Shown here: positions 1 through 64,000 of the stretch, one piece after another | Position numbering within the stretch: position 1 is the first letter of the stretch | Layout of the letters: each line of letters starts with the position of its first letter | DNA from: Cellulomonas gelida | Lineage (GTDB): Bacteria; Actinomycetota; Actinomycetes; Actinomycetales; Cellulomonadaceae | Direction: 5' to 3' | NCBI RefSeq assembly: GCF_006538725.1 | Contig: NZ_BJLQ01000006.1 | Location: forward strand, 62,001-126,000 | Length of the DNA: 64,000 bases | Position numbers and translations under genes: made by a program | The notes under the pieces: generated by a model | The model's database searches: none | The model's input: the letters and a program-made list of their open reading frames with translations, nothing else | What the model was told of the DNA's origin: nothing

Positions 1-1
1 C

Positions 2-574
2 GACGGCGACCAGATCATGGGCGTGCTCGCCGTCGCGCTGCGCGACCAGGGCGAGCTCGCGGGCGACACGCTCGTCGCCACGGTGATGAGCAACCTCGGC
101 CTGCGCCTCGCGATGGACGCGGTCGGCATCACGACGCTCGACACCGCGGTCGGTGACCGCTACGTGCTCGAGGCGATGCGCGCCGGCGGGTACACGCTCG
201 GCGGCGAGCAGTCGGGCCACATCATCATGTCGAAGCACGCGACCACCGGCGACGGCGTGCTCACCGCGCTGCACCTCGCGTCGCGCGTCGCGGCGACGAG
301 CACGCCGCTGCACGAGCTCGCGTCGATCGTCCAGCGCCTGCCGCAGACGCTCCTCAACGTCCCTGGTGTGGACAAGAACCGCACCGACGACGAGGCGCTG
401 CTGGCGGCCGTGGCGGCCGCCGAGGCCCGCCTGGGCCGGACGGGCCGGGTGCTCCTGCGCCCCAGCGGCACCGAGCCGCTCGTGCGCGTGATGGTCGAGG
501 CGGCGACGCAGGACGACGCCGACGCGGTGGCGGGCGAGCTCGCGGACGTCGTGCGGGACCGGTTGGCGCTGTGA
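2..574 (+). CDS. glmM: Phosphoglucosamine mutase, C-terminal part (cut by window edge)
   Basis: Only about the last 190 residues are visible. The enzyme converts glucosamine-6-phosphate to glucosamine-1-phosphate on the way to UDP-GlcNAc and peptidoglycan. The first visible codons read [10 protein letters not shown], just after the metal-binding loop. The sugar-binding loop GEQSGH and the C-terminal phosphate-binding loop [14 protein letters not shown] follow. The start and the catalytic serine lie outside the window. The stop codon overlaps the GTG of def (GTGA), which implies translational coupling. glmS, the step before it in the same pathway, lies 2.7 kb downstream. The identification is firm from the two loops and the context. 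Confidence 0.96.
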
Positions 575-1221
575 CGACGCTCGACGCCCAGCTCCGCGAC
601 GAGGTGCTGCGGCTGATCGAGCGCGCGGGCGAGCGCACGGCGCCGATCGTCCGTGCGGGGCACCCCGTGCTCCGGGCGCTCGCGCGCCCGTACGACGGCC
701 AGCTGGCCGACGACGAGCTCGCGGCCCTCGTCGCGCTGATGCACCGCACGATGCGCGCCGCGCCGGGTGTAGGGCTCGCGGCGCCGCAGGTCGGCCTGCC
801 GCTCGCGCTCGCCGTGATCGAGGACGCCGGGGTGGCCGACGAGCGCGTCTCGGAGGTCCGCGAACGGGCGCCGCTGCCGTTCCGCGTCCTGGTCAACCCC
901 TCCTACGAGCCGGTCGGCGACGCGCTCGCGTCGTTCTACGAGGGCTGCCTGTCCGTGCCCGCGTACCAGGCTGTCGTCGCGCGGCACCGTCAGGTGCGCC
1001 TCACGGGCGCCGACGAGACCGGTGCGCCGCTCGACGAGGTCGTCACGGGCTGGTCCGCGCGGATCGTCCAGCACGAGACCGACCACCTGCGCGGCACGCT
1101 CTACCTGGACCGCGCGGAGCTGCGCTCGCTCGCGGCCGCCGACGAGGTGGGCCTGCGCTGGGCGACCGAGCCGCGGCCTGAGGCCGCTTCGGCCGCGCTC
1201 GGGTTCGTCCTGCCCTCCTGA
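571..1221 (+). CDS. def: Peptide deformylase
   Basis: Removes the N-formyl group from nascent proteins in the cytoplasm. All three family motifs are present in order: [17 protein letters not shown] with the metal-binding cysteine, and QHETDHL with the two metal-binding histidines and the catalytic glutamate. At 216 residues it is slightly longer than the E. coli enzyme, with about 30 extra N-terminal residues, as is common in actinobacterial forms. The GTG start overlaps the glmM stop, so the gene is probably the second cistron of a glmM-def unit. No cysteine-free or truncated variant features are seen, so activity is expected. Confidence 0.97.
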
Positions 1222-1432
1222 GCCCCGGAACCAGCGCCGCGCGCCGCGCGTTGGGCTGATCAGGGCCCCCGCGTCCTGCCTGCGGGTGCCGCGGGGTCGA
1301 ACCAGGGGTGACCTGCGGATGACCGGGGGTCGACCAGGGTGGTCACGGGTGCCGCCGCGGTCCGTGGCACCGTACGGTGGACCACGGGGCGATGCCCGTG
1401 GTCAGCGGACAGCCTCGGACGGACGGAGCGAG

Positions 1433-2164
1433 ATGGGTCTGGAGCAGTGGGCGCTCGATCTCGCGGGCTCGCCGTGGGTGTACCTGGCGATGTACCTGTT
1501 CGCGGCGATCGACGGGTTCTTCCCGCCGATCCCGAGCGAGTCCGTGGTGATCGCGCTGGCCGCGCTCGCAGTCGGCCCCGGCGGTGAGCCGTCGCTGTGG
1601 CTCCTGGTGCCCGTCGCCGCGGCGGGCGCCTTCACGGGGGACCAGATCGCCTACACGATCGGCTCGCGCGTGAAGGTGCACGAGCTGCGCCTGTTCCGCT
1701 CCGGCAAGGCGCAGGCCGCGCTCGCGTGGGCGGAGCGCGCCCTCGAGCGGCGCGGGGCGTCGTTCATCATCGCGGCCCGCTACATCCCGATCGGCCGCGT
1801 CGCGGTCAACATGACCGCCGGCGCGGTGCGCTACCCGCGGCGCCGGTTCACGCTCCTGGCGGGGATCGCCGCGATCACGTGGGCGTGCTACTCGACCGTG
1901 ATCGGCGTGAGCGCGGGTGCCGCGTTCCGCGACCACTCACCGCTGTGGGGCGTCGTCGTCGGCGTCATCGGCGGGGTGGTCATCGGGATCCTCGTCGACT
2001 GGCTGCTGCGTCGCTGGATGGGCGGCAGCGCGCCGGCGGAGGCCGTGCCGGCCACGGCTGCCGACGAGACGGGCCAGGACACCGCCGAGACGGGCGACGA
2101 GACGAGCGGGGCGGTCACGCCGACGCAGGAGCGTGACCCCGGGACGCGGGTCCCTCCGGCCTGA
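1433..2164 (+). CDS. DedA-family membrane protein
   Basis: A 243-residue integral membrane protein of the DedA/SNARE-associated (VTT) family, whose members act in lipid-carrier handling and membrane homeostasis. Visible features are the early re-entrant segment with FFPPIPSE, the glycine-rich GAFTGDQIAYTIG stretch, and the RYIPIGRVAVNMTAG motif carrying the conserved arginine and glycine of the family. A final helix near residues 180-205 precedes a charged, low-complexity tail. The ATG is chosen because GGAGCGAG lies just upstream and the hydrophobic part begins soon after; a longer in-frame reading has no family-like residues. It converges on coaA with only 11 bases between stops. The substrate is unknown. 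Confidence 0.9.
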   Translation: MGLEQWALDLAGSPWVYLAMYLFAAIDGFFPPIPSESVVIALAALAVGPGGEPSLWLLVPVAAAGAFTGDQIAYTIGSRVKVHELRLFRSGKAQAALAWAERALERRGASFIIAARYIPIGRVAVNMTAGAVRYPRRRFTLLAGIAAITWACYSTVIGVSAGAAFRDHSPLWGVVVGVIGGVVIGILVDWLLRRWMGGSAPAEAVPATAADETGQDTAETGDETSGAVTPTQERDPGTRVPPA

Positions 2165-2175
2165 CGGCTCCTGGG

Positions 2176-3141
2176 CTACAGCTTGCGCAGGCGCACGCGC
2201 TGCACGCTGTGGTCGGAGCCCTTGGTGAGCACGAGCGTCGCGCGGCTGCGCGTCGGCAGGATGTTCTGCTCGAGGTTGGGCGAGTTGATCGAGTCCCAGA
2301 TCGACTCGGCGCGCTCCACCGCCTGCTCGTCGGACAGCGACGCGTACCGGTGGAAGTAGGAGGCCGGGTCCGCGAACGCGGTCTGCCGCAGGCTCAGGAA
2401 CCGGTCGACGTACCACTGCCGCACGTCGCGCGGCTTGGCGTCGACGTAGATCGAGAAGTCGAAGAAGTCGCTCACCGCGAGGCTCGACACCCCCTCGGCG
2501 GACGACCGTGCGGGCTGCAGCACGTTGAGGCCCTCGACGATCAGCACGTCGGGCCGCCGCACCACGATCTGCTCGCCCGGGACGATGTCGTACGTGAGGT
2601 GCGAGTACACGGGTGCGCTGACCTCGGGCCGGCCCGCCTTGACCTTGGAGACGAAGCGCAGCAGCGCGCGCCGGTCGTAGGACTCGGGGAAGCCCTTGCG
2701 CTGCATGAGGCCGCGCCGCTCGAGCTCGGCGTTCGGGTACAGGAACCCGTCGGTCGTGATGAGCTGCACGCGCGGGGTCGCGGGCCAGCGCGCGAGCAGC
2801 TCGCGCAGCAGGCGCGCGGTGGTGGACTTGCCCACCGCGACCGATCCCGCGACACCGATGACGAACGGCGTGGGGGTGATGTCCTCGCGCAGGAACGTCG
2901 AGGACGCCGCGTGCAGCCCGCGGGTCGCCTCGATGTACAGGTCGAGCAGGCGCGAGATCGGGCGGTAGATCGCGTCGACCTCGGCGAGGTCGATCGGGTC
3001 GCCGATCCCCGCGAGCCGGTCGACGTCGGCGTCGGTCAGGGGCAGCGGGGTCGATGCCGAGAGCCGGCGCCAGGCCTCGCGGTCGAGGTCGACGTAGGGC
3101 GTGGAGGGTGCCAGGGACGGTGTCGACGACGACGGGAGCAC
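2176..3141 (-). CDS. coaA: Pantothenate kinase, type I
   Basis: Phosphorylates pantothenate, the committed step of coenzyme A synthesis. The 321-residue protein has the P-loop [12 protein letters not shown] with its lysine at about residue 105, followed by TTDGFLYPN and the [15 protein letters not shown] segment typical of type I enzymes, and it ends in VRLRKL as in mycobacterial CoaA. I chose the GTG at 3141 because residues after it ([11 protein letters not shown]) align with the usual N-terminus, whereas the longer frame would run into the glmS start. It is divergent from glmS with about 105 bases between start codons. Confidence 0.95.
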
Positions 3142-3234
3142 AGAGACGATTGTGCCGGACGCAAGCCCCCTGGCACGTGACGCGGACGACGTCCGAGTCG
3201 TCGGGTACGCGGCCGATGCCCCGGGGATGCCCAG

Positions 3235-3240
3235 TAGACT
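3235..3240 (+). promoter_or_regulatory. -10 box for leaderless glmS
   Basis: TAGACT lies 7 bases before the glmS ATG at 3248, so transcription should begin at or next to the start codon. There is no Shine-Dalgarno sequence between them. The same arrangement recurs at many genes in this window. Confidence 0.65.
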
Positions 3241-3247
3241 CGCCGCC

Positions 3248-5104
3248 ATGTGTGGAATCGTCGGCTACGTCGGTAGCCCGGTCGCCAGCGCCCGCCCGCT
3301 CGACGTGGTCCTGGAGGGCCTGCGTCGTCTCGAGTACCGCGGGTACGACTCGGCGGGCGTCGCCCTCGTCGGCCCCTCGCACGAGCTCGCGACCGCCAAG
3401 AAGGCCGGCAAACTCGCGAACCTCGTCGAGGAGATCGACGCCCACCCGCTGCCCGACGCCACCGCGGCGATCGGGCACACCCGCTGGGCGACGCACGGCG
3501 GACCCACCGACCTGAACGCGCACCCGCACGTCGCGGGCCGGCTCGCGGTCATCCACAACGGCATCGTCGAGAACTTCGCGGTCCTCAAGGCCGAGCTGCT
3601 CGCCGAGGGCGTCGAGTTCGTCTCGGAGACCGACACCGAGGTCGCGGCGCAGCTCATCGCCCGCGCCTACGCCAAGACCGGTGACCTCACGCAGGCGATG
3701 GCGCACGTCGCGCGCACGCTCGAGGGCACGTTCACGCTGCTGGCCGTGCACGCCGACGACCCCGACACCGTAGTGGGCGCGCGGCACGACTCGCCGCTCG
3801 TCGTCGGACTGGGCGAGGGGGAGAACTTCCTGGGCTCGGACGTCGCGGCCTTCATCGCGCACACGCGCGAGGCGCTCGAGCTCGGCCAGGACCAGGTCGT
3901 GACGATCACGCCCGACGCGGTCGAGGTCACCGACTTCGACGGCAACGCCGCGCAGGCGCGTCGCTACACGGTCGACTGGGACGCCGCCGCCGCCGAGAAG
4001 GGTGGCTTCGCGTCCTTCATGGACAAGGAGATCCACGACCAGCCGCACGCGGTCGCGGACACCCTGCTGGGCCGGACCGACGTCAGCGGCCGCCTCGTGC
4101 TCGACGAGGTCCGCATCGACGAGTCCCTGCTGCGGGCGGTCGACAAGATCGTCGTCATCGCGTGCGGCACGGCGGCCTACGCCGGGCACGTCGCGAAGTA
4201 CGCGATCGAGCACTGGTGCCGGATCCCGGTCGAGGTCGAGCTCGCGCACGAGTTCCGCTACCGCGACCCGGTGGTCGACGAGCGCACGCTCGTCGTCGCG
4301 GTCTCGCAGTCGGGCGAGACCATGGACACGCTCATGGCCGTGCGTCACGCGCGCGAGCAGGGCGCCAAGGTCCTCGCGATCGTCAACACGCACGGCTCGA
4401 CCATCCCGCGCGAGTCCGACGCGGTCCTCTACACGCACGCCGGCCCCGAGATCGCGGTCGCCTCGACCAAGGCGTTCCTCGCGCAGATCACGGCCGCCTA
4501 CCTGCTGGGCCTGTACCTCGCGCAGCTGCGCGGCAACATGTACGCCGACGAGGTCAAGTCGATCCTCGACGAGCTGCGCGCGATCCCCGACAAGATCCAG
4601 CAGGTGCTCGACCGTGGCGGTCGCGTGCGCGAGATCGCGCGCTGGATGGCGGACACGCAGTCGGTGCTGTTCCTCGGCCGGCACGTGGGCTTCCCGGTCG
4701 CGATGGAGGGTGCGCTCAAGCTCAAGGAGCTCGCCTACATCCACGCCGAGGGCTTCGCGGCGGGGGAGCTCAAGCACGGCCCGATCGCGCTCATCGAGCC
4801 CGGCCAGCCGGTGTTCGTCGTCGTGCCGTCCCCGCGCGGCCGGCACTCGCTGCACTCGAAGGTCGTCTCCAACATCCAGGAGATCCGGGCCCGTGGTGCG
4901 CGCACGCTGGTGATCGCAGAGGACGGCGACGAGGCCGTGCGCCCGTTCGCCGACGAGGTGTTCTACGTCCCGCAGGCGCCCACGCTGCTCGCCCCGCTGC
5001 TCGCGGTGGTCCCGCTGCAGATCTTCGCGTGCGAGCTCGCGACCGCCAAGGGTCTCGACGTCGACCAGCCGCGCAACCTCGCGAAGTCCGTCACGGTCGA
5101 GTGA
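3248..5104 (+). CDS. glmS: Glutamine--fructose-6-phosphate aminotransferase (isomerizing)
   Basis: Makes glucosamine-6-phosphate from fructose-6-phosphate and glutamine, the entry to UDP-GlcNAc. The 618-residue protein starts MCGIVGYVG, with Cys2 as the N-terminal nucleophile of the glutaminase domain. Glutaminase residues include HTRWATHG and HNGIVEN. Two SIS sugar-isomerase domains follow, with [17 protein letters not shown] and the C-terminal KSVTVE signature. The ATG is set by the CGIVGY motif. A -10 box ends 7 bases upstream, so the mRNA is probably leaderless. No glmS ribozyme is seen, nor is there room for one. Only three bases separate it from the next gene, so the two are likely co-transcribed. 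Confidence 0.98.
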
Positions 5105-5107
5105 CCG

Positions 5108-5500
5108 GTGGAGCTCGCCGACGCGCAGCGTGAGGTCGAGACCATCAGCCGCGTCTACGCGCGGCTGCACGGGATCGAGCGCACCGACGACTGGGCGGTG
5201 CTCAAGCTGGGCGAGGAGGTCGGCGAGCTGACGCGCGCCTACCTCGCGGCCACGGGGCGCTCACGCCACCAGGGCGAGCCCGCCGACCTCGCGGACGCGC
5301 TGCGCGACGAGGTCGCGGACGTGCTCGGCATGCTCATGATCGTTGCGCACCGCCTCGGCGTGGACCTCGACGAGGCCGTCGAGCGCAAGTGGCTGCGGTG
5401 GAAGCACCTGGTCGAGGAGCAGGACCGGCTGCCGGCGCCGGATCAGGGCGTGACGGGACTGGGCCTGACGAGCCCGGGCGTGCCGGGGCAGGGCACGTGA
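5108..5500 (+). CDS. MazG-like nucleotide pyrophosphohydrolase
   Basis: A 130-residue all-helical protein of the MazG-like NTP pyrophosphohydrolase superfamily. The magnesium-binding pattern is visible as LGEEVGEL near residue 35 and DEVADVLG near residue 70. It is a single-domain form, much shorter than E. coli MazG, and its last 25 residues are glycine-rich and probably disordered. It begins with GTG three bases after glmS, and its stop overlaps the acpS start (GTGA), so glmS, this gene and acpS appear to form one operon. The substrate cannot be inferred; house-cleaning of non-canonical nucleotides is the usual role. Confidence 0.82.
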
Positions 5501-5850
5501 TCGCGGGCGTCGGGATCGACGTGGTCGACATCGCGCGGTTCGTCGCCACGCTCGAGCGCGTCCCCGCCCTGCGGGAACGACTGTTCACGCCCGACGAGCG
5601 CGAGCTGCCCGCAGCGTCGCTCGCCGCGCGGTTCGCCGCGAAGGAAGCCATCGCCAAGGCCCTCGGCGCGCCTCCGGGCATGTCGTGGCAGGACGCGACC
5701 GTCCGGCGCGTCGCCGGGGCCCAGCCGGTCGTCGAGGTCACCGGTACGGTGCTCGCCCGGGCGTCCGAGCTCGGCATCGCACGGTTCCACCTGTCGATCT
5801 CGCACGACGCGGGCATCGCGTCCGCGGTCGTCGTCGCCGAGCGCGACTGA
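5497..5850 (+). CDS. acpS: Holo-[acyl-carrier-protein] synthase
   Basis: Transfers 4'-phosphopantetheine from CoA to acyl carrier protein. The 117-residue length is standard. Both magnesium/CoA motifs are present: GIGID-type (read [12 protein letters not shown]) at the N-terminus and [12 protein letters not shown] around residues 47-58. The C-terminal part contains FHLSISHD. The GTG start overlaps the preceding MazG-like gene. It uses the product of the pathway begun by coaA, encoded nearby. A strong hairpin just after the stop probably terminates the glmS-MazG-acpS operon. Confidence 0.96.
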
Positions 5851-5889
5851 CGCGAAGGCCCCGCCCCCCGGCGGGACGAGGCCCTCGCG
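5851..5889. terminator. Bidirectional terminator hairpin
   Basis: Arms CGCG-AA-GGCC and GGCC-CT-CGCG, with a C-rich and G-rich inner stem, lie between the convergent stops of acpS and the secreted Ig-like gene. No long T tract follows, as is usual in actinobacteria. Confidence 0.75.
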
Positions 5890-5905
5890 TGCGGTCGGGC
5901 TGCCG

Positions 5906-7360
5906 CTAGCGGCGGATCGTCCTCGTCGCGGAGTACGCGGTCCCGTTGTGGTAGCCGGTCTTCGAAGCCGTGACCTTGACGCGGATCGTCCTGCCCGCGT
6001 CCGCGCTGGTCAGGACGTAGGTCGAGGCGGTCGCGCCGGGGATCGCCGCACCGTCACGCTGCCACTGGAACGCGTACCGCAGACCGGAGCGCGACCAGGT
6101 CCCGGGCGACGCGGTGAGCGTCCGCCCGACCGCGGCGACCCCGGTGATCGTCGGAGCGCCCGTGACGGTCGGCGCTGAGCCGCGCCGGACGGTGTTCGTC
6201 GGCACGGACGTCCGCACGCCGTGCCCGTACCCGTCGACGTACGGACGCAGCCGGGTGCGCACGGAGATGGCAGCGCCGCGGTCGGCGGCCCGCAGCCGGT
6301 AGGTCGACGCGGTCGCGCCGGAGATCGGCGCGCCGTCGCGGAGCCACTGGAAGCTGACCTTGCCCTTGACGGACCACGTGCCGGCCTTCGCCGTGAGGGC
6401 CGCGCCGACCTGGGCCCGGCCGGTCACGGTCGGGACGGTCCGGGGCTGTGCACCCAGGACGTGGACGTCGACCCGGGACGCGCCGCCGGCGAACGACGAG
6501 GCGGTCGTCAGCGAACGGGTCAGCGCGCGGTTCTTGCCGCCGTAGTAGTACGCGTCCTCGAAGTGCACCGTGTCGTCGCCCGTGTCCACCGGGATCGCGA
6601 CCGTGTAGCGTGCGCCCGCGAGCAAGCCCTGCGTCGGGAGCGTGAGCTGGACGGCCTCGCCCGACGCGGTCGTGGCGGCGCGCGTGGCACGCGCCTGGGC
6701 TGCGGCGCCGGCGGTGGCCGCCGCCGAGGCGAGCTGCTCGCCGAACGGGAGCGTGCCGTCGCCCGGGCCGATCAGGTCGGCGAGGAGCGCGTTGCCCGCG
6801 ATACCCATGAGCCGACCGTTCCCGGGCTCGACGACGAAGAAGCCGGCCGGCGACCAACGAGGCTCCTTGCCGTCGGATGGAAGCACGACCGTCACGTCGG
6901 TGGCCTTCGCCGAGGCGTGCGCGGTGACAGCGAGCCCCGTGGTCCCGGCCCTCACGAGCGTGGCGTCGGCGGCACGCGCCACGAGTGCGCCGGGCGTGTA
7001 GTAGCCCCCGCCCATGACACCGAGGACGTCCAGGACGCTGATCTGGTACGACCGTCCCGCCTTGAGCCCGGTGAGGCTGAAGGAGCCGTCGGGCTCGGGG
7101 AAGGCGAAGGCCGACGCGTCCTCGCCCGTCGCGCCGGGCGCCCACGCCATCACCAGCGTGAGCTCGGTGTCCGTGCCCGTCGGGGCCGACAGGGTGCCGC
7201 TGATGCTCGTCGTGGTGGCCGCCGTGGACGTCGTGGAGGTCGAGGTCGTCCCGGCCGCCGCGGCGGGCGTCGCGCCCGCGAGCATGGCGCCGAGGGCGGC
7301 GACGAGCGCCAGGAGCGCGACGAGCACGCGCGGACGGGCAGGGTTCGAGATCTGGTGCAT
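5906..7360 (-). CDS. Secreted protein with two C-terminal Ig-like repeats (paralog 1)
   Basis: A 484-residue exported protein of unknown function. It starts with a clear Sec signal (basic start, hydrophobic run, cleavage near ATPAAAA), followed by a Ser/Thr-rich stretch. Residues of about 50-130 resemble a carboxypeptidase-regulatory/prealbumin-like beta-sandwich (ISGTLSAPTG, GSFSLTGLKAGRSYQISVLD). The C-terminus holds two repeats with the pattern G-T-W-S, F-Q-W-x-R-D-G, I-x-G-A-T-A-S-T-Y, A-D-x-G, starting near residues 320 and 410. No catalytic motif or sortase anchor is seen, so it is probably released or wall-associated. GGAGG precedes the ATG. It is a tandem paralog of the gene at 7623-8987. 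Confidence 0.85.
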   Translation of the reverse strand: MHQISNPARPRVLVALLALVAALGAMLAGATPAAAAGTTSTSTTSTAATTTSISGTLSAPTGTDTELTLVMAWAPGATGEDASAFAFPEPDGSFSLTGLKAGRSYQISVLDVLGVMGGGYYTPGALVARAADATLVRAGTTGLAVTAHASAKATDVTVVLPSDGKEPRWSPAGFFVVEPGNGRLMGIAGNALLADLIGPGDGTLPFGEQLASAAATAGAAAQARATRAATTASGEAVQLTLPTQGLLAGARYTVAIPVDTGDDTVHFEDAYYYGGKNRALTRSLTTASSFAGGASRVDVHVLGAQPRTVPTVTGRAQVGAALTAKAGTWSVKGKVSFQWLRDGAPISGATASTYRLRAADRGAAISVRTRLRPYVDGYGHGVRTSVPTNTVRRGSAPTVTGAPTITGVAAVGRTLTASPGTWSRSGLRYAFQWQRDGAAIPGATASTYVLTSADAGRTIRVKVTASKTGYHNGTAYSATRTIRR

Positions 7361-7559
7361 GGGCGTCCTCCGGTCGCCGGGCGCGGCACGGTGACGCGGC
7401 CCGTACGCGAGGGTCCCGCATCCCGCGGACGACCTCGTGCCGCTGTCACCCGAACGGACCCTGCGCCCGCCCGAGTGCTCCCGGTCTGCCCGCGTGACCT
7501 GCCCGTGCCGGGTCCCGCTTCGGGTGACGACGCCAGCAACGGCGCGTCGTCGCGGGCAG

Positions 7560-7597
7560 CACGAAGGCCCCGTCCCGAGGCGGGCGGGGCCCTCGTG
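7560..7597 (-). terminator. Terminator after secreted paralog 2
   Basis: CACGAAGGCCCCG pairs with CGGGGCCCTCGTG across a 12-base loop, with one internal mismatch. It lies downstream of the minus-strand gene that ends at 7623. Confidence 0.75.
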
Positions 7598-7622
7598 GTG
7601 GTGCTGGACGACGGTGGTGGTG

Positions 7623-8987
7623 CTACTTGACGGTGGCGGTGCTGGCCGAGCGTGCGGTGCCGGTGGCGTAGCCGGTCCGCTTGGCGGTGACGCGCACGGA
7701 GATCTTCTTGCCGGCGTCGGCCTTGGTCAGCGCGTACGTCGACTTCGTCGCGCCGGTGATGTCCTTGCCGTCGCGCAGCCAGCGGTAGGAGTAGGTCAGC
7801 CCCGTGAGGTTCCAGCTGCCGCGGGAGGCGGTGAGCTTCTTGCCGGCCTGGGCGGTGCCGCTGACCTTGGGCGCGGCGGTGGCCTTCGGCGCAGCGCCCA
7901 GGGCGACCTTGGCGGTCTGCGCGGACGACTTCACGCCGTAGCCGTAACCCTTGATGGTCGGCTTGAGCGTGGTGCGCACGGACACCCTCGCGCCGTGGTC
8001 ACTGCCGCGCAGCGTGTACGTCGAGGCCGTCGCGCCGGAGATGGCCTTGCCGTTGCGCAGCCACTGGTAGGACACCGTGCCGGCAAGCGAGAACGTGCCG
8101 GCCTTCGCGGTGAGGGTCTTGCCGACCTTCGCGGTGCCGGTGACGGTCGGAGCGGTCTTCGCGGTGGCGCCCAGGACGTGCCAGTCGACCTTCGTCGTGC
8201 CGCCGGTGAACGTCGCCGCCGACGACAGCGACCGGGTGACGGAGCGGTTCACGCCGCCGTAGAAGTAGAGGTTGTCCTCGAAGTCCGGCGTCGCCTCGCT
8301 CGGCACGGCGACTGCTGCCAGCGTGTAGTCCACGCCCGAGACGAGCCCGGCCGTTGGCATGTCCATGCGCGTGACCTCGCCGTCCGCGAGGGCTGCGAAC
8401 GAGCCCCGCAGGGGGCTCGCGGTCGGGCCCGCGCGCATGGCTCGCGCGTCTCCGGAGCCCGCGTTCCCGACGAAGCCGGTGATGCGGCCGTTGCCCGGCT
8501 CGAGGACGTAGAAGCCCGCGGGGTTCCACGTGGGGTAGGTCCCGTCCGCGGGGAGCACGATGCCGATGTCGGTGGCGGGCGCGGACGCGCGCGTCCGGAT
8601 GGTGATCCCGGTGCTCCCGGCCTTGACCAGCGTCGCGTCGGCGGCGGCGGGCACCAGCTTGTCGCGCGTGTAGTAGCCCGCGCCGGTCTTCCCTGAGTAG
8701 TCGATGACGCTGAGCTGGTAGGACGTGCCCGCCTCGAGCTCGTCGAGCGTGAAGGAACCGGTGCTGTCGAGCGAAGCGGTGTCCGTCACGTCGTCGAACG
8801 TCGCCGTCCGCTCCCAGGCGACGACCGCGATCGCGTCGAGGTAGGCGCCGGACGGCACGGTGACCCGGCCGCTGATGGTGGCCGACGCGGCGCTCGCGGG
8901 CGCGGCGGCGACGAGGGTCGCCGCGAGCAGCGTCCCGCTCGTCGCGAGTGCGAGGAGCGCGCGGGAGCGCGTCTTCGTGATCGTCAT
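7623..8987 (-). CDS. Secreted protein with two C-terminal Ig-like repeats (paralog 2)
   Basis: A 454-residue exported protein that is collinear with the next gene downstream (5906-7360). It has a signal peptide ending near APASA, the same prealbumin-like region (TISGRVTVPSG, GSFTLDELEAGTSYQLSVID), the shared GYYTRDKLVPAAADATLVKAG segment, PAGFYVLEPGNGRI, and FYGGVNRSVTRSL. It ends in the same two Ig-like repeats (YQWLRNGKAISGATASTY, YRWLRDGKDITGATKSTY). Lysine is more frequent here than in paralog 1, where arginine is preferred at the same sites. GAAGGA precedes the ATG. Each paralog has its own terminator, so they are probably separate units. The function is unknown; surface binding or adhesion is only a guess. 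Confidence 0.85.
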   Translation of the reverse strand: MTITKTRSRALLALATSGTLLAATLVAAAPASAASATISGRVTVPSGAYLDAIAVVAWERTATFDDVTDTASLDSTGSFTLDELEAGTSYQLSVIDYSGKTGAGYYTRDKLVPAAADATLVKAGSTGITIRTRASAPATDIGIVLPADGTYPTWNPAGFYVLEPGNGRITGFVGNAGSGDARAMRAGPTASPLRGSFAALADGEVTRMDMPTAGLVSGVDYTLAAVAVPSEATPDFEDNLYFYGGVNRSVTRSLSSAATFTGGTTKVDWHVLGATAKTAPTVTGTAKVGKTLTAKAGTFSLAGTVSYQWLRNGKAISGATASTYTLRGSDHGARVSVRTTLKPTIKGYGYGVKSSAQTAKVALGAAPKATAAPKVSGTAQAGKKLTASRGSWNLTGLTYSYRWLRDGKDITGATKSTYALTKADAGKKISVRVTAKRTGYATGTARSASTATVK

Positions 8988-9227
8988 GGGTGTCCTTCGG
9001 TCGCGTGGTGATCGGGCGAGGGGACTGGCCCCCGGGTGCTGGGATGGGGGCCCTGCGAGTCCTCAGCCGCGGGGGCTCGTCGGGCGCATCGGCCCGGCGT
9101 GAGGATGGCGCACTTCGCTGACCTGCACGTTCACCGTCACCCGTACGGCGCGCGCGAGTTGCCCCGGATGTCCGTTGCGTCGGCCGCAGGCGCCCGGACG
9201 TCACCCGCACGGGGGAGCCCGAAGGTC
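8988..9227. other. Intergenic stretch with no recognised element
   Basis: About 240 bases upstream of secreted paralog 2 and downstream of the helicase stop. I see no convincing small ORF, repeat or operator; it should contain the promoter of paralog 2. Confidence 0.4.
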
Positions 9228-11426
9228 CTACGCGCCGGCGAGCCTGGCCTGCTCGTCGGCGACGATCGCGCGGGCCAGGTGCGGCGCCGAGACGTCGATC
9301 GCGGCCGCGGCCGCGTCGGTCAGCGCGGACTCGCGCACGTACGCGTCGAAGACTCCGCGCTTGGTCTCGAGCGTCTCCAGGAGCCGTTGGTCGACCGAGT
9401 CCTCGACGATCAGCCGGTGCACCCGGACGGTGCGGACCTGGCCCATGCGGTGAGCCCGCGCGATCGCCTGGGCCTCGAGCGCGGGGGAGACCTGCGGCTC
9501 GCACAGCACGACGACCGAGGCGGCCTGGATGTTGAGGCCGACGCCACCGGCACGGACCTGGGCGACGAGCACGGCCGGGCCGGGCGCGGCGGTGAACTCG
9601 TCGACGAGGCGCAGCCGCGCGGCCGCGGACGTGGAGCCGGTCAGCGGCCCGAGCACCGCGGTCGTCGGTGACAGCGCGGCGTGCACGACGTCGAGGACCT
9701 CGCGGAACCACGAGAACACGACGACCTTGTGACCGTTCGCCCCGGCCTCGGCGCAGATCTCGAGCAGCCGCTCGAGCTTGGCGCTCTCGCGCGGGTCGGT
9801 CGAGACGAACGCGGCGCGACGCATCGCCGGGAAGCTGCCGGCCTCGACCGCCGCGCGGTAGGCGGCGCCGTCGACCGCACCGAACTCCTCCCACTCGTCG
9901 ACCTGGACGAGGGGCGGGAGCTCGGCGAGCACGTCGTCGAGGTTGCGCCGCAGGTACACGGGTGCGACCGCCGAGCGGAACGCGTCCGCGCCGGCGGCGC
10001 CCGCGCCCGGGTCGATCGCGTCGGCGAGCTCGGGCCGCAGGTGGCGCACGAGCGCGCAGAACTCCTCCACGGTGTTCTCCATCGGCGTCCCGGTGAGGAA
10101 CAGGACGCGGTCCGAGCGCGCGGCGACCCGGGCGACGGCCTGGCTCCGCTTCGCGTCGGGGTTCTTCACGAAGTGGGCCTCGTCGACGACGAGCATCGCC
10201 GGGCTCGCGTCGTCGAGGGCGAGGCGCCGCAGCGTGCTGAACGTGGTGACCGCGACGCCGCCGTGCGCCACCCAGTGCGCCGCCGCCTCGTCGCGCGCGT
10301 CGCCGTGCAGCAGCAGCGCGGGAAGCGCGCTGTGCGTCGCGAGCTCGCGCACCCAGGTGTGCACCACGGACGCGGGGGCGACGACGAGCACGTGCGTCGC
10401 GCCGCCCGCGACGAGGTGCGCCATCGCGGCGATCGCCTGCACCGTCTTGCCGAGCCCCATCTCGTCGCCGATGATCACGCGCCGCTGCACGAGCGCGAAC
10501 CGCGCGCCGAACGCCTGGTAGCCGCGCAGGGACGCGCGCAGCAACGACTCGTCGAGGTGCTGCGCCCCGATGCGGCCGACGATCTCGCCGGGTAGGAACC
10601 CGGTGGCCGCGGCGACGTCCTCGCGGAGGTCGACCAGCGGGGCGAGCAGCGCGTAGTACGTCGCCGAGCGCCGTTCGAAGTCGGCCCACGCCGCGGTCGT
10701 CGGCACGACGTGGCGGACGGTCTCGGAGATGCGCGTGGCGGCGCGGGCGACGTCGGCGGACCGCGCCCACGCCACGAGGTCGGTCAGGTGCGCGACCGCC
10801 TCGTCGGCTGCGGCCTTGCGCGTGCCGCCGATGAACAGGCGCCGCAGCGGTCCCGCGGCCGCGGGCGCCGCCGTGAGGCTCGCGCGCGACACGTCGTCGA
10901 CCAGGCGGCGGAGCTGGGGGACGAGCGTCTCGTCGTCCCCGACGACGGCCTCCCACGTGCGCACGGCACGCAGCAGCTCGGTCGCGAGCCGGTCGGACGG
11001 ATCGACCTCGATGCGCAGCTGGACGCTCTCGCGCGCGGCGCGCGCGATCTGCTCGGCCGCGGCGACGATCCGAGCGGCGGACTGCGGGCCGATCCCCGGC
11101 GCCGCCTGCAGGCCGTGCGTGCCTGCGCGCAGCACGTCCGCGATGGTGCGCACCCCGTGCGCGGCGAGGCCGTCGAGCGAGAGCCGCCCCTCGGTCACGT
11201 CGCGCACGCGATCGACGGGCACCCGCGCGAGGTCGGTCTCGGCAAGACGTGCCCGCATCGCCTCGAACGCGCTCACCACGGCCGAGCGCGCACCGTCGAC
11301 GTCGGCGACGAGCGCCGCCGCCCAGGCGGCCTGCGCCCGTGCGTCCCCGAGCAGCGCGATCACGTCGGCGCGGCCCGCCCGACGCGGTCGACCGACCTCG
11401 CCGCGCGCCTCGTCCTGCGTGATCAC
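9228..11426 (-). CDS. SNF2-family DEAD/DEAH-box helicase
   Basis: A 732-residue Swi2/Snf2-type ATPase predicted to translocate on double-stranded DNA. The C-terminal two thirds carries motif I DEMGLGKT, motif II DEAHFVKN, motif III GTPMEN, a helicase C domain (VVVFSWFREVLD) and motif VI AIARAHRMGQ. The N-terminal third is unusual: it includes a helix-hairpin-helix-like GIGPQSAARIVAA near residues 110-122, which may bind DNA, then a helical region without a recognised domain. The start is GTG, with TAGGTT 6 bases upstream; that -10 box contains the stop codon of the upstream HNH gene. A role in repair or defence is possible, but I see no full defence cassette. Confidence 0.93.
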   Translation of the reverse strand: MITQDEARGEVGRPRRAGRADVIALLGDARAQAAWAAALVADVDGARSAVVSAFEAMRARLAETDLARVPVDRVRDVTEGRLSLDGLAAHGVRTIADVLRAGTHGLQAAPGIGPQSAARIVAAAEQIARAARESVQLRIEVDPSDRLATELLRAVRTWEAVVGDDETLVPQLRRLVDDVSRASLTAAPAAAGPLRRLFIGGTRKAAADEAVAHLTDLVAWARSADVARAATRISETVRHVVPTTAAWADFERRSATYYALLAPLVDLREDVAAATGFLPGEIVGRIGAQHLDESLLRASLRGYQAFGARFALVQRRVIIGDEMGLGKTVQAIAAMAHLVAGGATHVLVVAPASVVHTWVRELATHSALPALLLHGDARDEAAAHWVAHGGVAVTTFSTLRRLALDDASPAMLVVDEAHFVKNPDAKRSQAVARVAARSDRVLFLTGTPMENTVEEFCALVRHLRPELADAIDPGAGAAGADAFRSAVAPVYLRRNLDDVLAELPPLVQVDEWEEFGAVDGAAYRAAVEAGSFPAMRRAAFVSTDPRESAKLERLLEICAEAGANGHKVVVFSWFREVLDVVHAALSPTTAVLGPLTGSTSAAARLRLVDEFTAAPGPAVLVAQVRAGGVGLNIQAASVVVLCEPQVSPALEAQAIARAHRMGQVRTVRVHRLIVEDSVDQRLLETLETKRGVFDAYVRESALTDAAAAAIDVSAPHLARAIVADEQARLAGA

Positions 11427-11432
11427 GGCCCG

Positions 11433-11438
11433 AACCTA
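11433..11438 (-). promoter_or_regulatory. -10 box for leaderless SNF2 helicase
   Basis: TAGGTT on the minus strand ends 6 bases before the GTG at 11426. Its first three bases are also the TAG stop of the HNH gene. Confidence 0.6.
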
Positions 11439-11849
11439 GCCGCCCGGTGCCTCGTCGGCGTCCGGCACGAGGTGGGGAACCGGCTCGGCACGGTCCTGCT
11501 CGGCGCGGACGAGCTCGACGCTGATGGCCTGGTGGCGCAGCAGGAACGCCGCCTCGTCGAGGCGCTTGACCCGCAGCCAGTGCGTGACCTCCTGGTTGCA
11601 CTTGCTCGCGTTGCACGAGCGGCACGCGGGCACCACGTTGTCGAGCGTGTAGCGCCCGCCTCGGGACAGCGGCAGGACGCAGTCCTTCTGCAGCGGCACG
11701 TCCTGCGCGCCGCAGTACGCGCAGCCCGACCACGCGGCGCGCAGCGCGCCCCACTGCTCGGCGGTCAGGTCGTTGTCCGCGCGCGCCATGCGCGAGCTGC
11801 GCCGCCGGGCGTACCTCGCCGCGGCGGCCCGGCTGCGCACCTTCTTCAC
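11436..11849 (-). CDS. HNH endonuclease-like protein
   Basis: A 137-residue basic protein with an HNH nuclease fold: a zinc-binding CAYCG pair near residue 44, the core KDCVLPLSRGGRYTLDN with aspartate in place of the first histidine region, and CRSCNASK as the second zinc pair. The N-terminal 20 residues are rich in Arg and Lys. The metal site should be checked, because the usual D-H dyad reads D-C here (KDCVLPLS), which may impair catalysis. It starts with GTG 6 bases after TAGCCT, so it is probably leaderless. Only 9 bases separate it from the helicase start downstream on the same strand. Confidence 0.82.
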   Translation of the reverse strand: MKKVRSRAAAARYARRRSSRMARADNDLTAEQWGALRAAWSGCAYCGAQDVPLQKDCVLPLSRGGRYTLDNVVPACRSCNASKCNQEVTHWLRVKRLDEAAFLLRHQAISVELVRAEQDRAEPVPHLVPDADEAPGG

Positions 11850-11855
11850 GCGGGC

Positions 11856-11861
11856 AGGCTA
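11856..11861 (-). promoter_or_regulatory. -10 box for leaderless HNH gene
   Basis: TAGCCT on the minus strand, 6 bases before the GTG at 11849; no ribosome-binding site is present. Confidence 0.6.
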
Positions 11862-11893
11862 GCCGCCCGGGGCGCGGACCCCGCGCAGGCGCG

Positions 11894-12880
11894 TCAGCGC
11901 AGCTCGGGGACCACCTGCGACTCGAAGAGCTCGATGCTCGAACGGTCGTAGGCCGCGTCGGCGAAGTACGTGATCGCGTACCCGAGGCCGAGACCGCGCA
12001 GCTCCTGGAGCGTGGCGACGATCTGCTCGGGCGTGCCGACGAGCGGGCCGCGGCGCAGGTCCTCGGCCGTGCTCGCGGCCTTGTCGGGCACGGTCAAGGA
12101 CAGGTGCTCCTCGATCCACGCGAACTTGTCGTCCACATCGGCCTGCGTCTCGCCGATCACCACGTTGTAGTTGGCCGACCGCGTGATCTCGGCGACGTCG
12201 CGCCCGATCGCGGCGCAGTGCTCCGCGAGCACCGCCGACTTGTGCGCGAAGCCCTCGGGTGAGCCGTCGAAGTTCGTGTACTGCGCGTGCTCGGCCGCGA
12301 TCCGCAGCGTCTTCTTCTCGCCGCCGCCCGCGATCCACAGCGGCGGACCGTCGACCTGCAGCGGGAGCGGCGAGAGCTGCGCGCCCGCCACCTGGTAGTG
12401 CGCACCGTCGAACGTCGCGACGCCGTTGGTCCAGAGCTGCTTGAAGATCTGCACGCCCTCGTCGAGCATCGCGATCCGCTCGCCGGCGCGCGGGAAGCCG
12501 TAGCCGTACGCGCGCCACTCGTGCTCGTACCAGCCCGCGCCGATGCCCATCTCGACGCGTCCGCCCGAGATCACGTCCGCGGTCGTCGCGACCTTGGCGA
12601 GGTAGGCGGGGTTGCGGTACGCCATGCACGTGCACATCTGCCCGAGCCGCACACGCGACGTGCTCGCCGCGAACGCGTTGATGAGGCTCCACGCCTCGTG
12701 CGTCGCCTCGCCGTTGGGCTCGGGCACAGCGTGGAAGTGGTCGTAGACCCAGATCGACTCGAACGCGTCGCCCTCGTCGGCGTGCCGGGCGAGCCCGCTC
12801 ATCACCGCCCAGTGGTCGCGCGCGTCGATGCCCGTGAGGTCCTGGCGCCAGCCCTGCGGGATGAAGAGTCCGAATCGCAT
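11894..12880 (-). CDS. LLM-class F420-dependent oxidoreductase
   Basis: A 328-residue luciferase-like TIM-barrel flavin/F420 enzyme. It begins MRFGLFIPQGWR, then shows the conserved ESIWVYDHFHAVP, RVRLGQMCTCMAYRNPAYLAKVA, the glycine-rich EMGIGAGWYEHEW near residue 110 and VGTPEQIVATL near residue 280, in the order expected for F420-dependent members. The start is fixed by MRFGLF and by the TAACGT box 7 bases upstream. The gene stands alone between the HNH gene and a small membrane gene. The substrate cannot be told from sequence; these enzymes reduce or oxidise alcohols, imines or enones using F420. Confidence 0.92.
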   Translation of the reverse strand: MRFGLFIPQGWRQDLTGIDARDHWAVMSGLARHADEGDAFESIWVYDHFHAVPEPNGEATHEAWSLINAFAASTSRVRLGQMCTCMAYRNPAYLAKVATTADVISGGRVEMGIGAGWYEHEWRAYGYGFPRAGERIAMLDEGVQIFKQLWTNGVATFDGAHYQVAGAQLSPLPLQVDGPPLWIAGGGEKKTLRIAAEHAQYTNFDGSPEGFAHKSAVLAEHCAAIGRDVAEITRSANYNVVIGETQADVDDKFAWIEEHLSLTVPDKAASTAEDLRRGPLVGTPEQIVATLQELRGLGLGYAITYFADAAYDRSSIELFESQVVPELR

Positions 12881-12887
12881 GTGCCGC

Positions 12888-12893
12888 ACGTTA
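12888..12893 (-). promoter_or_regulatory. -10 box for leaderless LLM oxidoreductase
   Basis: TAACGT on the minus strand, 7 bases before the ATG at 12880. Confidence 0.6.
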
Positions 12894-12939
12894 CCGCCGG
12901 GCCGCGAGCAGGGCAGGCCGCGAGCAGGTCGCGAGAAGG

Positions 12940-13371
12940 TCAGGCGGGGAGCGACTCGCCCAGTCGCACGACGAGCGCGGCGACCCCCGTGCCGAGGGCG
13001 GCGGCCGCGGTGACCGCCGCGACGATCAGCACCAGCGTCGCGCGCGTCGTGCGGCCCTGCCGGCGGGGCGTGGCGTCGGCCGGGTTCGCGGGGTCCACCC
13101 AGACGGTGCCGTCGAACGTGTACGGCACGCCGGGCGCCCGCACGAGCCAGACGAACAGGTGCGCGCGCAGCGGGCGTCCGTGCGGGTCGGGGTACTCCAC
13201 GTCGACGAACGTGCCCGGCCCCACGTAGGTGCTCGAGAGCTCGCGGGCGGGGACCCGCACGCGCGGCACGCGGCGCGCCACCGAGAGCGCGCGGAACCCG
13301 ACGACGGCGAGGACGACGGTGAGCGCGACGCACCCCACGCAGACGAGTGCGAGCACGGACGACGCAGGCAT
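12940..13371 (-). CDS. Small two-helix membrane protein, DUF3592-like
   Basis: A 143-residue protein with transmembrane helices at about residues 5-27 and 108-133 flanking a beta-rich extracytoplasmic region (ELSSTYVGPGTFVDVEYPDPHGRPLRAHL). This layout matches DUF3592-type proteins of unknown function. The ATG follows TACGGT by 7 bases, consistent with a leaderless start. It is divergent from the NAD(P)HX-repair gene. No catalytic residues can be named. Confidence 0.75.
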   Translation of the reverse strand: MPASSVLALVCVGCVALTVVLAVVGFRALSVARRVPRVRVPARELSSTYVGPGTFVDVEYPDPHGRPLRAHLFVWLVRAPGVPYTFDGTVWVDPANPADATPRRQGRTTRATLVLIVAAVTAAAALGTGVAALVVRLGESLPA

Positions 13372-13378
13372 GTCGACC

Positions 13379-13384
13379 ACCGTA
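13379..13384 (-). promoter_or_regulatory. -10 box for leaderless DUF3592-like gene
   Basis: TACGGT on the minus strand, 7 bases before the ATG at 13371. Confidence 0.55.
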
Positions 13385-13491
13385 CGGGCGGGTGCTCGGC
13401 ACCCGCCGGAGCGCCCGACGAGCGGGACGGGCACCTCCGCGAGCACGCGCCGTCCCCGCGGAGGTGGTGGAGCGCGGGTGTCGGCGCGAGG

Positions 13492-14994
13492 ATGGACCCC
13501 GTGCTGCTGTCCTGGACGTCCGCGCAGGTCCGCGCCGCCGAGGAGCCGCTCCTGGCCGCGGGCGTGCCCCTGATGGAGCGTGCCGCGTTCGCGCTCGCCG
13601 GGGCCGTGGCGCGTGAGCTGCGCGCGCGGCGCGGGCGGGTCGTCGGCGGGGTCGTCGTGCTGCTCGTCGGGCCGGGGAACAACGGCGGGGACGCGCTGCA
13701 CGCGGGCGCCGTGCTGCGCCGCCGTGGCGTGGACGTCCTCGCGCTCGCCCTGGCGGACCGGGTGCACGACGAGGGTCGCGCGGCGCTGCTCGCCGCGGGC
13801 GGACGCGTGCTCGTGGTCGACGACGTCGACATCGCCGTCGACCGCGCGCGAGGTGCCGACGTGCTCGTCGACGGGATCCTGGGGATCGGCGCACGGGCGG
13901 GTGGGCTGACCGGCGGCGCCGGCGCGCTCGTCGAGCGGCTCGACGCGTCGCGCGACGAGGGCGCGCCCGTGGTCGTCGCCGTGGACACGCCCTCGGGCAT
14001 CGGCGTGGACGACGGGAGCGTGTCCGGCCCGGTGCTGCGCGCGGACCGCACGGTGACGTTCGGCGGCTCCAAGCCCGGCCTTGTCCTGCCGCCCGCCGCG
14101 CACCTCACGGGCGTGCTCGAGGTGGTGGACCTCGGGCTCGCGCTGCCCGACGAGCCCGCAGTCGTGCGGCTCGAGGATCGCGACGCGGCCGCGCTGTGGC
14201 CCGTGCCGGGCCCGGACGCGCACAAGTACACGCGCGGTGTCGTCGGCGTCGTCGCCGGTGCGCGGCGCTACCCGGGCGCGGCCGTGCTCGCGACGTCGGC
14301 CGCGGTGCTCGCCGGGGTCGGCATGGTGCGGTACCTCGGGGACGTGGGCGACCTCGTGGTCGCGCGGCGTCCCGAGGTGGTCGTCGGGCCCGGACGGGTG
14401 CAGGCATGGGTATTCGGCCCGGGGGTCTCGCCCGACGACGCCGCGCAGCGACGTCGCATCGAGCACGCCTTCGAGGGCGTGCTGCACCGTGGCGAGCCCG
14501 CGGTCGTGGACGCCGGCGCGCTCGAGCTGCTGCCCGAGCACGTGCCGACGCACGTCGTGCTGACCCCGCACGCCGGCGAGCTCGCGCGGCTGCTGTCCGA
14601 CCGTGGCCACCGCGTCACGCGCGCCGAGGTCGAGCACCACCCGCTGCGCTCGGCACGCCTCGCACACGAGCTCACGGGCGCGACGGTGCTGCTCAAGGGG
14701 CACGTGACGCTCGTCGTCGGGGCGGGCGGTGCGGTGTACGCGCAGGCGGCTGCCCCGGCGTGGCTCGCGACCGCGGGTGCCGGGGACGTGCTCGCGGGGC
14801 TGCTGGGGGCGATGCTCGCGGGCCGTGCCGACGACGTGGTCGAGGACCCGACGCTCACGGCCGCCGTCGCGGCCGCTGCCGCGCTCGTGCACGGCCGCGC
14901 GGCCGACGTGAGCAACCCCGGCGGGCCGGTGACCGCGCGCGGGGTCGCGCTCGCGCTGCCGGAGACCGTCCGCGCCCTGCTGGCGGACGCGTGA
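13492..14994 (+). CDS. nnr: Bifunctional NAD(P)H-hydrate epimerase / ADP-dependent dehydratase
   Basis: Repairs hydrated NAD(P)H. Residues of about 1-215 are the YjeF-N epimerase, with QVRAAE, VGPGNNGGDALHAG and VDTPSGI. Residues of about 230-500 are the ribokinase-like dehydratase, with HKYTRGVVGVVAG, LTPHAGELARL, LLKGHVT and the ATP-site signature TAGAGDVLAGLLGAM. The full length of 500 residues is normal for the fused bacterial form. ATG 13492 is used; GTG 13501 is an alternative, and GAGGAT lies 7 bases before it, as at the leaderless alr start. The stop overlaps the next gene (GTGA). Confidence 0.95.
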   Translation: MDPVLLSWTSAQVRAAEEPLLAAGVPLMERAAFALAGAVARELRARRGRVVGGVVVLLVGPGNNGGDALHAGAVLRRRGVDVLALALADRVHDEGRAALLAAGGRVLVVDDVDIAVDRARGADVLVDGILGIGARAGGLTGGAGALVERLDASRDEGAPVVVAVDTPSGIGVDDGSVSGPVLRADRTVTFGGSKPGLVLPPAAHLTGVLEVVDLGLALPDEPAVVRLEDRDAAALWPVPGPDAHKYTRGVVGVVAGARRYPGAAVLATSAAVLAGVGMVRYLGDVGDLVVARRPEVVVGPGRVQAWVFGPGVSPDDAAQRRRIEHAFEGVLHRGEPAVVDAGALELLPEHVPTHVVLTPHAGELARLLSDRGHRVTRAEVEHHPLRSARLAHELTGATVLLKGHVTLVVGAGGAVYAQAAAPAWLATAGAGDVLAGLLGAMLAGRADDVVEDPTLTAAVAAAAALVHGRAADVSNPGGPVTARGVALALPETVRALLADA

Positions 14995-15680
14995 CCGCGA
15001 CGGACGACGCCGCCGCGGCGAGCCCCGCCCTCGGCGCTCCGCTCGACGCCTCGCGCGATGCAGCGCTCGATCCAGCGCTCGTGGACCGCGTCGAGGCGCT
15101 GCTGGCGCGCGGCGGGCGGCGGGTCCTCGGGCTCGTCGGGCCGCCCGGTGCGGGCAAGACGACGCTGGGGCGCCAGGTGCGCGCGGCGTTCGGTGACCGC
15201 GCCGTCGTCGTGCCGATGGACGGGTTCCACCTGGCGCAGAGCGAGCTCGAGCGGCTCGGCCGCGCCGACCGCAAGGGCGCTCCCGACACGTTCGACGCCG
15301 CGGGGTTCGTCGCGCTGCTGCGCCGGCTGCGCGACCCGCAGCCCGGGGAGGTCGTGTACGCGCCCGAGTACCGCCGTGACCTGCGCAACGGCGTCGCCGG
15401 GGCGATCGCGGTCCCCTCCGACGTGCCGCTCGTGGTGACCGAGGGCAACTACCTGCTGCTCGACGACCACGGGTTCGCGCCCGTGGCCGGCCTGCTCGAC
15501 GAGTCCTGGTACCTCGCGCCCGCGGACGATGTCCGGCTCGCGCGGCTCGTCGCGCGGCACGAGCAGTACGGCAAGTCGCCGCAGGCCGCGCACGCGTGGT
15601 CGCACGGCCCGGACGAGCGCAACGCGGCGCTGGTCGCCACCACGCGCCCGCGCGCGACCCTCGTCGTCCGGCCGGCCTGA
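14991..15680 (+). CDS. P-loop nucleoside/nucleotide kinase family protein
   Basis: A 229-residue kinase of the phosphoribulokinase/uridine kinase/pantothenate kinase class, resembling the sugar-kinase-like YggC/FrcK group. The P-loop GLVGPPGAGKTT has its lysine at residue 56. It is followed by VVPMDGFHLAQSEL, the KGAPDTFDAAGF segment, VYAPEYRRDLRNGVAGAI, and VTEGNYLLLDD (Walker B-like). The GTG start overlaps the nnr stop, so the two are translationally coupled. The substrate is not evident; pantothenate is unlikely because coaA is already present nearby. Confidence 0.85.
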   Translation: MTATDDAAAASPALGAPLDASRDAALDPALVDRVEALLARGGRRVLGLVGPPGAGKTTLGRQVRAAFGDRAVVVPMDGFHLAQSELERLGRADRKGAPDTFDAAGFVALLRRLRDPQPGEVVYAPEYRRDLRNGVAGAIAVPSDVPLVVTEGNYLLLDDHGFAPVAGLLDESWYLAPADDVRLARLVARHEQYGKSPQAAHAWSHGPDERNAALVATTRPRATLVVRPA

Positions 15681-15690
15681 CGGCGCTCAC

Positions 15691-15739
15691 CCGCGTCCAC
15701 CCGCCCACCCGGGTCCCGCGGCCGGACGGGTGGACGCGG
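15691..15739 (+). repeat. 13-bp inverted repeat between the kinase gene and alr
   Basis: CCGCGTCCACCCG at 15691-15703 pairs perfectly with CGGGTGGACGCGG at 15727-15739, with a 23-base loop. It ends about 15 bases before the alr start and just before a candidate -10 (GAGGAT). It could terminate the nnr-kinase unit or act as an operator for alr. Confidence 0.6.
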
Positions 15740-15754
15740 TGCGAGGATGGGCGC

Positions 15755-16945
15755 GTGAGCTTTCCCGCCCGAGCCGTCGTCGACCTGTCCGCCCTCGCGT
15801 CCAACGTGCGCTCGCTGCGCGCGCACGCGCCCACCGCGCAGCTCATGGCCGTCGTCAAGGCCGACGCGTACGGCCACGGGCTGCTGCCGTCGGCACGCGC
15901 GGCGCTCGCGGGGGGTGCGACGTGGCTCGGCACCGCGCAGATGGACGAGGCGCTCGCGCTGCGTGCCGCGGGGATCACCGAGCCGCGCGTCCTGACCTGG
16001 CTGTACGCGCCGGGTGCCCCGATCGCCCGCGCGATCGAGGCCGACGTGGACGTCGCGGTGTCGTCGGCGTCGGCGCTCACCGAGGTCGTCGCCGCCGCGC
16101 GCGCCGTCGGGCGCACGGCGCGCGTGCACCTCAAGGTCGACACGGGTCTGGGGCGCAACGGGCTGACGCCGGTCGACCTGGCCGACGTGCTGCCGGGCGC
16201 GCTGCGCGTGCAGGCCGAGGGCGCGGTCGCGCTCGTCGGGATCTGGTCGCACCTCGCGTTCGCCGACGAGCCCGACCACGCGACGGTGCGCGCGCAGCAC
16301 GAGGTGTTCGCCGACGCGGTCCGGCTCGCCGAGTCCGCAGGCGCCCGCCTCGAGGTGCGTCACCTCGCCAACTCCGCGGCGACGCTGACCTCGCCGCAGG
16401 TGCACTACGACCTCGTGCGCCCCGGCATCGCGGTGTACGGGCTGTCGCCCGTGCCGCAGCTCGGCGAGCCCGCCGACTTCGGCCTCGTGCCGGTGATGAC
16501 GCTCGAGGCCGAGCTCGCCACCGTCAAGCGCGTGCCCGCGGGCCACGGCGTGTCCTACGCGCACCAGTACGTCACACCGGTCGACACCGTCCTCGGGGTG
16601 GTGCCGCTGGGGTACGGCGACGGCATCCCGCGGCACGCGTCGGGCACGCCGGACCGCCTGGGCGGTCCGGTCCGCGTGGGCGAGCGCACGCTCGGCGTCG
16701 CGGGTCGCGTGTGCATGGACCAGCTCGTCGTCGACCTCGGCCCCGAGGCGGGCGAGCAGGCCGGCGACCGCGTCGAGCTGTACGGCACGGGGGCCGACGG
16801 TGGCCCGACCGCGCAGGACTGGGCACGCGCGGCCGGCACGATCTCCTACGAGATCGTCACGCGCCTGTCGCGGTCCGTCCCGCGCGAGTACGTCGGGCTG
16901 GACCCGCAGACCGGCGCGCCCGCCGGGACGGCGGCGGCCCGATGA
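15755..16945 (+). CDS. alr: Alanine racemase
   Basis: PLP-dependent conversion of L- to D-alanine for peptidoglycan. The PLP lysine is K35 in VVKADAYGHG. The second catalytic base, a tyrosine, is at about residue 268 in GVSYAHQY, and GYGDGIPR and VCMDQ are in place. The length of 396 residues is slightly longer than average. The GTG start is supported by the ARAVVDLSAL N-terminus and by GAGGAT 6 bases upstream. The stop overlaps the tsaE ATG, so alr heads an alr-tsaE-tsaB-rimI-rhodanese operon. Confidence 0.97.
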   Translation: MSFPARAVVDLSALASNVRSLRAHAPTAQLMAVVKADAYGHGLLPSARAALAGGATWLGTAQMDEALALRAAGITEPRVLTWLYAPGAPIARAIEADVDVAVSSASALTEVVAAARAVGRTARVHLKVDTGLGRNGLTPVDLADVLPGALRVQAEGAVALVGIWSHLAFADEPDHATVRAQHEVFADAVRLAESAGARLEVRHLANSAATLTSPQVHYDLVRPGIAVYGLSPVPQLGEPADFGLVPVMTLEAELATVKRVPAGHGVSYAHQYVTPVDTVLGVVPLGYGDGIPRHASGTPDRLGGPVRVGERTLGVAGRVCMDQLVVDLGPEAGEQAGDRVELYGTGADGGPTAQDWARAAGTISYEIVTRLSRSVPREYVGLDPQTGAPAGTAAAR

Positions 16946-17517
16946 GCGCGCAGCTCGTCGTGACGCTGCCCGACGCCGAGGCCACGCGCGCGTTCGGCCG
17001 CGCGCTCGCCGCGCACCTGCGTGCGGGCGACCTCGTGATCCTCACGGGCGACCTCGGCGCGGGCAAGACCACGCTGACGCAGGGCATCGGAGCCGGCCTG
17101 GGCGTGCGCGGGCAGGTCGCGTCGCCGACGTTCATCATCGCGCGCGAGCACCCGTCGCTGCCGCGGCCCGACGGCACGCGCGGACCCGACCTCGTGCACG
17201 TGGACGCCTATCGGCTGGGCTCGCTCGACGAGGTCGAGGCGCTCGACCTGGACTCGAGCCTCGAGGAGGCCGTGACGGTCGTGGAGTGGGGCGCGGGCTG
17301 GGTCGAGTCGCTCGCCGCGGACCGGCTCGAGGTCGCGCTGACCCGCCCGCGAGGTGCGGCGTCCGGAGAGCCCGTGGACGACGAGGACGACGGCGGGGGC
17401 GGCGAACGCGTCGTGACCGTGCGCGCCGTCGGCGACCGGTGGGCGGACGTGCCGCTGGCGGACGCGCTCGCGCCCGGGGCCGGCGCGGCGGACCCGACCG
17501 CACCCGTGGCAGGCTGA
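16942..17517 (+). CDS. tsaE: tRNA t6A biosynthesis ATPase TsaE
   Basis: ATPase partner of TsaB and TsaD in making threonylcarbamoyladenosine at tRNA position 37. The P-loop GDLGAGKTT has its lysine at residue 42. SPTFIIAREH and HVDAYRLGSLDEVEAL follow, then VVEWGAGW (Walker B-like). The last 60 residues are an acidic/glycine-rich linker and tail, giving 191 residues, longer than the ~150 of E. coli. It starts on the alr stop and ends five bases before tsaB. All three Tsa partners and the associated rimI are in this window. Confidence 0.95.
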   Translation: MSAQLVVTLPDAEATRAFGRALAAHLRAGDLVILTGDLGAGKTTLTQGIGAGLGVRGQVASPTFIIAREHPSLPRPDGTRGPDLVHVDAYRLGSLDEVEALDLDSSLEEAVTVVEWGAGWVESLAADRLEVALTRPRGAASGEPVDDEDDGGGGERVVTVRAVGDRWADVPLADALAPGAGAADPTAPVAG

Positions 17518-17522
17518 GCGCC

Positions 17523-18209
17523 GTGCCTCTGCTCGCTCTCGACACGTCGTCGTCCGTCGCGGTCGCGGTGACCGACGACGACGGCCACGCCCTGTCCCGT
17601 CGCCGCGCCGACCTGCCCCGGCACCACGCCGAGCTGCTCGCGCCGCTGGTCACCGAGGCGCTCGCGGACGCGGGCGTCGACCGGCTGGACCTGTCGGCCG
17701 TGGTCGTCGGCACAGGCCCCGCACCGTTCACCGGGCTGCGGGTCGGCCTCGTGACCGCGCGCACGCTCGCGCTCGCGCTGGGCATCGACGCGCTCGGCGT
17801 CCCGAGCCTGGACGCGATCGCCGTCGCTGCGCTGCGGTTCGTGCCCGCGGGTGCGCCGCTCGTCGTCGCGACCGACGCGCGCCGGCGCGAGGTGTACTGG
17901 GCCGCGTACCGCCGCGACGAGGCGGGCACGCCGGACGTCGTCGTCGCGCCTCGCGTGGGACCCGCGGCCGAGATCGCCGACGAGCCCGCGCTCGCGGGCG
18001 GGTGGGTCACGGGCGCCGGTGCGGCGCTCTACCCGGAGGCGTTCGCGCACCTCACGCACGTGGACGCGACCGACGACCTCGACGCGGCCGAGCTCGTGCC
18101 GCTCGCGCTGGCGCGTCGTGCCGCGGGGCTCGCACAGCCCACCGACCCGCTCTACCTGCGCCGCCCGGACGCCGTGCCGTCGGCCGGGGCCAAGCGCGTG
18201 CTCGGATGA
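17523..18209 (+). CDS. tsaB: tRNA t6A biosynthesis protein TsaB
   Basis: Scaffold partner of TsaD in the t6A complex. The 228-residue protein begins LLALDTSSSVAVAV, then has HHAELLAPLV and the family motif GTGPAPFTGLRVGLVTARTLA. The C-terminal half is the more variable pseudo-ASKHA lobe and contains TDARRREVYWA. The GTG start follows the tsaE stop by a few bases; CAGGCT lies 7 bases before it, so an internal leaderless promoter is possible. The stop overlaps rimI (ATGA). Confidence 0.94.
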   Translation: MPLLALDTSSSVAVAVTDDDGHALSRRRADLPRHHAELLAPLVTEALADAGVDRLDLSAVVVGTGPAPFTGLRVGLVTARTLALALGIDALGVPSLDAIAVAALRFVPAGAPLVVATDARRREVYWAAYRRDEAGTPDVVVAPRVGPAAEIADEPALAGGWVTGAGAALYPEAFAHLTHVDATDDLDAAELVPLALARRAAGLAQPTDPLYLRRPDAVPSAGAKRVLG

Positions 18210-18709
18210 GCTCGGCACGGGGCTCGGGACGAGCGCCGCTACGGCTGCGGCCCCTGACGCCCGACGACGTGCCCGCGCTCGACGTCCTCGAGAAGCAGCT
18301 GTTCGGCGCGGCCGCGTGGTCCACCGACTCGCTCGCGCAGGAGGTCGTCGGGCCCGGACGGTGGTACGTCGGTGCGCAGTACGGCGCGGGCCCGCTCGTC
18401 GGGTACGCGGGGCTGTGGTTCGACGGGGTCGACGCGCAGGTGATGACGATCGGCACGGCAACCGCCCACCAGGGCACGGGAGTGGGACGCGCGCTGCTCG
18501 ACGCGCTCGTGGCGCGTGCGCGCGAGCTCGGCGCGCCGTCCGTGCTGCTCGAGGTGCGCGTCGACAACGAGCCCGCACTGCGGCTGTACGAGGCGGTGGG
18601 TTTCGAGAAGCTCGGCATGCGCCGGGGGTACTACCAGCCCGAGAACAAGGACGCGTGGACCATGCGGCTCGACCTGGCCGCGACGCACGGGACGGGGGAG
18701 CGGACATGA
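18206..18709 (+). CDS. rimI: Ribosomal protein S18 alanine N-acetyltransferase
   Basis: GNAT-family acetyltransferase, usually acting on ribosomal protein S18. The 167-residue protein has the acetyl-CoA site TAHQGTGVGRALLDALV and the family-typical C-terminus VRVDNEPALRLYEAVGFEKLGMRRGYY. An N-terminal extension of about 12 basic residues precedes the fold. ATG overlaps the tsaB stop, and its own stop overlaps the next ATG. The tsaB-rimI-tsaD grouping is common in actinobacteria and supports this assignment over a generic GNAT. Confidence 0.92.
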   Translation: MSSARGSGRAPLRLRPLTPDDVPALDVLEKQLFGAAAWSTDSLAQEVVGPGRWYVGAQYGAGPLVGYAGLWFDGVDAQVMTIGTATAHQGTGVGRALLDALVARARELGAPSVLLEVRVDNEPALRLYEAVGFEKLGMRRGYYQPENKDAWTMRLDLAATHGTGERT

Positions 18710-19584
18710 CGGAGACGACGGGCCCGACGAACGAGGCCGACGACGCGACGCGGGCCGCAGTGCTCGTGGACGCCCTGACCCTGGCGGCCGCGCTCGCGGG
18801 CGACGAGCCGCCCGTGCTGCTCGACGTCCGCTGGGCGCTCGGACGCACCGACGGGCACGAGCAGTACCTCGCCGGACACCTGCCCGGGGCCGTGTACGTG
18901 GACCTCGACGCCGAGCTCGCGGCGCCGCCGAGCGCCGCGCACGGCCGCCACCCGCTGCCGGACGTGGCCGCGCTCGAGGCCTCGGCGCGGCGCTGGGGCG
19001 TGCGCGAGGGTGTCGCCGTGGTCGCGTACGACGCGAGCGGCGGGACGTCGGCCGCGCGCGCCTGGTGGCTGCTGCGCTGGGCGGGCGTGCCCGACGTGCG
19101 CCTGCTCGACGGCGGGCTGGCCGCCTGGACCGCGGCGGGGCTCTCCCTCGAGTCCGGTGAGGTCGCGCCCGAGCCGGGCGACGTGGTGCTCACCGCGGGC
19201 GCGCTGCCGACGATCGACGCGGACGCCGCGGCGCGGTGGGGCCAGGACGGCGCGCTGCTGGACGCGCGCGCGGGCGAGCGGTACGCGGGCGAGGTCGAGC
19301 CGGTCGACCCGCAGGCGGGTCACATCCCCGGCGCGGTGAGTGCCCCCACGGGCGAGAACCTCACCGAGGACGGCGCGTTCCTGCCCGCCGACCGGCTGCG
19401 CGAGCGGTTCCGGGCCCTCGGCGCCGCCGCGGGTGCGCCCGTCGCGGTGTACTGCGGCTCGGGGGTCACGGCCGCGCACGAGGTCGCGGCGCTCGCGTCG
19501 ATCGGCGTGGAGGCAGCGCTGTACCCGGGCTCGTGGTCGCAGTGGTCGAACGACGAGACGCGTCCGGTGGCCACCGGGCGCTGA
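18706..19584 (+). CDS. Sulfurtransferase with two rhodanese domains
   Basis: Predicted thiosulfate or 3-mercaptopyruvate sulfurtransferase of 292 residues. The N-terminal, usually inactive rhodanese domain includes LLDVRWALG and GHLPGAVYVDLD. The C-terminal domain carries the active cysteine in CGSGVTAAHE near residue 247, whose loop resembles 3-mercaptopyruvate sulfurtransferases (CGSGVT) rather than classical rhodaneses. The ATG overlaps the rimI stop, so the gene ends the alr operon; a very strong terminator follows directly. Confidence 0.93.
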   Translation: MTETTGPTNEADDATRAAVLVDALTLAAALAGDEPPVLLDVRWALGRTDGHEQYLAGHLPGAVYVDLDAELAAPPSAAHGRHPLPDVAALEASARRWGVREGVAVVAYDASGGTSAARAWWLLRWAGVPDVRLLDGGLAAWTAAGLSLESGEVAPEPGDVVLTAGALPTIDADAAARWGQDGALLDARAGERYAGEVEPVDPQAGHIPGAVSAPTGENLTEDGAFLPADRLRERFRALGAAAGAPVAVYCGSGVTAAHEVAALASIGVEAALYPGSWSQWSNDETRPVATGR

Positions 19585-19586
19585 GA

Positions 19587-19628
19587 CGACGGACGCGCAC
19601 GCCCCGCAGGGGACGTGCGCGTCCGTCG
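19587..19628. terminator. Strong 15-bp terminator stem
   Basis: Perfectly paired 15-base arms (CGACGGACGCGCACG at 19587-19601 and its complement at 19614-19628) with a 12-base loop, between the convergent sulfurtransferase and nitroreductase genes. Confidence 0.85.
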
Positions 19629-19649
19629 GTCAGGCTGCTGCGAGGGGTG

Positions 19650-20291
19650 TCAGACCGTCGCGGAGACGTCGGACCACGCCAGGCGCGCGGCGCGCGGGTG
19701 GGGCGTGCCGACGCCGTCCCGGTGGCCCACGAGCACGACGAGCTGCGACTGCCAGCCCGACTCGGCGAAGAACTCGGCGTCGATCCCGGTGGTGTCCACG
19801 CCGCCGATGGGACCGGCGTCGAGCCCCGTCGCGCGCAGCGCGGTGATCAGGTAGCCGGTCTGGATGAGCGTGTTCTGGCGGGCCATCCCCGCGCGCTGCT
19901 CGGGCTGGGCCTCGAGCGCGTCGACCATCGACGCGCGGTGCGGGGCGAGGACGGGCAGGAGGCGGTGGAAGGCCGGGTCGGCGGCGACGACGAGCGTCAG
20001 CGGTGCCGCGAGGATGCGGTCGCGGTTGCCCTCGGCGGCGTGCGCGGCGAGGCGCGCCTTGCCCTCGTCGGAGCGCACGACGAGCAGGCGCAGCGGCGAG
20101 GTGTTCATGGCCGTCGGGCCCCACTTGAGCAGGTCGTAGACCGCCGCGAGCTCGTCGTCGGAGACGGGCTGGTCGGTGAAGGCGCCGATTGTGCGCGCCT
20201 CGCGGAACAGGAGGTCGGCGACCTCGTCGGCGACCGCGTACGCGGGCGTCGGGAAGTCGAGGGAGTCGATCGTCGCGCTGTCAGTCGTCAT
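19650..20291 (-). CDS. Nitroreductase-family protein, malonic semialdehyde reductase type
   Basis: A 213-residue FMN-dependent enzyme close to RutE/malonic semialdehyde reductases. Visible are the early [16 protein letters not shown], the FMN-site [40 protein letters not shown] and a final [11 protein letters not shown]. No other Rut pathway gene is nearby, so uracil breakdown cannot be assumed; reduction of reactive aldehydes or quinones is equally possible. The promoter region is AT-rich for this genome and contains a dyad (see the separate entry), suggesting regulation by a ligand-sensing repressor. Confidence 0.88.
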
Positions 20292-20315
20292 AGTTCAGTT
20301 GAAGCGTGAAGTAAC
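20290..20315 (-). promoter_or_regulatory. Candidate operator dyad before the nitroreductase
   Basis: An AT-rich patch beginning AGTTCAGTTGAA and ending GAAGTAACT, with AGTT and AACT at its two ends and a near-palindromic TTCAG/TTGAA core, abuts the ATG. It resembles HxlR/MarR-type sites, but the pairing is imperfect. Confidence 0.3.
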
Positions 20316-20393
20316 TCGGGCGCTTCCCGCGAGGGGAGTGAGGCTCGCCACACGGCCTCCGTGCCCCGGTTCGGACGCCGTCGCGCGGGGACC

Positions 20394-20399
20394 TACAGT
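20394..20399 (+). promoter_or_regulatory. -10 box for leaderless tsaD
   Basis: TACAGT, 7 bases before the ATG at 20407; no ribosome-binding site. Confidence 0.6.
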
Positions 20400-20406
20400 G
20401 GTCGCC

Positions 20407-21453
20407 ATGCCTGTCAGCGAGCCGCTGGTCCTGGGGATCGAGACCTCGTGCGACGAGACCGGGGTCGCGCTCGTGCGCGGGTACGACCTCCTCGTCGACG
20501 CCGTCGCGTCGTCCGTCGACGAGCACGCGCGGTTCGGCGGGATCATCCCCGAGATCGCGTCCCGTGCCCACCTCGAGGCCATGGTCCCGACGATCGAGCG
20601 CGCGCTGGCGACGGCCGAGGTGACGCTCGACGAGGTCGACGCGATCGCCGTGACCGCAGGCCCCGGGCTCGTCGGGCCGCTGACCGTCGGGGCGTCCGCC
20701 GCCAAGGCGCTCGCGATCGGCCTCGACAAGCCGCTGTACGGCGTCAACCACGTGATCGGTCACGCGGTGGTCGACGAGCTCGTCGACGGGCCGTTCCCCG
20801 AGCGGGTCATGGCGCTCGTCGTCTCCGGCGGGCACTCGTCCCTGCTCCTGCTCGACGACACGGTGCACGTGACCGAGCTCGGCTCGACGCTCGACGACGC
20901 CGCGGGCGAGGCGTTCGACAAGGTCGGCCGCCTGCTCGGCCTGCCCTACCCGGGCGGCCCGCACATCGACCGGCTGGCGCGCGAGGGCAACCCCGAGGCG
21001 ATCCGCTTCCCGCGCGGGCTGACCGCCGCCAAGGACCAGGCGAAGCACGCGGCCGACTTCTCGTTCTCGGGGCTCAAGACCGCGGTCGCCCGGTGGGTCG
21101 AGGCGCGCCAGGACGCGGGCGAGGAGCTGCCCCTGGCCGACGTCTCGGCGTCGTTCGCCGCGGCGGTCGCCGACGTGCTGACGGCCAAGACCATCGCGGC
21201 GTGCCGCGCGCACGACGTGCGCACGCTCGTCGTCGGCGGCGGCTTCTCCGCCAACTCCCAGCTGCGGGAGCTGGCGGCGGCGCGGTGCGCCGAAGCAGGC
21301 ATCGAGCTGCGCATCCCGCCGATCCGGTTCTGCACCGACAACGGCGCGATGATCGCGGCGCTCGGCTCGGCTGTGGTGCGCCGGGGGATGCGTCCGTCGT
21401 CGCTCGAGATCCCCGTCGACTCCTCGATGCCGCTGACCCAGGTGCTCGTCTGA
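20407..21453 (+). CDS. tsaD: tRNA N6-adenosine threonylcarbamoyltransferase
   Basis: Catalytic subunit that transfers threonylcarbamoyl to A37 of tRNA. The 348-residue protein has [14 protein letters not shown] at the N-terminus, the metal-binding histidines in VNHVIGHA, the [10 protein letters not shown] strand, [14 protein letters not shown] and [10 protein letters not shown], all in canonical order. The ATG is supported by the [10 protein letters not shown] alignment and by a -10 box ending 7 bases upstream. It is separated from its partners tsaE and tsaB by the rhodanese and the divergent nitroreductase, and has its own promoter. Confidence 0.97.
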
Positions 21454-21465
21454 CGCTCCTGACCT

Positions 21466-21481
21466 GCCGCGTCGTCGCGGC
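21466..21481 (+). terminator. Small hairpin after tsaD
   Basis: GCCGCG-TCGT-CGCGGC, 13 bases after the tsaD stop and followed by GAAGTT. Weak but well placed. Confidence 0.45.
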
Positions 21482-21524
21482 GAAGTTAGGTCGGAAGTCA
21501 CGCGCGGTCGTCGTCGCGCGTTCC

Positions 21525-21530
21525 TAGCGT
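21525..21530 (+). promoter_or_regulatory. Candidate -10 box for the hydrogenase operon
   Basis: TAGCGT, about 88 bases upstream of the GTG at 21618. No clear TTGAC-like -35 is visible at the right spacing, so an alternative sigma factor or activator could be needed. Confidence 0.4.
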
Positions 21531-21617
21531 GGGCCGTGGGTGCGACGTGGTGTCCCGCGTCGCGCGGTGCGGGGGCGACGGCGCCCGCGCACCGGTCTCT
21601 CGACGAGGAGGGCGCAC

Positions 21618-24600
21618 GTGAGCGTGCACGACCGGTCCGAGCGTGAGCGCGTCACCGTCACGGTGGACGGCGTGGAGCTGGAGGTCGACGCCGGCCTGAC
21701 GATCCTGCAGGCTCTCGCGGCCGAGGGCGTCTCGATCCCGTCGCTGTGCCACGACGTGCGCATGGAACGCTCGAACGCGAGCTGCGGCCTGTGCATGGTC
21801 GAGGTGGGCCCCGACGCGCGTGACGTCAAGGCGTGCCTGACGCCGCTGTCCGCGGGGATGGTCGTCACCACGCGGTCGCCCCGGCTCGAGGAGTACCGCA
21901 AGGTGCGGCTCGAGCAGCTGCTGACCGACCACAACGCGGACTGCGTCGCGCCGTGCGTGCAGACGTGCCCCGCGAACGTCGACGTCCAGACCTACCTGCA
22001 GCACGTCGCGGACGGGAACTACGAGGCCGCGGTCCGGGTCATCAAGGACCGCAACCCGTTCCCGTCGGTGTGCGGGCGGGTGTGCCCGCACCTGTGCGAG
22101 TCGGCATGCCGCCGCAACCTCGTCGACGAGCCCGTGGCCATCAACTACGTCAAGCGCTTCGCGACCGACTGGGACATGGCGCGACCGACGCCGTGGATCC
22201 CGCGCACCGCACCGTCGACCGGCAAGCGGATCGCCGTCGTCGGCGCCGGCCCGTCGGGGCTGTCCGCCGCGTACTACAGCGCACTCGCCGGGCACGCCGT
22301 CACGGTGTTCGAGAAGCAGGAGCACGCGGGCGGGATGATGCGGTACGGCATCCCCGAGTACCGGCTCCCGAAGGCCACGCTGAGCCACGAGATCGACATC
22401 ATCCGCGCGCTCGGCGTCCAGGTGGTGACCGGCAAGGCGCTCGGCACGCACCTGAGCCTGGAGGACCTGCGCCGCGACTTCGACGCGGTCTACCTCGCGA
22501 TCGGCTCGTGGCGCGCGACCCCGCTGCGCATCGACGGCGAGAACCTCGAGGGCGTGTGGCTGGGCATCCAGTACCTCGAGCGCGTCGCGAAGGGCGACGA
22601 GATCCCGCTCGGCCGAACGGTCGTCATCGGCGGCGGCAACACCGCGATCGACTGCGCACGCACCGCGCTGCGCACGGGCGCGACGCACGTGCAGCTCGTC
22701 TACCGGCGCACGCGCGAGGAGATGCCCGCCGAGCCGTTCGAGGTCGAGGAGGCCGTCGCCGAGGGCGTCGAGATGCTCTACCTCACCGCACCCGAGCGGA
22801 TCACCGCCGACGAGACGGGCGCCAAGCGCCTGACGTGCCTGCGGATGGAGCTCGGTGAGGCCGACCGCACCGGGCGTCGTCGCCCCGTGCCCGTCGAGGG
22901 CAGCGAGTTCGAGATCGAGGCCGACACGATCATCGGCGCGATCGGGCAGAGCACGGACACGGCGTTCCTCTACTACGAGATGCCGGTGCACATCAGCACG
23001 TGGGTGCGCGGCCGGCCCGCGCACGGCGCCGAGGAGGCCGCGTACGCCGACCTGCCCGTGCGGCTCAACCAGTGGGGCGACGTCGAGGTCGACGGCCGCA
23101 CCATGCAGTCGTCCGAGGCGAAGATCTTCGCGGGCGGCGACTGCGTCACCGGTCCCGCCACGGTGATCCAGGCGGTCGCGGCCGGCCGGCGCGCCGCCGC
23201 GGCGATGTCGGACTTCGTCCTGCGCGGCTACGTGCGTCCCGGGCACGAGGACTACTCGTGCTCGCGCGGCACGCTCGAGGACCTGCCGCGGCACGAGTTC
23301 GAGGAGGTCGTGCGCGTGCCGCGCGCGACCATGCCCGCACTGCCCGTGGCCGAGCGCCTCGCGGGCTTCGCCGAGGTCGAGACCGGGCTCACCGAGGAGC
23401 AGGCACGCACCGAGGCGGCGCGGTGCCTGGAGTGCGGCTGCGCGAAGCAGGACTGCTGCCAGCTCCGCGACGAGGCGACCGCGCACGGCGTGGTGTTCGC
23501 GGCCCCGCTGCACGTGCGGCCGTACGAGCCCGTCGTCGCGGACCACCCGTTCATCGTCCGGGACAACAACAAGTGCATCGCGTGCGGTCTGTGCGTCAAG
23601 GCGTGCGCGGAGCTCGAGGGCCCGGGCGTGCTGGCGTTCCAGTACCACGAGGGCCGGCTCGTCGTCGGCACGCACAACGGGCTGCCGCTGTCGGAGACCG
23701 ACTGCGTCTCGTGCGGCCAGTGCGTGCGCGCGTGCCCGTGCGGCGCGCTGGACTACGTGCGCGAGCGCGGCGACGTGTTCACCGCGATCAACGACCCGAG
23801 CAAGGTCGTCGTCGGCTTCGTCGCCCCGGCCGTGCGGTCGGTCATCGCCGCGGAGTACGGGATCGAGCCCGCCGAGGCGAGCGCGTTCATCGCCGGGATG
23901 ATGCGCAAGGTCGGCTTCGACAAGGTGTTCGACTTCTCGTTCGCGGCGGACCTGACGATCCTCGAGGAGACCACCGAGTTCCTCGACCGGGTGGGCCGCG
24001 GCGGCGTCCTGCCGCAGTTCACGTCGTGCTGCCCGGGCTGGGTCAACCTCGTCGAACGGCGCTACCCCGAGCTCATCGACCACCTGTCGAGCTGCAAGAG
24101 CCCGCAGCAGATGATGGGCACGACCGTGAAGCACCACTTCGCCGCGCAGGCGGGGATCACGCTCGACGACCTGTACGTGGTGTCGATCGTGCCGTGCATC
24201 GCCAAGAAGTACGAGGCCGCGCGGCCCGAGTTCGCGCCCGACGGCGTGCGGGACGTCGACGCCGTGCTCACGACGACCGAGTTCCTCGAGATGATGCAGA
24301 TGCTGCGCCTCGAGGCGGCCGACGTGGAGCCCGGCGAGTTCGACGAGCCCTACTCGCGCGTCTCCGGCGCCGGCGTGCTGTTCGGCGCGTCGGGCGGCGT
24401 CGCCGAGGCCGCGATGCGCATGGCGGTCGAGCAGCTCACGGGCGAGCCCCTCGTCGAGCACCTGGACTTCCACGAGCTGCGCGGGCTCGAGGGGATCAAG
24501 GAGGCGACCGTCAGCGCCGGCGGCGTGGACGTGCGGGTCGCCGTGATCTCGGGCCTGGGCAACGCCGAGCCGCTCATCAAGCGGGTCATCGCGGGCGAGG

Positions 24601-24857
24601 ACGTCGGGTACGACCTCGTCGAGATCATGGCCTGCCCGGGCGGCTGCGTGAGCGGCGCCGGCCACCCGGTGCCGAAGTGCGCCGACGAGACGCCCGGCCG
24701 TCAGCAGGTGCTGGTCGAGATCGACCAGCTCTCGACGCTGCGCAAGTCCCAGGAGAACCCGGACATCCTGCGGCTCTACGACGAGTTCTACGGCGCGCCC
24801 GCGTCACCGCTCGCGCACGAGCTCCTGCACACCACCTACGCGCCGTTCCGCGGCTGA
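21618..24857 (+). CDS. [FeFe]-hydrogenase fused to a GltD-like NAD(P)H oxidoreductase
   Basis: A single 1079-residue electron-bifurcating-like or NAD(P)H-linked hydrogenase. In order: plant-type [2Fe-2S] domain (C44, C56, C59, C73); a Cys-rich segment C109/C113/C117 and VCGRVCPHLCESAC as in glutamate synthase small subunit; FAD Rossmann fold GAGPSG near 209; NAD(P)H fold GGGNTA near 336; the RCLECGC motif at 603; two [4Fe-4S] sites (C653-C663 and C696-C706); and an H-cluster domain with TSCCPGW (C804, C805), VPCIAKKYE (C860) and MACPGGC (C1006, C1010). All H-cluster ligands and the proton-relay cysteine are present. GTG 21618 follows AGGAGG by 6 bases. Maturases HydE/F/G are not in the window. 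An ABC importer follows at 20 bases. Confidence 0.93.
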   Translation: MSVHDRSERERVTVTVDGVELEVDAGLTILQALAAEGVSIPSLCHDVRMERSNASCGLCMVEVGPDARDVKACLTPLSAGMVVTTRSPRLEEYRKVRLEQLLTDHNADCVAPCVQTCPANVDVQTYLQHVADGNYEAAVRVIKDRNPFPSVCGRVCPHLCESACRRNLVDEPVAINYVKRFATDWDMARPTPWIPRTAPSTGKRIAVVGAGPSGLSAAYYSALAGHAVTVFEKQEHAGGMMRYGIPEYRLPKATLSHEIDIIRALGVQVVTGKALGTHLSLEDLRRDFDAVYLAIGSWRATPLRIDGENLEGVWLGIQYLERVAKGDEIPLGRTVVIGGGNTAIDCARTALRTGATHVQLVYRRTREEMPAEPFEVEEAVAEGVEMLYLTAPERITADETGAKRLTCLRMELGEADRTGRRRPVPVEGSEFEIEADTIIGAIGQSTDTAFLYYEMPVHISTWVRGRPAHGAEEAAYADLPVRLNQWGDVEVDGRTMQSSEAKIFAGGDCVTGPATVIQAVAAGRRAAAAMSDFVLRGYVRPGHEDYSCSRGTLEDLPRHEFEEVVRVPRATMPALPVAERLAGFAEVETGLTEEQARTEAARCLECGCAKQDCCQLRDEATAHGVVFAAPLHVRPYEPVVADHPFIVRDNNKCIACGLCVKACAELEGPGVLAFQYHEGRLVVGTHNGLPLSETDCVSCGQCVRACPCGALDYVRERGDVFTAINDPSKVVVGFVAPAVRSVIAAEYGIEPAEASAFIAGMMRKVGFDKVFDFSFAADLTILEETTEFLDRVGRGGVLPQFTSCCPGWVNLVERRYPELIDHLSSCKSPQQMMGTTVKHHFAAQAGITLDDLYVVSIVPCIAKKYEAARPEFAPDGVRDVDAVLTTTEFLEMMQMLRLEAADVEPGEFDEPYSRVSGAGVLFGASGGVAEAAMRMAVEQLTGEPLVEHLDFHELRGLEGIKEATVSAGGVDVRVAVISGLGNAEPLIKRVIAGEDVGYDLVEIMACPGGCVSGAGHPVPKCADETPGRQQVLVEIDQLSTLRKSQENPDILRLYDEFYGAPASPLAHELLHTTYAPFRG

Positions 24858-24877
24858 ACCGCACCGAGGAGACCGTC

Positions 24878-25942
24878 ATGAGGCTCACCGCGAGACTGCT
24901 CGGCGCGATGCTCGCGGTGGCGCTGACGACCGGGTGCGCCGCGTCGTCGACGGCGCAGCCCGCGGGGGGCGGCACGCCGGCCACGACGAGCGCCGCGACG
25001 AGCACCCCGACGCCGACCGCGTCGGCCGAGCGGGTCACCGTGCGGATCGCCGCACTGGCCGGTCCGACGACGATGGGGCTCGTCGGGCTCATGCAGGCCG
25101 CCGATGCGGGGACGGGCCGGCAGGACTACGAGGTGACGACGTACGGCACGCCCGACGAGGTCGTGCCGCTGCTCGTCAAGGGCGAGGTGGACGTCGCGCT
25201 GCTGCCCGCCAACCTGGCCGCGGTCGTCTACCAGCAGACCCGCACGGACGCGGGCCCTGCGGTGCAGGCGCTCACCGTCAACACCCTGGGCGTGCTCTCG
25301 GTGCTCGAGAACGGCACGAGCGTCCAGTCGCTCGCGGACCTGCGCGGGCGGACCGTGTACTCGACCGGCAAGGGGGCGAGCCCGCAGTACGTGCTCGAGC
25401 ACCTGCTGCGCCAGTCGGGGCTGACACCCGGCACCGACGTGACGGTCGAGTTCAAGTCGGAGGCCACCGAGGTCGCGGCGCTGCTCGCGGCGACCCCCGG
25501 CGCGGTCGGAGTGCTGCCGCAGCCGTACGCCACGGCGGTCATCGCCGGGAACCCCGGCGTGCGCGTCGCGGTGGACCTCACGCGGGCGTGGTCGGACCTC
25601 GGCAACGCGTCGCAGCTCGTCACCGGGGTCACCGTGGTGCGCACCGCGTTCGCCGACGAGCACCCGCAGGCGCTCGCGGACTTCCTCGCCGACGACGAGG
25701 CGTCCGTGACCTTCGTGAACGACTCGCCGGCCGAGGCCGCCGAGCTCGTGGTCGCGGCAGGCCTCGTCAAGGCCGTGCCCGTCGCCCAGGCGGCGATCCC
25801 GGCGAGCCACCTCGTGTTCCTCACCGGCGACGCGCTGCGGCCCGCGCTCGAGGGGTACCTGCAGGTCCTGCACGACGCGCAGCCGAAGTCCGTGGGCGGG
25901 GCGATGCCCGGCGACGACTTCTACCTCGCGGACGCGGGCTAG
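24878..25942 (+). CDS. ABC transporter substrate-binding lipoprotein (NMT1/SsuA-like)
   Basis: A 354-residue lipoprotein with lipobox LTTGC at residues 16-20, a Ser/Thr/Pro-rich spacer to about residue 48, then a two-lobed periplasmic-binding fold of the NMT1/NitT-TauT class (GEVDVALLPANLAAVV, LADLRGRTVYSTGKGASPQYVLEHLL, GVLPQPYATAV). These features resemble binding proteins for sulfonates, thiamine precursors or similar small organics, and the ligand cannot be chosen from sequence. It starts 20 bases after the hydrogenase stop with GAGGAG as ribosome-binding site, so it is probably in the same transcript. Confidence 0.88.
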   Translation: MRLTARLLGAMLAVALTTGCAASSTAQPAGGGTPATTSAATSTPTPTASAERVTVRIAALAGPTTMGLVGLMQAADAGTGRQDYEVTTYGTPDEVVPLLVKGEVDVALLPANLAAVVYQQTRTDAGPAVQALTVNTLGVLSVLENGTSVQSLADLRGRTVYSTGKGASPQYVLEHLLRQSGLTPGTDVTVEFKSEATEVAALLAATPGAVGVLPQPYATAVIAGNPGVRVAVDLTRAWSDLGNASQLVTGVTVVRTAFADEHPQALADFLADDEASVTFVNDSPAEAAELVVAAGLVKAVPVAQAAIPASHLVFLTGDALRPALEGYLQVLHDAQPKSVGGAMPGDDFYLADAG

Positions 25943-25961
25943 CGGGCGGTCGGGTGCCGTC

Positions 25962-26783
25962 GTGACCGACGCGAGCGAGGTGGTCGGCGCCCGGGCACCC
26001 GTCCGTCGCGGGCGGTTCCTCGTCGCCGTCGCCTGCTGGCTCGTGGTGTGGCAGGTGGGGGCTGTGGCGCTCGGCCAGCCGATCCTGCTCGTCGGGCCGT
26101 GGGACGTGGCGGTGCGGCTCGTCGAGCTCGTACCGACCGGGACCTTCTGGGCCACGGTCGCCCGGACGCTCGCCGGCGTCGTCCTGGGCTTCACGGCCGC
26201 GGCCGTGGCGGGGGTGCTCCTCGCGGCGGCGTCGGCGGCCTCGTCGTGGGCCGACGCGATGCTGGCACCCCTGATCTCCACGATCCGCGCGACGCCCGTG
26301 GTCGCGTTCATCATCCTGCTGCTGCTCTGGACCGACTCGTCGCGGCTCGCGGCCGTCGTCGCCTTCCTCATGGCGCTGCCGATCATGTACACGAACGTGC
26401 TCGAGGGGATCCGGAACCGCGACCGCCGACTGCTGGAGATGACCCGCGTCTTCGCCGTGCCGTGGCCGCGGCGCGTGCTCGCGGTGGACGTGCCCGGCGT
26501 GCTGCCGTACTTCGTCGCGGGCTGCCGGACCGGCGTCGGGCTCGCGTGGAAGAGCGGGATCGCGGCCGAGGTGATCGGGCTGCCCGCGGGCACGATCGGC
26601 GAGCAGATGTACCAGGCGAAGCTGTTCCTGGCGACGGCCGACCTGTTCGCGTGGACGGTCGTGGTCGTCGTGCTGGCCGCGCTGACCGAGCGCGTGGTGC
26701 TCGCGCTGCTGGAGCGCGCGCGGCGACGGCTCGCGGGCGAGCCCGCGCCGCCGCTCATCGACCCGGCGGGTGGTGCCCGATGA
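25962..26783 (+). CDS. ABC transporter permease (SsuC/TauC-like)
   Basis: A 273-residue inner-membrane permease with about six helices. The coupling region reads EMTRVFAVPWPRRVLAVDVPGVLPYF near residues 160-186, followed by GLAWKSGIAAEVIGLPAGTIG, which is the signature of the nitrate/sulfonate/taurine class. The GTG start is 19 bases after the binding-protein stop, and the stop overlaps the ATPase start (ATGA). It should form a dimer working with the flanking lipoprotein and ATPase. Confidence 0.9.
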   Translation: MTDASEVVGARAPVRRGRFLVAVACWLVVWQVGAVALGQPILLVGPWDVAVRLVELVPTGTFWATVARTLAGVVLGFTAAAVAGVLLAAASAASSWADAMLAPLISTIRATPVVAFIILLLLWTDSSRLAAVVAFLMALPIMYTNVLEGIRNRDRRLLEMTRVFAVPWPRRVLAVDVPGVLPYFVAGCRTGVGLAWKSGIAAEVIGLPAGTIGEQMYQAKLFLATADLFAWTVVVVVLAALTERVVLALLERARRRLAGEPAPPLIDPAGGAR

Positions 26784-27439
26784 CCGAACCGCGCGACGAC
26801 ATGGCGCTGCACGACGACATGGCGCTGCACGACGTCATCGCGCTGCACGACGTCACCGTGCGCTACGGCGAGAACGTGGTCCTGGACCGGGTCTCGCTCG
26901 AGCTGCCCACCGGCACGACGACCGCGCTGACGGGCCCCAACGGCGTCGGGAAGACGACGACCGTGCGTGTGCTCCTCGGGCTCGTGCGGCCCTCGTCGGG
27001 CCGCGTGGCCGGCCTGCACGAGTGCACGCGGGCCGCCGCGTTCCAGGAGGACCGGCTGTGCGCGCACCTGTCCGCCGCGGCGAACGTGCGGCTCGTCCTG
27101 CCACGCGCCGCCGAGGCCGGGGTCGAGGACGGGCTGCGCGCGGTCGGGCTCGACGAGGCCGCGTGGCACGTGCCGGTGCGCACGCTGTCGGGTGGGCAGC
27201 GACGACGGGTCGCGCTCGTCCGCGCGCTGCTGCCACCAGCCGACCTCGTCGTGCTCGACGAGCCGTTCGTCGGGATCGACGCCGCGAGCCGCGACGCGGT
27301 GCTGGCCTGGACCCGCGACCGGCTGGCCGGGCGCACCGCGCTCGTGGTGACCCACGACCCCACCGAGGCCGCGGCCCTCGGTGCGACGCTCGTGCGACTC
27401 GACCCGCCGCGCACGGTGAGCGATCAGGACGATGCCTAG
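26780..27439 (+). CDS. ABC transporter ATP-binding protein
   Basis: A 219-residue nucleotide-binding subunit with Walker A GPNGVGKTT, signature LSGGQRRRVALVRALL, Walker B LVVLDEPF and switch histidine VVTHDP. It is shorter than SsuB/TauB (about 250 residues) and lacks a C-terminal extension. The ATG overlaps the permease stop. The first 25 residues consist of three copies of an 18-base repeat (see the repeat entry), each of the first two offering an extra in-frame ATG, so the true start could be 26780, 26801 or 26819. Confidence 0.92.
   Translation: MTEPRDDMALHDDMALHDVIALHDVTVRYGENVVLDRVSLELPTGTTTALTGPNGVGKTTTVRVLLGLVRPSSGRVAGLHECTRAAAFQEDRLCAHLSAAANVRLVLPRAAEAGVEDGLRAVGLDEAAWHVPVRTLSGGQRRRVALVRALLPPADLVVLDEPFVGIDAASRDAVLAWTRDRLAGRTALVVTHDPTEAAALGATLVRLDPPRTVSDQDDA
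26795..26848 (+). repeat. Triple 18-bp tandem repeat at the ATPase N-terminus
   Basis: Three direct copies at 26795-26812, 26813-26830 and 26831-26848. The first two are identical and the third has three changes. They encode DDMALH-DDMALH-DVIALH and lie just before the first beta strand. Confidence 0.9.
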
Positions 27440-27570
27440 TCACCCTCGGCGTGCTCCGCGCGTGCTGCGGGTGCCGGTCCCCGGTTGTCCACAGATCGAG
27501 GGGAGTGCCCGCACATGCGCGTCCTGACGCAGCTAGCGTGACGCCCCGGACCGATCCGGCAGGGGGACGT

Positions 27571-27972
27571 ATGCGGGTGGAGATCGACTCGGAGACGGTG
27601 GCACGCAGCGTGCGCACCCTCGACCGGATGGTCGACCGGCTCGACGAGCTCGTGGCGCAGACGCGGGCGGTGGCGGCGGACCAGAGCGCGGCGACGTGGT
27701 CGACGCTGCCCGCGGCCGAGCGGTTCGCCACGACGTACGGCGAGGGGGTCGACACGCTCGCGGACCGGGTCGCCGCCGCGCGGACCGCCGCCGTCGACGC
27801 GCGGAGCGCGCTGACCGGCTCGGTGCGCGCGCTCGTGGGGATCGACGAGACGATCTTCGCCGAGCTCCAGCGCCTCGCCGCGGGCACGTCCGGATCGTCG
27901 GTGCGCGACACGCGCCCGGTGCTCCGGGTGTACCCGGGCGCCGCGACGGCGTCCGTGGGTGGGCTGTCGTGA
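27571..27972 (+). CDS. Helical WXG100-like hypothetical protein
   Basis: A 133-residue protein of unknown function. Residues 1-95 are predicted helical (MRVEIDSETVARSVRTLDRM and AAERFATTYGEGVDTLADRVAAARTAA), with an ATWSTLPAAERF turn between two helices that recalls the W-x-G turn of ESX-type substrates. It has no signal peptide or membrane segment. AGGGGGA precedes the ATG, and TAGCGT (27534-27539) is a plausible -10. The stop overlaps the next GTG, so the pair is coupled. No type VII secretion core gene is in the window, so the ESX link is inference. Confidence 0.7.
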   Translation: MRVEIDSETVARSVRTLDRMVDRLDELVAQTRAVAADQSAATWSTLPAAERFATTYGEGVDTLADRVAAARTAAVDARSALTGSVRALVGIDETIFAELQRLAAGTSGSSVRDTRPVLRVYPGAATASVGGLS

Positions 27973-28799
27973 CGGGCGTGAACCGTCCTGCGCAGTCGTC
28001 CGACGGGCCGGCGGCCCGCGAGCTCGCCTGTGCGCTCGAGGGTGCGCCGGCGCAGGCGCACGCGGACGCGGGGCAGCTCGGGGGAGTGGCCACGGCCCTC
28101 GAGGAGCTCGGGGCGACGCTCAAGCGGCTCGCGGGCGACCTCGGCATCGGCGGCATGTCCGCGCAGGCGGCGCGGGACGGCGTCGCGAGCCTGGCGACGA
28201 GCGTGCTCGGCGCCGCCGACACCGCGGACGCGCTCGGTGCGGCTGCGACGCGCGCTGCGGGAGCCCTCGCACGTGCCCGCACCGAATACGAGACCCTGCC
28301 TGCGGGCGAGCTGACCGCCGCGGCGCGTCAGGCGCTGATCGAGTCGGGCGCGGGCCCCGGCACCTCGTCGATCGTGGCGGCGCGTGCTGCCGAGCGCGAG
28401 CGCGTCGCGACCATCGCGCTCGTGACCGTCGGCGCTGCGATGGACGACGCCGCCGACCGTGTCCGCGCGGTCGCACCGAGGGCCGCGGGGTCCCCGCGCG
28501 GCGCCGCGCCCGACGGCCCCCGCGACGGTCGACCCGGCGGTGAGTCGCCCTTGCCGGTCGTGCCTGGTGTACCGACGCCCGGGCCCGCCCCGCACCCGCC
28601 CGTCCCGCACCCTCGCGTCCGGCAGCCGCCCGTGCTGCCGCCGCCTGCGCCGTCCGGTCCCGAGCCCGTCGACCCGCCGCCGACGTTCGGGATGGAGCCG
28701 CCCGCGCCGGTGTGCCGGACCGACCCGGTCGAGCGGCCGGTCCCACTCGACCGGGTCCCGCCGCTCGCTCCCGGCCTTCCCGTCGTGCGCACGACGTGA
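27969..28799 (+). CDS. Helical protein with proline-rich tail, hypothetical
   Basis: A 276-residue protein of unknown function. The first 175 residues are alanine-rich and helical, with repeated small-residue heptads (LGAADTADALGAAATRAAGA). The last 100 are proline-rich (about one residue in three) and likely disordered. The layout, a helical domain plus Pro-rich tail translated from a start overlapping a small WXG-like partner, resembles PPE/EspB-type secreted partners. There is no classical signal peptide or transmembrane helix. A surface-located role is possible but unsupported by direct motifs. Confidence 0.68.
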   Translation: MTGVNRPAQSSDGPAARELACALEGAPAQAHADAGQLGGVATALEELGATLKRLAGDLGIGGMSAQAARDGVASLATSVLGAADTADALGAAATRAAGALARARTEYETLPAGELTAAARQALIESGAGPGTSSIVAARAAERERVATIALVTVGAAMDDAADRVRAVAPRAAGSPRGAAPDGPRDGRPGGESPLPVVPGVPTPGPAPHPPVPHPRVRQPPVLPPPAPSGPEPVDPPPTFGMEPPAPVCRTDPVERPVPLDRVPPLAPGLPVVRTT

Positions 28800-28875
28800 G
28801 GGTCGACCTGCTCGAGTCGTGAGGCCCCGCTGCGCCGTCGGTCCAGGCTGTGTCGGGGGTCGCGGACAGGCGTCG

Positions 28876-29568
28876 TCAGGTCTGAGCGCGGACCAGGTCG
28901 CGCAGAGGGCGCAGGTCGCGGACCGTCCACGTCGGTGCGTGGTCGCCACTCGGCGCGTCGCGACCCGTCCGGTCCACCCACACGCTGCGGATCCCCACGC
29001 TGTGTGCGCCCGCGACGTCGCTCGTGAGCGAGTCGCCGACGTGCACGACCTCGTCGGGGCCGAGCCCGAGGAGCCCGAGCGCGTGCTCGAACGACGGCGC
29101 CGCGGGCTTGTAGGCGCGCGACTGCTCGCTCGTGACCCGCAGTGGCACGTCGAGCCGAAGGTGGGCGAGCGCGGCGAGCAGGACGTCGTCGTCGACGTCC
29201 GAGACGAGGCACACCGGGACGGGAGGGTCGGCCAGGAGCTCGAGCGCGTCGGGGTAGGCCTGCGGGGCGGTCCACTGCGCGTACAGGGGGTCGAGCAGCG
29301 CGTCGAGGTCGAGCCCGTGCTCGCGCGGGGGGAGCGTGCGAGCGAGCGAGTCCCGTGCGAGGTCGCGCAGGCGGCGGAACGCGTCGCCGTGCGCCTCGTC
29401 GGCCACCCGCTCGTACTCCTGCGACCACGCGGTCGAGACCTCGTGGCGGCGGAGCCCGGTCGCGGCGGCGACGTCGGAGCACACCGCGGCGAACGGCTCG
29501 TCGTCGTCGTGCACGACCGTCCCGTAGAAGTCGAGCAGCAGCCCCCTGATCGTCACGCCGGAAAACAT
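28876..29568 (-). CDS. HAD-superfamily hydrolase
   Basis: A 230-residue phosphatase-like protein. Motif I is LLLDFYGTVVHDD, where D is the nucleophile and the usual second aspartate is tyrosine (DFYGT). Motif II is VCLVSDVDDD, with serine in SD. Motif III is the lysine in RAYKPAAPSF, and motif IV is HVGDSLTSDVAGA. The cap between motifs I and II is the small helical type found in 2-haloacid dehalogenase and phosphoglycolate phosphatase relatives. The missing second aspartate makes phosphatase activity uncertain; dehalogenase or epoxide-hydrolase-like members also lack it. The ATG lies 27 bases from the divergent PaiB-like gene. Confidence 0.85.
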   Translation of the reverse strand: MFSGVTIRGLLLDFYGTVVHDDDEPFAAVCSDVAAATGLRRHEVSTAWSQEYERVADEAHGDAFRRLRDLARDSLARTLPPREHGLDLDALLDPLYAQWTAPQAYPDALELLADPPVPVCLVSDVDDDVLLAALAHLRLDVPLRVTSEQSRAYKPAAPSFEHALGLLGLGPDEVVHVGDSLTSDVAGAHSVGIRSVWVDRTGRDAPSGDHAPTWTVRDLRPLRDLVRAQT

Positions 29569-29583
29569 AGCGACAGCGCCGAC

Positions 29584-29589
29584 TAGCCT
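29584..29589 (+). promoter_or_regulatory. -10 box for leaderless PaiB-like gene
   Basis: TAGCCT, 6 bases before the ATG at 29596. Confidence 0.6.
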
Positions 29590-29595
29590 CGCCGC

Positions 29596-30216
29596 ATGTA
29601 CGTCCCCGTGTTCAACGCGATCACCGACGACGACGCGCGTGCGCTGGTGCGGGAGGTCGGCTCGGCCGAGCTCGTGACGGTCGGACCGGACGGCTTCCCG
29701 CTCGCCACGCTCTTGCCCGTGCTGTGGCACGACGACCGGCTCGTCGCGCACATGGCGCGCGGGAACCCGCAGTGGCGGTCGATCGAGCCGGGGATGCCGG
29801 GCCTCGCGATCGTCGAGGGACCGCAGGCGTACGTCTCGCCGTCCTGGTACGCCTCCAAGACGGAGCACGGCCGGGTCGTGCCCACGTGGAACTACTCCGC
29901 GGTGCACCTGAGGGGCCGTGTCACGGTGCACGACGACCCGGACTGGCTGCGCGACCTGCTGACGCGGCTGACCGACGCGCACGAGGCCCACCGCGCGCAG
30001 CCGTGGGCCGTGACGGACGCGCCGGAGGCCTTCGTGACCAAGCAGCTGCGCGCGATCGTCGGGATCGAGCTGGTGGTCGAGCGGGTCGAGGGCAAGGCGA
30101 AGCTGAGCCAGAACCGGTCGGACGCCGACCGGGCGGGGGTCGTCGCCGGCCTCCGACAGGACGGCGGCTCTGGGACCGCGGCGGTCGCCGACGCGATGGT
30201 CGCTGCCCGGTCCTGA
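29596..30216 (+). CDS. FMN-binding PaiB-family protein
   Basis: A 206-residue flavin-binding split-barrel protein of the PaiB family, described as a negative regulator of sporulation and degradative enzymes in Bacillus but with uncertain roles elsewhere. Family features are MYVP at the N-terminus, LPVLWHDDRLVAHMARGNPQW, AYVSPSWYASK, VPTWNYSAVHLRG and the C-terminal KAKLSQNRS. These separate it from ordinary pyridoxamine-phosphate oxidases. It is leaderless by position and is followed by the ArsR operon after 48 bases. Confidence 0.9.
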   Translation: MYVPVFNAITDDDARALVREVGSAELVTVGPDGFPLATLLPVLWHDDRLVAHMARGNPQWRSIEPGMPGLAIVEGPQAYVSPSWYASKTEHGRVVPTWNYSAVHLRGRVTVHDDPDWLRDLLTRLTDAHEAHRAQPWAVTDAPEAFVTKQLRAIVGIELVVERVEGKAKLSQNRSDADRAGVVAGLRQDGGSGTAAVADAMVAARS

Positions 30217-30250
30217 CCCGTCAGGGGTTGTGCCGGGCCCCGGACGCGTC

Positions 30251-30256
30251 TAACGT
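30251..30256 (+). promoter_or_regulatory. -10 box of the ArsR operon
   Basis: TAACGT, 8 bases before the ATG at 30265. Its last base is the first base of the palindromic operator. Confidence 0.55.
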
Positions 30257-30273
30257 ACAACCACATGGTTGTA
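30256..30273 (+). promoter_or_regulatory. Palindromic operator over the ArsR start codon
   Basis: TACAACCA-CA-TGGTTGTA: perfect 8-base arms around a 2-base centre, spanning the predicted transcription start and the ATG of the ArsR gene. Autorepression is the simplest reading. Confidence 0.7.
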
Positions 30274-30663
30274 GAAATGGATCGTGCGCCGCTCGACCAG
30301 GACGAGGTCGATCGCCTGTTCGGCGCCCTCGCGGACGCCACCCGGCGCGACATCGTCGCCCAGGTGCTCCGCGAGGCGCAGTCGGTCTCCGCGCTCGCGC
30401 GGCGGTACGACATGAGCTTCGCAGCGGTCCAGAAGCACGTGGCCGTGCTCGAGCGGGCAGCGCTCGTGCACAAGCAGCGGCGAGGACGTGAGCAGATGGT
30501 CGGCGGAGACGTCGAGACGATCCGGGCGGCGACCCGGCTCCTCGACGCCTACGAGTCGATCTGGCGCGGACGCGTCGACCGCATCGTCGACCTCCTGGCG
30601 CAGGACGCCGGACCGGACGACCCGAGGGACCCGCAGGACGAGCAGACAGGGAGTCACCGATGA
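30265..30663 (+). CDS. ArsR-family transcriptional regulator
   Basis: A 132-residue winged-helix repressor. The N-terminal DEVDRLFGALADATRRDIV is the classic ArsR dimer-helix start, followed by the helix-turn-helix SALARRYDMSFAAVQKHVAVLERAALV. There is no cysteine-rich metal site, so it is of the metal-independent SdpR-like group that pairs with SRPBCC proteins. ATG 30265 is within a perfect palindrome. A nearby second ATG at 30277 would leave the operator outside the gene. The stop overlaps the SRPBCC start (ATGA). Confidence 0.92.
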   Translation: MVVEMDRAPLDQDEVDRLFGALADATRRDIVAQVLREAQSVSALARRYDMSFAAVQKHVAVLERAALVHKQRRGREQMVGGDVETIRAATRLLDAYESIWRGRVDRIVDLLAQDAGPDDPRDPQDEQTGSHR

Positions 30664-31148
30664 CCGTCGTCAGCACGACCAAGGACACCGAGGCGCTGCG
30701 CCTCGTGATCGTCAGCGAGCTCGCCGCCGCGCCCGAGCGGGTGTGGCAGGTGTGGGCCGACCCGCGCCAGCTCGAGCGCTGGTGGGGGCCGCCCGAGTGG
30801 CCGGCGACGTTCGTCGACCACGACCTGCGTCCCGGGGGCCGCACGTCGTACTACATGACCGGTCCGGACGGGACGAAGGCGCACGGCTGGTGGCACGTGA
30901 CCGCGACCGACGAGCCGCACTCGCTCGCGTTCGACGACGGCTTCGCCGACGACGCGGGAGAGCCGACCGACGACATGCCGGTCACGCGTGGGCACGTGAC
31001 GCTCGAGGCGATCCCCACCGGGACGCGCATGACGATCACGTCCCAGTTCCCGACGCTGGAGGCGCTCGAGCAGCTCGTCGGGATGGGCATGCTCGAGGGC
31101 ATGACGCTCGCGCTCGGCCAGATCGACGCGATCCTGGCCGATGGCTGA
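30660..31148 (+). CDS. SRPBCC (AHSA1-type) domain protein
   Basis: A 162-residue START-like ligand-binding protein of the activator-of-Hsp90-ATPase-1 group. Features are the AAPERVWQVWADPRQLERWWGP opening, DLRPGGRTSYYM, the glycine-rich GWWHVTATDEPHSLAF strand and the long C-terminal helix (GMLEGMTLALGQIDAIL). Together with the coupled ArsR regulator it forms the widespread ArsR-AHSA1 pair whose ligand is generally unknown. The stop overlaps the downstream gene by 8 bases. Confidence 0.92.
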   Translation: MTVVSTTKDTEALRLVIVSELAAAPERVWQVWADPRQLERWWGPPEWPATFVDHDLRPGGRTSYYMTGPDGTKAHGWWHVTATDEPHSLAFDDGFADDAGEPTDDMPVTRGHVTLEAIPTGTRMTITSQFPTLEALEQLVGMGMLEGMTLALGQIDAILADG

Positions 31149-31371
31149 CGCGGCCGACGGCGCGCCCCCGAAGGTGACGGGCCCGGCGTCGTACTTCCCG
31201 TCGATCGAGAAGACCTACGGGCGGCCGATCGACGAGTGGCTCACGCTCGTCGCCGCCCGCCCGGCCGACGAGAAGCACCTGGAGACCGTCACCTGGCTCA
31301 AGACCGAGCACGGGCTGGGCCACGGCCACGCCAACGCGGTCGTCGCGTACGTCCGCGCCGCCCGGTCCTGA
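31141..31371 (+). CDS. DUF4287-domain protein
   Basis: A 76-residue protein with the DUF4287 pattern: TGPASYFPSIEKTYGRPIDEW, then EKHLETVTWLKTEHGLGHGHANAVVAYV. Its function is unknown. It overlaps the SRPBCC gene by 8 bases and is the last gene of the ArsR operon. DUF4287 is often found beside SRPBCC and DUF5655 proteins, which fits this placement. Confidence 0.85.
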   Translation: MADAADGAPPKVTGPASYFPSIEKTYGRPIDEWLTLVAARPADEKHLETVTWLKTEHGLGHGHANAVVAYVRAARS

Positions 31372-31417
31372 CCCCTGGTTCCCTCGGAATCGCGCCCGCC
31401 CTGACGATCAGGAGGGC

Positions 31418-32008
31418 ATGGGTCTCGATCTGCTGCTGGCCGTGCCGTTCGCCGCGTTCGCCGTGTGGTGCCTCGCCAGCGCGATCGGGCCGCGAGGGCG
31501 ACGGGCGACGACAGGCGGGTCGCCCGCTCGTCGCGCGACGCTGAGCGCGCGTGACGGGCGGCCCGGCCTCGACCTGCTGGTGCCGGACGTGGACACGGTC
31601 GTCGAAGGCGCGCGGATGCTCGCCGCCGACCTCGGTGGGGGAGCGCTCACCATCGAGGCACTGGGACCGCTCCAACTTTCGCAGGACCCGCTGCAGGCTC
31701 CGGGCGGCCTGCCGGTCGCGGAGGATCGCGCCCGCTCGTCGGCCCGCGACCCGTGGGGTGAGCCGGACGGGGCCGGTCCCGCCGTCGTGGAGCAGGTCGT
31801 GACCGCAGCCGGACCGATGTGGCGCCGCACGGTGCGCACGGCGCTCGCGACGACCGTGACCGACCTGCACGTGGACCACGGCGGATGGGCGTTCGTCGTC
31901 CGCCTGGTCGGCGGCTCGGACCACGAGCCGCTCCTCGCCGCCGCGGAGCGTGTGCTCACGAGCTGGCGCTGGCACGACCAGGTCCCGGCCCGCCGCCCAG
32001 CGAGCTGA
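31418..32008 (+). CDS. Hypothetical membrane-anchored protein (paralog A)
   Basis: A 196-residue protein of unknown function. One hydrophobic segment at residues 3-24 (LDLLLAVPFAAFAVWCLASAIG) followed by arginines suggests an N-in signal anchor. The C-terminal half ends with VDHGGWAFVVRLVGG, then AAERVLTSWRWH. The same ending pattern, D-x-x-G-W-A-x-V-V and S/T-W-R-W, occurs in the next gene, so the two are probably diverged duplicates. AGGAGG lies 4-5 bases before the ATG. Confidence 0.7.
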   Translation: MGLDLLLAVPFAAFAVWCLASAIGPRGRRATTGGSPARRATLSARDGRPGLDLLVPDVDTVVEGARMLAADLGGGALTIEALGPLQLSQDPLQAPGGLPVAEDRARSSARDPWGEPDGAGPAVVEQVVTAAGPMWRRTVRTALATTVTDLHVDHGGWAFVVRLVGGSDHEPLLAAAERVLTSWRWHDQVPARRPAS

Positions 32009-32143
32009 CCGCAGCCGACGACGCGCGTCGTCGTCGGGGGCAGGGGCTGCGAGACTCCAGATCGGCCCGGGGCGCAGTGCCGGGCCGGGCTCCTGGATCC
32101 CCACGGGATACGCAGTGCCACCGTGCCGCTCCGAGGGCGAGCG

Positions 32144-32488
32144 GTGATCACGATCATGTCGCTGGGTGCCGTGGGCGCCCTCCAGGACGGTCGTCCGATC
32201 CTCGAGGCAGCGCGTCGTCCGGACGCGCTGCGCACGCAGACCCCACCGAGCTGGACGTGGCTGGGTCCGGTCGAGCGCGACGAGACCGCAGCCGGGACCG
32301 GGTGGCGACTGACGGTGCTCCTCGACGGGGGAGGGACGATGTTCGCGGACACCCACATCGACCGGGACGGCTGGGCCTACGTCGTCGGCGTCGTCGCGCC
32401 GCCGTCGCGGCACGCCGAGGTGGCGCTGGTCGCCGACGCGATGCTGGACACCTGGCGCTGGATCGCCCCGCTCGCGAGCCGGTACTAG
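32144..32488 (+). CDS. Hypothetical protein (paralog B of the upstream gene)
   Basis: A 114-residue protein of unknown function, soluble by sequence. It corresponds to the C-terminal half of the gene at 31418-32008 (shared TI-x-x-LG near the start, DRDGWAYVVGVV and DTWRWI at the end) and lacks the membrane anchor. GTG 32144 is chosen because AGGG lies 7 bases upstream; GTG 32123 and ATG 32156 are alternatives. It converges on the ligase gene with 14 bases between. Confidence 0.6.
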   Translation: MITIMSLGAVGALQDGRPILEAARRPDALRTQTPPSWTWLGPVERDETAAGTGWRLTVLLDGGGTMFADTHIDRDGWAYVVGVVAPPSRHAEVALVADAMLDTWRWIAPLASRY

Positions 32489-32502
32489 CGGCGTCCAGCG
32501 GC

Positions 32503-33639
32503 CTACAGCGGCTTGCCTGCGCGCAGCTCGGCGACGAGGGAGGCGACGACCGCGTCGAGCTCTCCCGCGTTGCGGCGCGCGACGGCCCGCTGCCGCTGGT
32601 AGGACGCGCCGCGACGCAGGATCACGCGGACCTGCTCGAGCTCCTCGGAGCACCCCAGGCGTTCGGCGACCGGCGCGAGCACGGTCAGCCAGTGCGCGAC
32701 CGAGTCCGTGACGAGCTCCTCGTCGCCCGCCGCGTTCGTGATGATGATCGCGTCCATGCCGTAGCGCGCCGAGCGCCACTTGTTCTCCTGCACGAACCAC
32801 GTGGGCATCGACGGCAGCGGCTCGCCTGCGTCGATCAACGACGAGAAGTGCTCGACGAAGCAGTGCGTGAGCGCGCCGATCGCGGTGACCTCGAGCAGGT
32901 TCGTCGCGCCGTCGGCGATGCGCATCTCGAGCGTCCCGAACCGCGGCGCGGGGCGCACGTCCCAGCGGACCTCGTTGAACTGGTCGATCACGCCGGTGTG
33001 CAGCATGTCCCCGACGTACTGCTCGAGCTGGGACCACTCGTCGAACTGGTACGGCAGCCCGGCCGTCGGCAGCTGCTGGAACAGCAGCGCGCGGTTGGAG
33101 GCGTAGCCGGTGTCCTTGCCGCCCCAGAACGGGGACGACGCGGACAGCGACTGGATGTGCGCGAACACCGTGAGCATCGCGCGCGAGATCGGCAGCACCT
33201 TGGCCCGGTCCTCGATGCCGACGTGCACGTGCACGCCGTAGATGAGCATCTGCCGGCCCCACCACTGTGTGCGGTCGATGAGCGTCGCGTACCGCTGCTT
33301 GTCGCTGACCTTCTGCGTGGCCCAGTGCGCGAAGGGGTGCGTGCCGCCGCCCATGAGGTCGATCCGCAGGGGAGCGGCCGCCGCGGCGACCTCGTCGAGC
33401 GCACGACGCAGGTCGGCGCCCGCCTCACCCACGGTGCGGCACTTGCCGGACGAGACCTCGACCGTGTTGCGCAGCAGCTCCTGGGTGATGTTCGGATGAT
33501 CGGTGCCGACGGTGTCGAAGATCGCCTGCGCGGCCTGGCGCAGGTCCCCCGAGTCGGCGTCGACGAGGGCGACCTCCCACTCGAGCCCGACCGTCGAGCG
33601 TTCGCTGCTCGCGAACGGCAGGTGCACGGGCGCGGCCAT
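32503..33639 (-). CDS. Carboxylate-amine ligase, YbdK/glutamate-cysteine ligase type 2
   Basis: A 378-residue ATP-dependent ligase related to E. coli YbdK and to actinobacterial glutamate-cysteine ligases. Family residues include STVGLEWEVALVD near the N-terminus, QELLRNTVEVSSG, MGGGTHPFAHW, YGVHVHVGIED and FGTLEMRIADGATN. YbdK has weak glutamate-cysteine ligase activity. Whether this protein serves mycothiol, ergothioneine or another pathway cannot be told, as no partner genes are here. Its ATG shares a base with the stop of the upstream methyltransferase (TGATG), so they form an operon. Confidence 0.9.
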   Translation of the reverse strand: MAAPVHLPFASSERSTVGLEWEVALVDADSGDLRQAAQAIFDTVGTDHPNITQELLRNTVEVSSGKCRTVGEAGADLRRALDEVAAAAAPLRIDLMGGGTHPFAHWATQKVSDKQRYATLIDRTQWWGRQMLIYGVHVHVGIEDRAKVLPISRAMLTVFAHIQSLSASSPFWGGKDTGYASNRALLFQQLPTAGLPYQFDEWSQLEQYVGDMLHTGVIDQFNEVRWDVRPAPRFGTLEMRIADGATNLLEVTAIGALTHCFVEHFSSLIDAGEPLPSMPTWFVQENKWRSARYGMDAIIITNAAGDEELVTDSVAHWLTVLAPVAERLGCSEELEQVRVILRRGASYQRQRAVARRNAGELDAVVASLVAELRAGKPL

Positions 33640-34854
33640 CAGGAGCCTCCCGGCGCGCTCGTGCCCGCGAGCTCGTCACCGACGGGCTCCACGACGAGGA
33701 CGCTCTGGTGCCCCGCGACGCGCGTGAGCACGATCGTCGCGGTCGCGTCGCCCCGCAGGTCGAGCTGCCGGCGCAGCTGCTCGGGCACGACCGCCGTGCC
33801 GCGCTTCTTGATCGTCAGGCGGCCGACGCCACGCTCGCGCAGGTAGGTGCGCAGGCGCTTGAGCCCGAACGGCATCCGGTCCAGGACGCGGTAGGCCGTC
33901 GCGAACGGGGTCGCCTGCAGCTCGTCGGACGTCACGTAGGCGATCGTGGGGTCGACGAGCCGGCCGCGCACGTCGAGCGCGACGTCGCCGACGAGCCCCG
34001 CGCGGATGACCGCGCCGTCGGGCTCGTACAGGTACGCGCCGATCGCCCCGACATGCGCGTGCGCGACCTCGACGGGAGCGAGCACGTGCGGCTGCCCGCC
34101 CCGCAGGACGAGCGCCGAGCGGCCCGGACCCTCGGGAGCGAGCGGGCCGAACCACAGGCCGAGCTCGACGACGTCGCCGTCGACGGACACCCACTGGGCG
34201 CGCGCGTCGTCCGGCAGGTCGCGGTGCGCGATGCCGGGGCCGAGCTTGAGGCCGAGGGCGGGGACGCGCTCGCGGACCGCGAGAACAGCGTCCAGCGGCG
34301 GGGAGTAGGAGGCGGGGTCGTGCACGCGCGAACCGCCGCCCGTGCGACGAGCGGGGTCGGCGTACACGCCGTCGACGCCCGTCAGGTCCAGGCTCAGCCC
34401 GTCGGTGTGCCGGACCTCGACCTCGGGGAAGTGCCGCAGGTTCACCGTCGCGATGGCTGCGGTCATCTCGTCGAGCTCGGCGGCCGTCACGCGCAGGCCG
34501 ACCCCTGCGAACGCGAGCGCGTCCGCGCCGATCCCGCACGTGAGGTCCGCGACGTGCGTGAGGCCCGCGTCGCGGTAGCGGCGCGCGTGGTGCGCCCCGA
34601 CCTCGAGCCGGGTCGCCTGCTCGAGGCCCGCCGCGGTGAACAGCATGCCGTCGGCGAAGTCGCCGAGCTTGGCGTGCGCCTTGCCGCGCAGGCGCGACTG
34701 CGTGAGCGCGGCCGCGACGAGGGAGGGGTGCAGGCCCTCGGCGCGCAGCCGCTCGCCCAGCGGCATCGCGAGCCGCTCGTCGTACCGGGGGCAGGGCGGA
34801 CAGCAGCGCCCACCCGTCGGGGGTGAGCAGCCGGCTGAGGCCGTCGGCATCCAT
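33639..34854 (-). pseudogene. THUMP-like class I SAM-dependent methyltransferase, frameshifted
   Basis: Predicted RNA/DNA methyltransferase with the SAM motif VADLTCGIGADALAFAG and the catalytic-like YADPARRTGG. The coding frame changes once near 34785-34791: codons before it read MDADGLSRLL...LLSALPP, the expected N-terminus, and codons after it read YDERLAMPLGERL, the expected continuation. Removing one base from the CC-GGGGG run (plus-strand view) restores a continuous protein of about 404 residues. The rest of the gene is intact, so a sequencing error or a very recent mutation is likelier than decay. AAGGA precedes ATG 34854. Without the fix the ORF would start inside the gene. Confidence 0.8.
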
Positions 34855-34966
34855 GTCGGCGATCCTTGCACCCTGCGGGCGTTGCGCGGGACCCGCTCCG
34901 CGCGTCGGGCCGGCGTGTGCTTCCACTCCTGCTTCCAGGCGTGCGCCCGGCCCGTCGGCGCTGGGG

Positions 34967-34993
34967 TTAGCACTCGCCTTGACCGAGTGCCAA
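34967..34993 (+). promoter_or_regulatory. CIRCE operator (HrcA site) upstream of groES
   Basis: TTAGCACTC-N9-GAGTGCCAA, matching the CIRCE consensus except for one base in the right arm. Its spacer contains the -35 box, so HrcA binding would block the promoter. Confidence 0.92.
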
Positions 34994-35007
34994 GCGGTTC
35001 CTAGAGT
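34979..35007 (+). promoter_or_regulatory. groES promoter
   Basis: -35 TTGACC at 34979-34984, 17-base spacer, -10 TAGAGT at 35002-35007. The -35 lies inside the CIRCE element. Confidence 0.85.
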
Positions 35008-35013
35008 GAGGAA

Positions 35014-35039
35014 CTGGCACTCTCGGTATGAGTGTGCCA
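35014..35039 (+). promoter_or_regulatory. Second, degenerate CIRCE-like inverted repeat
   Basis: CTGGCACTC-N7-GAGTGTGCCA in the predicted 5' leader of groES. The arms resemble CIRCE but the spacer is two bases short. It may be a second HrcA site or an RNA hairpin. Confidence 0.5.
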
Positions 35040-35124
35040 ACGCGCCAGGTCTCCGGCACCCGCGACGACGGTGGCTGGGCGCGACCCACTGAACCACTCA
35101 ACACACGCGAAGGGGAGGTCCGCA

Positions 35125-35421
35125 GTGTCGGTCTCCATCAAGCCGCTCGAGGACCGGATCGTCGTGAAGCCCCTGGAGGCGGAGACGACGACGGCCTCGG
35201 GTCTGGTCATCCCGGACTCCGCCAAGGAGAAGCCCCAGGAGGGCGAGGTCCTCGCGATCGGTCCGGGTCGGATCGACGACAAGGGCAACCGCGTCCCGCT
35301 CGACGTCGCTGTCGGTGACAAGGTCATCTACTCGAAGTACGGCGGCACCGAGGTCAAGTACTCCGGCGAGGAGTACCTGATCCTCTCGGCGCGCGACATC
35401 CTGGCGGTCGTCGTCAAGTGA
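35125..35421 (+). CDS. groES: Co-chaperonin GroES
   Basis: The 98-residue cap of the GroEL chaperonin. Features are [18 protein letters not shown], the mobile-loop [21 protein letters not shown], and [22 protein letters not shown]. The GTG follows AGGGGAGG. It is heat-shock regulated, by the CIRCE element overlapping its promoter. Unlike the common groES-groEL operon, a strong terminator comes 33 bases after the stop and no groEL follows, so GroEL must be encoded elsewhere. Confidence 0.98.
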
Positions 35422-35454
35422 TCCTGCACTGACCCGTCCGCGGGTCAGGCGACG

Positions 35455-35488
35455 CGAAGGCCCCCGTCCTGATGGACGGGGGCCTTCG
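35455..35488. terminator. Strong terminator after groES
   Basis: A perfect 15-base stem (CGAAGGCCCCCGTCC and complement) with a TGAT loop. It also serves as the downstream end for the minus-strand whiB-family gene. Confidence 0.9.
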
Positions 35489-35553
35489 ACGTTCCCCGGT
35501 GGGTCCGGAGCTCGGGGCCGCGGGCGCTCAGCCGGCGCGGGTCAGACGGGGGT

Positions 35554-35859
35554 TCAGGCGGTGGTGCGGGCGACGACGGTGCGGCCCCGCTGGGCGAGCA
35601 GCGCGGCGCGCTCGTCCTCGGACAGGCCGCCCCAGACGCCGTAGGGCTCGCGCACCGCGAGGGACTGCTCGCGGCACTGGTCGAGCACGGGGCACGTGGC
35701 GCACACGGCCTTGGCGGCCTCGGCGCGACGTCGGCGAGCGGATCCACGCTTGCCTTCGGGGTGGAAGAAGAGGTCCTGGTCTGCGTCGCGGCAGGCGCCT
35801 TCGAACTGCCACTCCCACAGGTCCATCACGGGTCCGGGCAAGCGCGAGATCTCGGCCAT
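35554..35859 (-). CDS. whiD: WhiB-family Fe-S regulator, WhiD/WhiB3-like
   Basis: A 101-residue transcription factor that binds a [4Fe-4S] cluster. The four cysteines are visible (GACRD, then CATCPVLDQC), followed by the turn GVWGG and a basic C-terminus. The WEWQFEGACRDADQDLFFHPEGKRG segment and the EPYGVWGGLSEDER turn match WhiD/WhiB3 better than WhiB1 or WhiB2. ATG 35859 follows GAGGAGG. Its position beside groES and bldM matches the Streptomyces whiD locus as I recall it. A redox-responsive developmental or metabolic role is inferred. Confidence 0.9.
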   Translation of the reverse strand: MAEISRLPGPVMDLWEWQFEGACRDADQDLFFHPEGKRGSARRRRAEAAKAVCATCPVLDQCREQSLAVREPYGVWGGLSEDERAALLAQRGRTVVARTTA

Positions 35860-36122
35860 GCGTCCTCCTCGTCGATCGTCCGGCTGCGGATCCGGGCGAT
35901 CGGTTCGTCCTGGCTTCACTGCTGCTGTCAAGGTCGTCGTGCCACGTCGTCACGGCGTGTGACCGGAACGCTACAACCGCGCCACAATCCGGTCAAGACT
36001 CGTTCGATAACAGGTCGCGGCGCGGTTCTGTGTGCGCGTCTGTGCCGTTTTGACACGATCGGGTGACGCGCAATGGGTTGCCGGGCGCGATTCTGGGCCG
36101 GACGGCCTGGCAGAATCGCGCC
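35860..36122. other. Divergent promoter region of whiD and the MerR gene
   Basis: About 260 bases, less GC-rich than the surroundings around 35970-36060. It contains TTGACA at 36049-36054 and CAGAAT 6 bases before ATG 36123, the latter consistent with a leaderless MerR gene. No ORF is convincing. Confidence 0.5.
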
Positions 36123-37124
36123 ATGACCTTGTCGCCCGACGACGGCTCGGCCGGACCCGAGCGCGACGACGGTGGCCGACGGGTCGGTGCCCCTGCGCAC
36201 CACGCCGCGCCGCTCACGGTGGCGGCGGTCGCCGCGCGCCTCGGCGTCGCGCCCGCGACGCTGCGGACGTGGGACCGCCGGTACGGGCTCGGGCCGTCCG
36301 AACGGTCGGCCGGCTCGCACCGGCGCTACTCGGCGGCCGACGTCGAGCGCCTCCTGGTCATGCGGCGGCTCACGCTCGACGGTGTCGCGCCCGGTGATGC
36401 GGCACGGCTCGCGAGCGTCGCGGACGTCGAGGTGCCCGAGGGAGGGTCCGGAGGGAGCCTCGCGGCCCGACCGACGGGGACCCTCGCGGGCGCGTCGCGC
36501 GCCGTCGTCACCCCGACCGCGCTCGTCGACGCCGCGCTCGCGGGCGACGCCGCGGCCTGCCGGGACATCGTGACGATCCCGCCCGGCGCCGGGACCGTCG
36601 AGCTCGAGCGGTGGTGGACCGACCTGCTCGAGCCTGCGCTCACCGAGCTCGGGCGGCGCACGGTCGTCGACCGGCCCGGCGCGGACGCCGCGCTCACCGT
36701 GCGCGCCGCGGCGGTCGAGGCGCTGCGCGCGTGGCTGCCGCCCGCGCCGCGCGACCGCGGAGTCGTCCTCGTCCTCGTGCCCGGGGGGCAGGAGCGGCCC
36801 CTGCTCGTCCACGCGCTGACCGCGGCGCTCGTCGCGGCGGGGATCGACGCGCGCGCGGTGGGCGGGCCGACGAGCGTGCACCACGCGCTCGAGCTCGTCG
36901 TGATGACGCGGCCGTCGGCGGTCGTGACCGTCTCGCGCCGCGCCGAGGTGGACCTGTCGCCGGTCGCCGAGATCGCGCGCGCACACCCGACCCTCGCGCA
37001 GTTCGTCATGCTGCCGGACGGGGCGCCGGCCGTGCCCGCGGGCTCGTCGGTGGCGCGCTCGCGCACGTTCCGCGGGCTCCTGCACGAGGTGCTGGCGGTC
37101 GCGGCAAGTCCGCCGAACGGGTGA
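36123..37124 (+). CDS. MerR-family regulator with cobalamin-binding-like C-terminal domain
   Basis: A 333-residue regulator. After a disordered start, residues of about 30-100 are a MerR helix-turn-helix (LTVAAVAARLGVAPATLRTWDRRYGLGPSERSAGSHRRY). Residues 150-250 are helical like the cap, and residues of about 215-325 resemble a B12-binding Rossmann domain (VLVLVPGGQERPLLVHALTAALVAAG). The cobalamin histidine motif (E/D-x-H-x-x-G) of CarH/LitR is absent: the equivalent place reads GGQERPLL. So it may have lost B12 or light sensing. ATG 36123 is preferred over 36063. Its position between whiD and bldM suggests a local regulatory cluster. Confidence 0.82.
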   Translation: MTLSPDDGSAGPERDDGGRRVGAPAHHAAPLTVAAVAARLGVAPATLRTWDRRYGLGPSERSAGSHRRYSAADVERLLVMRRLTLDGVAPGDAARLASVADVEVPEGGSGGSLAARPTGTLAGASRAVVTPTALVDAALAGDAAACRDIVTIPPGAGTVELERWWTDLLEPALTELGRRTVVDRPGADAALTVRAAAVEALRAWLPPAPRDRGVVLVLVPGGQERPLLVHALTAALVAAGIDARAVGGPTSVHHALELVVMTRPSAVVTVSRRAEVDLSPVAEIARAHPTLAQFVMLPDGAPAVPAGSSVARSRTFRGLLHEVLAVAASPPNG

Positions 37125-37254
37125 AGTCTGGGCCGTTCGGCGGCGGCCGGGCAGGGGGAATTGCGCCGGTGTCCGACCGGCTCAATTCGCCCAGAGGGCC
37201 GCACCGGGCCACGAAGCGCCCGTGCGTCGGCGCCCGCTCGCGCTTGGGAGCCGC

Positions 37255-37260
37255 TAACGT
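37255..37260 (+). promoter_or_regulatory. Candidate -10 box of bldM
   Basis: TAACGT, about 67 bases before the bldM ATG. A leader of about 60 bases with an AGAAGGAGG ribosome-binding site follows, unlike the leaderless neighbours. Confidence 0.4.
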
Positions 37261-37326
37261 CGCACTTCCGAGTGGCCGATAGCACAACGAAGGCCCGAGG
37301 GGGAACACCCGCAGAAGGAGGACGCG

Positions 37327-37998
37327 ATGGCAGGGGTGGTCGTCTGTCACGCCTCGACCGCAGTACGCGAGCGACTGGTCGTGACGTCGATCGGAGTGCC
37401 GACGCTCAGCCCTGTGCGTGCGGCGGCGACGGTCGACGAGCTGCTCGCGCACGCGCGCCGCGTCCCGCCGACGGTCGTGCTGCTCGACGCGCACATCCCG
37501 GCGCCCGGAGCGGGGGAGGCCATCCGCCGTCTGCGCGCCGTCGCGCCCGGTGTCGCCGTGGTCCTGCTCGCGCAGCCTGACGACTCGGCCGCGCTCGACC
37601 GGGCGCTCGCGCTCGGGGCCCGGGGCTTCCTCGCGCCCGACGTCGGCCGCGCCGAGCTCTCGGCCGTCGCCGCGCACGTCCTGGCGAGCCCCGTGCTCGC
37701 CGGTGCGCAGCGCGCGGTCGTCGACGTGCCCCGTCCGTCGCTGCCGTCGTCGGGCACGCAGGCCGACGTCAGTGAGGTGCCCGAGGAGCCCGCACGTCCC
37801 GCCGTCACGCTCACGAAGCGTGAGATCGAGGTCCTGGTGGGGATGAGCAACGGCCGGTCGAACGCGCAGATCGGCGCCGAGCTGTTCCTCTCGGAGGACA
37901 CGGTCAAGACGCACGCGCGGCGCCTGTTCCGCAAGCTCGGCGCCAACGACCGTGCCCAGGCGGTGGCCATCGGGCTGCGCGGCGGGCTGATCCGCTGA
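37327..37998 (+). CDS. bldM: BldM-like atypical response regulator
   Basis: A 223-residue LuxR-type regulator. The N-terminal receiver-like domain (residues 1-115) keeps the phospho-acceptor position (VVLLDAHIP) but lacks the paired acidic residues near the N-terminus (VVVCHAST instead of D-D), so aspartyl phosphorylation is unlikely. A linker leads to the helix-turn-helix LTKREIEVLVGMSNGRSNAQ and SEDTVKTHARRLFRKLGAND, nearly identical to the BldM/WhiI type. The strong AGAAGGAGG site precedes the ATG. Position next to guaB and near whiD matches the bldM locus of Streptomyces. It probably acts as a homo- or heterodimer on developmental or stationary-phase genes. Confidence 0.87.
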   Translation: MAGVVVCHASTAVRERLVVTSIGVPTLSPVRAAATVDELLAHARRVPPTVVLLDAHIPAPGAGEAIRRLRAVAPGVAVVLLAQPDDSAALDRALALGARGFLAPDVGRAELSAVAAHVLASPVLAGAQRAVVDVPRPSLPSSGTQADVSEVPEEPARPAVTLTKREIEVLVGMSNGRSNAQIGAELFLSEDTVKTHARRLFRKLGANDRAQAVAIGLRGGLIR

Positions 37999-38009
37999 CC
38001 CACTCCTGA

Positions 38010-39647
<1,638 letters not shown>

Positions 39648-39664
39648 GTCCTCCCGCACCACGT

Positions 39665-39702
39665 CCGACGGCGACCGTCCCCTGTGGGGCGGTCGCCGTC
39701 GG
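39665..39702 (+). terminator. Terminator after guaB
   Basis: CCGACGGCGACCG pairs with CGGTCGCCGTCGG; an inner CCCC-TGT-GGGG extends the stem. Confidence 0.88.
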
Positions 39703-39732
39703 CACTTCTCGGTGTCACGCGGGACGCGCTCC

Positions 39733-39745
39733 CTGAACGATTCAG
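39733..39745 (+). promoter_or_regulatory. Candidate LacI-type operator 1 upstream of the esterase
   Basis: CTGAA-CGA-TTCAG, a 13-base palindrome upstream of TAACGT (39773-39778), a likely -10 box. Confidence 0.45.
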
Positions 39746-39814
39746 CCATGGGCCGGGCGTCGGCCTCCTCGATAACGTTCTCCACCTCGAAGTCGCCTGA
39801 CCGGTAGGCGCCAT

Positions 39815-39826
39815 GTGAGCGCTCAC
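39815..39826 (+). promoter_or_regulatory. Candidate CebR/LacI operator 2 upstream of the esterase
   Basis: GTGAGCGCTCAC is a perfect 12-base palindrome with the GAGCGCTC core of the known CebR box (TGGGAGCGCTCCCA). It lies downstream of the probable -10 box, where binding would act as a roadblock. Confidence 0.6.
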
Positions 39827-39892
39827 CGGCCAGATCGAGCGGCAGTCCCTCGCACGCAGCGGTGCGGCGCGTGCGCGACCGAAGGAGCAGCC

Positions 39893-41170
39893 ATGCGCGT
39901 TGGACGATCACCCGGACGACGAGTGGGGGCGGCGCTGCTGGCGACGTTCGCCCTGCTGCTCGGGTCCCTGACAGCAGCGGCGCCGGTAAGCGCCGCGACC
40001 ACGAGCGGGTGCGGCACGTCGCCCACGCTCTCCACGGGTCAGCACTCGATCACGAGCGGGGGGACCACCCGTTCGTTCCGGCTCGACGTCCCCTCCGGGT
40101 ACGACCGCAACCGCCCGTACCGGCTCGTCGTCGGGCTGCACTGGTGGCACGGGACGTCGAACGACGTCGTCAACGAGAACTACTACGGGCTCAAGCCGCT
40201 CGCCGGCGACAGCACGATCTTCGTGGCGCCCCAGGGCATCGACAACGCCTGGCCCAACTCCAACGGCCGTGACCTGACGTTCATCGACGACGTGCTCAAG
40301 CGGGTCGAGTCGACGTTGTGCGTCGACACGACCCAGCGGTTCGCGCTCGGCTTCAGCTACGGCGGTGGCATGAGCAACGCGATCGCGTGCGCGCGTGCGG
40401 ACGTGTTCCGCGGCGTGGCGATCCTCAACGGCGCCGAGCTCAGCGGGTGCGCGGGCGGGACGCAGCCGATCGCGTTCCTCGGGTCGCACGGGGTGAGCGA
40501 CGACGTGCTCAACATCTCGATGGGCCGGTCGCTGCGTGACCGCGCGCTGCGCAACAACGGCTGCCAGGCACAGTCCGCGCCCGAGCCGTCACCCGGCAGC
40601 GGCACGCACACGCGCACCGCGTACTCGTGCCGCGACGGCTTCCCCGTCGTCTGGCTCGCGTTCGACGGCGGGCACGCGTGGGCCGCGCGGGACCGCAACC
40701 AGGGACAGTCCTGGGTCCCGGGCGAGGTGTGGAGCTTCTTCACGGCGCTGAGGTCGACGACGACGACACCGACGCCCACGCCGACCCCGACGCCCACGCC
40801 GACCCCCACTCCGACTCCCACCCCGACCCCGACGCCGAGCCCGTCGGCCACGGCCACGACGCCGCCACCCGCGGGCGCCGGGTGCACGGCGACGTACCGC
40901 ACGATCAACTCCTGGCCCGGAGGTTTCCAGGGGGAGGTCACGGTCACGGCGGGGTCCGCCGCGCTGAGCGGCTGGACGGTCACGTGGGACCTGGCCGCCG
41001 GGCAGGGCCTGTCCCAGCTGTGGGGTGGCACCTCGAGCGTGAGCGGGTCACGCGTGACGGCGGCGAACGCAGCGTGGAACGGCTCGCTCGCACCGGCAGG
41101 TGCGACGACCCTCGGGTTCATCGGCACGGGCTCCCCGAGCACGCCGGCAGTGGCGTGCGCGGGACGGTGA
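39893..41170 (+). CDS. Secreted CE1/PHB-depolymerase-type esterase with CBM2
   Basis: A 425-residue extracellular esterase. Signal peptide to about residue 35 (SLTAAAPVSAA), then an alpha/beta-hydrolase domain with nucleophile elbow GFSYGGGMSN near residue 155 and catalytic histidine in DGGHAW. The type is the polyhydroxybutyrate depolymerase/feruloyl-esterase/acetylxylan-esterase group (CE1-like). A Thr-Pro repeat linker joins a CBM2 of about 100 residues, bounded by cysteines and with the tryptophans SWPGGF, LWGG and AAWNG that usually bind crystalline cellulose. GAAGGAG precedes the ATG. A CebR-like operator in the leader suggests induction on cellulose breakdown. The exact ester substrate cannot be fixed. 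Confidence 0.92.
   Translation: MRVGRSPGRRVGAALLATFALLLGSLTAAAPVSAATTSGCGTSPTLSTGQHSITSGGTTRSFRLDVPSGYDRNRPYRLVVGLHWWHGTSNDVVNENYYGLKPLAGDSTIFVAPQGIDNAWPNSNGRDLTFIDDVLKRVESTLCVDTTQRFALGFSYGGGMSNAIACARADVFRGVAILNGAELSGCAGGTQPIAFLGSHGVSDDVLNISMGRSLRDRALRNNGCQAQSAPEPSPGSGTHTRTAYSCRDGFPVVWLAFDGGHAWAARDRNQGQSWVPGEVWSFFTALRSTTTTPTPTPTPTPTPTPTPTPTPTPTPSPSATATTPPPAGAGCTATYRTINSWPGGFQGEVTVTAGSAALSGWTVTWDLAAGQGLSQLWGGTSSVSGSRVTAANAAWNGSLAPAGATTLGFIGTGSPSTPAVACAGR
40753..40850 (+). repeat. Thr-Pro linker low-complexity repeat
   Basis: Hexameric ACSCCS-type units encode about 16 Thr-Pro pairs joining the esterase and CBM2 domains. Such tracts often vary in length between strains and are prone to assembly error. 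Confidence 0.85.
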
Positions 41171-41203
41171 CCGGCGCAGGCTGACGTCGGCACCGCACGG
41201 GGT

Positions 41204-41262
41204 CGTCGTCCGCGTCCGGGTCGGCGCGGACGACGGCCCGTGCCGACCCGGACGACGACCCG
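41204..41262. terminator. Bidirectional terminator between esterase and exonuclease
   Basis: GTCCGGGTCGGC at 41214-41225 pairs with its complement at 41242-41253, and GTCGTC/GACGAC repeats extend it on both sides. Confidence 0.7.
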
Positions 41263-41288
41263 GACGAGTCAGGCAGTGTGGCGCCCCG

Positions 41289-42038
41289 TCAGGGTGCGGT
41301 GAGTGCCGCCGCCGGAGCGGGGACCACCATGAGTGCGTCGAGCACGGACTGCGCAGCCTCCGCGGCCTTCCGGGCGTGGTAGGCGGCGCGCCAGGCCGCG
41401 ACGGCGACGTGCTGCCGGTCGTGCAGGTCCTGCGGGTCGGCGGCGGCCAACGCGGGCGACGAGGCGATCACGCGCTCGAGGACGTCGAGCGTCGCGAGCG
41501 CGTCGGCGTCGGCGGTGTGCAGCAGCCCGGTGACCACGTCGTGGTGCTCGCACAGGTCCACGAGCCGGCGCCCGCCCTCGCGCGCGGGGTCCGCCATGCG
41601 GTCGAGGACCATCGGGTCCAGCACGGGGCGGACCGGTCCGCCGAGGCGCTCCGGCAGCGTGGGCAGACCGTGGCGCTCGAGCTCGGCGTCGAGGACCGCG
41701 AGGTCGAAGTCGGCGTTGTAGGCCACGAGCGCCGAGCCGCTCAGGAGCGCGGCGGCGATCTCGCCGGCGATCTCGTCGAGCGCGGGTCCTGGGGCCGTGC
41801 CGTGCGTGCGCACGTGCGCGGTCGTCAGGCCGTGGATGGAGCCCGCCGCCTCGGGGATCTCGACGCCCGGGTCGATCAGCCACGTGCGCACGTGGCTCCC
41901 GGTGGTGTCGCGCCGCACGAGCGCCGCGCTCACCACCCGGTCCCGCCGGACGTCGATGCCCGTGGTCTCGGTGTCGAACCCCAGCAGGGAGACCTGGTGC
42001 AGTCTCGCGAGCGGGGACCCTCTCGTGGTGCCGTCCAT
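41289..42038 (-). CDS. DnaQ-like 3'-5' exonuclease (DEDDh)
   Basis: A 249-residue exonuclease-fold protein of the Pol III epsilon class. The metal motifs are in order: LLGFDTETTGID (Exo I, D-x-E), YNADFDLAVLD (Exo II) and HTADADALATLDVL (Exo III, H-x4-D). The C-terminal 50 residues are alanine-rich and helical, without a polymerase or helicase fusion. ATG 42038 is selected because GATGCT lies 6 bases upstream and the next residues lead into the fold; a longer frame has no RBS. It may be a stand-alone proofreading or RNA-trimming nuclease. Confidence 0.9.
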   Translation of the reverse strand: MDGTTRGSPLARLHQVSLLGFDTETTGIDVRRDRVVSAALVRRDTTGSHVRTWLIDPGVEIPEAAGSIHGLTTAHVRTHGTAPGPALDEIAGEIAAALLSGSALVAYNADFDLAVLDAELERHGLPTLPERLGGPVRPVLDPMVLDRMADPAREGGRRLVDLCEHHDVVTGLLHTADADALATLDVLERVIASSPALAAADPQDLHDRQHVAVAAWRAAYHARKAAEAAQSVLDALMVVPAPAAALTAP

Positions 42039-42185
42039 CGGCGCAGCATCCCATCGCGCACCCACACGGCCGGGCACCGACACCGCCGGACCTGCCGGAC
42101 ATCGGCAGTGCCGCACGCCGTGACCTCACGCCACACGGCCCACCCGGATCGCGAACGCGCGACGCGACCCGTGAGCCCGCGCCGG

Positions 42186-42191
42186 TAGGCT
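42186..42191 (+). promoter_or_regulatory. -10 box for leaderless guaB3
   Basis: TAGGCT, 6 bases before the GTG at 42198. Confidence 0.6.
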
Positions 42192-42197
42192 CGTCGG

Positions 42198-43322
42198 GTG
42201 AGCAACGAGATCGAGATCGGCCGCGGCAAGCGCGGAAGGCGCGCCTACTCCTTCGACGACATCGCGGTGGTGCCCTCGCGGCGCACGCGTGACCCGCAGG
42301 ACGTGTCCGTCGGCTGGCAGATCGACGCCTACCACTTCGACCTCCCGGTCGTCGCCGCACCCATGGACTCGGTGATGAGCCCGGCCACCGCGGTCGCGCT
42401 CGGGAACCTCGGCGGACTGGGCGTGCTCGACCTCGAGGGCCTGTGGACGCGCTACGACGACCCCACGCCGTACCTCACCGAGATCGCCGCGCTCGATCCG
42501 GCCCGCGCGACCGCGCGCATGCAGGAGATCTACTCCGCCCCGATCCAGCCCGAGCTCATCACGGCCCGGCTCAAGGAGATCCGCGCCGCCGGCGTGACGG
42601 TCGCGGGTGCGCTGTCCCCGCAGCGCACGCAGGAGCACTGGCGCACCGTGGTCGACGCGGGCGTCGACCTGTTCGTCATCCGCGGCACCACGGTGTCCGC
42701 CGAGCACGTCTCGGGCAACGCCGAGCCGCTCAACCTCAAGCGCTTCATCTACGAGCTCGACGTGCCCGTGATCGTCGGCGGCGCGTCCACGTACACCGCG
42801 GCGCTGCACCTCATGCGTACGGGTGCGGCGGGCGTGCTCGTCGGGTTCGGCGGTGGCGCCGCGCACACGACGCGCGTCTCGCTGGGCATCCACGCGCCGA
42901 TGGCGACGGCCGTCGCGGACGTCGCGGCCGCACGCCGCGACTACCTCGACGAGTCGGGTGGCCGCTACGTGCACGTCATCGCGGACGGCGGCGTCGGCCG
43001 CTCGGGCGACCTCGTCAAGGCGATCGCGTGCGGCGCGGACGCGGTGATGCTCGGGGCCGCGCTCGCGCGTGCGAACGAGGCGCCGGGCCGCGGGTTCCAC
43101 TGGGGTCCCGAGGCGCACCACTCGCACCTGCCGCGCGGCGAGCGGGTCGAGGTCGGCACCTCCGGCACGCTCGAGCAGATCCTGTTCGGCCCGGGTCACA
43201 CCGCCGACGGGACGCTCAACGTGATCGGCGCGCTGCGCCGCGCGATGGCGACGACGGGCTACTCCGACCTCAAGGAGTTCCAGCGCGTCGAGGTCGTGCT
43301 CTCGCCGTACCAGCCGCGCTGA
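42198..43322 (+). CDS. guaB3: GuaB3-family IMP dehydrogenase-related protein
   Basis: A 374-residue TIM-barrel protein of the IMPDH/GMP reductase superfamily, smaller than GuaB because it lacks CBS domains. The start of the family (SFDDIAVVPSRRT, APMDSVMSP) is clear, as are the phosphate-binding VIADGGVGRSGDLVKA and ADAVMLG. The catalytic cysteine loop of GuaB (GSICTT) is not present: the equivalent stretch reads IRGTTVSAEHVS, and the only cysteine I see is in IACGADAV. Its reaction is therefore uncertain. GTG 42198 follows TAGGCT. Confidence 0.92.
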   Translation: MSNEIEIGRGKRGRRAYSFDDIAVVPSRRTRDPQDVSVGWQIDAYHFDLPVVAAPMDSVMSPATAVALGNLGGLGVLDLEGLWTRYDDPTPYLTEIAALDPARATARMQEIYSAPIQPELITARLKEIRAAGVTVAGALSPQRTQEHWRTVVDAGVDLFVIRGTTVSAEHVSGNAEPLNLKRFIYELDVPVIVGGASTYTAALHLMRTGAAGVLVGFGGGAAHTTRVSLGIHAPMATAVADVAAARRDYLDESGGRYVHVIADGGVGRSGDLVKAIACGADAVMLGAALARANEAPGRGFHWGPEAHHSHLPRGERVEVGTSGTLEQILFGPGHTADGTLNVIGALRRAMATTGYSDLKEFQRVEVVLSPYQPR

Positions 43323-43338
43323 CCCGGCGCGCGACGGG

Positions 43339-43866
43339 TCAGCGGGGCGCAGGCCCGCGGTCGTCGTCGTCGTCGAGGCGGTCGTCGAGCCGCGCGTAGA
43401 GCAGGGCGTGGACCTGCTCGACGCGCGGGATGTCGTCGAACTCGAGCGGGTCGTCGGAGGCGGACTCGACGATCAGCGTCCCCGTCCGCAGGATCCGGTC
43501 GATCAGCCCGTGCCGGAACTGCACGCTGTTGATGCGCAGCACCGGGATGTCGATGCCCGAGCGCGTGATCACGCCCTGGCGGAACATCACGCGCTTGTCG
43601 GTGATGACGAAGTGCGTCGTGCGCCAGCTGACGAACTTCACGACGAACCAGGCGAAGGCTGCGAGCCACACCACGCCCGCCGCGACGCCGACGACCGTCG
43701 CGGTCGAGTCGGCCACGGTGTCGCCGGTCGACCAGAGCAGCCCCCAGGCGGCGAGCGCGGTCACGACGAGGAGCACCAGACCCGGCCCGATGAGCGCCTT
43801 GATGTGCGGGTGCTTGTGCACCACGACCACCTCGTCGTCGGTCAGCACGTCCATCGGGTATGCCAC
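43339..43866 (-). CDS. PH-domain membrane protein (YdbT/bPH2-like)
   Basis: A 175-residue membrane protein. A short N-terminus (VAYPMDVLTDDEVVVVHKHPH) is followed by two helices at about residues 25-47 and 56-80, then a bacterial PH domain (THFVITDKRVMFRQGVITRSGIDIPVLRINSVQF) and an acidic C-terminal tail (DDRLDDDDD). GTG 43866 follows AGGAGG by 4 bases; ATG 43854 is an alternative but is far from the site. Function unknown; such proteins are often cell-envelope associated. Confidence 0.85.
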   Translation of the reverse strand: MAYPMDVLTDDEVVVVHKHPHIKALIGPGLVLLVVTALAAWGLLWSTGDTVADSTATVVGVAAGVVWLAAFAWFVVKFVSWRTTHFVITDKRVMFRQGVITRSGIDIPVLRINSVQFRHGLIDRILRTGTLIVESASDDPLEFDDIPRVEQVHALLYARLDDRLDDDDDRGPAPR

Positions 43867-43967
43867 GGGTCCTCCTCGCGCGTCGTCGTCGTGCGCAGCA
43901 TCCCACGCCGCGGGCGGGGCGTGGGCCGGGTGCCGACCTGACGGGCGCGAACGGGTGAACGAGCAGG

Positions 43968-44819
43968 TCAGACAGTGATCTCGCGCAACCGACGCGGCGA
44001 GCCGTCGGTCGCGTGGTGCCGTCCGACGGGCACGACGAGCGGCGTGCCGGAGACCGGGTCCGCGATGACCTGCGCGGTCATCCCGAACACATCGGCGACG
44101 AGCTCGGGCGTCACCACGTCGGCCGGTGGGCCCTGGGCGACCAGGCGCCCCTCGCGCAGCGCGACGAGGTGGTCGGTGTACCGCGCGGCGAGGTTGAGGT
44201 CGTGCAGCACCATGACGATCGTCGTGCCGCGCGAGCGGTTGAGGTCGGTGAGCAGGTCGAGGACCTCGACCTGGTGCGCGACGTCCAGGAACGTCGTCGG
44301 CTCGTCGAGCAGGAGCACGTCGGTCTCCTGCGCGAGGGCCATCGCGATCCACACGCGCTGGCGCTGCCCGCCGGAGAGCTCGTCGACGGGCCGGTCGGCG
44401 AGGTCGAGGATGTCGGTCGCGGCGAGCGCGGTCTGCACCGCGACCTCGTCCTGCTCCGTCCAGCGGCGGAACCAGCCCTGGTGCGGGTAGCGCCCGCGCC
44501 CCACGAGGTCCGCGACCGCGATGCCCTCGGGGCTCACGGGCGTCTGGGGGAGCAGGCCGAGCACGGTGGCGACCTCGCGCGAGCCGATCGCGTCGATCGG
44601 CCGGCCGTCGAGCAGCACGCGGCCCGCCTTGACCTTGAGGAGTCGGGCCATGGCGCGCAGCAGCGTGGACTTGCCGCACGCGTTGGCGCCGACGATCGTC
44701 GTGATCTTCCCCGAGGGGATCTCGAGCGTCATGTCGTGCACGACGACGCGGTCCTCGTACCCGATCGTGGCCGCCTCGACGGCGAGCGTGTGCACGGTGT
44801 TCTGCGACGGGCCGGTCAC
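43968..44819 (-). CDS. Iron-siderophore ABC transporter, ATP-binding protein
   Basis: A 283-residue FecE/FepC-type ATPase: Walker A GANACGKSTLLRA (with A for the usual G), Q-loop LLPQTPVSPEG, the class motif GRYPHQGWFRRW, signature [18 protein letters not shown], Walker B VLLLDEPTTFLD and switch H in VLHDLNLAARY. The GTG overlaps the upstream permease stop (GTGA). It is the last cistron of the four-gene importer, under a predicted iron box upstream of the binding protein. Confidence 0.95.
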   Translation of the reverse strand: MTGPSQNTVHTLAVEAATIGYEDRVVVHDMTLEIPSGKITTIVGANACGKSTLLRAMARLLKVKAGRVLLDGRPIDAIGSREVATVLGLLPQTPVSPEGIAVADLVGRGRYPHQGWFRRWTEQDEVAVQTALAATDILDLADRPVDELSGGQRQRVWIAMALAQETDVLLLDEPTTFLDVAHQVEVLDLLTDLNRSRGTTIVMVLHDLNLAARYTDHLVALREGRLVAQGPPADVVTPELVADVFGMTAQVIADPVSGTPLVVPVGRHHATDGSPRRLREITV

Positions 44820-45874
44820 AGGCTTCCTCCCGAACGGTTGGTCCTGGCCAGCAGCCAGAGCAGGTAAGGCGCACCCAGGACGCCCGTCACGACGCCCACG
44901 GGGAACCGTGCGACGAGCAGGTGCTGGCCCGTGAAGTCCCCGACCAGGACGAGCAGCGCGCCGACGAGTGCGGCCGGGACGAGCAACGAGCCCGTGCCGC
45001 GCACGAGGCGGTGCGCGATCGGGCCGGACAGGAACGCGACGAACGCGATCGGCCCGGCGGCGGCCGTGGCGACCGCGACCATCGCGACCGCGACGACCAG
45101 CAGCGCCAGCCGGGCGCGGTCGGGGCGGACGCCGAGCGCTGCCGCGGCGTCGTCGCCGAGCTGCAGCGCGGTCAGGCGACGCGACAGGACGAGCAGCGTC
45201 GGGACCAGCACCGCCATCGCGAGCGCGAGCGGGCCCACCCCGGGCCAGAACGCGGAGTTGAGGCTGCCCGTGAGCCAGCGCAGCGCCTCGTTCGCGTCGT
45301 ACACGCCCGCGCGGGTCATGGCGTAGCTGATCACCGAGTCGAGCATCGCGCCCACTGCGATGCCGATGAGGATGAGGCGCGCGCCCTGCACGCCGCGCCG
45401 CCACGACAGCGCGTAGATCGCTCCGGCCACGGCGACGCCCGCGACGACGGCGACACCCGCCAGCACCGCCCCGCTGAGCCCGAGCACCGTGATCGCGAGG
45501 ACCGCGGCGGCGCTCGACCCGGCGCTGATGCCGATGATGTCGGGGCTCGCGAGCGGGTTGCGCAGCATCGTCTGGAACACGACCCCGCCCATGCCGAAGC
45601 CGAGGCCGACGAGCAGCCCCGTGAGCAGGCGCGGCAGGCGCAGCGACTCGATGGTGAAGCTCGCGCCCGGGACCTGCTCGCCCAGCAGGACGCGCAGCAC
45701 CTCGAGCGGGCTGTACGACCGCTCGCCGATGCACAGCGTCACGACCGCGACCGCGAGCAGCGCGCCCACGAGCACCGCGACGACCGTGCGCCGGCGCCGC
45801 GCGCGGGCGCGGCGGCCCGCGGCGACGACCCCGCCGGCGAGCGGCACGTCGGGACGGTCGAGCACGGCGGTCAC
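44816..45874 (-). CDS. Iron-siderophore ABC transporter permease 2 (FecD-like)
   Basis: A 352-residue integral membrane permease of the FecCD family, about ten helices. Characteristic segments are RLPRLLTGLLVGLGFGMGGV, FQTMLRNPLASPDIIGISAG, GAPYLLWLLARTNR and the coupling region AGPIAFVAFLSGPIAHRLVRG. A basic cytoplasmic N-terminus of about 30 residues precedes the first helix. GTG 45874 overlaps the previous permease stop. It forms a heterodimer with the neighbouring permease. Confidence 0.95.
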   Translation of the reverse strand: MTAVLDRPDVPLAGGVVAAGRRARARRRRTVVAVLVGALLAVAVVTLCIGERSYSPLEVLRVLLGEQVPGASFTIESLRLPRLLTGLLVGLGFGMGGVVFQTMLRNPLASPDIIGISAGSSAAAVLAITVLGLSGAVLAGVAVVAGVAVAGAIYALSWRRGVQGARLILIGIAVGAMLDSVISYAMTRAGVYDANEALRWLTGSLNSAFWPGVGPLALAMAVLVPTLLVLSRRLTALQLGDDAAAALGVRPDRARLALLVVAVAMVAVATAAAGPIAFVAFLSGPIAHRLVRGTGSLLVPAALVGALLVLVGDFTGQHLLVARFPVGVVTGVLGAPYLLWLLARTNRSGGSL

Positions 45875-46830
45875 AGGTCACGCACCTTCTGGCGACGGAT
45901 GATCGCGATGAAGACCGGCGCGCCGAGCACGGCGGTCACGATGCCGACCTCGATCTCCTGGGGGCGTGCGACGACCCGGCCGACGACGTCCGCGGCGAGC
46001 AGGAGCGCGGCACCCAGCGCGGCCGAGTAGGGGAGCAGCCAGCGGTGGCTCGGGCCGGTGTAGCGCCGGGCGAGGTGCGGCATGACCAGGCCGACGAAGC
46101 CGATCGGACCGGCGATCGCGACGGCCGCACCGCACAGCAGGACGGCGGACGCGGCGCCGACGGCGCGCACCAGCCCGAGCCGCTGGCCGAGCCCGGTGGC
46201 GACGTCGTCGCCGAGTGCGATCGCGTCCATGCCGCGCGCGCACCCGACCGCGAGCACGGCGCCGACGACGAGGAACGGCACGACCTGCCCGATCTCGCCG
46301 AACGACGCGCGCCCGATCGACCCCACCTGCCAGAACCGGAACGTGTCGAGCACGTCGGTGCGCGTCAGCAGCACTATCGAGACCATCGAGACGAGCGCGG
46401 CGCTCGTCGCTGCGCCGGCCAGCGCGAGCTTGAGCGGGGTCGCGCCCTCGCGCCCCATCGAGCCGATCCCGTACACGAGCAGCGACGCGAGCGCGGCGCC
46501 CAGGAACGCGACCCAGACGTACTGCGTGAGCTGCGACATCCCGAACCACGCGATGCCGAGCACCACGAACAGCGACGCGCCGGAGCTCACGCCGAGCAGC
46601 CCGGGATCCGCCAGCGGGTTGCGGGTCAGGCCTTGCATCACCGCACCGGCGAGCCCCAGGGCTGCGCCGACGAGCAGACCGAGGACCGTGCGCGGCACGC
46701 GCGACTGCACGGCGGCCTGCGCGATGTCGTCGGTGTCCGCGTGCAGCACGCCCGCGACCACGTCGGACCAGCCGACGACGCGCGAGCCGAATGCGAGCGA
46801 GCACACGACCGCCACGGCGACCGCGAGCAC
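45871..46830 (-). CDS. Iron-siderophore ABC transporter permease 1 (FecC-like), N-terminus unclear
   Basis: FecCD-family permease of about 319 residues from GTG 46830, with VPRTVLGLLVGAALGLAGAV, MQGLTRNPLADPGLLGVSSG, AIAGPIGFVGLVMPHLARRY and GVVTAVLGAPVFIAI-type ending. The GTG cuts into the first helix: codons upstream still read RRRTIGLVVCV in the same frame, but that frame meets a stop at 46926. The likely real start is ATG 46927, overlapping the binding-protein stop (ATGA), in another frame. A one-base surplus in the G runs of the intervening hairpin would join them. Confidence 0.85.
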   Translation of the reverse strand: MLAVAVAVVCSLAFGSRVVGWSDVVAGVLHADTDDIAQAAVQSRVPRTVLGLLVGAALGLAGAVMQGLTRNPLADPGLLGVSSGASLFVVLGIAWFGMSQLTQYVWVAFLGAALASLLVYGIGSMGREGATPLKLALAGAATSAALVSMVSIVLLTRTDVLDTFRFWQVGSIGRASFGEIGQVVPFLVVGAVLAVGCARGMDAIALGDDVATGLGQRLGLVRAVGAASAVLLCGAAVAIAGPIGFVGLVMPHLARRYTGPSHRWLLPYSAALGAALLLAADVVGRVVARPQEIEVGIVTAVLGAPVFIAIIRRQKVRDL

Positions 46831-46862
46831 GCAGACGACGAGGCCGATCGTGCGCCGACGGT

Positions 46863-46909
46863 GCAGCGACCCCGACCCGCCCCGGTGCGGGGAGGGTCGG
46901 GGTCGCTGC
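46863..46909 (-). repeat. Large hairpin between the siderophore-binding gene and permease 1
   Basis: Perfect 16-base arms (GCAGCGACCCCGACCC and complement), with an inner CCCC/GGGG stem. It begins 14 bases after the binding-protein stop on the minus strand. It could stabilise or attenuate the transcript between binding protein and permease. Confidence 0.85.
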
Positions 46910-46923
46910 GGACGGCGCGAGGG

Positions 46924-48018
46924 TCATCCGACCTTCTTCGCCGCCGCCTCGAACAGGTCGAGGTAGTCGTCGAGCGCCCACGGCACGGACAGGACGGTCG
47001 GCCCGGACGTGGCCGCGGCGAGCGGCGTGGCGTCCGGGACCACCGCGACCGAGCCGCGCGCGACGGCCGGGATCTTGTTCAGCAGCGGGTCGGCCTGCAG
47101 CGTGGCGAGCGTCGTGTCGTCGCCGTAGACGACGAGGACGTCGACGTCGGCGAGGGTGTCGGCCTGCTCGGCGGACACGCTGAGGAAGAACTCCTGGGAG
47201 TCGCCCGCGAGCTCGACGATCGAGGGCGCGTCGGTCATGCCGAGGTCGTTGACGAGCTGCACGCGCGCGTCGAGCGGCGTGTAGACCGAGATCGTGCTCG
47301 GGTTCGCCGGGTCGATCCACGCGTACGCGAACGTCTTGCCCTCGATGTCGGGACGCGCGGCGAGCCCGTCGGCGATCTTCGCCTCGACGTCGTCGACCAG
47401 GGCCTGCGCCTGCTCGCCGAGACCGAGCGCCTGGCCGTCGATGAGGGCCATGTCCTTCCAGTTCGTGCCCCACGCGGCCACCGGGTAGGACACGGTCGGA
47501 GCGATGCCCTGCAGCGTGTTCCAGTCCTCCTCGGTGAGACCCGAGTACGCGGCCAGGACCACGTCCGGCGCGGTGTTCGCGACGGACTCGAACGGGATGC
47601 CGTCGGTCTCGTCGAACAGCTCGGGCAGCGTGTCGCCCGTGCCGCCGATCGCCTCGAGCCCCTCGAACGTCCACGGCAGCACGCCGTCGCTGTCGTCGTC
47701 GCCGTACGTCGACTTCTGGATGCCCACGGGCACGATGCCGAGCGCGATCGGCACGTCGTGGTTGCCCCAGTTGACGGTGGCGACCCGCTTGGGCTTCGAG
47801 TCGATCGTCGTGGCGCCGAACGTGTTCGGGATCGTGACCGGGAAGAGGTCCGGTGCGGGGGCGTCGGTCGACTGCGCGGTGGCGTCGGCGGTGCTGTCAC
47901 CGGTCGCGTCGCCCGACGACGAGCACGCGGCGAGCGCCAGCGCGGCGGCGGCCGCGACGGCGGCGAGCTGCAGGGGACGCAGGGCGCGCCGGCCGGCGCG
48001 CGGGAGAGCGGAGCTCAT
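46924..48018 (-). CDS. Iron-siderophore ABC transporter substrate-binding lipoprotein
   Basis: A 364-residue lipoprotein with lipobox ALAACSSS, a Ser/Asp/Thr-rich linker to about residue 58, then a FepB/FhuD-type fold (single helix backbone): FPVTIPNTFGATTIDSKPKRVATVNWGN, PDVVLAAYSGLTEEDW, and VDVLVVYGDDTTL. The binding site and siderophore cannot be named. ATG 48018 follows AGGATC-type spacing; GTG 48030 is an alternative. The gene heads the operon, with an iron box about 95 bases upstream of the start. Confidence 0.92.
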   Translation of the reverse strand: MSSALPRAGRRALRPLQLAAVAAAAALALAACSSSGDATGDSTADATAQSTDAPAPDLFPVTIPNTFGATTIDSKPKRVATVNWGNHDVPIALGIVPVGIQKSTYGDDDSDGVLPWTFEGLEAIGGTGDTLPELFDETDGIPFESVANTAPDVVLAAYSGLTEEDWNTLQGIAPTVSYPVAAWGTNWKDMALIDGQALGLGEQAQALVDDVEAKIADGLAARPDIEGKTFAYAWIDPANPSTISVYTPLDARVQLVNDLGMTDAPSIVELAGDSQEFFLSVSAEQADTLADVDVLVVYGDDTTLATLQADPLLNKIPAVARGSVAVVPDATPLAAATSGPTVLSVPWALDDYLDLFEAAAKKVG

Positions 48019-48112
48019 GAGGATCCTCACGGTGGGAAGCTGCTCGTGTCATGGGCCTCGCAGGGCCCTGCCTGTCGGGCCGGCGATCCGTGTGTCGTCC
48101 GCGCGGTCTCGA

Positions 48113-48131
48113 TTAGGCGAGCCTCACCTTA
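48113..48131 (-). promoter_or_regulatory. Iron box (IdeR/DmdR-type) upstream of the siderophore importer
   Basis: TTAGGCGAGCCTCACCTTA matches the 19-base consensus (TTAGGTTAGGCTAACCTAA, read on the other strand) at about 15 of 19 positions. It should give repression by iron-loaded IdeR/DtxR. Confidence 0.85.
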
Positions 48132-48273
48132 GTCCTGCCGCGGGGGTGCGCCAACGTCGTCCACGTCACATCCGGCGGACTCGCGGCGGCTCGGTGCTCC
48201 CGGGTGCACCGGCCGGCGCGATGTCGCCCGATCGGGGCGCGGCGCGTGCGCAGGTGTCGCCAGCGCCCGCGCG

Positions 48274-48279
48274 TACGCT
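48274..48279 (+). promoter_or_regulatory. -10 box for leaderless aldehyde dehydrogenase
   Basis: TACGCT, 7 bases before the ATG at 48287. Confidence 0.55.
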
Positions 48280-48286
48280 GGCGAGC

Positions 48287-49942
48287 ATGTCGCAGGAACA
48301 CGACGGTCAGCACGAGCGGCAGCCGGGTTCGGCCGAGCTGTTCGACCCCGAGACCGACCCGCTCGCCACCTACGTGCTCGAGCCGGAGGACATCGCGACG
48401 CTCCTGCGCCGCGTGGTCTCCTCGCCGGGCGCAGCGACCCACACGTCGCACGCCCCGTTCACGGGCGCCCCGATCGCCGCGGTGCCGCTCTCGACGCCCG
48501 ACGACGTCGCACGCGCGGCCCGCTCGGCACGCGCCGCGCAGCGGCTGTGGGCGGCGCGCAGCGTGCGCGAGCGTGCCGCGGTGCTCTCCGCGGTGCACGA
48601 CCTCGTCCTCGAGCGGCAGAGCGACGTGCTCGACCTCATCCAGCTCGAGACCGGCAAGGCGCGCGTCTCGGCGTTCGAGGAGGTCGCGGACATCGCGCTC
48701 GTCTCGCGGCACTACGCGGCGCGCGCGCGGCGGTACTTGGCGCCCCGGCGCGTGCTGGGGACGGTCCCCGGGCTGACGAGCACGCGCGTGCTGCGGCACC
48801 CCGCCGGGGTCGTCGGCATCATCGCGCCCTGGAACTTCCCGCTGACCCTCACGCTCGGCGACGTGCTGCCGGCGCTGGTCGCGGGCAACGCGGTCCTGCT
48901 GCGCCCGGACCCCCAGACCGCGCTCACCGCGCTGTGGGCGGCCGAGCTGCTCGAGGACGCGGGCCTGCCCGCCGGCGTGCTGCAGGTCGTCGTCGGCGAC
49001 GGGCCCACCATCGGCGCCGCGGTGATCGAGCACAGCGACCACGTGAGCTTCACGGGGTCGACCCGCACGGGTCGGGTCGTGGCAGCCGGTGCGGGCGAAC
49101 GGCTCGTGCCGGCGACGCTCGAGCTCGGCGGCAAGAACGCGATGTACGTCGCGGACGACGTGGACGTCGACGTCGCCGCCGAGGGCGCCGTGCGCGCGTG
49201 CTTCGTCGGCGCGGGTCAGGTGTGCGTGAGCATCGAGCGGATCTACGTGCACCGCGACGTGTTCGACGAGTTCGCGCACGAGCTCGCCCGCCGGACGCGC
49301 GAGCTGCGCCTCGGCACGGGCCTGGACTACCGCAGCGACGTCGGCTCGCTCACGTCGGCCGCGCAGCTCGCGACGGTCGTCGAGCACGTCGAGGACGCGC
49401 TCGGGCTCGGCGCGCGCGTGCTCGCCGGTGGCGTGCACCGCAGCGACCTCGGGCCGTGGTTCTACGAGCCCACGGTGCTCGTCGACGTCTCGCCGCACGC
49501 GCGCCTGTTCCGCGAGGAGACCTTCGGGCCCGTCGTCGCGCTGTACCCGGTGGCGTCCGACGACGAGGCGGTCGCGGCCATGAACGACACCGAGTTCGGG
49601 CTCAACGCGAGCATCTGGACGGCCGACGCGCGTCGCGGTGCTGCGCTCGCCCGGCGGGTGCACGCGGGGTCGGTCAACGTCAACGAGGGCTACGTCGGGA
49701 CGTGGGGCTCGCTCGGCGCGCCGCAGGGCGGCTGGGGCGCCTCGGGCATCGGCGTGCGGCACGGCCGCGAGGGCCTGTGGGAGACGACGAGGCTGCAGTC
49801 GATCGCGGTGCAGCACGGCGCGCACGGCGTGCTCGGCCTGCCGCCCGTCGGCCTGCGCCGGCTGTTCGACCTCGGCACCGACGTGTGGCCGCAGGTGTAC
49901 ACCGAGCTGCTGCGCGTGATGAAGGCGGCGCGCCTGCCCTGA
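48287..49942 (+). CDS. gabD2: Succinic-semialdehyde-type NAD(P) aldehyde dehydrogenase
   Basis: A 551-residue aldehyde dehydrogenase close to mycobacterial GabD2. The coenzyme region is GIIAPWNFPLTLTLGD and FTGSTRTGR, the glutamate base is in LELGGKNAM, and the catalytic cysteine is in GAGQVCVSIERIY. A C-terminal extension after the fold (GLPPVGLRRLFDLGTDVWPQ) resembles GabD2 rather than GabD1. The first ~40 residues are a disordered, acidic lead. It would oxidise succinic semialdehyde, but a broader substrate range is possible. It is leaderless by position and shares a terminator with ackA. Confidence 0.88.
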   Translation: MSQEHDGQHERQPGSAELFDPETDPLATYVLEPEDIATLLRRVVSSPGAATHTSHAPFTGAPIAAVPLSTPDDVARAARSARAAQRLWAARSVRERAAVLSAVHDLVLERQSDVLDLIQLETGKARVSAFEEVADIALVSRHYAARARRYLAPRRVLGTVPGLTSTRVLRHPAGVVGIIAPWNFPLTLTLGDVLPALVAGNAVLLRPDPQTALTALWAAELLEDAGLPAGVLQVVVGDGPTIGAAVIEHSDHVSFTGSTRTGRVVAAGAGERLVPATLELGGKNAMYVADDVDVDVAAEGAVRACFVGAGQVCVSIERIYVHRDVFDEFAHELARRTRELRLGTGLDYRSDVGSLTSAAQLATVVEHVEDALGLGARVLAGGVHRSDLGPWFYEPTVLVDVSPHARLFREETFGPVVALYPVASDDEAVAAMNDTEFGLNASIWTADARRGAALARRVHAGSVNVNEGYVGTWGSLGAPQGGWGASGIGVRHGREGLWETTRLQSIAVQHGAHGVLGLPPVGLRRLFDLGTDVWPQVYTELLRVMKAARLP

Positions 49943-49976
49943 GGCCGGGCTGCCGAAGCGCGCAGGACGACAGACA

Positions 49977-50010
49977 GGACGGGCCGGACCCCGCGAGGGT
50001 CGGCCCGTCC
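49977..50010. terminator. Bidirectional terminator between aldehyde dehydrogenase and ackA
   Basis: GGACGGGCCG-GACCC and GGGTC-GGCCCGTCC pair with one unpaired base, around a short CGCGA loop, between convergent stops. Confidence 0.8.
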
Positions 50011-50032
50011 CGCGCTCAGGTGTGGATGCCGG

Positions 50033-51244
50033 TCAGGCGCGGCTCGCCTCGACGACGTCCACGGCCAGGCGCGCGATCGCGAGCTCCTCGTTCGTCGGGT
50101 ACACGACGACCGTGGTCGGCGACGAGTCCGTCGAGATGATCGTCGGCTCCTTCTTGCGACCCGCGTTGCGCACGGGGTCGATCTCGATGCCCAGGCGCTC
50201 GAGCCCCTCGAGGGACCGGGCACGCACGATGTCGTCGTTCTCGCCGACGCCCGCGGTGAACGCGATGACGTCGACCCCGCCGAGCACCGCCGCGTACCCG
50301 CCGACGTACTTCTTGATCCGGTGCGCGTAGACGTCGATCGCGATCTTCGCCGCCTCGTCGCCCTCCTCGACCAGGCGGTGGACCTCGCGCAGGTCGTTCT
50401 GGCCCGTCATGCCCTTGAGCCCCGAGCGGCGGTTGAGCAGGTCGTCGACGTCGTCGACGCTCATGCCCGCGTTGCGCATCAGGTGGAAGGTGACCGCCGG
50501 GTCGATGTCGCCCGAGCGCGTGCCCATCACGAGGCCCTCGAGCGGCGTCAGGCCCATCGACGTGTCGACCGCGTGCCCGTTCTTCACCGCCGACGCCGAC
50601 GCGCCGTTGCCCAGGTGCAGCACGATCGTGCTCGTCTGCGCGACGTCCCGGCCCAGGTACGCGGCGACCTCGTGCGCGACGTACTGGTGCGAGGTGCCGT
50701 GCGCGCCGTACCGGCGCACCTTGAACGTCTCGGCGACCTCGCGGTCGATCGCGTAGTGCGCGGCCGCGGCGGGCAGGTGGTGGAAGAACGCCGTGTCGAA
50801 GACCGCGACGTGCGGGACGTCCGGCAGGAGCGCGCGTCCCACGCGGATGCCCGTGAGGTTGGCAGGGTTGTGCAGCGGGGCCAGCGGCGACAGCTCCTCG
50901 ATCTGCTGCTCGACGTGCGAGTCGACCAGCGCGGGTCCGTCGAACACGGGCCCGCCCTGCACGACGCGGTGGCCGACCGCGATGACGTGGGACGCCGACA
51001 GGTCGGGTCCGACCGCCTCGAAGAGGCTGAGCACGCGGCGCAGGCCTTCGCCGTGGTCGGGGACGGGCAGCTCGCGCTCCGTCGTCGAGTCCTGCGTGAC
51101 GTGCTTGAGCGAGCCCATCTCCTCGCCGATCCGCTCGACCAGGCCCCAGGCGATCGCGTCGCCGCCGACGGGGTCGACGAGCTGGTACTTGATCGACGAC
51201 GAACCGGAGTTGACGACGAGGACGCTCGTGGTGGGGGTGCTCAT
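50033..51244 (-). CDS. ackA: Acetate kinase
   Basis: Converts acetyl-phosphate and ADP to acetate and ATP. The 403-residue protein has VLVVNSGSSSIKYQL at the N-terminus, the AFDTAFF motif as VFDTAFFHHLP, RRYGAHGTSHQYV, HLGNGASASAVKNG, MGTRSGDIDPAV and FTAGVGEND, all of the family's signatures. ATG 51244 overlaps the pta stop (ATGA). The gene is the last of xfp-pta-ackA, so it makes ATP from the acetyl-phosphate that phosphoketolase produces. Confidence 0.98.
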   Translation of the reverse strand: MSTPTTSVLVVNSGSSSIKYQLVDPVGGDAIAWGLVERIGEEMGSLKHVTQDSTTERELPVPDHGEGLRRVLSLFEAVGPDLSASHVIAVGHRVVQGGPVFDGPALVDSHVEQQIEELSPLAPLHNPANLTGIRVGRALLPDVPHVAVFDTAFFHHLPAAAAHYAIDREVAETFKVRRYGAHGTSHQYVAHEVAAYLGRDVAQTSTIVLHLGNGASASAVKNGHAVDTSMGLTPLEGLVMGTRSGDIDPAVTFHLMRNAGMSVDDVDDLLNRRSGLKGMTGQNDLREVHRLVEEGDEAAKIAIDVYAHRIKKYVGGYAAVLGGVDVIAFTAGVGENDDIVRARSLEGLERLGIEIDPVRNAGRKKEPTIISTDSSPTTVVVYPTNEELAIARLAVDVVEASRA

Positions 51245-53328
51245 GACTGGTCCTCCTCGCCGGCCCGCAAGGCCTGCGCCTGGATCGCGGTGATCGCGAC
51301 GGTGTTGACGATGTCCTGCACGAGCGCGCCGCGCGACAGGTCGTTGACCGGCTTGCGCAGGCCCTGCAGGACGGGGCCGATCGCGACCGCGCCCGCGGAG
51401 CGCTGCACGGCCTTGTAGGTGTTGTTGCCGGTGTTCAGGTCGGGGAACACGAACACCGTGGCCCGGCCCGCCACCGTCGACTCGGGCAGCTTGGTCTGCG
51501 CGACCGACGCGTCGACCGCGGCGTCGTACTGGATGGGACCCTCGACCGACAGGTCGGGACGACGCTCGCGGACCAGGGCCGTGGCGGCCCGGACCTTGTC
51601 GACGTCCGCGCCGAAGCCCGACTCGCCCGTCGAGTACGACAGCATCGCGATCCGCGGCTCGATGCCGAACTGCACGGCGGTCTCCGCGGACGAGATCGCG
51701 ATGTCGGCGAGCTGCTCGGCGGTCGGGTCCGGGATCACCGCGCAGTCGGCGTACACGAGCACGCGGTCCTCGAGGCACATGAGGAACGCGCTCGAGACGC
51801 TCGAGACGCCCGGAGCGGTCTTGATGATCTCGAAGCTGGGCTTGATGGTGTGCGCCGTGGTGTGCAGCGCACCCGAGACCATGCCGTCGGCCAGGCCGAG
51901 GTGGACCATCATCGTCCCGAAGTAGGAGACCGACGGGACGATCTCGCGCGCCCGCTCGACCGTCATGCCCTTGTGCGCGCGGATCTTGGCGTACTCCGCG
52001 GCGAACCGGTCGACGAACTGCGGGTCGTGCGGGTCGATCACGTCGGCCCCGTCGAGCGCGAGGCCCAGCTCGGAGGCCCGGGCCCGGATGGTGCTCTCGT
52101 CGCCCAGGATCGTCAGGTCCGCGACGCCTCGCTGCAGCAGCGTGGAGGCCGCCCGCAGGATCCGGTCGTCGTTGCCCTCGGGCAGGACGATGCGCCGACG
52201 GTCCGCGCGTGCGCGGTCCAGCAGCGTGTACTCGAACATCAGCGGCGTCACCACGTCGGGCTTGGCGACGTCGAGCGCCGCGAGCAGCGCCGGGCCGTCG
52301 ACGTGCCGCTCGAACAGCGACAGCGCGGTGTCGACCTTGCGCTGCGAGTCCGCCGAGAGCCGCCCGCGCGTGGAGGCCACGGTGCTGGCCGTGCGGAACG
52401 TGCCGAGGTCGGTCGCGACGAGCGGCAGACGGCTCCCGAGGCCCTCGACGAGACGCGAGATCGTCTTGGACGGGCGGAACCCGCCGTTGAGGATGATGCC
52501 CGCCAGGGTCGGGAAGCCGTCCGCCTGGTGCGCGAGCAGCAGGCCCAGCAGGATGTCCGAGCGGTCGCCCGGCGTCATGATCACGGCGCCGTCGGACAGC
52601 CGCCCGACCAGGTGCTCGATCTCCATGGCACCGACCAGCATGTCGAGGACCTCGCGCCCGAGCAGCGCCGGGTCGCCCGAGATCAGCGTGCCCTCGACCG
52701 CCTCCATGAGCTGACCCATGGTGGGCGCCGAGAGCAGCGGGCTCTCCGGGAGCGTCCACGTCGGACGCCCCAGCGAGTTCTGCACGAGGCGCCGCACGAC
52801 GTCGAGCGCGGGCTGCGCGCACCGGTTCGGCACGACCGCCGCCACGTGGGCGTGGTTGAGCGCGAGCTCGTTGATCGCGACCTCGACGACCTGCTCGATC
52901 TCGTCGGGACGGCGCTTGTTGCCGTTCACGACGAGGACCACGGGCGCCCCCAGGTTCGCCGCGATGCGCGCGTTGAACGCGAGCTCGGTGGGCGAGGTGA
53001 CGTCCGTGTAGTCGGTGCCGACGATCACCACCGCGTCGCAGCGGCGCTCGACCGCGTGGAAGCGCGCCACGATCTGCGACAGCGCCTCCTCGGGGTCGTC
53101 GTGCACCTTCTCGTAGGTCGTGCCGATGCACTCGTCGTACGACAGGTCGACGCCGTCGTGCTCGAGCAGGAGCTCGAGCACGTAGTCACGGGTCTCGGTC
53201 GAGCGCGCGACGGGGCGGAACACCCCGACGCGCTGGACGGTGCGGGCGAGGAGGTCGACGAGCCCGAGGGCGACCGTCGACTTCCCGGTGTCCCCTTCAG
53301 GGGACGCGACGTAGATGCTGCGTGCCAC
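51241..53328 (-). CDS. pta: Phosphate acetyltransferase (long form)
   Basis: Interconverts acetyl-CoA and acetyl-phosphate. At 695 residues this is the long class: residues 1-220 are a P-loop-like BioD/DRTGG N-terminal module (SPEGDTGKSTVALGLVDLLA), residues of about 225-330 are a DRTGG regulatory domain, and residues 375-695 are the catalytic PTA domain (RIVLPEGNDDRIL, HAIKPSFEIIKTA-like HTIKPSFEIIKTAP, PDLNTGNNTYKAVQRSAGA). The long form is allosterically regulated in enteric bacteria. ATG 53328 lies 53 bases after the xfp stop; pta and ackA overlap. Confidence 0.97.
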   Translation of the reverse strand: MARSIYVASPEGDTGKSTVALGLVDLLARTVQRVGVFRPVARSTETRDYVLELLLEHDGVDLSYDECIGTTYEKVHDDPEEALSQIVARFHAVERRCDAVVIVGTDYTDVTSPTELAFNARIAANLGAPVVLVVNGNKRRPDEIEQVVEVAINELALNHAHVAAVVPNRCAQPALDVVRRLVQNSLGRPTWTLPESPLLSAPTMGQLMEAVEGTLISGDPALLGREVLDMLVGAMEIEHLVGRLSDGAVIMTPGDRSDILLGLLLAHQADGFPTLAGIILNGGFRPSKTISRLVEGLGSRLPLVATDLGTFRTASTVASTRGRLSADSQRKVDTALSLFERHVDGPALLAALDVAKPDVVTPLMFEYTLLDRARADRRRIVLPEGNDDRILRAASTLLQRGVADLTILGDESTIRARASELGLALDGADVIDPHDPQFVDRFAAEYAKIRAHKGMTVERAREIVPSVSYFGTMMVHLGLADGMVSGALHTTAHTIKPSFEIIKTAPGVSSVSSAFLMCLEDRVLVYADCAVIPDPTAEQLADIAISSAETAVQFGIEPRIAMLSYSTGESGFGADVDKVRAATALVRERRPDLSVEGPIQYDAAVDASVAQTKLPESTVAGRATVFVFPDLNTGNNTYKAVQRSAGAVAIGPVLQGLRKPVNDLSRGALVQDIVNTVAITAIQAQALRAGEEDQS

Positions 53329-53381
53329 GGTGGGCGTACTCCAGTCCTGCTGGTTGTGCTGGTGGGTCGGGCGGCGGCGTG

Positions 53382-55850
53382 CTACTCGTTGTCGCCGCCC
53401 GTGAAGACGGTGGCGTCGATCTGCTCCGTGCTCGACAGGTCCTGCGCGTCAGGCCAGACCCAGTCACGCACCGCCGGCAGGTCCTCGCCGTGCTCGCGCG
53501 TGTACTGACGGGCCTCGAGCCGTGCGTCCACCATGCGCTGGCGGAGCCCGGCCTGCGAGGCGCGCAGCCAGTGCACGTGGTCGATGACGTCGATGACCAG
53601 GTGGAAGCGGTCCAGGTCGTTGAGCATCACCATGTCGAACGGCGTCGTGGTGGTGCCCTCCTCCTTGTAGCCGCGCACGTGCAGGTTCTGGTGCCCGTTG
53701 CGGCGGTACGTGAGGCGGTGGATGAGCCACGGGTAGCCGTGGTACGCGAAGACGATCGGGCGGTCGGCCGTGAAGATCGTGTCGAACTCCGCGTCGGACA
53801 GCCCGTGCGGGTGCTCGCGCTCGTCCTGCAGGCGCATGAGGTCGACGACGTTGACCACGCGCACCTTGAGCTGCGGCAGCTCGCGCCGCAGGATGTCGAC
53901 GGCCGCGAGCACCTCGAGCGTCGGCACGTCACCGGCCGCGGCCAGCACGACGTCCGGCTCCTCGTCCTGCGCCTCCGAGCCGGCCCACTCCCAGATGCCC
54001 AGCCCGCGCGTGCAGTGCGCGACGGCCTGGTCCATCGTCAGGAAGTTCGGGGCGGGCTGCTTGCCGGCCACGACGACGTTGACGTACTGACGGCTGCGCA
54101 GGCAGTGGTCGTACGTGCTCAGCAGCGTGTTGGCGTCCGGCGGCAGGTACACCCGCACGACCTCGGCCTTCTTGTTGACCACGTGGTCGATGAAGCCCGG
54201 GTCCTGGTGGCTGAAGCCGTTGTGGTCCTGGCGCCACACGTGGCTCGACAGCAGGTAGTTCAGGCTCGCGATCGGGCGCCGCCACGGGATGTCGTTGGTG
54301 ACCTTGAGCCACTTGGCGTGCTGGTTGAACATCGAGTCGACGATGTGGATGAAGGCCTCGTAGCTCGTGAACAGGCCGTGCCTGCCGGTGAGCAGGTAGC
54401 CCTCGAGCCAGCCCTGGCACTGGTGCTCGGACAGCATCTCCATCACGCGACCGGCGCGGGCCAGGTGCTCGTCGACCTCGGGGCCGAAGAACTCGGCGTT
54501 CCACTGCTTGTCCGTGACGCCGTACACCGCCTGCAGGCGGTTGGAGGCCGTCTCGTCCGGACCGAAGATCCGGAAGTTGTCGGGGTTGCGGCGGATGACC
54601 TCGGTCAGGTACTCGCCGAGCACGCGCGGCGCCTCGGCCATCGAGCCGCCGGGGGTGGGGACGTCGACCGCGAAGTCGCGGAAGTTCGGCAGCCGCAGGT
54701 CGCGCAGCAGGATGCCGCCGTTCGCGTGCGGGTTCGCGCTCATGCGCAGGTCGCCGGCCGGGGCGAGCGAGCGGATGTCCGGGTCGAGGGCACCGGTCGC
54801 GTCGAACAGCTCGGCGACCCCGTACGACTGCAGCCACTCCTCGAGCACGTGCAGGTGCTCCGCGGTGTCCCGCGCGTTGGCGAGCGGGACCTGGTGGGCG
54901 CGCCACGAGCCGGTGGTCTTCTTGCCGTCGATCGTGTCCGGGCCGGTCCAGCCCTTCGGCGTGCGGAAGACGATCATCGGCCAGGCCGGACGGCTCAGGT
55001 CGCCCTGCGCGGCGCGGGCCTTGATCGCGGCGATCTCGTCGAGCACCTCGTCGAGCAGCGTCGCGAACCGGCGGTGCACCTCGATCGCGGGCTCGTCCGC
55101 GTCGTATCCGCCCTCGAACACGAACGGCTTGTGCCCGTAGCCGACCATGAGCGCGTGCAGCTCGTCGTCGCCGATGCGGTCCAGGACCGTGGGGTTGGCG
55201 ATCTTGTAGCCGTTGAGGTGCAGGATCGGCAGGACGACGCCGTCCTGGGCCGGGTTGACGAACTTGTTCGAGTGCCAGCTCGTCGCGAGCGGGCCGGTCT
55301 CTGCCTCGCCGTCGCCGACGACCGCCGCGACCAGCAGGTCCGGGTTGTCGAACGCCGCACCGTACGCGTGCGACAGCGCGTACCCGAGCTCGCCGCCCTC
55401 GTGGATCGACCCGGGCGTCTCCGGTGCCACGTGCGAGGGGATGCCGCCCGGGAACGAGAACTGCCGGAACAGCCGGCGCAGGCCCTCCTCGTCCTCCGTG
55501 ATGTCGGAGTACGTCTCGGAGTACGTCCCGTCGAGGTAGGCGCTCGCGACCAGGCCCGGTCCGCCGTGGCCGGGGCCGGTGACGTAGAGCGTCGACTGGC
55601 TGCGCTGGGCGATCGCGCGGTTGAGGTGCGCGTACAGGAAGTTCAGGCCGGGCGTGGTGCCCCAGTGCCCGAGCAGGCGCGGCTTCACGTGGTCACGCGT
55701 GAGCGGTTCGCGCAGCAGCGGGTTGTCCAGCAGGTAGATCTGACCCACCGACAGGTAGTTGGCGGCGCGCCACCACTTGTCGATGCGGACCAGCGTCGCG
55801 TCGTCGATCTGCGTCCCGCTGCCGGCTTGCCATGTCGTCGTCGTGCTCAT
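53382..55850 (-). CDS. xfp: Xylulose-5-phosphate/fructose-6-phosphate phosphoketolase
   Basis: TPP-dependent phosphoketolase of 822 residues that splits xylulose-5-P or fructose-6-P to acetyl-phosphate and an aldose phosphate. Signatures are [27 protein letters not shown], the [17 protein letters not shown] flap, [15 protein letters not shown] (TPP/Mg), [11 protein letters not shown]-like [11 protein letters not shown] and [14 protein letters not shown] 55850 is preferred because GGGGAG lies 5 bases upstream; ATG 55853 is too close to that site. It heads xfp-pta-ackA. With the hydrogenase in this window, it fits a fermentative or overflow mode. Confidence 0.98.
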
Positions 55851-56110
55851 CATCGCTCCCCGTGTCGTCCCACGGCCGCGCCGCGGGTGGTTCGAGCCGC
55901 TTCCAGCCAACCCTGCGAGCAAGGACACCCATGGGACGTCTTACCCAGGGCCCGGGCGTCACCGTTCATACAACAGCATTCAGCATGGTCGCGCTCAGCG
56001 AGATCTTCGCAGGTCACGCGGCTGTCCGGGGGTGTCAGCCGCGCTCGGCGCGGCGGGGTGTGACGTTGGTGACGCACCGTCGTCTCCCCGTGCGCGGGAT
56101 ACGGTGAGGT
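55851..56110. other. Divergent promoter region of xfp and SURF1
   Basis: About 260 bases, with a less GC-rich patch at 55962-55990 (reading TTGTATGAACGG on the xfp strand) that is a candidate xfp promoter, but without a clear operator. Confidence 0.4.
56100..56105 (+). promoter_or_regulatory. -10 box for the SURF1 gene
   Basis: TACGGT, 5 bases before the GTG at 56111. Confidence 0.5.
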
Positions 56111-57097
56111 GTGCCCGAACGACCGTCCGTGACCGCCTCCGAGCAGGCCCAGGCCGACGAGGCCCCGCGCGTCGGGACCGCGTCCGGCGAGGCCGCCCCG
56201 GGCGCGTCGTCGGGCGGGTGGTCCGTCCAGGAGGCGGGTGAGCCGACGACGATGCTGCGTGCGGCCGTGCGGCCGCGCATGCTCGGGATGCTCGTGCTTC
56301 TCGCGGCGGCCGCCACGGTGTGCGGACTGCTCGGGGCGTGGCAGCTCGACCGCGCCGAGGTGCGCGGGCACCGTGCGCAGGCCGAGCACGAGGCGTCGAT
56401 CGTCGCCGCTGAGCCCGTGCCGCTCGGCGACGAGCTCAGCCCGCAGACGGCGTTCCGCGGCGAGCTCGTGGCGCGCAAGGTGTCCGTGACCGGCAGCTAC
56501 GAGCCCGCCGGCCAGCTCGTCGTGCCGGACCGCGTGCGCGACGGCGCGACCGGCTACCTGGTCCTGACGCCGCTGCGGGTGAGCGACGCGGGTGGCGCCT
56601 CCGGCGCGCAGGCCGCGGGTGCGGTGCTGCCGGTCGTGCGCGGCTGGGTGGCCTCGCCCCAGGATGCCGACGAGCCGCCCGCCGGTCCCGTGGCGGTCAC
56701 GGGGTACCTGCAGGCGTCCGAGCAGGCGGGCGACGGTGTGCAGGACGGCACCGTCTCGGCCATCTCGTCGGCCGAGCTCGTGGGGGAGTGGGGCGGTCCC
56801 ATCTACACCGGGTACCTGGTCCTCGTCGGCTCGCAGCCCGCGCAGGACCCCGCGATCGCACTGCTCGAGCCTCCGAGCACGCCCGGCTCGGGCCTCAACG
56901 TGCAGAACCTCGCCTACGCGGCGCAGTGGTGGATCTTCGGCGGCTTCGCCGCGGCGCTCTGGCTGCGGATGGTGCGGGACGAGGCGCGCGGGCGTCCCGC
57001 GGGCCCCGGCCCGTCCGTGCCGGGTCCGGGGGCGGCGCCGCCCGCTCGCGGGTCGGCCGCGCGCGACGACGAGGCGGGGGCACCCGACCAGCAGTGA
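56111..57097 (+). CDS. SURF1-family cytochrome oxidase assembly protein
   Basis: A 328-residue membrane protein with an N-terminal helix at about residues 55-77 (MLGMLVLLAAAATVCGLLGAW) and a second near 275-292 (WWIFGGFAAALWL), enclosing a beta-rich outer domain (VSVTGSYEPAGQLVVPDR, GYLVLTPL, VVRGWVASP). This is the SURF1/Shy1 layout, helping heme a insertion into cytochrome c oxidase. The first 50 residues and last 40 are disordered. GTG 56111 follows TACGGT. No oxidase structural genes are in the window. Confidence 0.88.
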   Translation: MPERPSVTASEQAQADEAPRVGTASGEAAPGASSGGWSVQEAGEPTTMLRAAVRPRMLGMLVLLAAAATVCGLLGAWQLDRAEVRGHRAQAEHEASIVAAEPVPLGDELSPQTAFRGELVARKVSVTGSYEPAGQLVVPDRVRDGATGYLVLTPLRVSDAGGASGAQAAGAVLPVVRGWVASPQDADEPPAGPVAVTGYLQASEQAGDGVQDGTVSAISSAELVGEWGGPIYTGYLVLVGSQPAQDPAIALLEPPSTPGSGLNVQNLAYAAQWWIFGGFAAALWLRMVRDEARGRPAGPGPSVPGPGAAPPARGSAARDDEAGAPDQQ

Positions 57098-57209
57098 CGC
57101 CCGGCCAGGGCGATGCCGCGTGCCCGTCGTGCCGCACGGGAGTTGGTGCGACGATGCACACCGGGGGACGTCGGCCCGACCGACGCCGGCACATCGACAG
57201 GAGACGACG

Positions 57210-57629
57210 ATGCTCGCGCAGGGGACGTACGACGCCGACTACATCGCAGACTGCCGTGGACAGGTCGAGGCCGAGATCGCGGCGTTCGACATCGCCCGGG
57301 CGGACAGCGACGTCGACGACACCGCGCTGGAGGACCTCGAGGGGAGCTACTTCGCGGCGCTCCTGCTCGCGCTCGAGATGCGGTTCGTGCACCGGCTGCG
57401 CGCCAAGGAGGGCAAGGACGGGAACCCGCTCAACGAGGTGCGGCTCCTGGTCGAGTCGCTGATGTCGAACGGCGGGCGGATGGTCGAGGACTCCAAGCTC
57501 GGGCTCGACCCGGAGCGCAGCGTGCTGCACACGCGCCCGGGGGAGGACATCGTCCTGCGCTACGACGACTTCGTGCGCCTCTCGCGGGCGTTCTTCGCGG
57601 AGATCGAGGCGCGGTACGTCGAGGACTGA
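57210..57629 (+). CDS. Hypothetical acidic helical protein
   Basis: A 139-residue soluble protein of unknown function. It is acidic, with long helices (GSYFAALLLALEMRFVHRLRAKEG, ALSRAFFAEIEARYVED) and a central VRLLVESLMSNGGRMVEDSKLGLDPERSVLH. No cysteine-rich, catalytic or membrane motif is seen. GGAG precedes the ATG and a perfect 20-base terminator stem follows the stop, so it is a single-gene unit and probably real. It does not obviously relate to its SURF1 or ABC neighbours. Confidence 0.72.
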   Translation: MLAQGTYDADYIADCRGQVEAEIAAFDIARADSDVDDTALEDLEGSYFAALLLALEMRFVHRLRAKEGKDGNPLNEVRLLVESLMSNGGRMVEDSKLGLDPERSVLHTRPGEDIVLRYDDFVRLSRAFFAEIEARYVED

Positions 57630-57635
57630 CGCGCT

Positions 57636-57684
57636 CGCAGCCGACGCCCCTGTTCGCTCTCAGTGAACAGGGGCGTCGGCTGCG
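57636..57684. terminator. 20-bp perfect terminator stem
   Basis: The arms at 57636-57655 and 57665-57684 pair fully (20 bp) across a 9-base loop, between the convergent hypothetical gene and ABC subunit B. Confidence 0.9.
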
Positions 57685-57711
57685 GGTGGCCCTGTGCGGG
57701 GGCGCACCCGG

Positions 57712-59448
57712 TCAGGACTCGTGCTGCCACGACCGCCAGAGCGCGGCGTAGTCGCCTCCCGCCGCGACCAGCTCGTCGTGCGGGCCGATCTCGGTGATCA
57801 GGCCGCCGTCGACGACGGCCACGCGGTCCGCGTCGTGCGCGGTGTGCAGGCGGTGCGCGATCGCGACGACCGTGCGCCCCGCGAGGACGCCGTTGAGCGA
57901 ACGCTCCAGGTGCCGCGCGGCGCGCGGGTCGAGCAACGAGGTCGCCTCGTCGAGGACCAGCGTGTGCGGGTCGAGCAGCACGAGCCGCGCGAGGGCGATC
58001 TGCTGGGCCTGCGCCGGGGTCAGCGGGGCGCCACCCGAGCCGATCTCCGTCGCAAGGGCCTCGGGCAGTGCGGCTACCCAGCCCCATGCGTCGACCGCCT
58101 CGAGCGCGCGCCGCAGCGCTTCCTGCGACGCGTCCGGGTCGGCGAGCCGCAGGTTGTCCGCGACGGTGCCGACGAAGACGTGGTGCTCCTGCGTGACGAG
58201 CGCGACGTGCCCGCGCAGCTCCTCCAGCGGCAGGTCGACGAGCGGTACGCCGCCCACGCTCACCGTGCCACCCGTGGGCGGGTGGATACCGGCGAGCATG
58301 CGGCCCAGCGTCGACTTACCCGCACCGGACGGACCGACCACCGCGAGCCGCTCGCCCGAGCGCAGGTCGAGGTCGATGCCGTGCAGCACGTCGTGGCCCT
58401 CGCGGTACGCGTAGCGCAGCGAACGAGCGCTCACGTCCTCGTCGGTGGGCGTGCCCTCACGCGCCTCGCGGTCCGGCTCGACGAGCCGGATGCCGACGAT
58501 CCGCGCGAGCGAGGTCCCCGCGACCTGGATCTCGTCGAGCCAGAAGATCAGGTCCCAGACGGGGCCCGACACCTGGTACGTGTAGAGCACGATCGTCGCG
58601 ACGACGCCCAGCGTCACGTGCCCCTGCGAGACCAACCACCCGCCCCACAGCAGCACCGCGACGGGTGCGGCGGTGAAGGCGAAGTCCACTCCCGGGAACA
58701 GCGCGGTGCGCAGGTTGAGCGTCACGCGCTCGGCGTCGAACGCCTCGCGCAGGTCGTCCTCGACGCGTGCCTCGCGGCGCGGGCCCATGCGCAGCGCGTC
58801 GACCGTGCGCGCGCCCTCGACCGACTCCGTGATCGTGCCGTTGAGGGTCGCGTACGCGGCGGACTCCCGCAGGTAGGCAGGCGTCGCACGGCGCAGGTAC
58901 CAGCGCACGACGACGAGCATCACCGGCACGCCCACGAACATCGCGATCGCGACGAGCGGCGACAGGACGACGCACGCGACCACGGTGAGCGTGATCGTCA
59001 CGATGGCGACGATGACGCGCGGCACCCCGAAGCGCACCGCGTTCTGCAGCTTGTTGACGTCGTTCGTCGTGCGGGCCACGAGGTCACCCGTGCCCGCCCG
59101 CTCGACGGTCGACAGCGGCAGCGACGTCACGGTCTCGATGAACTCCTCGCGCAGGTCGGCGAAGACCATCTCGCCGAACAGCATCGAGCTGCGCTGCGCG
59201 AACCGCGTGAGCACGGTCTGCCCGAGCACCGCGCCCGCGCCGAGCGCGACGAGGGAGTTGACGTAGCCCGTGGTGGTGCCGTCCGCGACCGCGTCGACGA
59301 GCCGCCCGAGCAGCCACGGCCCGGCCAGGCCGAGGACCGCCGCGAACGTGTGCAGCACCGCGATGCCGGTGAGCGGCCGACGGTGGGCGCGCAGGAGGTG
59401 GACCGCGTACGCGCGGACCGTCGCCGCGTCGGCGATGGGCAGCTTCAC
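57712..59448 (-). CDS. ABC exporter half-transporter B (degenerate signature motif)
   Basis: A 578-residue half-transporter with six helices then a nucleotide-binding domain. Walker A is intact (GPSGAGKST, lysine 378), as are Walker B with its glutamate (LVLDEATS), Q-loop (VTQEHHVF) and switch histidine (AIAHRLHT). The signature LSGGQ, however, reads LTPAQ at residues 476-480, so this subunit cannot contribute a normal signature. The partner in the overlapping upstream gene has the opposite defects. GTG 59448 overlaps the partner's stop (GTGA). Confidence 0.94.
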   Translation of the reverse strand: MKLPIADAATVRAYAVHLLRAHRRPLTGIAVLHTFAAVLGLAGPWLLGRLVDAVADGTTTGYVNSLVALGAGAVLGQTVLTRFAQRSSMLFGEMVFADLREEFIETVTSLPLSTVERAGTGDLVARTTNDVNKLQNAVRFGVPRVIVAIVTITLTVVACVVLSPLVAIAMFVGVPVMLVVVRWYLRRATPAYLRESAAYATLNGTITESVEGARTVDALRMGPRREARVEDDLREAFDAERVTLNLRTALFPGVDFAFTAAPVAVLLWGGWLVSQGHVTLGVVATIVLYTYQVSGPVWDLIFWLDEIQVAGTSLARIVGIRLVEPDREAREGTPTDEDVSARSLRYAYREGHDVLHGIDLDLRSGERLAVVGPSGAGKSTLGRMLAGIHPPTGGTVSVGGVPLVDLPLEELRGHVALVTQEHHVFVGTVADNLRLADPDASQEALRRALEAVDAWGWVAALPEALATEIGSGGAPLTPAQAQQIALARLVLLDPHTLVLDEATSLLDPRAARHLERSLNGVLAGRTVVAIAHRLHTAHDADRVAVVDGGLITEIGPHDELVAAGGDYAALWRSWQHES

Positions 59449-61319
59449 GGCCGACCTCCTCGTGTCTCGTGGGTCCCGGCGGGCTGTCCGTCGAGCAGTG
59501 CGTCGAACGCCTCGTCGGCGATCGGGTCGTCACCCGTCACGTCGACGGGCCGCGTCACCACCGCCGGGACACCCTGCGGAGGCGTCTCGTCGTCCAGGTG
59601 ACGTTCGACGACGCGGCGGTACGCCGCGCCGTGCGCGTCCTGGCGGGCCAGCAGCTCGGCGTGCGTCCCGGTGGCGACCACGCGGCCGTCCACCAGCAGC
59701 TGCACCTCGTCGACGTGGTCGAGCACGAGCGGCGACGCCGTCACGACGAGCGTCGCGCGTCCGTGCCGCTCGCCGGCGAGCCGGGCCGCGATGCGCGCCT
59801 CGGTGTGCGCGTCGACCGCGGACGTCGGCTCGACCAGCAGCAGGATCTCCGGGTCGAGCAGGAGCGCACGCGCGAGCGCGACGCGCTGGCGCTGGCCGCC
59901 CGACAGCGACCGCCCCTTCTCCGGCATCTCGCCCGCGAGCCCGTCCGGCACGGAGTCGAGCACGTCGTGCGCGTCGGCGAGCGCGATGGCGCGCAGCAGG
60001 CGCTCGGCGTCGCCCGGGCCGTGCACGTCGAGCTCGCTCGCGAGCGTGCCCGAGAACAGGTGCGGGGTCGCCTCGGCCAGCAGGATCCGCTCGCGCACGA
60101 CCTGCTTGTCCAGGTCGGCGAGCAGCACGCCGCCCAGCCGCACGGGCGTGGCGACCTCGGCCTCGTCGTCGAACCGACCCATGCGCGTGGCGATCGCCGC
60201 AGACTCGTCGGGGTCCGCGCTCACGAGCGCGCTCACCAGGCCGGGCCGGACGGTGACGCCCGAGGTCTCGTCGACCAGCGGGACCCCCGGCGGCGGCGGT
60301 GCCTGCGTACCCGGGCGAGCACCCGTGGCGGGCACGACGCGCAGCACGTTGAGCACCTTGCCGGCACCCACGTGCGCACGCGTCGCGGACTGCACCGTGT
60401 ACGTCATCTGCTGGACCGGCCACGCGAGGAACGCGGCGAACCCGTACGCCTGCACCAGCTGGCCGGGCGTGATCTCGCCCGCCACGGCCAGGTGCGCGCC
60501 GTACCAGATCAGCACGACGACGAACGCCCCCGGCAGGAGCACCTGCAGCGCGTCGAGCCAGGACTGCGTGACCGCGACGGCCTCACCCTTGCGCCGCACG
60601 AGCTGCGACTGCTCGCGGTAGCGGGCCGTGAACACGCCCTCGCCGCCGATCCCGCGCAGGATGCGCAGGCCCGAGACCGTGTCCGAGCCGAGCGTCGTGA
60701 GCCGGCCGGACGCCTCGCGCTGCGCGACCTGACGGCGCTGCAGCGGCTTGACGAGCGCGGCGATGCAGATCGTCACGGTCGGCAGGCCGAGCACGACGAT
60801 GAGGCCGAGCGGCACCGAGGTGCGCAGCATCACGAATGCCGCGATGCCGTAGGCCACGATCGAGCCGATGAACCGCGCGGCGGTGTGGAAGATCTCGCCG
60901 ATGCGCAGCGCGTCGTTCGCGACGGCCGAGACGACCTCACCGGTCGGCAGCTCCGCGGTGATGGTGTGACCCGAGCGGGCGACACGGTGCCCGACGAGCT
61001 GGGACGCCGCGAACGAGGCGCGCAGCCAGTTCTCGACGTCGTAGCGGTGCCCGATCGCCGAGGCGGCGGCCGAGATCACGCCCAGCACGGCGAGCGCACC
61101 CGCGGCGCGCCACAGGTCGGAGTCGAAGCCGTGCGCGAGGCCGGAGTCGATCGCGTAGCCGGTGACGTACGGCAGCGCGGCCTGGCACGAGAACATCAGG
61201 ATGCCGAGCAGCACACCGACGGTGAGGATGCCCCACTGCCGGCGCGCCTGCCACAGCAGGTACGCCACGGGACCCGTCAGAGGCGGGGTACCCGGGTCAG
61301 CCAAGGGGAGGGATCGCAC
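59445..61319 (-). CDS. ABC exporter half-transporter A (degenerate Walker A/B)
   Basis: A 624-residue half-transporter with six helices and a divergent nucleotide-binding domain. The signature [17 protein letters not shown] is intact (residues 472-476), but the P-loop lysine region (around residues 365-378) reads ADPDESA instead of GxxGxGKS. Walker B is [11 protein letters not shown] with valine 496 for aspartate, and the H-loop histidine is missing (VVTASP). GTG 61319 is chosen, as TAACGT lies 7 bases upstream; a longer frame to 61349 is possible. It must work as a heterodimer with subunit B. The substrate is unknown. Confidence 0.93.
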
Positions 61320-61326
61320 TCGTTCC

Positions 61327-61332
61327 ACGTTA
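61327..61332 (-). promoter_or_regulatory. -10 box for the leaderless ABC exporter operon
   Basis: TAACGT on the minus strand, 7 bases before the GTG at 61319. Confidence 0.55.
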
Positions 61333-61465
61333 CGGGCGGGCACCGACACGACTCGACTCGTTTTCCGCCGGGGTCCGCGCCGGGCTCTGCGCCGGGCTCT
61401 GCGCCGCCGTGGTCCCCCACGTGCCGCACGGTGGACGTCGGGCCGGAGCAGCGGGACGCGGCGAC

Positions 61466-61471
61466 TACCCT
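61466..61471 (+). promoter_or_regulatory. -10 box for leaderless guaA
   Basis: TACCCT, 6 bases before the GTG at 61478. Confidence 0.6.
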
Positions 61472-61477
61472 GAGGGC

Positions 61478-63064
61478 GTGACTCAGACGCCTGAGCAGCC
61501 GACAGCTCACCGCCCGGTCCTCGTCGTCGACTTCGGCGCGCAGTACGCCCAGCTCATCGCACGGCGCGTGCGCGAGGCGAGCGTGTACTCCGAGATCGTG
61601 CCCCACACGGCCACCGTCGCGGACCTGCTCGCCAAGGACCCCGCCGCGATCATCCTGTCCGGGGGCCCCTCGTCGGTGTACGCCGACGGCGCGCCGTTCG
61701 TCGACCCCGCGCTGTTCGAGGCCGGCGTGCCGGTCCTCGGCATCTGCTACGGCTTCCAGGCCATGGCGCAGGCGCTCGGCGGGACCGTCGCGCAGACGGG
61801 CCGCCGCGAGTACGGCGGCACCGCGCTCGAGGTCTCCGCGACCGGCACGGTGCTCGCGGGCAGCCCCGAGCAGCAGACGGTGTGGATGAGCCACGGCGAC
61901 GCGGTGCACGCGGCGCCCGAGGGCTTCGACGTGCTCGCGACGAGCGAGGGCTCACCCGTCGCCGCGTTCGAGAACCGCGAGCGGCGCCTGTTCGGCGTGC
62001 AGTGGCACCCCGAGGTCAAGCACTCGCCGCTCGGTCAGAAGGCGCTCGAGAACTTCCTCTACGAGGGTGCGGGTCTGACGCCCGACTGGAACCCGGGCAA
62101 CGTGATCGCCGAGCAGGTCGAGCGCATCCGTGCGCAGGTCGGCGACGCGCGCGTGATCTGCGGGCTGTCCGGCGGCGTCGACTCGTCGGTGGCCGCAGCG
62201 CTCGTGCAGCGTGCCGTGGGGGACCAGCTCACGTGCGTCTTCGTCGACCACGGGCTGCTGCGCTCGGGCGAGGCCGAGCAGGTCGAGAAGGACTTCGTCG
62301 CCTCGACCGGTGTGCGGCTCAAGATCGTCGACGCGCGTGCGCGGTTCCTGCAGGCGCTCGCGGGCCACACCGACCCGGAGACCAAGCGCAAGATCATCGG
62401 CCGCGAGTTCATCCGCGTGTTCGAGGACGCCGCGCGCGAGGTCGTCGCCGAGTCCGGCGAGACCGGAAGCGAGGTCAAGTTCCTGGTCCAGGGCACGCTG
62501 TACCCCGACGTGGTCGAGTCCGGGGGCGGCGAGGGCGCGGCGAACATCAAGTCGCACCACAACGTGGGCGGCCTGCCCGACGACCTGCAGTTCGAGCTCG
62601 TCGAGCCGCTGCGTGCGCTGTTCAAGGACGAGGTGCGCGCGGTCGGCCTCGAGCTCGGCGTCCCCGAGGCCATCGTCTGGCGCCAGCCGTTCCCCGGACC
62701 GGGCCTCGGCATCCGGATCATCGGCGAGGTCACGGCCGAGCGTCTCGACGTGCTGCGCGCCGCCGACGCGATCGCTCGTGAGGAGCTCACGCGCGCCGGC
62801 CTGGACCGCGAGATCTGGCAGTGCCCCGTGGTGCTGCTCGCCGACGTGCGTTCGGTCGGCGTCCAGGGCGACGGCCGGACCTACGGCCACCCGATCGTGC
62901 TGCGACCCGTGTCGTCGGAGGACGCCATGACGGCAGACTGGACCCGCATGCCGTACGACGTGCTCGCGACCATCTCGACGCGCATCACCAACGAGGTGCC
63001 CGAGGTCAACCGGGTCGTCCTCGACGTGACGAGCAAGCCGCCGGGCACGATCGAGTGGGAGTGA
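61478..63064 (+). CDS. guaA: GMP synthase (glutamine-hydrolysing)
   Basis: Aminates XMP to GMP. The 528-residue protein has the class I glutaminase domain with the catalytic cysteine at residue 90 ([15 protein letters not shown]) and the H/E of GVQWHPE, then the ATP-pyrophosphatase P-loop [12 protein letters not shown] and the dimerisation domain ending in [11 protein letters not shown], which is the conserved C-terminus. GTG 61478 is preceded by TACCCT at 6 bases. With guaB (38130) and guaB3 (42198) the whole guanine branch is in this window. Six bases separate it from the DUF3817 gene. Confidence 0.98.
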
Positions 63065-63070
63065 CCCGGC

Positions 63071-63469
63071 ATGACGAGGGATGAGGACGTGACGACGGAC
63101 GCCGGGACGACGACGGACTGGAGCCGCAAGGCGCGCGGCTCGCTCACGCGCTACCGCGTGATGGCATGGATCACGGGCGCCATGCTCCTGCTGCTGTGCG
63201 CCGAGATGCTGGTCAAGTACGTGCTGCACGCCGACGGCGTCGCGGCCGCGTTCGGGTGGGTCCCGTTCGCGCACGGGTGGATCTACGTGGTCTACCTCGT
63301 CACGGTGTTCGACCTGTGGGCGACCATGCGGTGGCGCTTCGGCCGGCTCGTGACCATGGCGCTCGCGGGCATCGTGCCCGTGATGTCCTTCGTCCTCGAG
63401 CGACGCGTGCACACGCAGGGACTCGCGCGCGTCGAGGCGGCGGAGGCCGCGCAGCCCGTCACGGGCTGA
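63071..63469 (+). CDS. DUF3817-domain membrane protein
   Basis: A 132-residue membrane protein of unknown function with about three helices (residues 30-50, 62-88, 93-112). DUF3817 features are the RYRVMAWITGAMLLLLCAEML start and HGWIYVVYLVTVFDLWATMRW. ATG 63071 lies 6 bases after guaA, so they are probably co-transcribed; guaA-DUF3817 is a recurring pair in actinobacteria. The stop is followed by an 8-bp hairpin. Confidence 0.85.
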   Translation: MTRDEDVTTDAGTTTDWSRKARGSLTRYRVMAWITGAMLLLLCAEMLVKYVLHADGVAAAFGWVPFAHGWIYVVYLVTVFDLWATMRWRFGRLVTMALAGIVPVMSFVLERRVHTQGLARVEAAEAAQPVTG

Positions 63470-63482
63470 CGGGGCTCGTCCT

Positions 63483-63502
63483 GCGCTCCCCGCCGGGAGC
63501 GC
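63483..63502 (+). terminator. Hairpin terminator after the DUF3817 gene
   Basis: GCGCTCCC-CGCC-GGGAGCGC, 13 bases after the stop, followed by TCTCGTCGT. Confidence 0.65.
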
Positions 63503-63553
63503 CTCTCGTCGTGCCCGCAGAGCGTCACCGGGTGCGATTCGTCCCCATCTCGC

Positions 63554-63559
63554 TACAGT
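63554..63559 (+). promoter_or_regulatory. Candidate -10 box of the last gene
   Basis: TACAGT, about 90 bases before the GTG at 63649, giving a leader of roughly 80 bases, unlike the leaderless genes. Confidence 0.4.
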
Positions 63560-63648
63560 CGACCTGCAGAACGTAGGCACCCGCACGTCGCACGGCCCCT
63601 GCGTCCGTCGGGTCGGCAAGGGGAACGCTCGAGAGAGGGGAACCGCAC

Positions 63649-64000
63649 GTGGCGACCACCGCTGGCAAGCACGGAGCTCGGGGGCTCGGCCTCTGGGTCA
63701 TCGTCTTCGGGATCCTGTTCATCGTGGCCGGTGCGGTCACGTGGGGTCTGGTGGCGAGCAACCTCGCCGCCGAGAAGATCACCGTCTCCGACGACGCGAA
63801 GGCCTTCCAGGGTCAGCTCGTCGACACGCCGTGGGAGGCCTGGGTCCAGGCCGACATCATCAACCATCACGCGCTCGACGCCTCGGGCGGCAAGACGTAC
63901 GCCGAGCTCGACCGCGAGGACCCGGTCCGCGAGACGATGATGACCGCGTCGTTCCTCCGGGCGTCGCTCTTCACGTCGGTCGTCGCGTTCGGCGTGGCGC
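63649..64000 (+). CDS. Membrane protein, N-terminal part (cut by window edge)
   Basis: The first 117 residues of a gene running off the right edge. After VATTAGKHGARG there is one helix at about residues 14-37 (LWVIVFGILFIVAGAVTWGL), then a region that includes SDDAKAFQGQLVDTPWEAWVQADIINHH, and a second hydrophobic stretch begins at the edge. Actinobacterial proteins of this type are often misleadingly annotated as aromatic ring-opening dioxygenase LigA; I see no dioxygenase motif. The GTG is preceded by AGAGAGGGGA. Function unknown. Confidence 0.78.
   Translation, partial: MATTAGKHGARGLGLWVIVFGILFIVAGAVTWGLVASNLAAEKITVSDDAKAFQGQLVDTPWEAWVQADIINHHALDASGGKTYAELDREDPVRETMMTASFLRASLFTSVVAFGVA

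What the first reader, a model, noticed from the sequence alone, without database searches (positions are those of the whole stretch)
21618..24857. All-in-one NAD(P)H-linked [FeFe]-hydrogenase in a cellulolytic actinobacterium
One polypeptide combines [2Fe-2S], GltD-like flavin/NAD(P)H, two [4Fe-4S] and a complete H-cluster domain (Cys805, 860, 1006, 1010 plus proton-relay Cys804). Seen in sequence: every ligand. Known: [FeFe]-hydrogenase motifs L1-L3, and GltD-type NAD(P)H modules fused to hydrogenases in some anaerobes. Inferred: NAD(P)H-driven H2 production or uptake without separate HydB/HydC subunits. L2 has V for M and L3 ends GAGHP rather than the usual GGGxP, so it sits away from the textbook consensus.
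Basis: partly seen in the sequence, partly recalled or inferred. Interest (0 to 1): 0.75.

Follow-up and report, generated by a model that had tools for sequence, protein, structure and literature searches.

The report
Maturase-less hydrogenase beside a nutrient importer
A Cellulomonas-type bacterium carries a complete hydrogen enzyme, but its genome shows none of the three proteins known to build that enzyme's metal cofactor; instead the enzyme shares an operon with a transporter that might import the cofactor or one of its parts.

Summary
Window 21618-24857 encodes a 1079-aa group A [FeFe]-hydrogenase with a GltD-type FAD/NAD(P) module inside its N-terminal iron-sulfur region and every H-cluster ligand in place. 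The V-for-M and GAGHP changes are typical of its clade.

Of 34 further Actinomycetota genomes with group A hydrogenase, 30 lack HydG.

Twenty bases downstream starts an ABC importer. It lies beside the hydrogenase in 10 of those 13 genomes. Its binding protein occurs in 35 of 35 hydrogenase-bearing genomes of the phylum sample and 16 of 361 others. It has switched partners (fused group A, HydABC-type, group B). In three genomes without HydG and HydF it sits with a TM1266 regulator, which lies near HydG in three HydG-bearing ones.

Best explanation, inferred: the importer supplies the H-cluster's [2Fe] unit or an essential precursor. Against it, the importer also occurs in genomes with maturases and in an apparent Atopobium parvulum, reported to lack hydrogenases.

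The parts
21618..24857 (+). Fused [2Fe-2S]/GltD/[4Fe-4S]/H-cluster protein (group A [FeFe]-hydrogenase, 1079 aa, GTG start)
   Evidence: dN/dS 0.13-0.15 against C. persica and C. uda
21645..21878 (+). [2Fe-2S] domain (Fer2_4, residues 10-87)
21942..22181 (+). Fer4_20 domain (residues 109-188), start of the GltD module
22227..23186 (+). GltD-type FAD/NAD(P) domain (Pyr_redox_2, residues 204-523)
   Evidence: residues 12-446 and 482-711 match the large subunits of NfnABC and StnABC in order
23553..23750 (+). [4Fe-4S] pair (residues 646-711)
23802..24659 (+). H-cluster domain (Fe_hyd_lg_C, residues 729-1014) with C804, C805, C860, C1006, C1010
24699..24842 (+). Fe_hyd_SSU domain (residues 1028-1075)
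24878..25942 (+). Lipoprotein substrate-binding protein of an ABC importer (354 aa, lipobox TTGC), 20 bases after the hydrogenase stop
   Evidence: AlphaFold2 pLDDT 89, best fold match 3hn0
25962..26783 (+). ABC importer permease (BPD_transp_1); start as listed for the open frame
26780..27439 (+). ABC importer ATPase (ABC_tran); start inferred from the frame

Best explanation
The gene encodes a soluble NAD(P)H-linked [FeFe]-hydrogenase: electrons pass between NAD(P)H/FAD in the GltD module and the H-cluster through Fe-S clusters in one chain. The cell does not build the H-cluster's [2Fe] unit with HydE/F/G. The ABC importer encoded in the same operon brings in the [2Fe] unit, or an essential organometallic or ligand precursor, from outside; it is then inserted into apo-enzyme that already holds its [4Fe-4S] half. 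Shown: the architecture, intact active-site residues, absence of detectable maturases, the gene order and the co-occurrence in the phylum sample. Inferred: NAD(P)H as donor, H2 turnover, co-transcription and the importer's cargo.
For: Ligands and proton-path residues intact; dN/dS of the H-domain 0.11-0.17. In the 100%-complete genome no HydG match and no HydE or HydF over cut-off; in 13 genomes with the gene HydG 0 of 13, HydF 0 of 13 at 1e-30, HydE over cut-off 0 of 13, with G745 ringing as control. Importer beside the hydrogenase in 10 of these 13. Binding protein in 35 of 35 hydrogenase-bearing and 16 of 361 other phylum genomes (Fisher p 4e-38, not corrected for kinship). Partner switching: importers of G055/G112, beside HydABC-type HydA, nest inside the clade of importers of fused hydrogenases, and in 5 genomes of genus code g194 the importer lies beside a group B hydrogenase. 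TM1266-family regulator (TIGR03959, 106-116 bits, cut-off 60.8) beside the importer in G402, G464 and G731, which lack HydG and HydF, and in Vescimonas, but near HydG in G602, G723 and G745. Closely related hydrogenases occur in HydG-plus and HydG-less genomes of one genus. Recalled: synthetic [2Fe] complexes can mature apo-hydrogenase, also in living cells; PMC12578642 section 7 reports activation with [2Fe]adt.
Against: No ligand is known; the fold (SsuA/TauA/Thi5/PqqT relatives) fits many cargoes. HydG-plus G602 and G723 have strong importer hits, and G570 and G745 a diverged form about 10 kb from one of their group A genes. Acetoanaerobium has HydG, HydF and a 37%-identical importer with no hydrogenase within 12 kb; in Vescimonas and Subdoligranulum too no hydrogenase lies within 10 kb of it. 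Eleven phylum genomes without a TIGR02512 hit have strong binding-protein hits; one, G696, has the exact length of the Atopobium parvulum genome, reported without hydrogenase genes (PMC6306167, passages). In 13 of 30 HydG-less phylum genomes the importer is on another contig or far from the group A gene. Of the 13 genomes, G140 and G217 show no importer beside the gene and G194 cannot be judged. Much of the co-occurrence may reflect shared ancestry of Coriobacteriia-like families. HydE was not searched in most of the phylum genomes.
Confidence: 0.4

Rival explanations
1. The importer carries a general nutrient or cofactor precursor (vitamin, sulfonate, metal chelate) useful in the same anaerobic physiology, and the H-cluster is built by an unknown internal pathway that needs no HydE/F/G.
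For: Importer present in HydG-plus genomes and in the apparently hydrogenase-less G696; in 13 of 30 HydG-less genomes it lies away from the group A gene; the fold family has broad ligands.
Against: Gene order with three kinds of [FeFe]-hydrogenase and pairing with the TM1266 regulator; in the phylum sample the only other hit within the own class is a 75-bit one in G054.
Confidence: 0.25
2. The protein never carries the [2Fe] unit: it is an NAD(P)H oxidoreductase whose H-domain holds only the [4Fe-4S] cluster and does another redox job or none.
For: No maturases found in the own genome and 12 others; HydG and HydF are missing in many further genera.
Against: Second-shell and proton-path residues are kept across the fused clade, and the H-domain is under purifying selection; closely related hydrogenases occur with HydG in sister genomes of another branch.
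Confidence: 0.17
3. An ordinary hydrogenase matured by HydE/F/G homologues too divergent for the models, or missed through assembly gaps.
For: Homology searches can miss very divergent proteins; many genomes are drafts, and G712 (200 contigs) could be a gap.
Against: The HydG search returned no first-look candidate in the own genome; one- or two-contig genomes G293, G393, G648 and G703 also lack HydG; the same model gives 507-904 bits in four relatives and rings in Thermotoga.
Confidence: 0.13

Closest known systems
Group A [FeFe]-hydrogenases (CpI; HydA1 of Thermoanaerobacter kivui and Acetobacterium woodii)
   Same: H-domain, ligands, proton path, small-subunit domain
   Different: GltD module nested in the N-terminal region; no HydE/F/G found in the genome; V at the L2 methionine, GAGHP at L3
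Large subunits of NfnABC (9bov) and StnABC (8oh5)
   Same: Residues 12-446 and 482-711 align in order with their [2Fe-2S]-GltD-[4Fe-4S] part
   Different: The C-terminal part is an H-cluster domain; no partner subunits seen in the locus
Two-gene GltD-HydA pair of Collinsella and relatives
   Same: Separate GltD-like gene (37-42% identity over most of residues 90-600; one shorter alignment at 48%) next to hydA, in many followed by the same importer
   Different: The window has them fused, with GltD inserted inside the HydA N-terminal region
SsuA/TauA/NMT1-type ABC importers; solved relative 3hn0
   Same: Fold of the binding protein (TM-score to 3hn0 0.86-0.88 by target length, 0.68-0.71 by query length)
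   Different: Below the curated score of SsuA_fam (52 against 163.5 bits); own conserved signature; gene order with [FeFe]-hydrogenases

Membership tests
Group A [FeFe]-hydrogenase (TIGR02512) | Model score over the curated cut-off | tested here: met
   439.4 against 405.95 bits
Group A [FeFe]-hydrogenase (TIGR02512) | Four [4Fe-4S]H cysteines and the proton-path residues (C299, E279, S319, E282, R286 of CpI; roles recalled) | tested here: met
Group A [FeFe]-hydrogenase (TIGR02512) | Maturases HydE, HydF, HydG encoded in the genome (usual, not strictly defining) | tested here: not met
Group A [FeFe]-hydrogenase (TIGR02512) | H-cluster present and H2 turnover | not testable with these tools
   needs spectroscopy and assay
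NADH-dependent [FeFe]-hydrogenase group A6 (NF040763) | Model score over the curated cut-off | tested here: not met
   602.2 against 765 bits
Narf/Nar1-type proteins lacking the H-cluster | No complete H-cluster motifs (feature recalled); nearest kin not hydrogenases | tested here: not met
   motifs complete; nearest solved chains to the C-terminal part are hydrogenases; no Narf sequence was put in the tree
NfnABC/StnABC large subunit | N-terminal [2Fe-2S]-GltD-[4Fe-4S] module | tested here: met
NfnABC/StnABC large subunit | The rest of those ~1175-residue chains (beyond about residue 671) in place of an H-cluster domain | tested here: not met
   match ends at chain residue 671; an H-cluster domain follows in the window protein
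Aliphatic sulfonate importer SsuA family (TIGR01728), for the binding protein | Model score over the curated cut-off | tested here: not met
   52.1 against 163.5 bits

The most novel reading that the evidence does not exclude
Cofactor salvage for [FeFe]-hydrogenases: a dedicated ABC importer takes up the H-cluster's [2Fe] unit (or an Fe-CO-CN precursor) made by other microbes, so hydrogenases of several groups work in bacteria that have lost or never had HydE/F/G. Hydrogenase plus importer would be a mobile, self-sufficient module, and the H-cluster unit a shared currency between species, as cobalamin is.
Probability: 0.33. Interest if true: 0.95.

Novelty: new variant of a known kind. Interest (0 to 1): 0.77.

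Why it matters
That a few species encode [FeFe]-hydrogenases without the three maturases has been noted in print (PMC3226654, passages), and Giardia and Entamoeba are eukaryotic cases (recalled). How such enzymes get their cofactor is, as far as I know, open. This locus and its relatives give a concrete, testable candidate: an importer linked to [FeFe]-hydrogenases of three types in Actinomycetota, including the gut bacterium Collinsella aerofaciens. If true, H2 production in such bacteria would depend on neighbours, and a natural uptake route for an organometallic cofactor would be in hand. If false, the same genes still mark a widespread set of hydrogenases whose activity should not be assumed from sequence.

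Tried and rejected
Narf/Nar1 reading: rejected on motifs and nearest kin. Assembly gap: unlikely for the own genome and for one- or two-contig G293, G393, G648, G703. HydF-like hits in the own genome are GTPase-domain matches (best 77.7 bits, cut-off 325.55). H2 production of Collinsella as proof of activity: dropped, because PMC12578642 also reports formate hydrogenlyases in Coriobacteraceae, and the text seen (section 7 and passages) gives no per-strain value for C. aerofaciens or Olsenella umbonata; it says that 1 of 13 isolates with group B genes did not make high levels of H2, unnamed. For Cellulomonas uda the passages seen (12 of 19 places in PMC8961044; two in PMC10891623) mention no H2 measurement. 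The full-length structure model was too weak for distances; its search listed NfnABC/StnABC chains and hydrogenases. Literature searches for a hydrogenase-linked importer or maturase-less Actinobacteria listed nothing whose title or abstract start describes it; of the listed papers only PMC3226654 and PMC9705837 were opened, by passages. The library lacks most subscription journals and preprints. In one search the queries labelled HydG, HydF and HydE came from wrong frames or proteins; those rows were not used. HydG and HydF of Vescimonas and Subdoligranulum were sought only in plasmid-collection records. each drew 396 genomes of the phylum; that it was the same draw is inferred from the handles.
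Full report
WHAT IS THERE. Window 21618-24857 (+) is one open frame of 1079 aa. In order it holds a [2Fe-2S] domain (residues 10-87), a Fer4_20 domain (109-188), a GltD-type FAD/NAD(P) domain (204-523), a [4Fe-4S] pair (646-711), the H-cluster domain (729-1014) and the small-subunit domain (1028-1075). TIGR02512 (group A) scores 439.4 bits against a cut-off of 405.95; the A6 model scores 602 against 765. The nearest solved chains to the C-terminal part are HydA1 of electron-bifurcating hydrogenases and CpI. Residues 12-446 and 482-711 match, in order, the large subunits of NfnABC and StnABC. In the alignment with ordinary HydA the conserved half-sites H105/C109 and C608/C614 fall on either side of the GltD part, so I infer that GltD was inserted inside the HydA N-terminal region, not added at an end.

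ACTIVE SITE. FTSCCPGW, VPCIAKK and EIMACPGGCVSGAGHP are present, as are the EExxE..R and SSxKSPQQ stretches that hold the CpI proton path (roles of the CpI residues recalled). V for M is seen in 9 of the 10 fused proteins, the window's included (Actinotalea has M), and GAG in 10 of 10; GAGQP also occurs in a HydA of the HydG-bearing genome G745. These changes therefore mark a clade, not a loss. H-domain dN/dS against C. uda and C. persica is 0.11-0.17. In a quick tree of 53 H-domains the 10 fused proteins form one clade at 100; the tool warned that long branches and the distant group B outgroup make deeper joins unsure.

WHERE IT LIVES. The window is G000:C6:62001-126000 of a 3.79-Mb, 100%-complete assembly. 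Homologues are in Cellulomonas uda and C. persica (91% and 94% over residues 601-1079) and in an Actinotalea (73%). In the order, 10 of 396 genomes have a match at E <= 1e-100. Seven of these plus the three named genomes carry the full-length fused protein. G194 is cut by its contig end. G055 and G112 have a different, HydABC-like type with the GltD part in a neighbouring gene. tsaD (20176-21453) lies upstream, and groES (35032-35421) further downstream. Fourteen listed genomes of the same genus have no match at that threshold.

NO MATURASES. In the own genome HydG has no match and no first-look candidate; HydE has one 20.9-bit fragment (cut-off 254.6); HydF has only GTPase-domain hits up to 77.7 bits (cut-off 325.55). 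In 13 genomes with the gene (the 10 plus C. uda, Actinotalea, C. persica): HydG 0 of 13, HydF 0 of 13 at 1e-30, HydE over cut-off 0 of 13, while the control genome G745 rings. Among them G293 is a single contig and G393 two. In the phylum sample 35 of 396 genomes have TIGR02512. Of the 34 besides the own, 4 have HydG over cut-off (G570, G602, G723, G745) and 5 have HydF (those plus G699). HydE was searched in only four of these 34. HydG-less ones include one-contig genomes G648 and G703. Closely related hydrogenases occur with HydG (G602, G723) and without (G491, G502) in one genus, so the enzyme's sequence does not visibly decay when HydG is missing.

THE IMPORTER. Twenty bases after the hydrogenase stop starts a lipoprotein binding protein (24878-25942), then a permease (25962-26783) and an ATPase (26780-27439). 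Of the 13 genomes, the cassette is directly beside the hydrogenase in 10: G000, C. uda, C. persica, Actinotalea, G030, G055, G084, G112, G293, G393. It is not beside it in G140 or G217 (only 1.5 kb of downstream contig in G217), and G194 cannot be judged. For the 30 HydG-less phylum genomes besides the own: beside the group A gene in 12 (in G697 a diverged form), within 10 kb in 3 (G516, G692, G719), beside a group B hydrogenase in 2 (G491, G502), and far away or on another contig in 13. In the 4 HydG-plus genomes, none of 6 group A loci read has it within the stretch; in G570 and G745 a diverged form lies about 10 kb from one group A gene, and in G602 and G723 it is on another contig, beside a group B gene.

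CO-OCCURRENCE. A profile of 23 binding proteins (A1) finds 51 of 396 phylum genomes: 35 of 35 with hydrogenase (31 at E <= 1e-110; G570, G697, G712, G745 only at 6e-41 to 2e-48) and 16 of 361 without, 11 of these strong (same draw as inferred from the handles). Fisher p is 4e-38 by genome and 1e-23 by genus (21 of 21 against 9 of 225). Neither is corrected for kinship, and much of the signal lies in Coriobacteriia-like families. G760 has the contig length and coordinates of Collinsella aerofaciens TSDC17.2-1.1, whose record reads NAD(P)-binding protein, [FeFe] hydrogenase group A, ABC binding protein, ATP-binding cassette protein; that genus code g194 is Collinsella follows from this.

WHY IT LOOKS TIED TO THE H-CLUSTER. 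First, it changes hydrogenase partners. The importers of G055/G112, next to HydABC-type HydA, nest within the importers of fused hydrogenases (95* with G084), while their HydA do not. In five g194 genomes (G491, G502, G602, G610, G723) it lies beside a group B hydrogenase (TIGR04105 620 bits in G610, the other four 80-82% identical to it); G610 counts as hydrogenase-less only because group B was not searched. Second, a TM1266-family regulator (TIGR03959, 106-116 bits, cut-off 60.8) sits between hydA and the importer in G402 and G464, beside the importer in G731 and in the Clostridia member Vescimonas fastidiosa, but near HydG (0.1-1.2 kb) in G602, G723 and G745. No other TM1266 hit appeared in the DNA held, nearly all of which was fetched for nearness to these genes.

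WHAT SPEAKS AGAINST. The importer is also in HydG-plus G602 and G723 and, at 37% identity, in Acetoanaerobium, which has HydG and HydF and no hydrogenase within 12 kb of it. Vescimonas and Subdoligranulum have no hydrogenase within 10 kb of it either, and the Subdoligranulum binding protein falls among those of the fused hydrogenases. G696, whose contig length equals the published genome of Atopobium parvulum (abstract), has it, though that species was annotated without hydrogenase genes and made only trace H2 (PMC6306167, passages). In three genomes a diverged copy lies by a BcrAD/DUF2229 activase or in the same setting. The binding protein's fold (AlphaFold2 pLDDT 89) is nearest to 3hn0 and then SsuA, TauA and others such as PqqT and Thi5, so its cargo cannot be read from the fold. 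Distant homologues (27-35%) in Alphaproteobacteria stand upstream of NnrS genes, often with TonB receptors.

MECHANISM AND NOVELTY. Electron path (inferred): NAD(P)H, FAD, Fe-S relays, H-cluster, either direction. Cofactor supply (inferred, 0.4): import of the [2Fe] unit or a precursor. PMC3226654 states that a few species encode [FeFe]-hydrogenases but lack the three maturases (passages), so the bare absence is not new. I found no description of an importer linked to it in the listings of searches. The protein itself is a new variant of a known kind; import of an H-cluster precursor would be a new kind of cofactor acquisition.

Noticed in passing
window 22971-23042 (about residues 452-475): A stretch of 24 residues (YYEMPVHISTWVRGRPAHGAEEAA) is present only in the three Cellulomonas proteins, not in the other seven fused homologues.
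   Followed up: no
L161, L163, L171: A long-branched copy of the importer lies beside a BcrAD/DUF2229 activase-type protein in G424 and, by shared neighbours, in G449 and G688.
   Followed up: partly
L199, L200, L201, L202, L203, L204: Distant homologues of the importer in Alphaproteobacteria are followed by NnrS-family genes in 6 of 6 contexts read, with a TonB receptor in the neighbourhood of 4.
   Followed up: partly
L023, L024, L029, L030 and others: Some group A H-domains have TSCSPGW instead of TSCCPGW, so the second cysteine is serine, also in the solved HydA1 7q4v.
   Followed up: no
L207 (G699:C35): G699 has HydF over cut-off but no HydG over cut-off.
   Followed up: no
L167, L169, L170, L172: Four related small genomes (genus code g257, one apparently Atopobium parvulum) keep the importer without a TIGR02512 hydrogenase, between peptidase genes and coaE.
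   Followed up: partly
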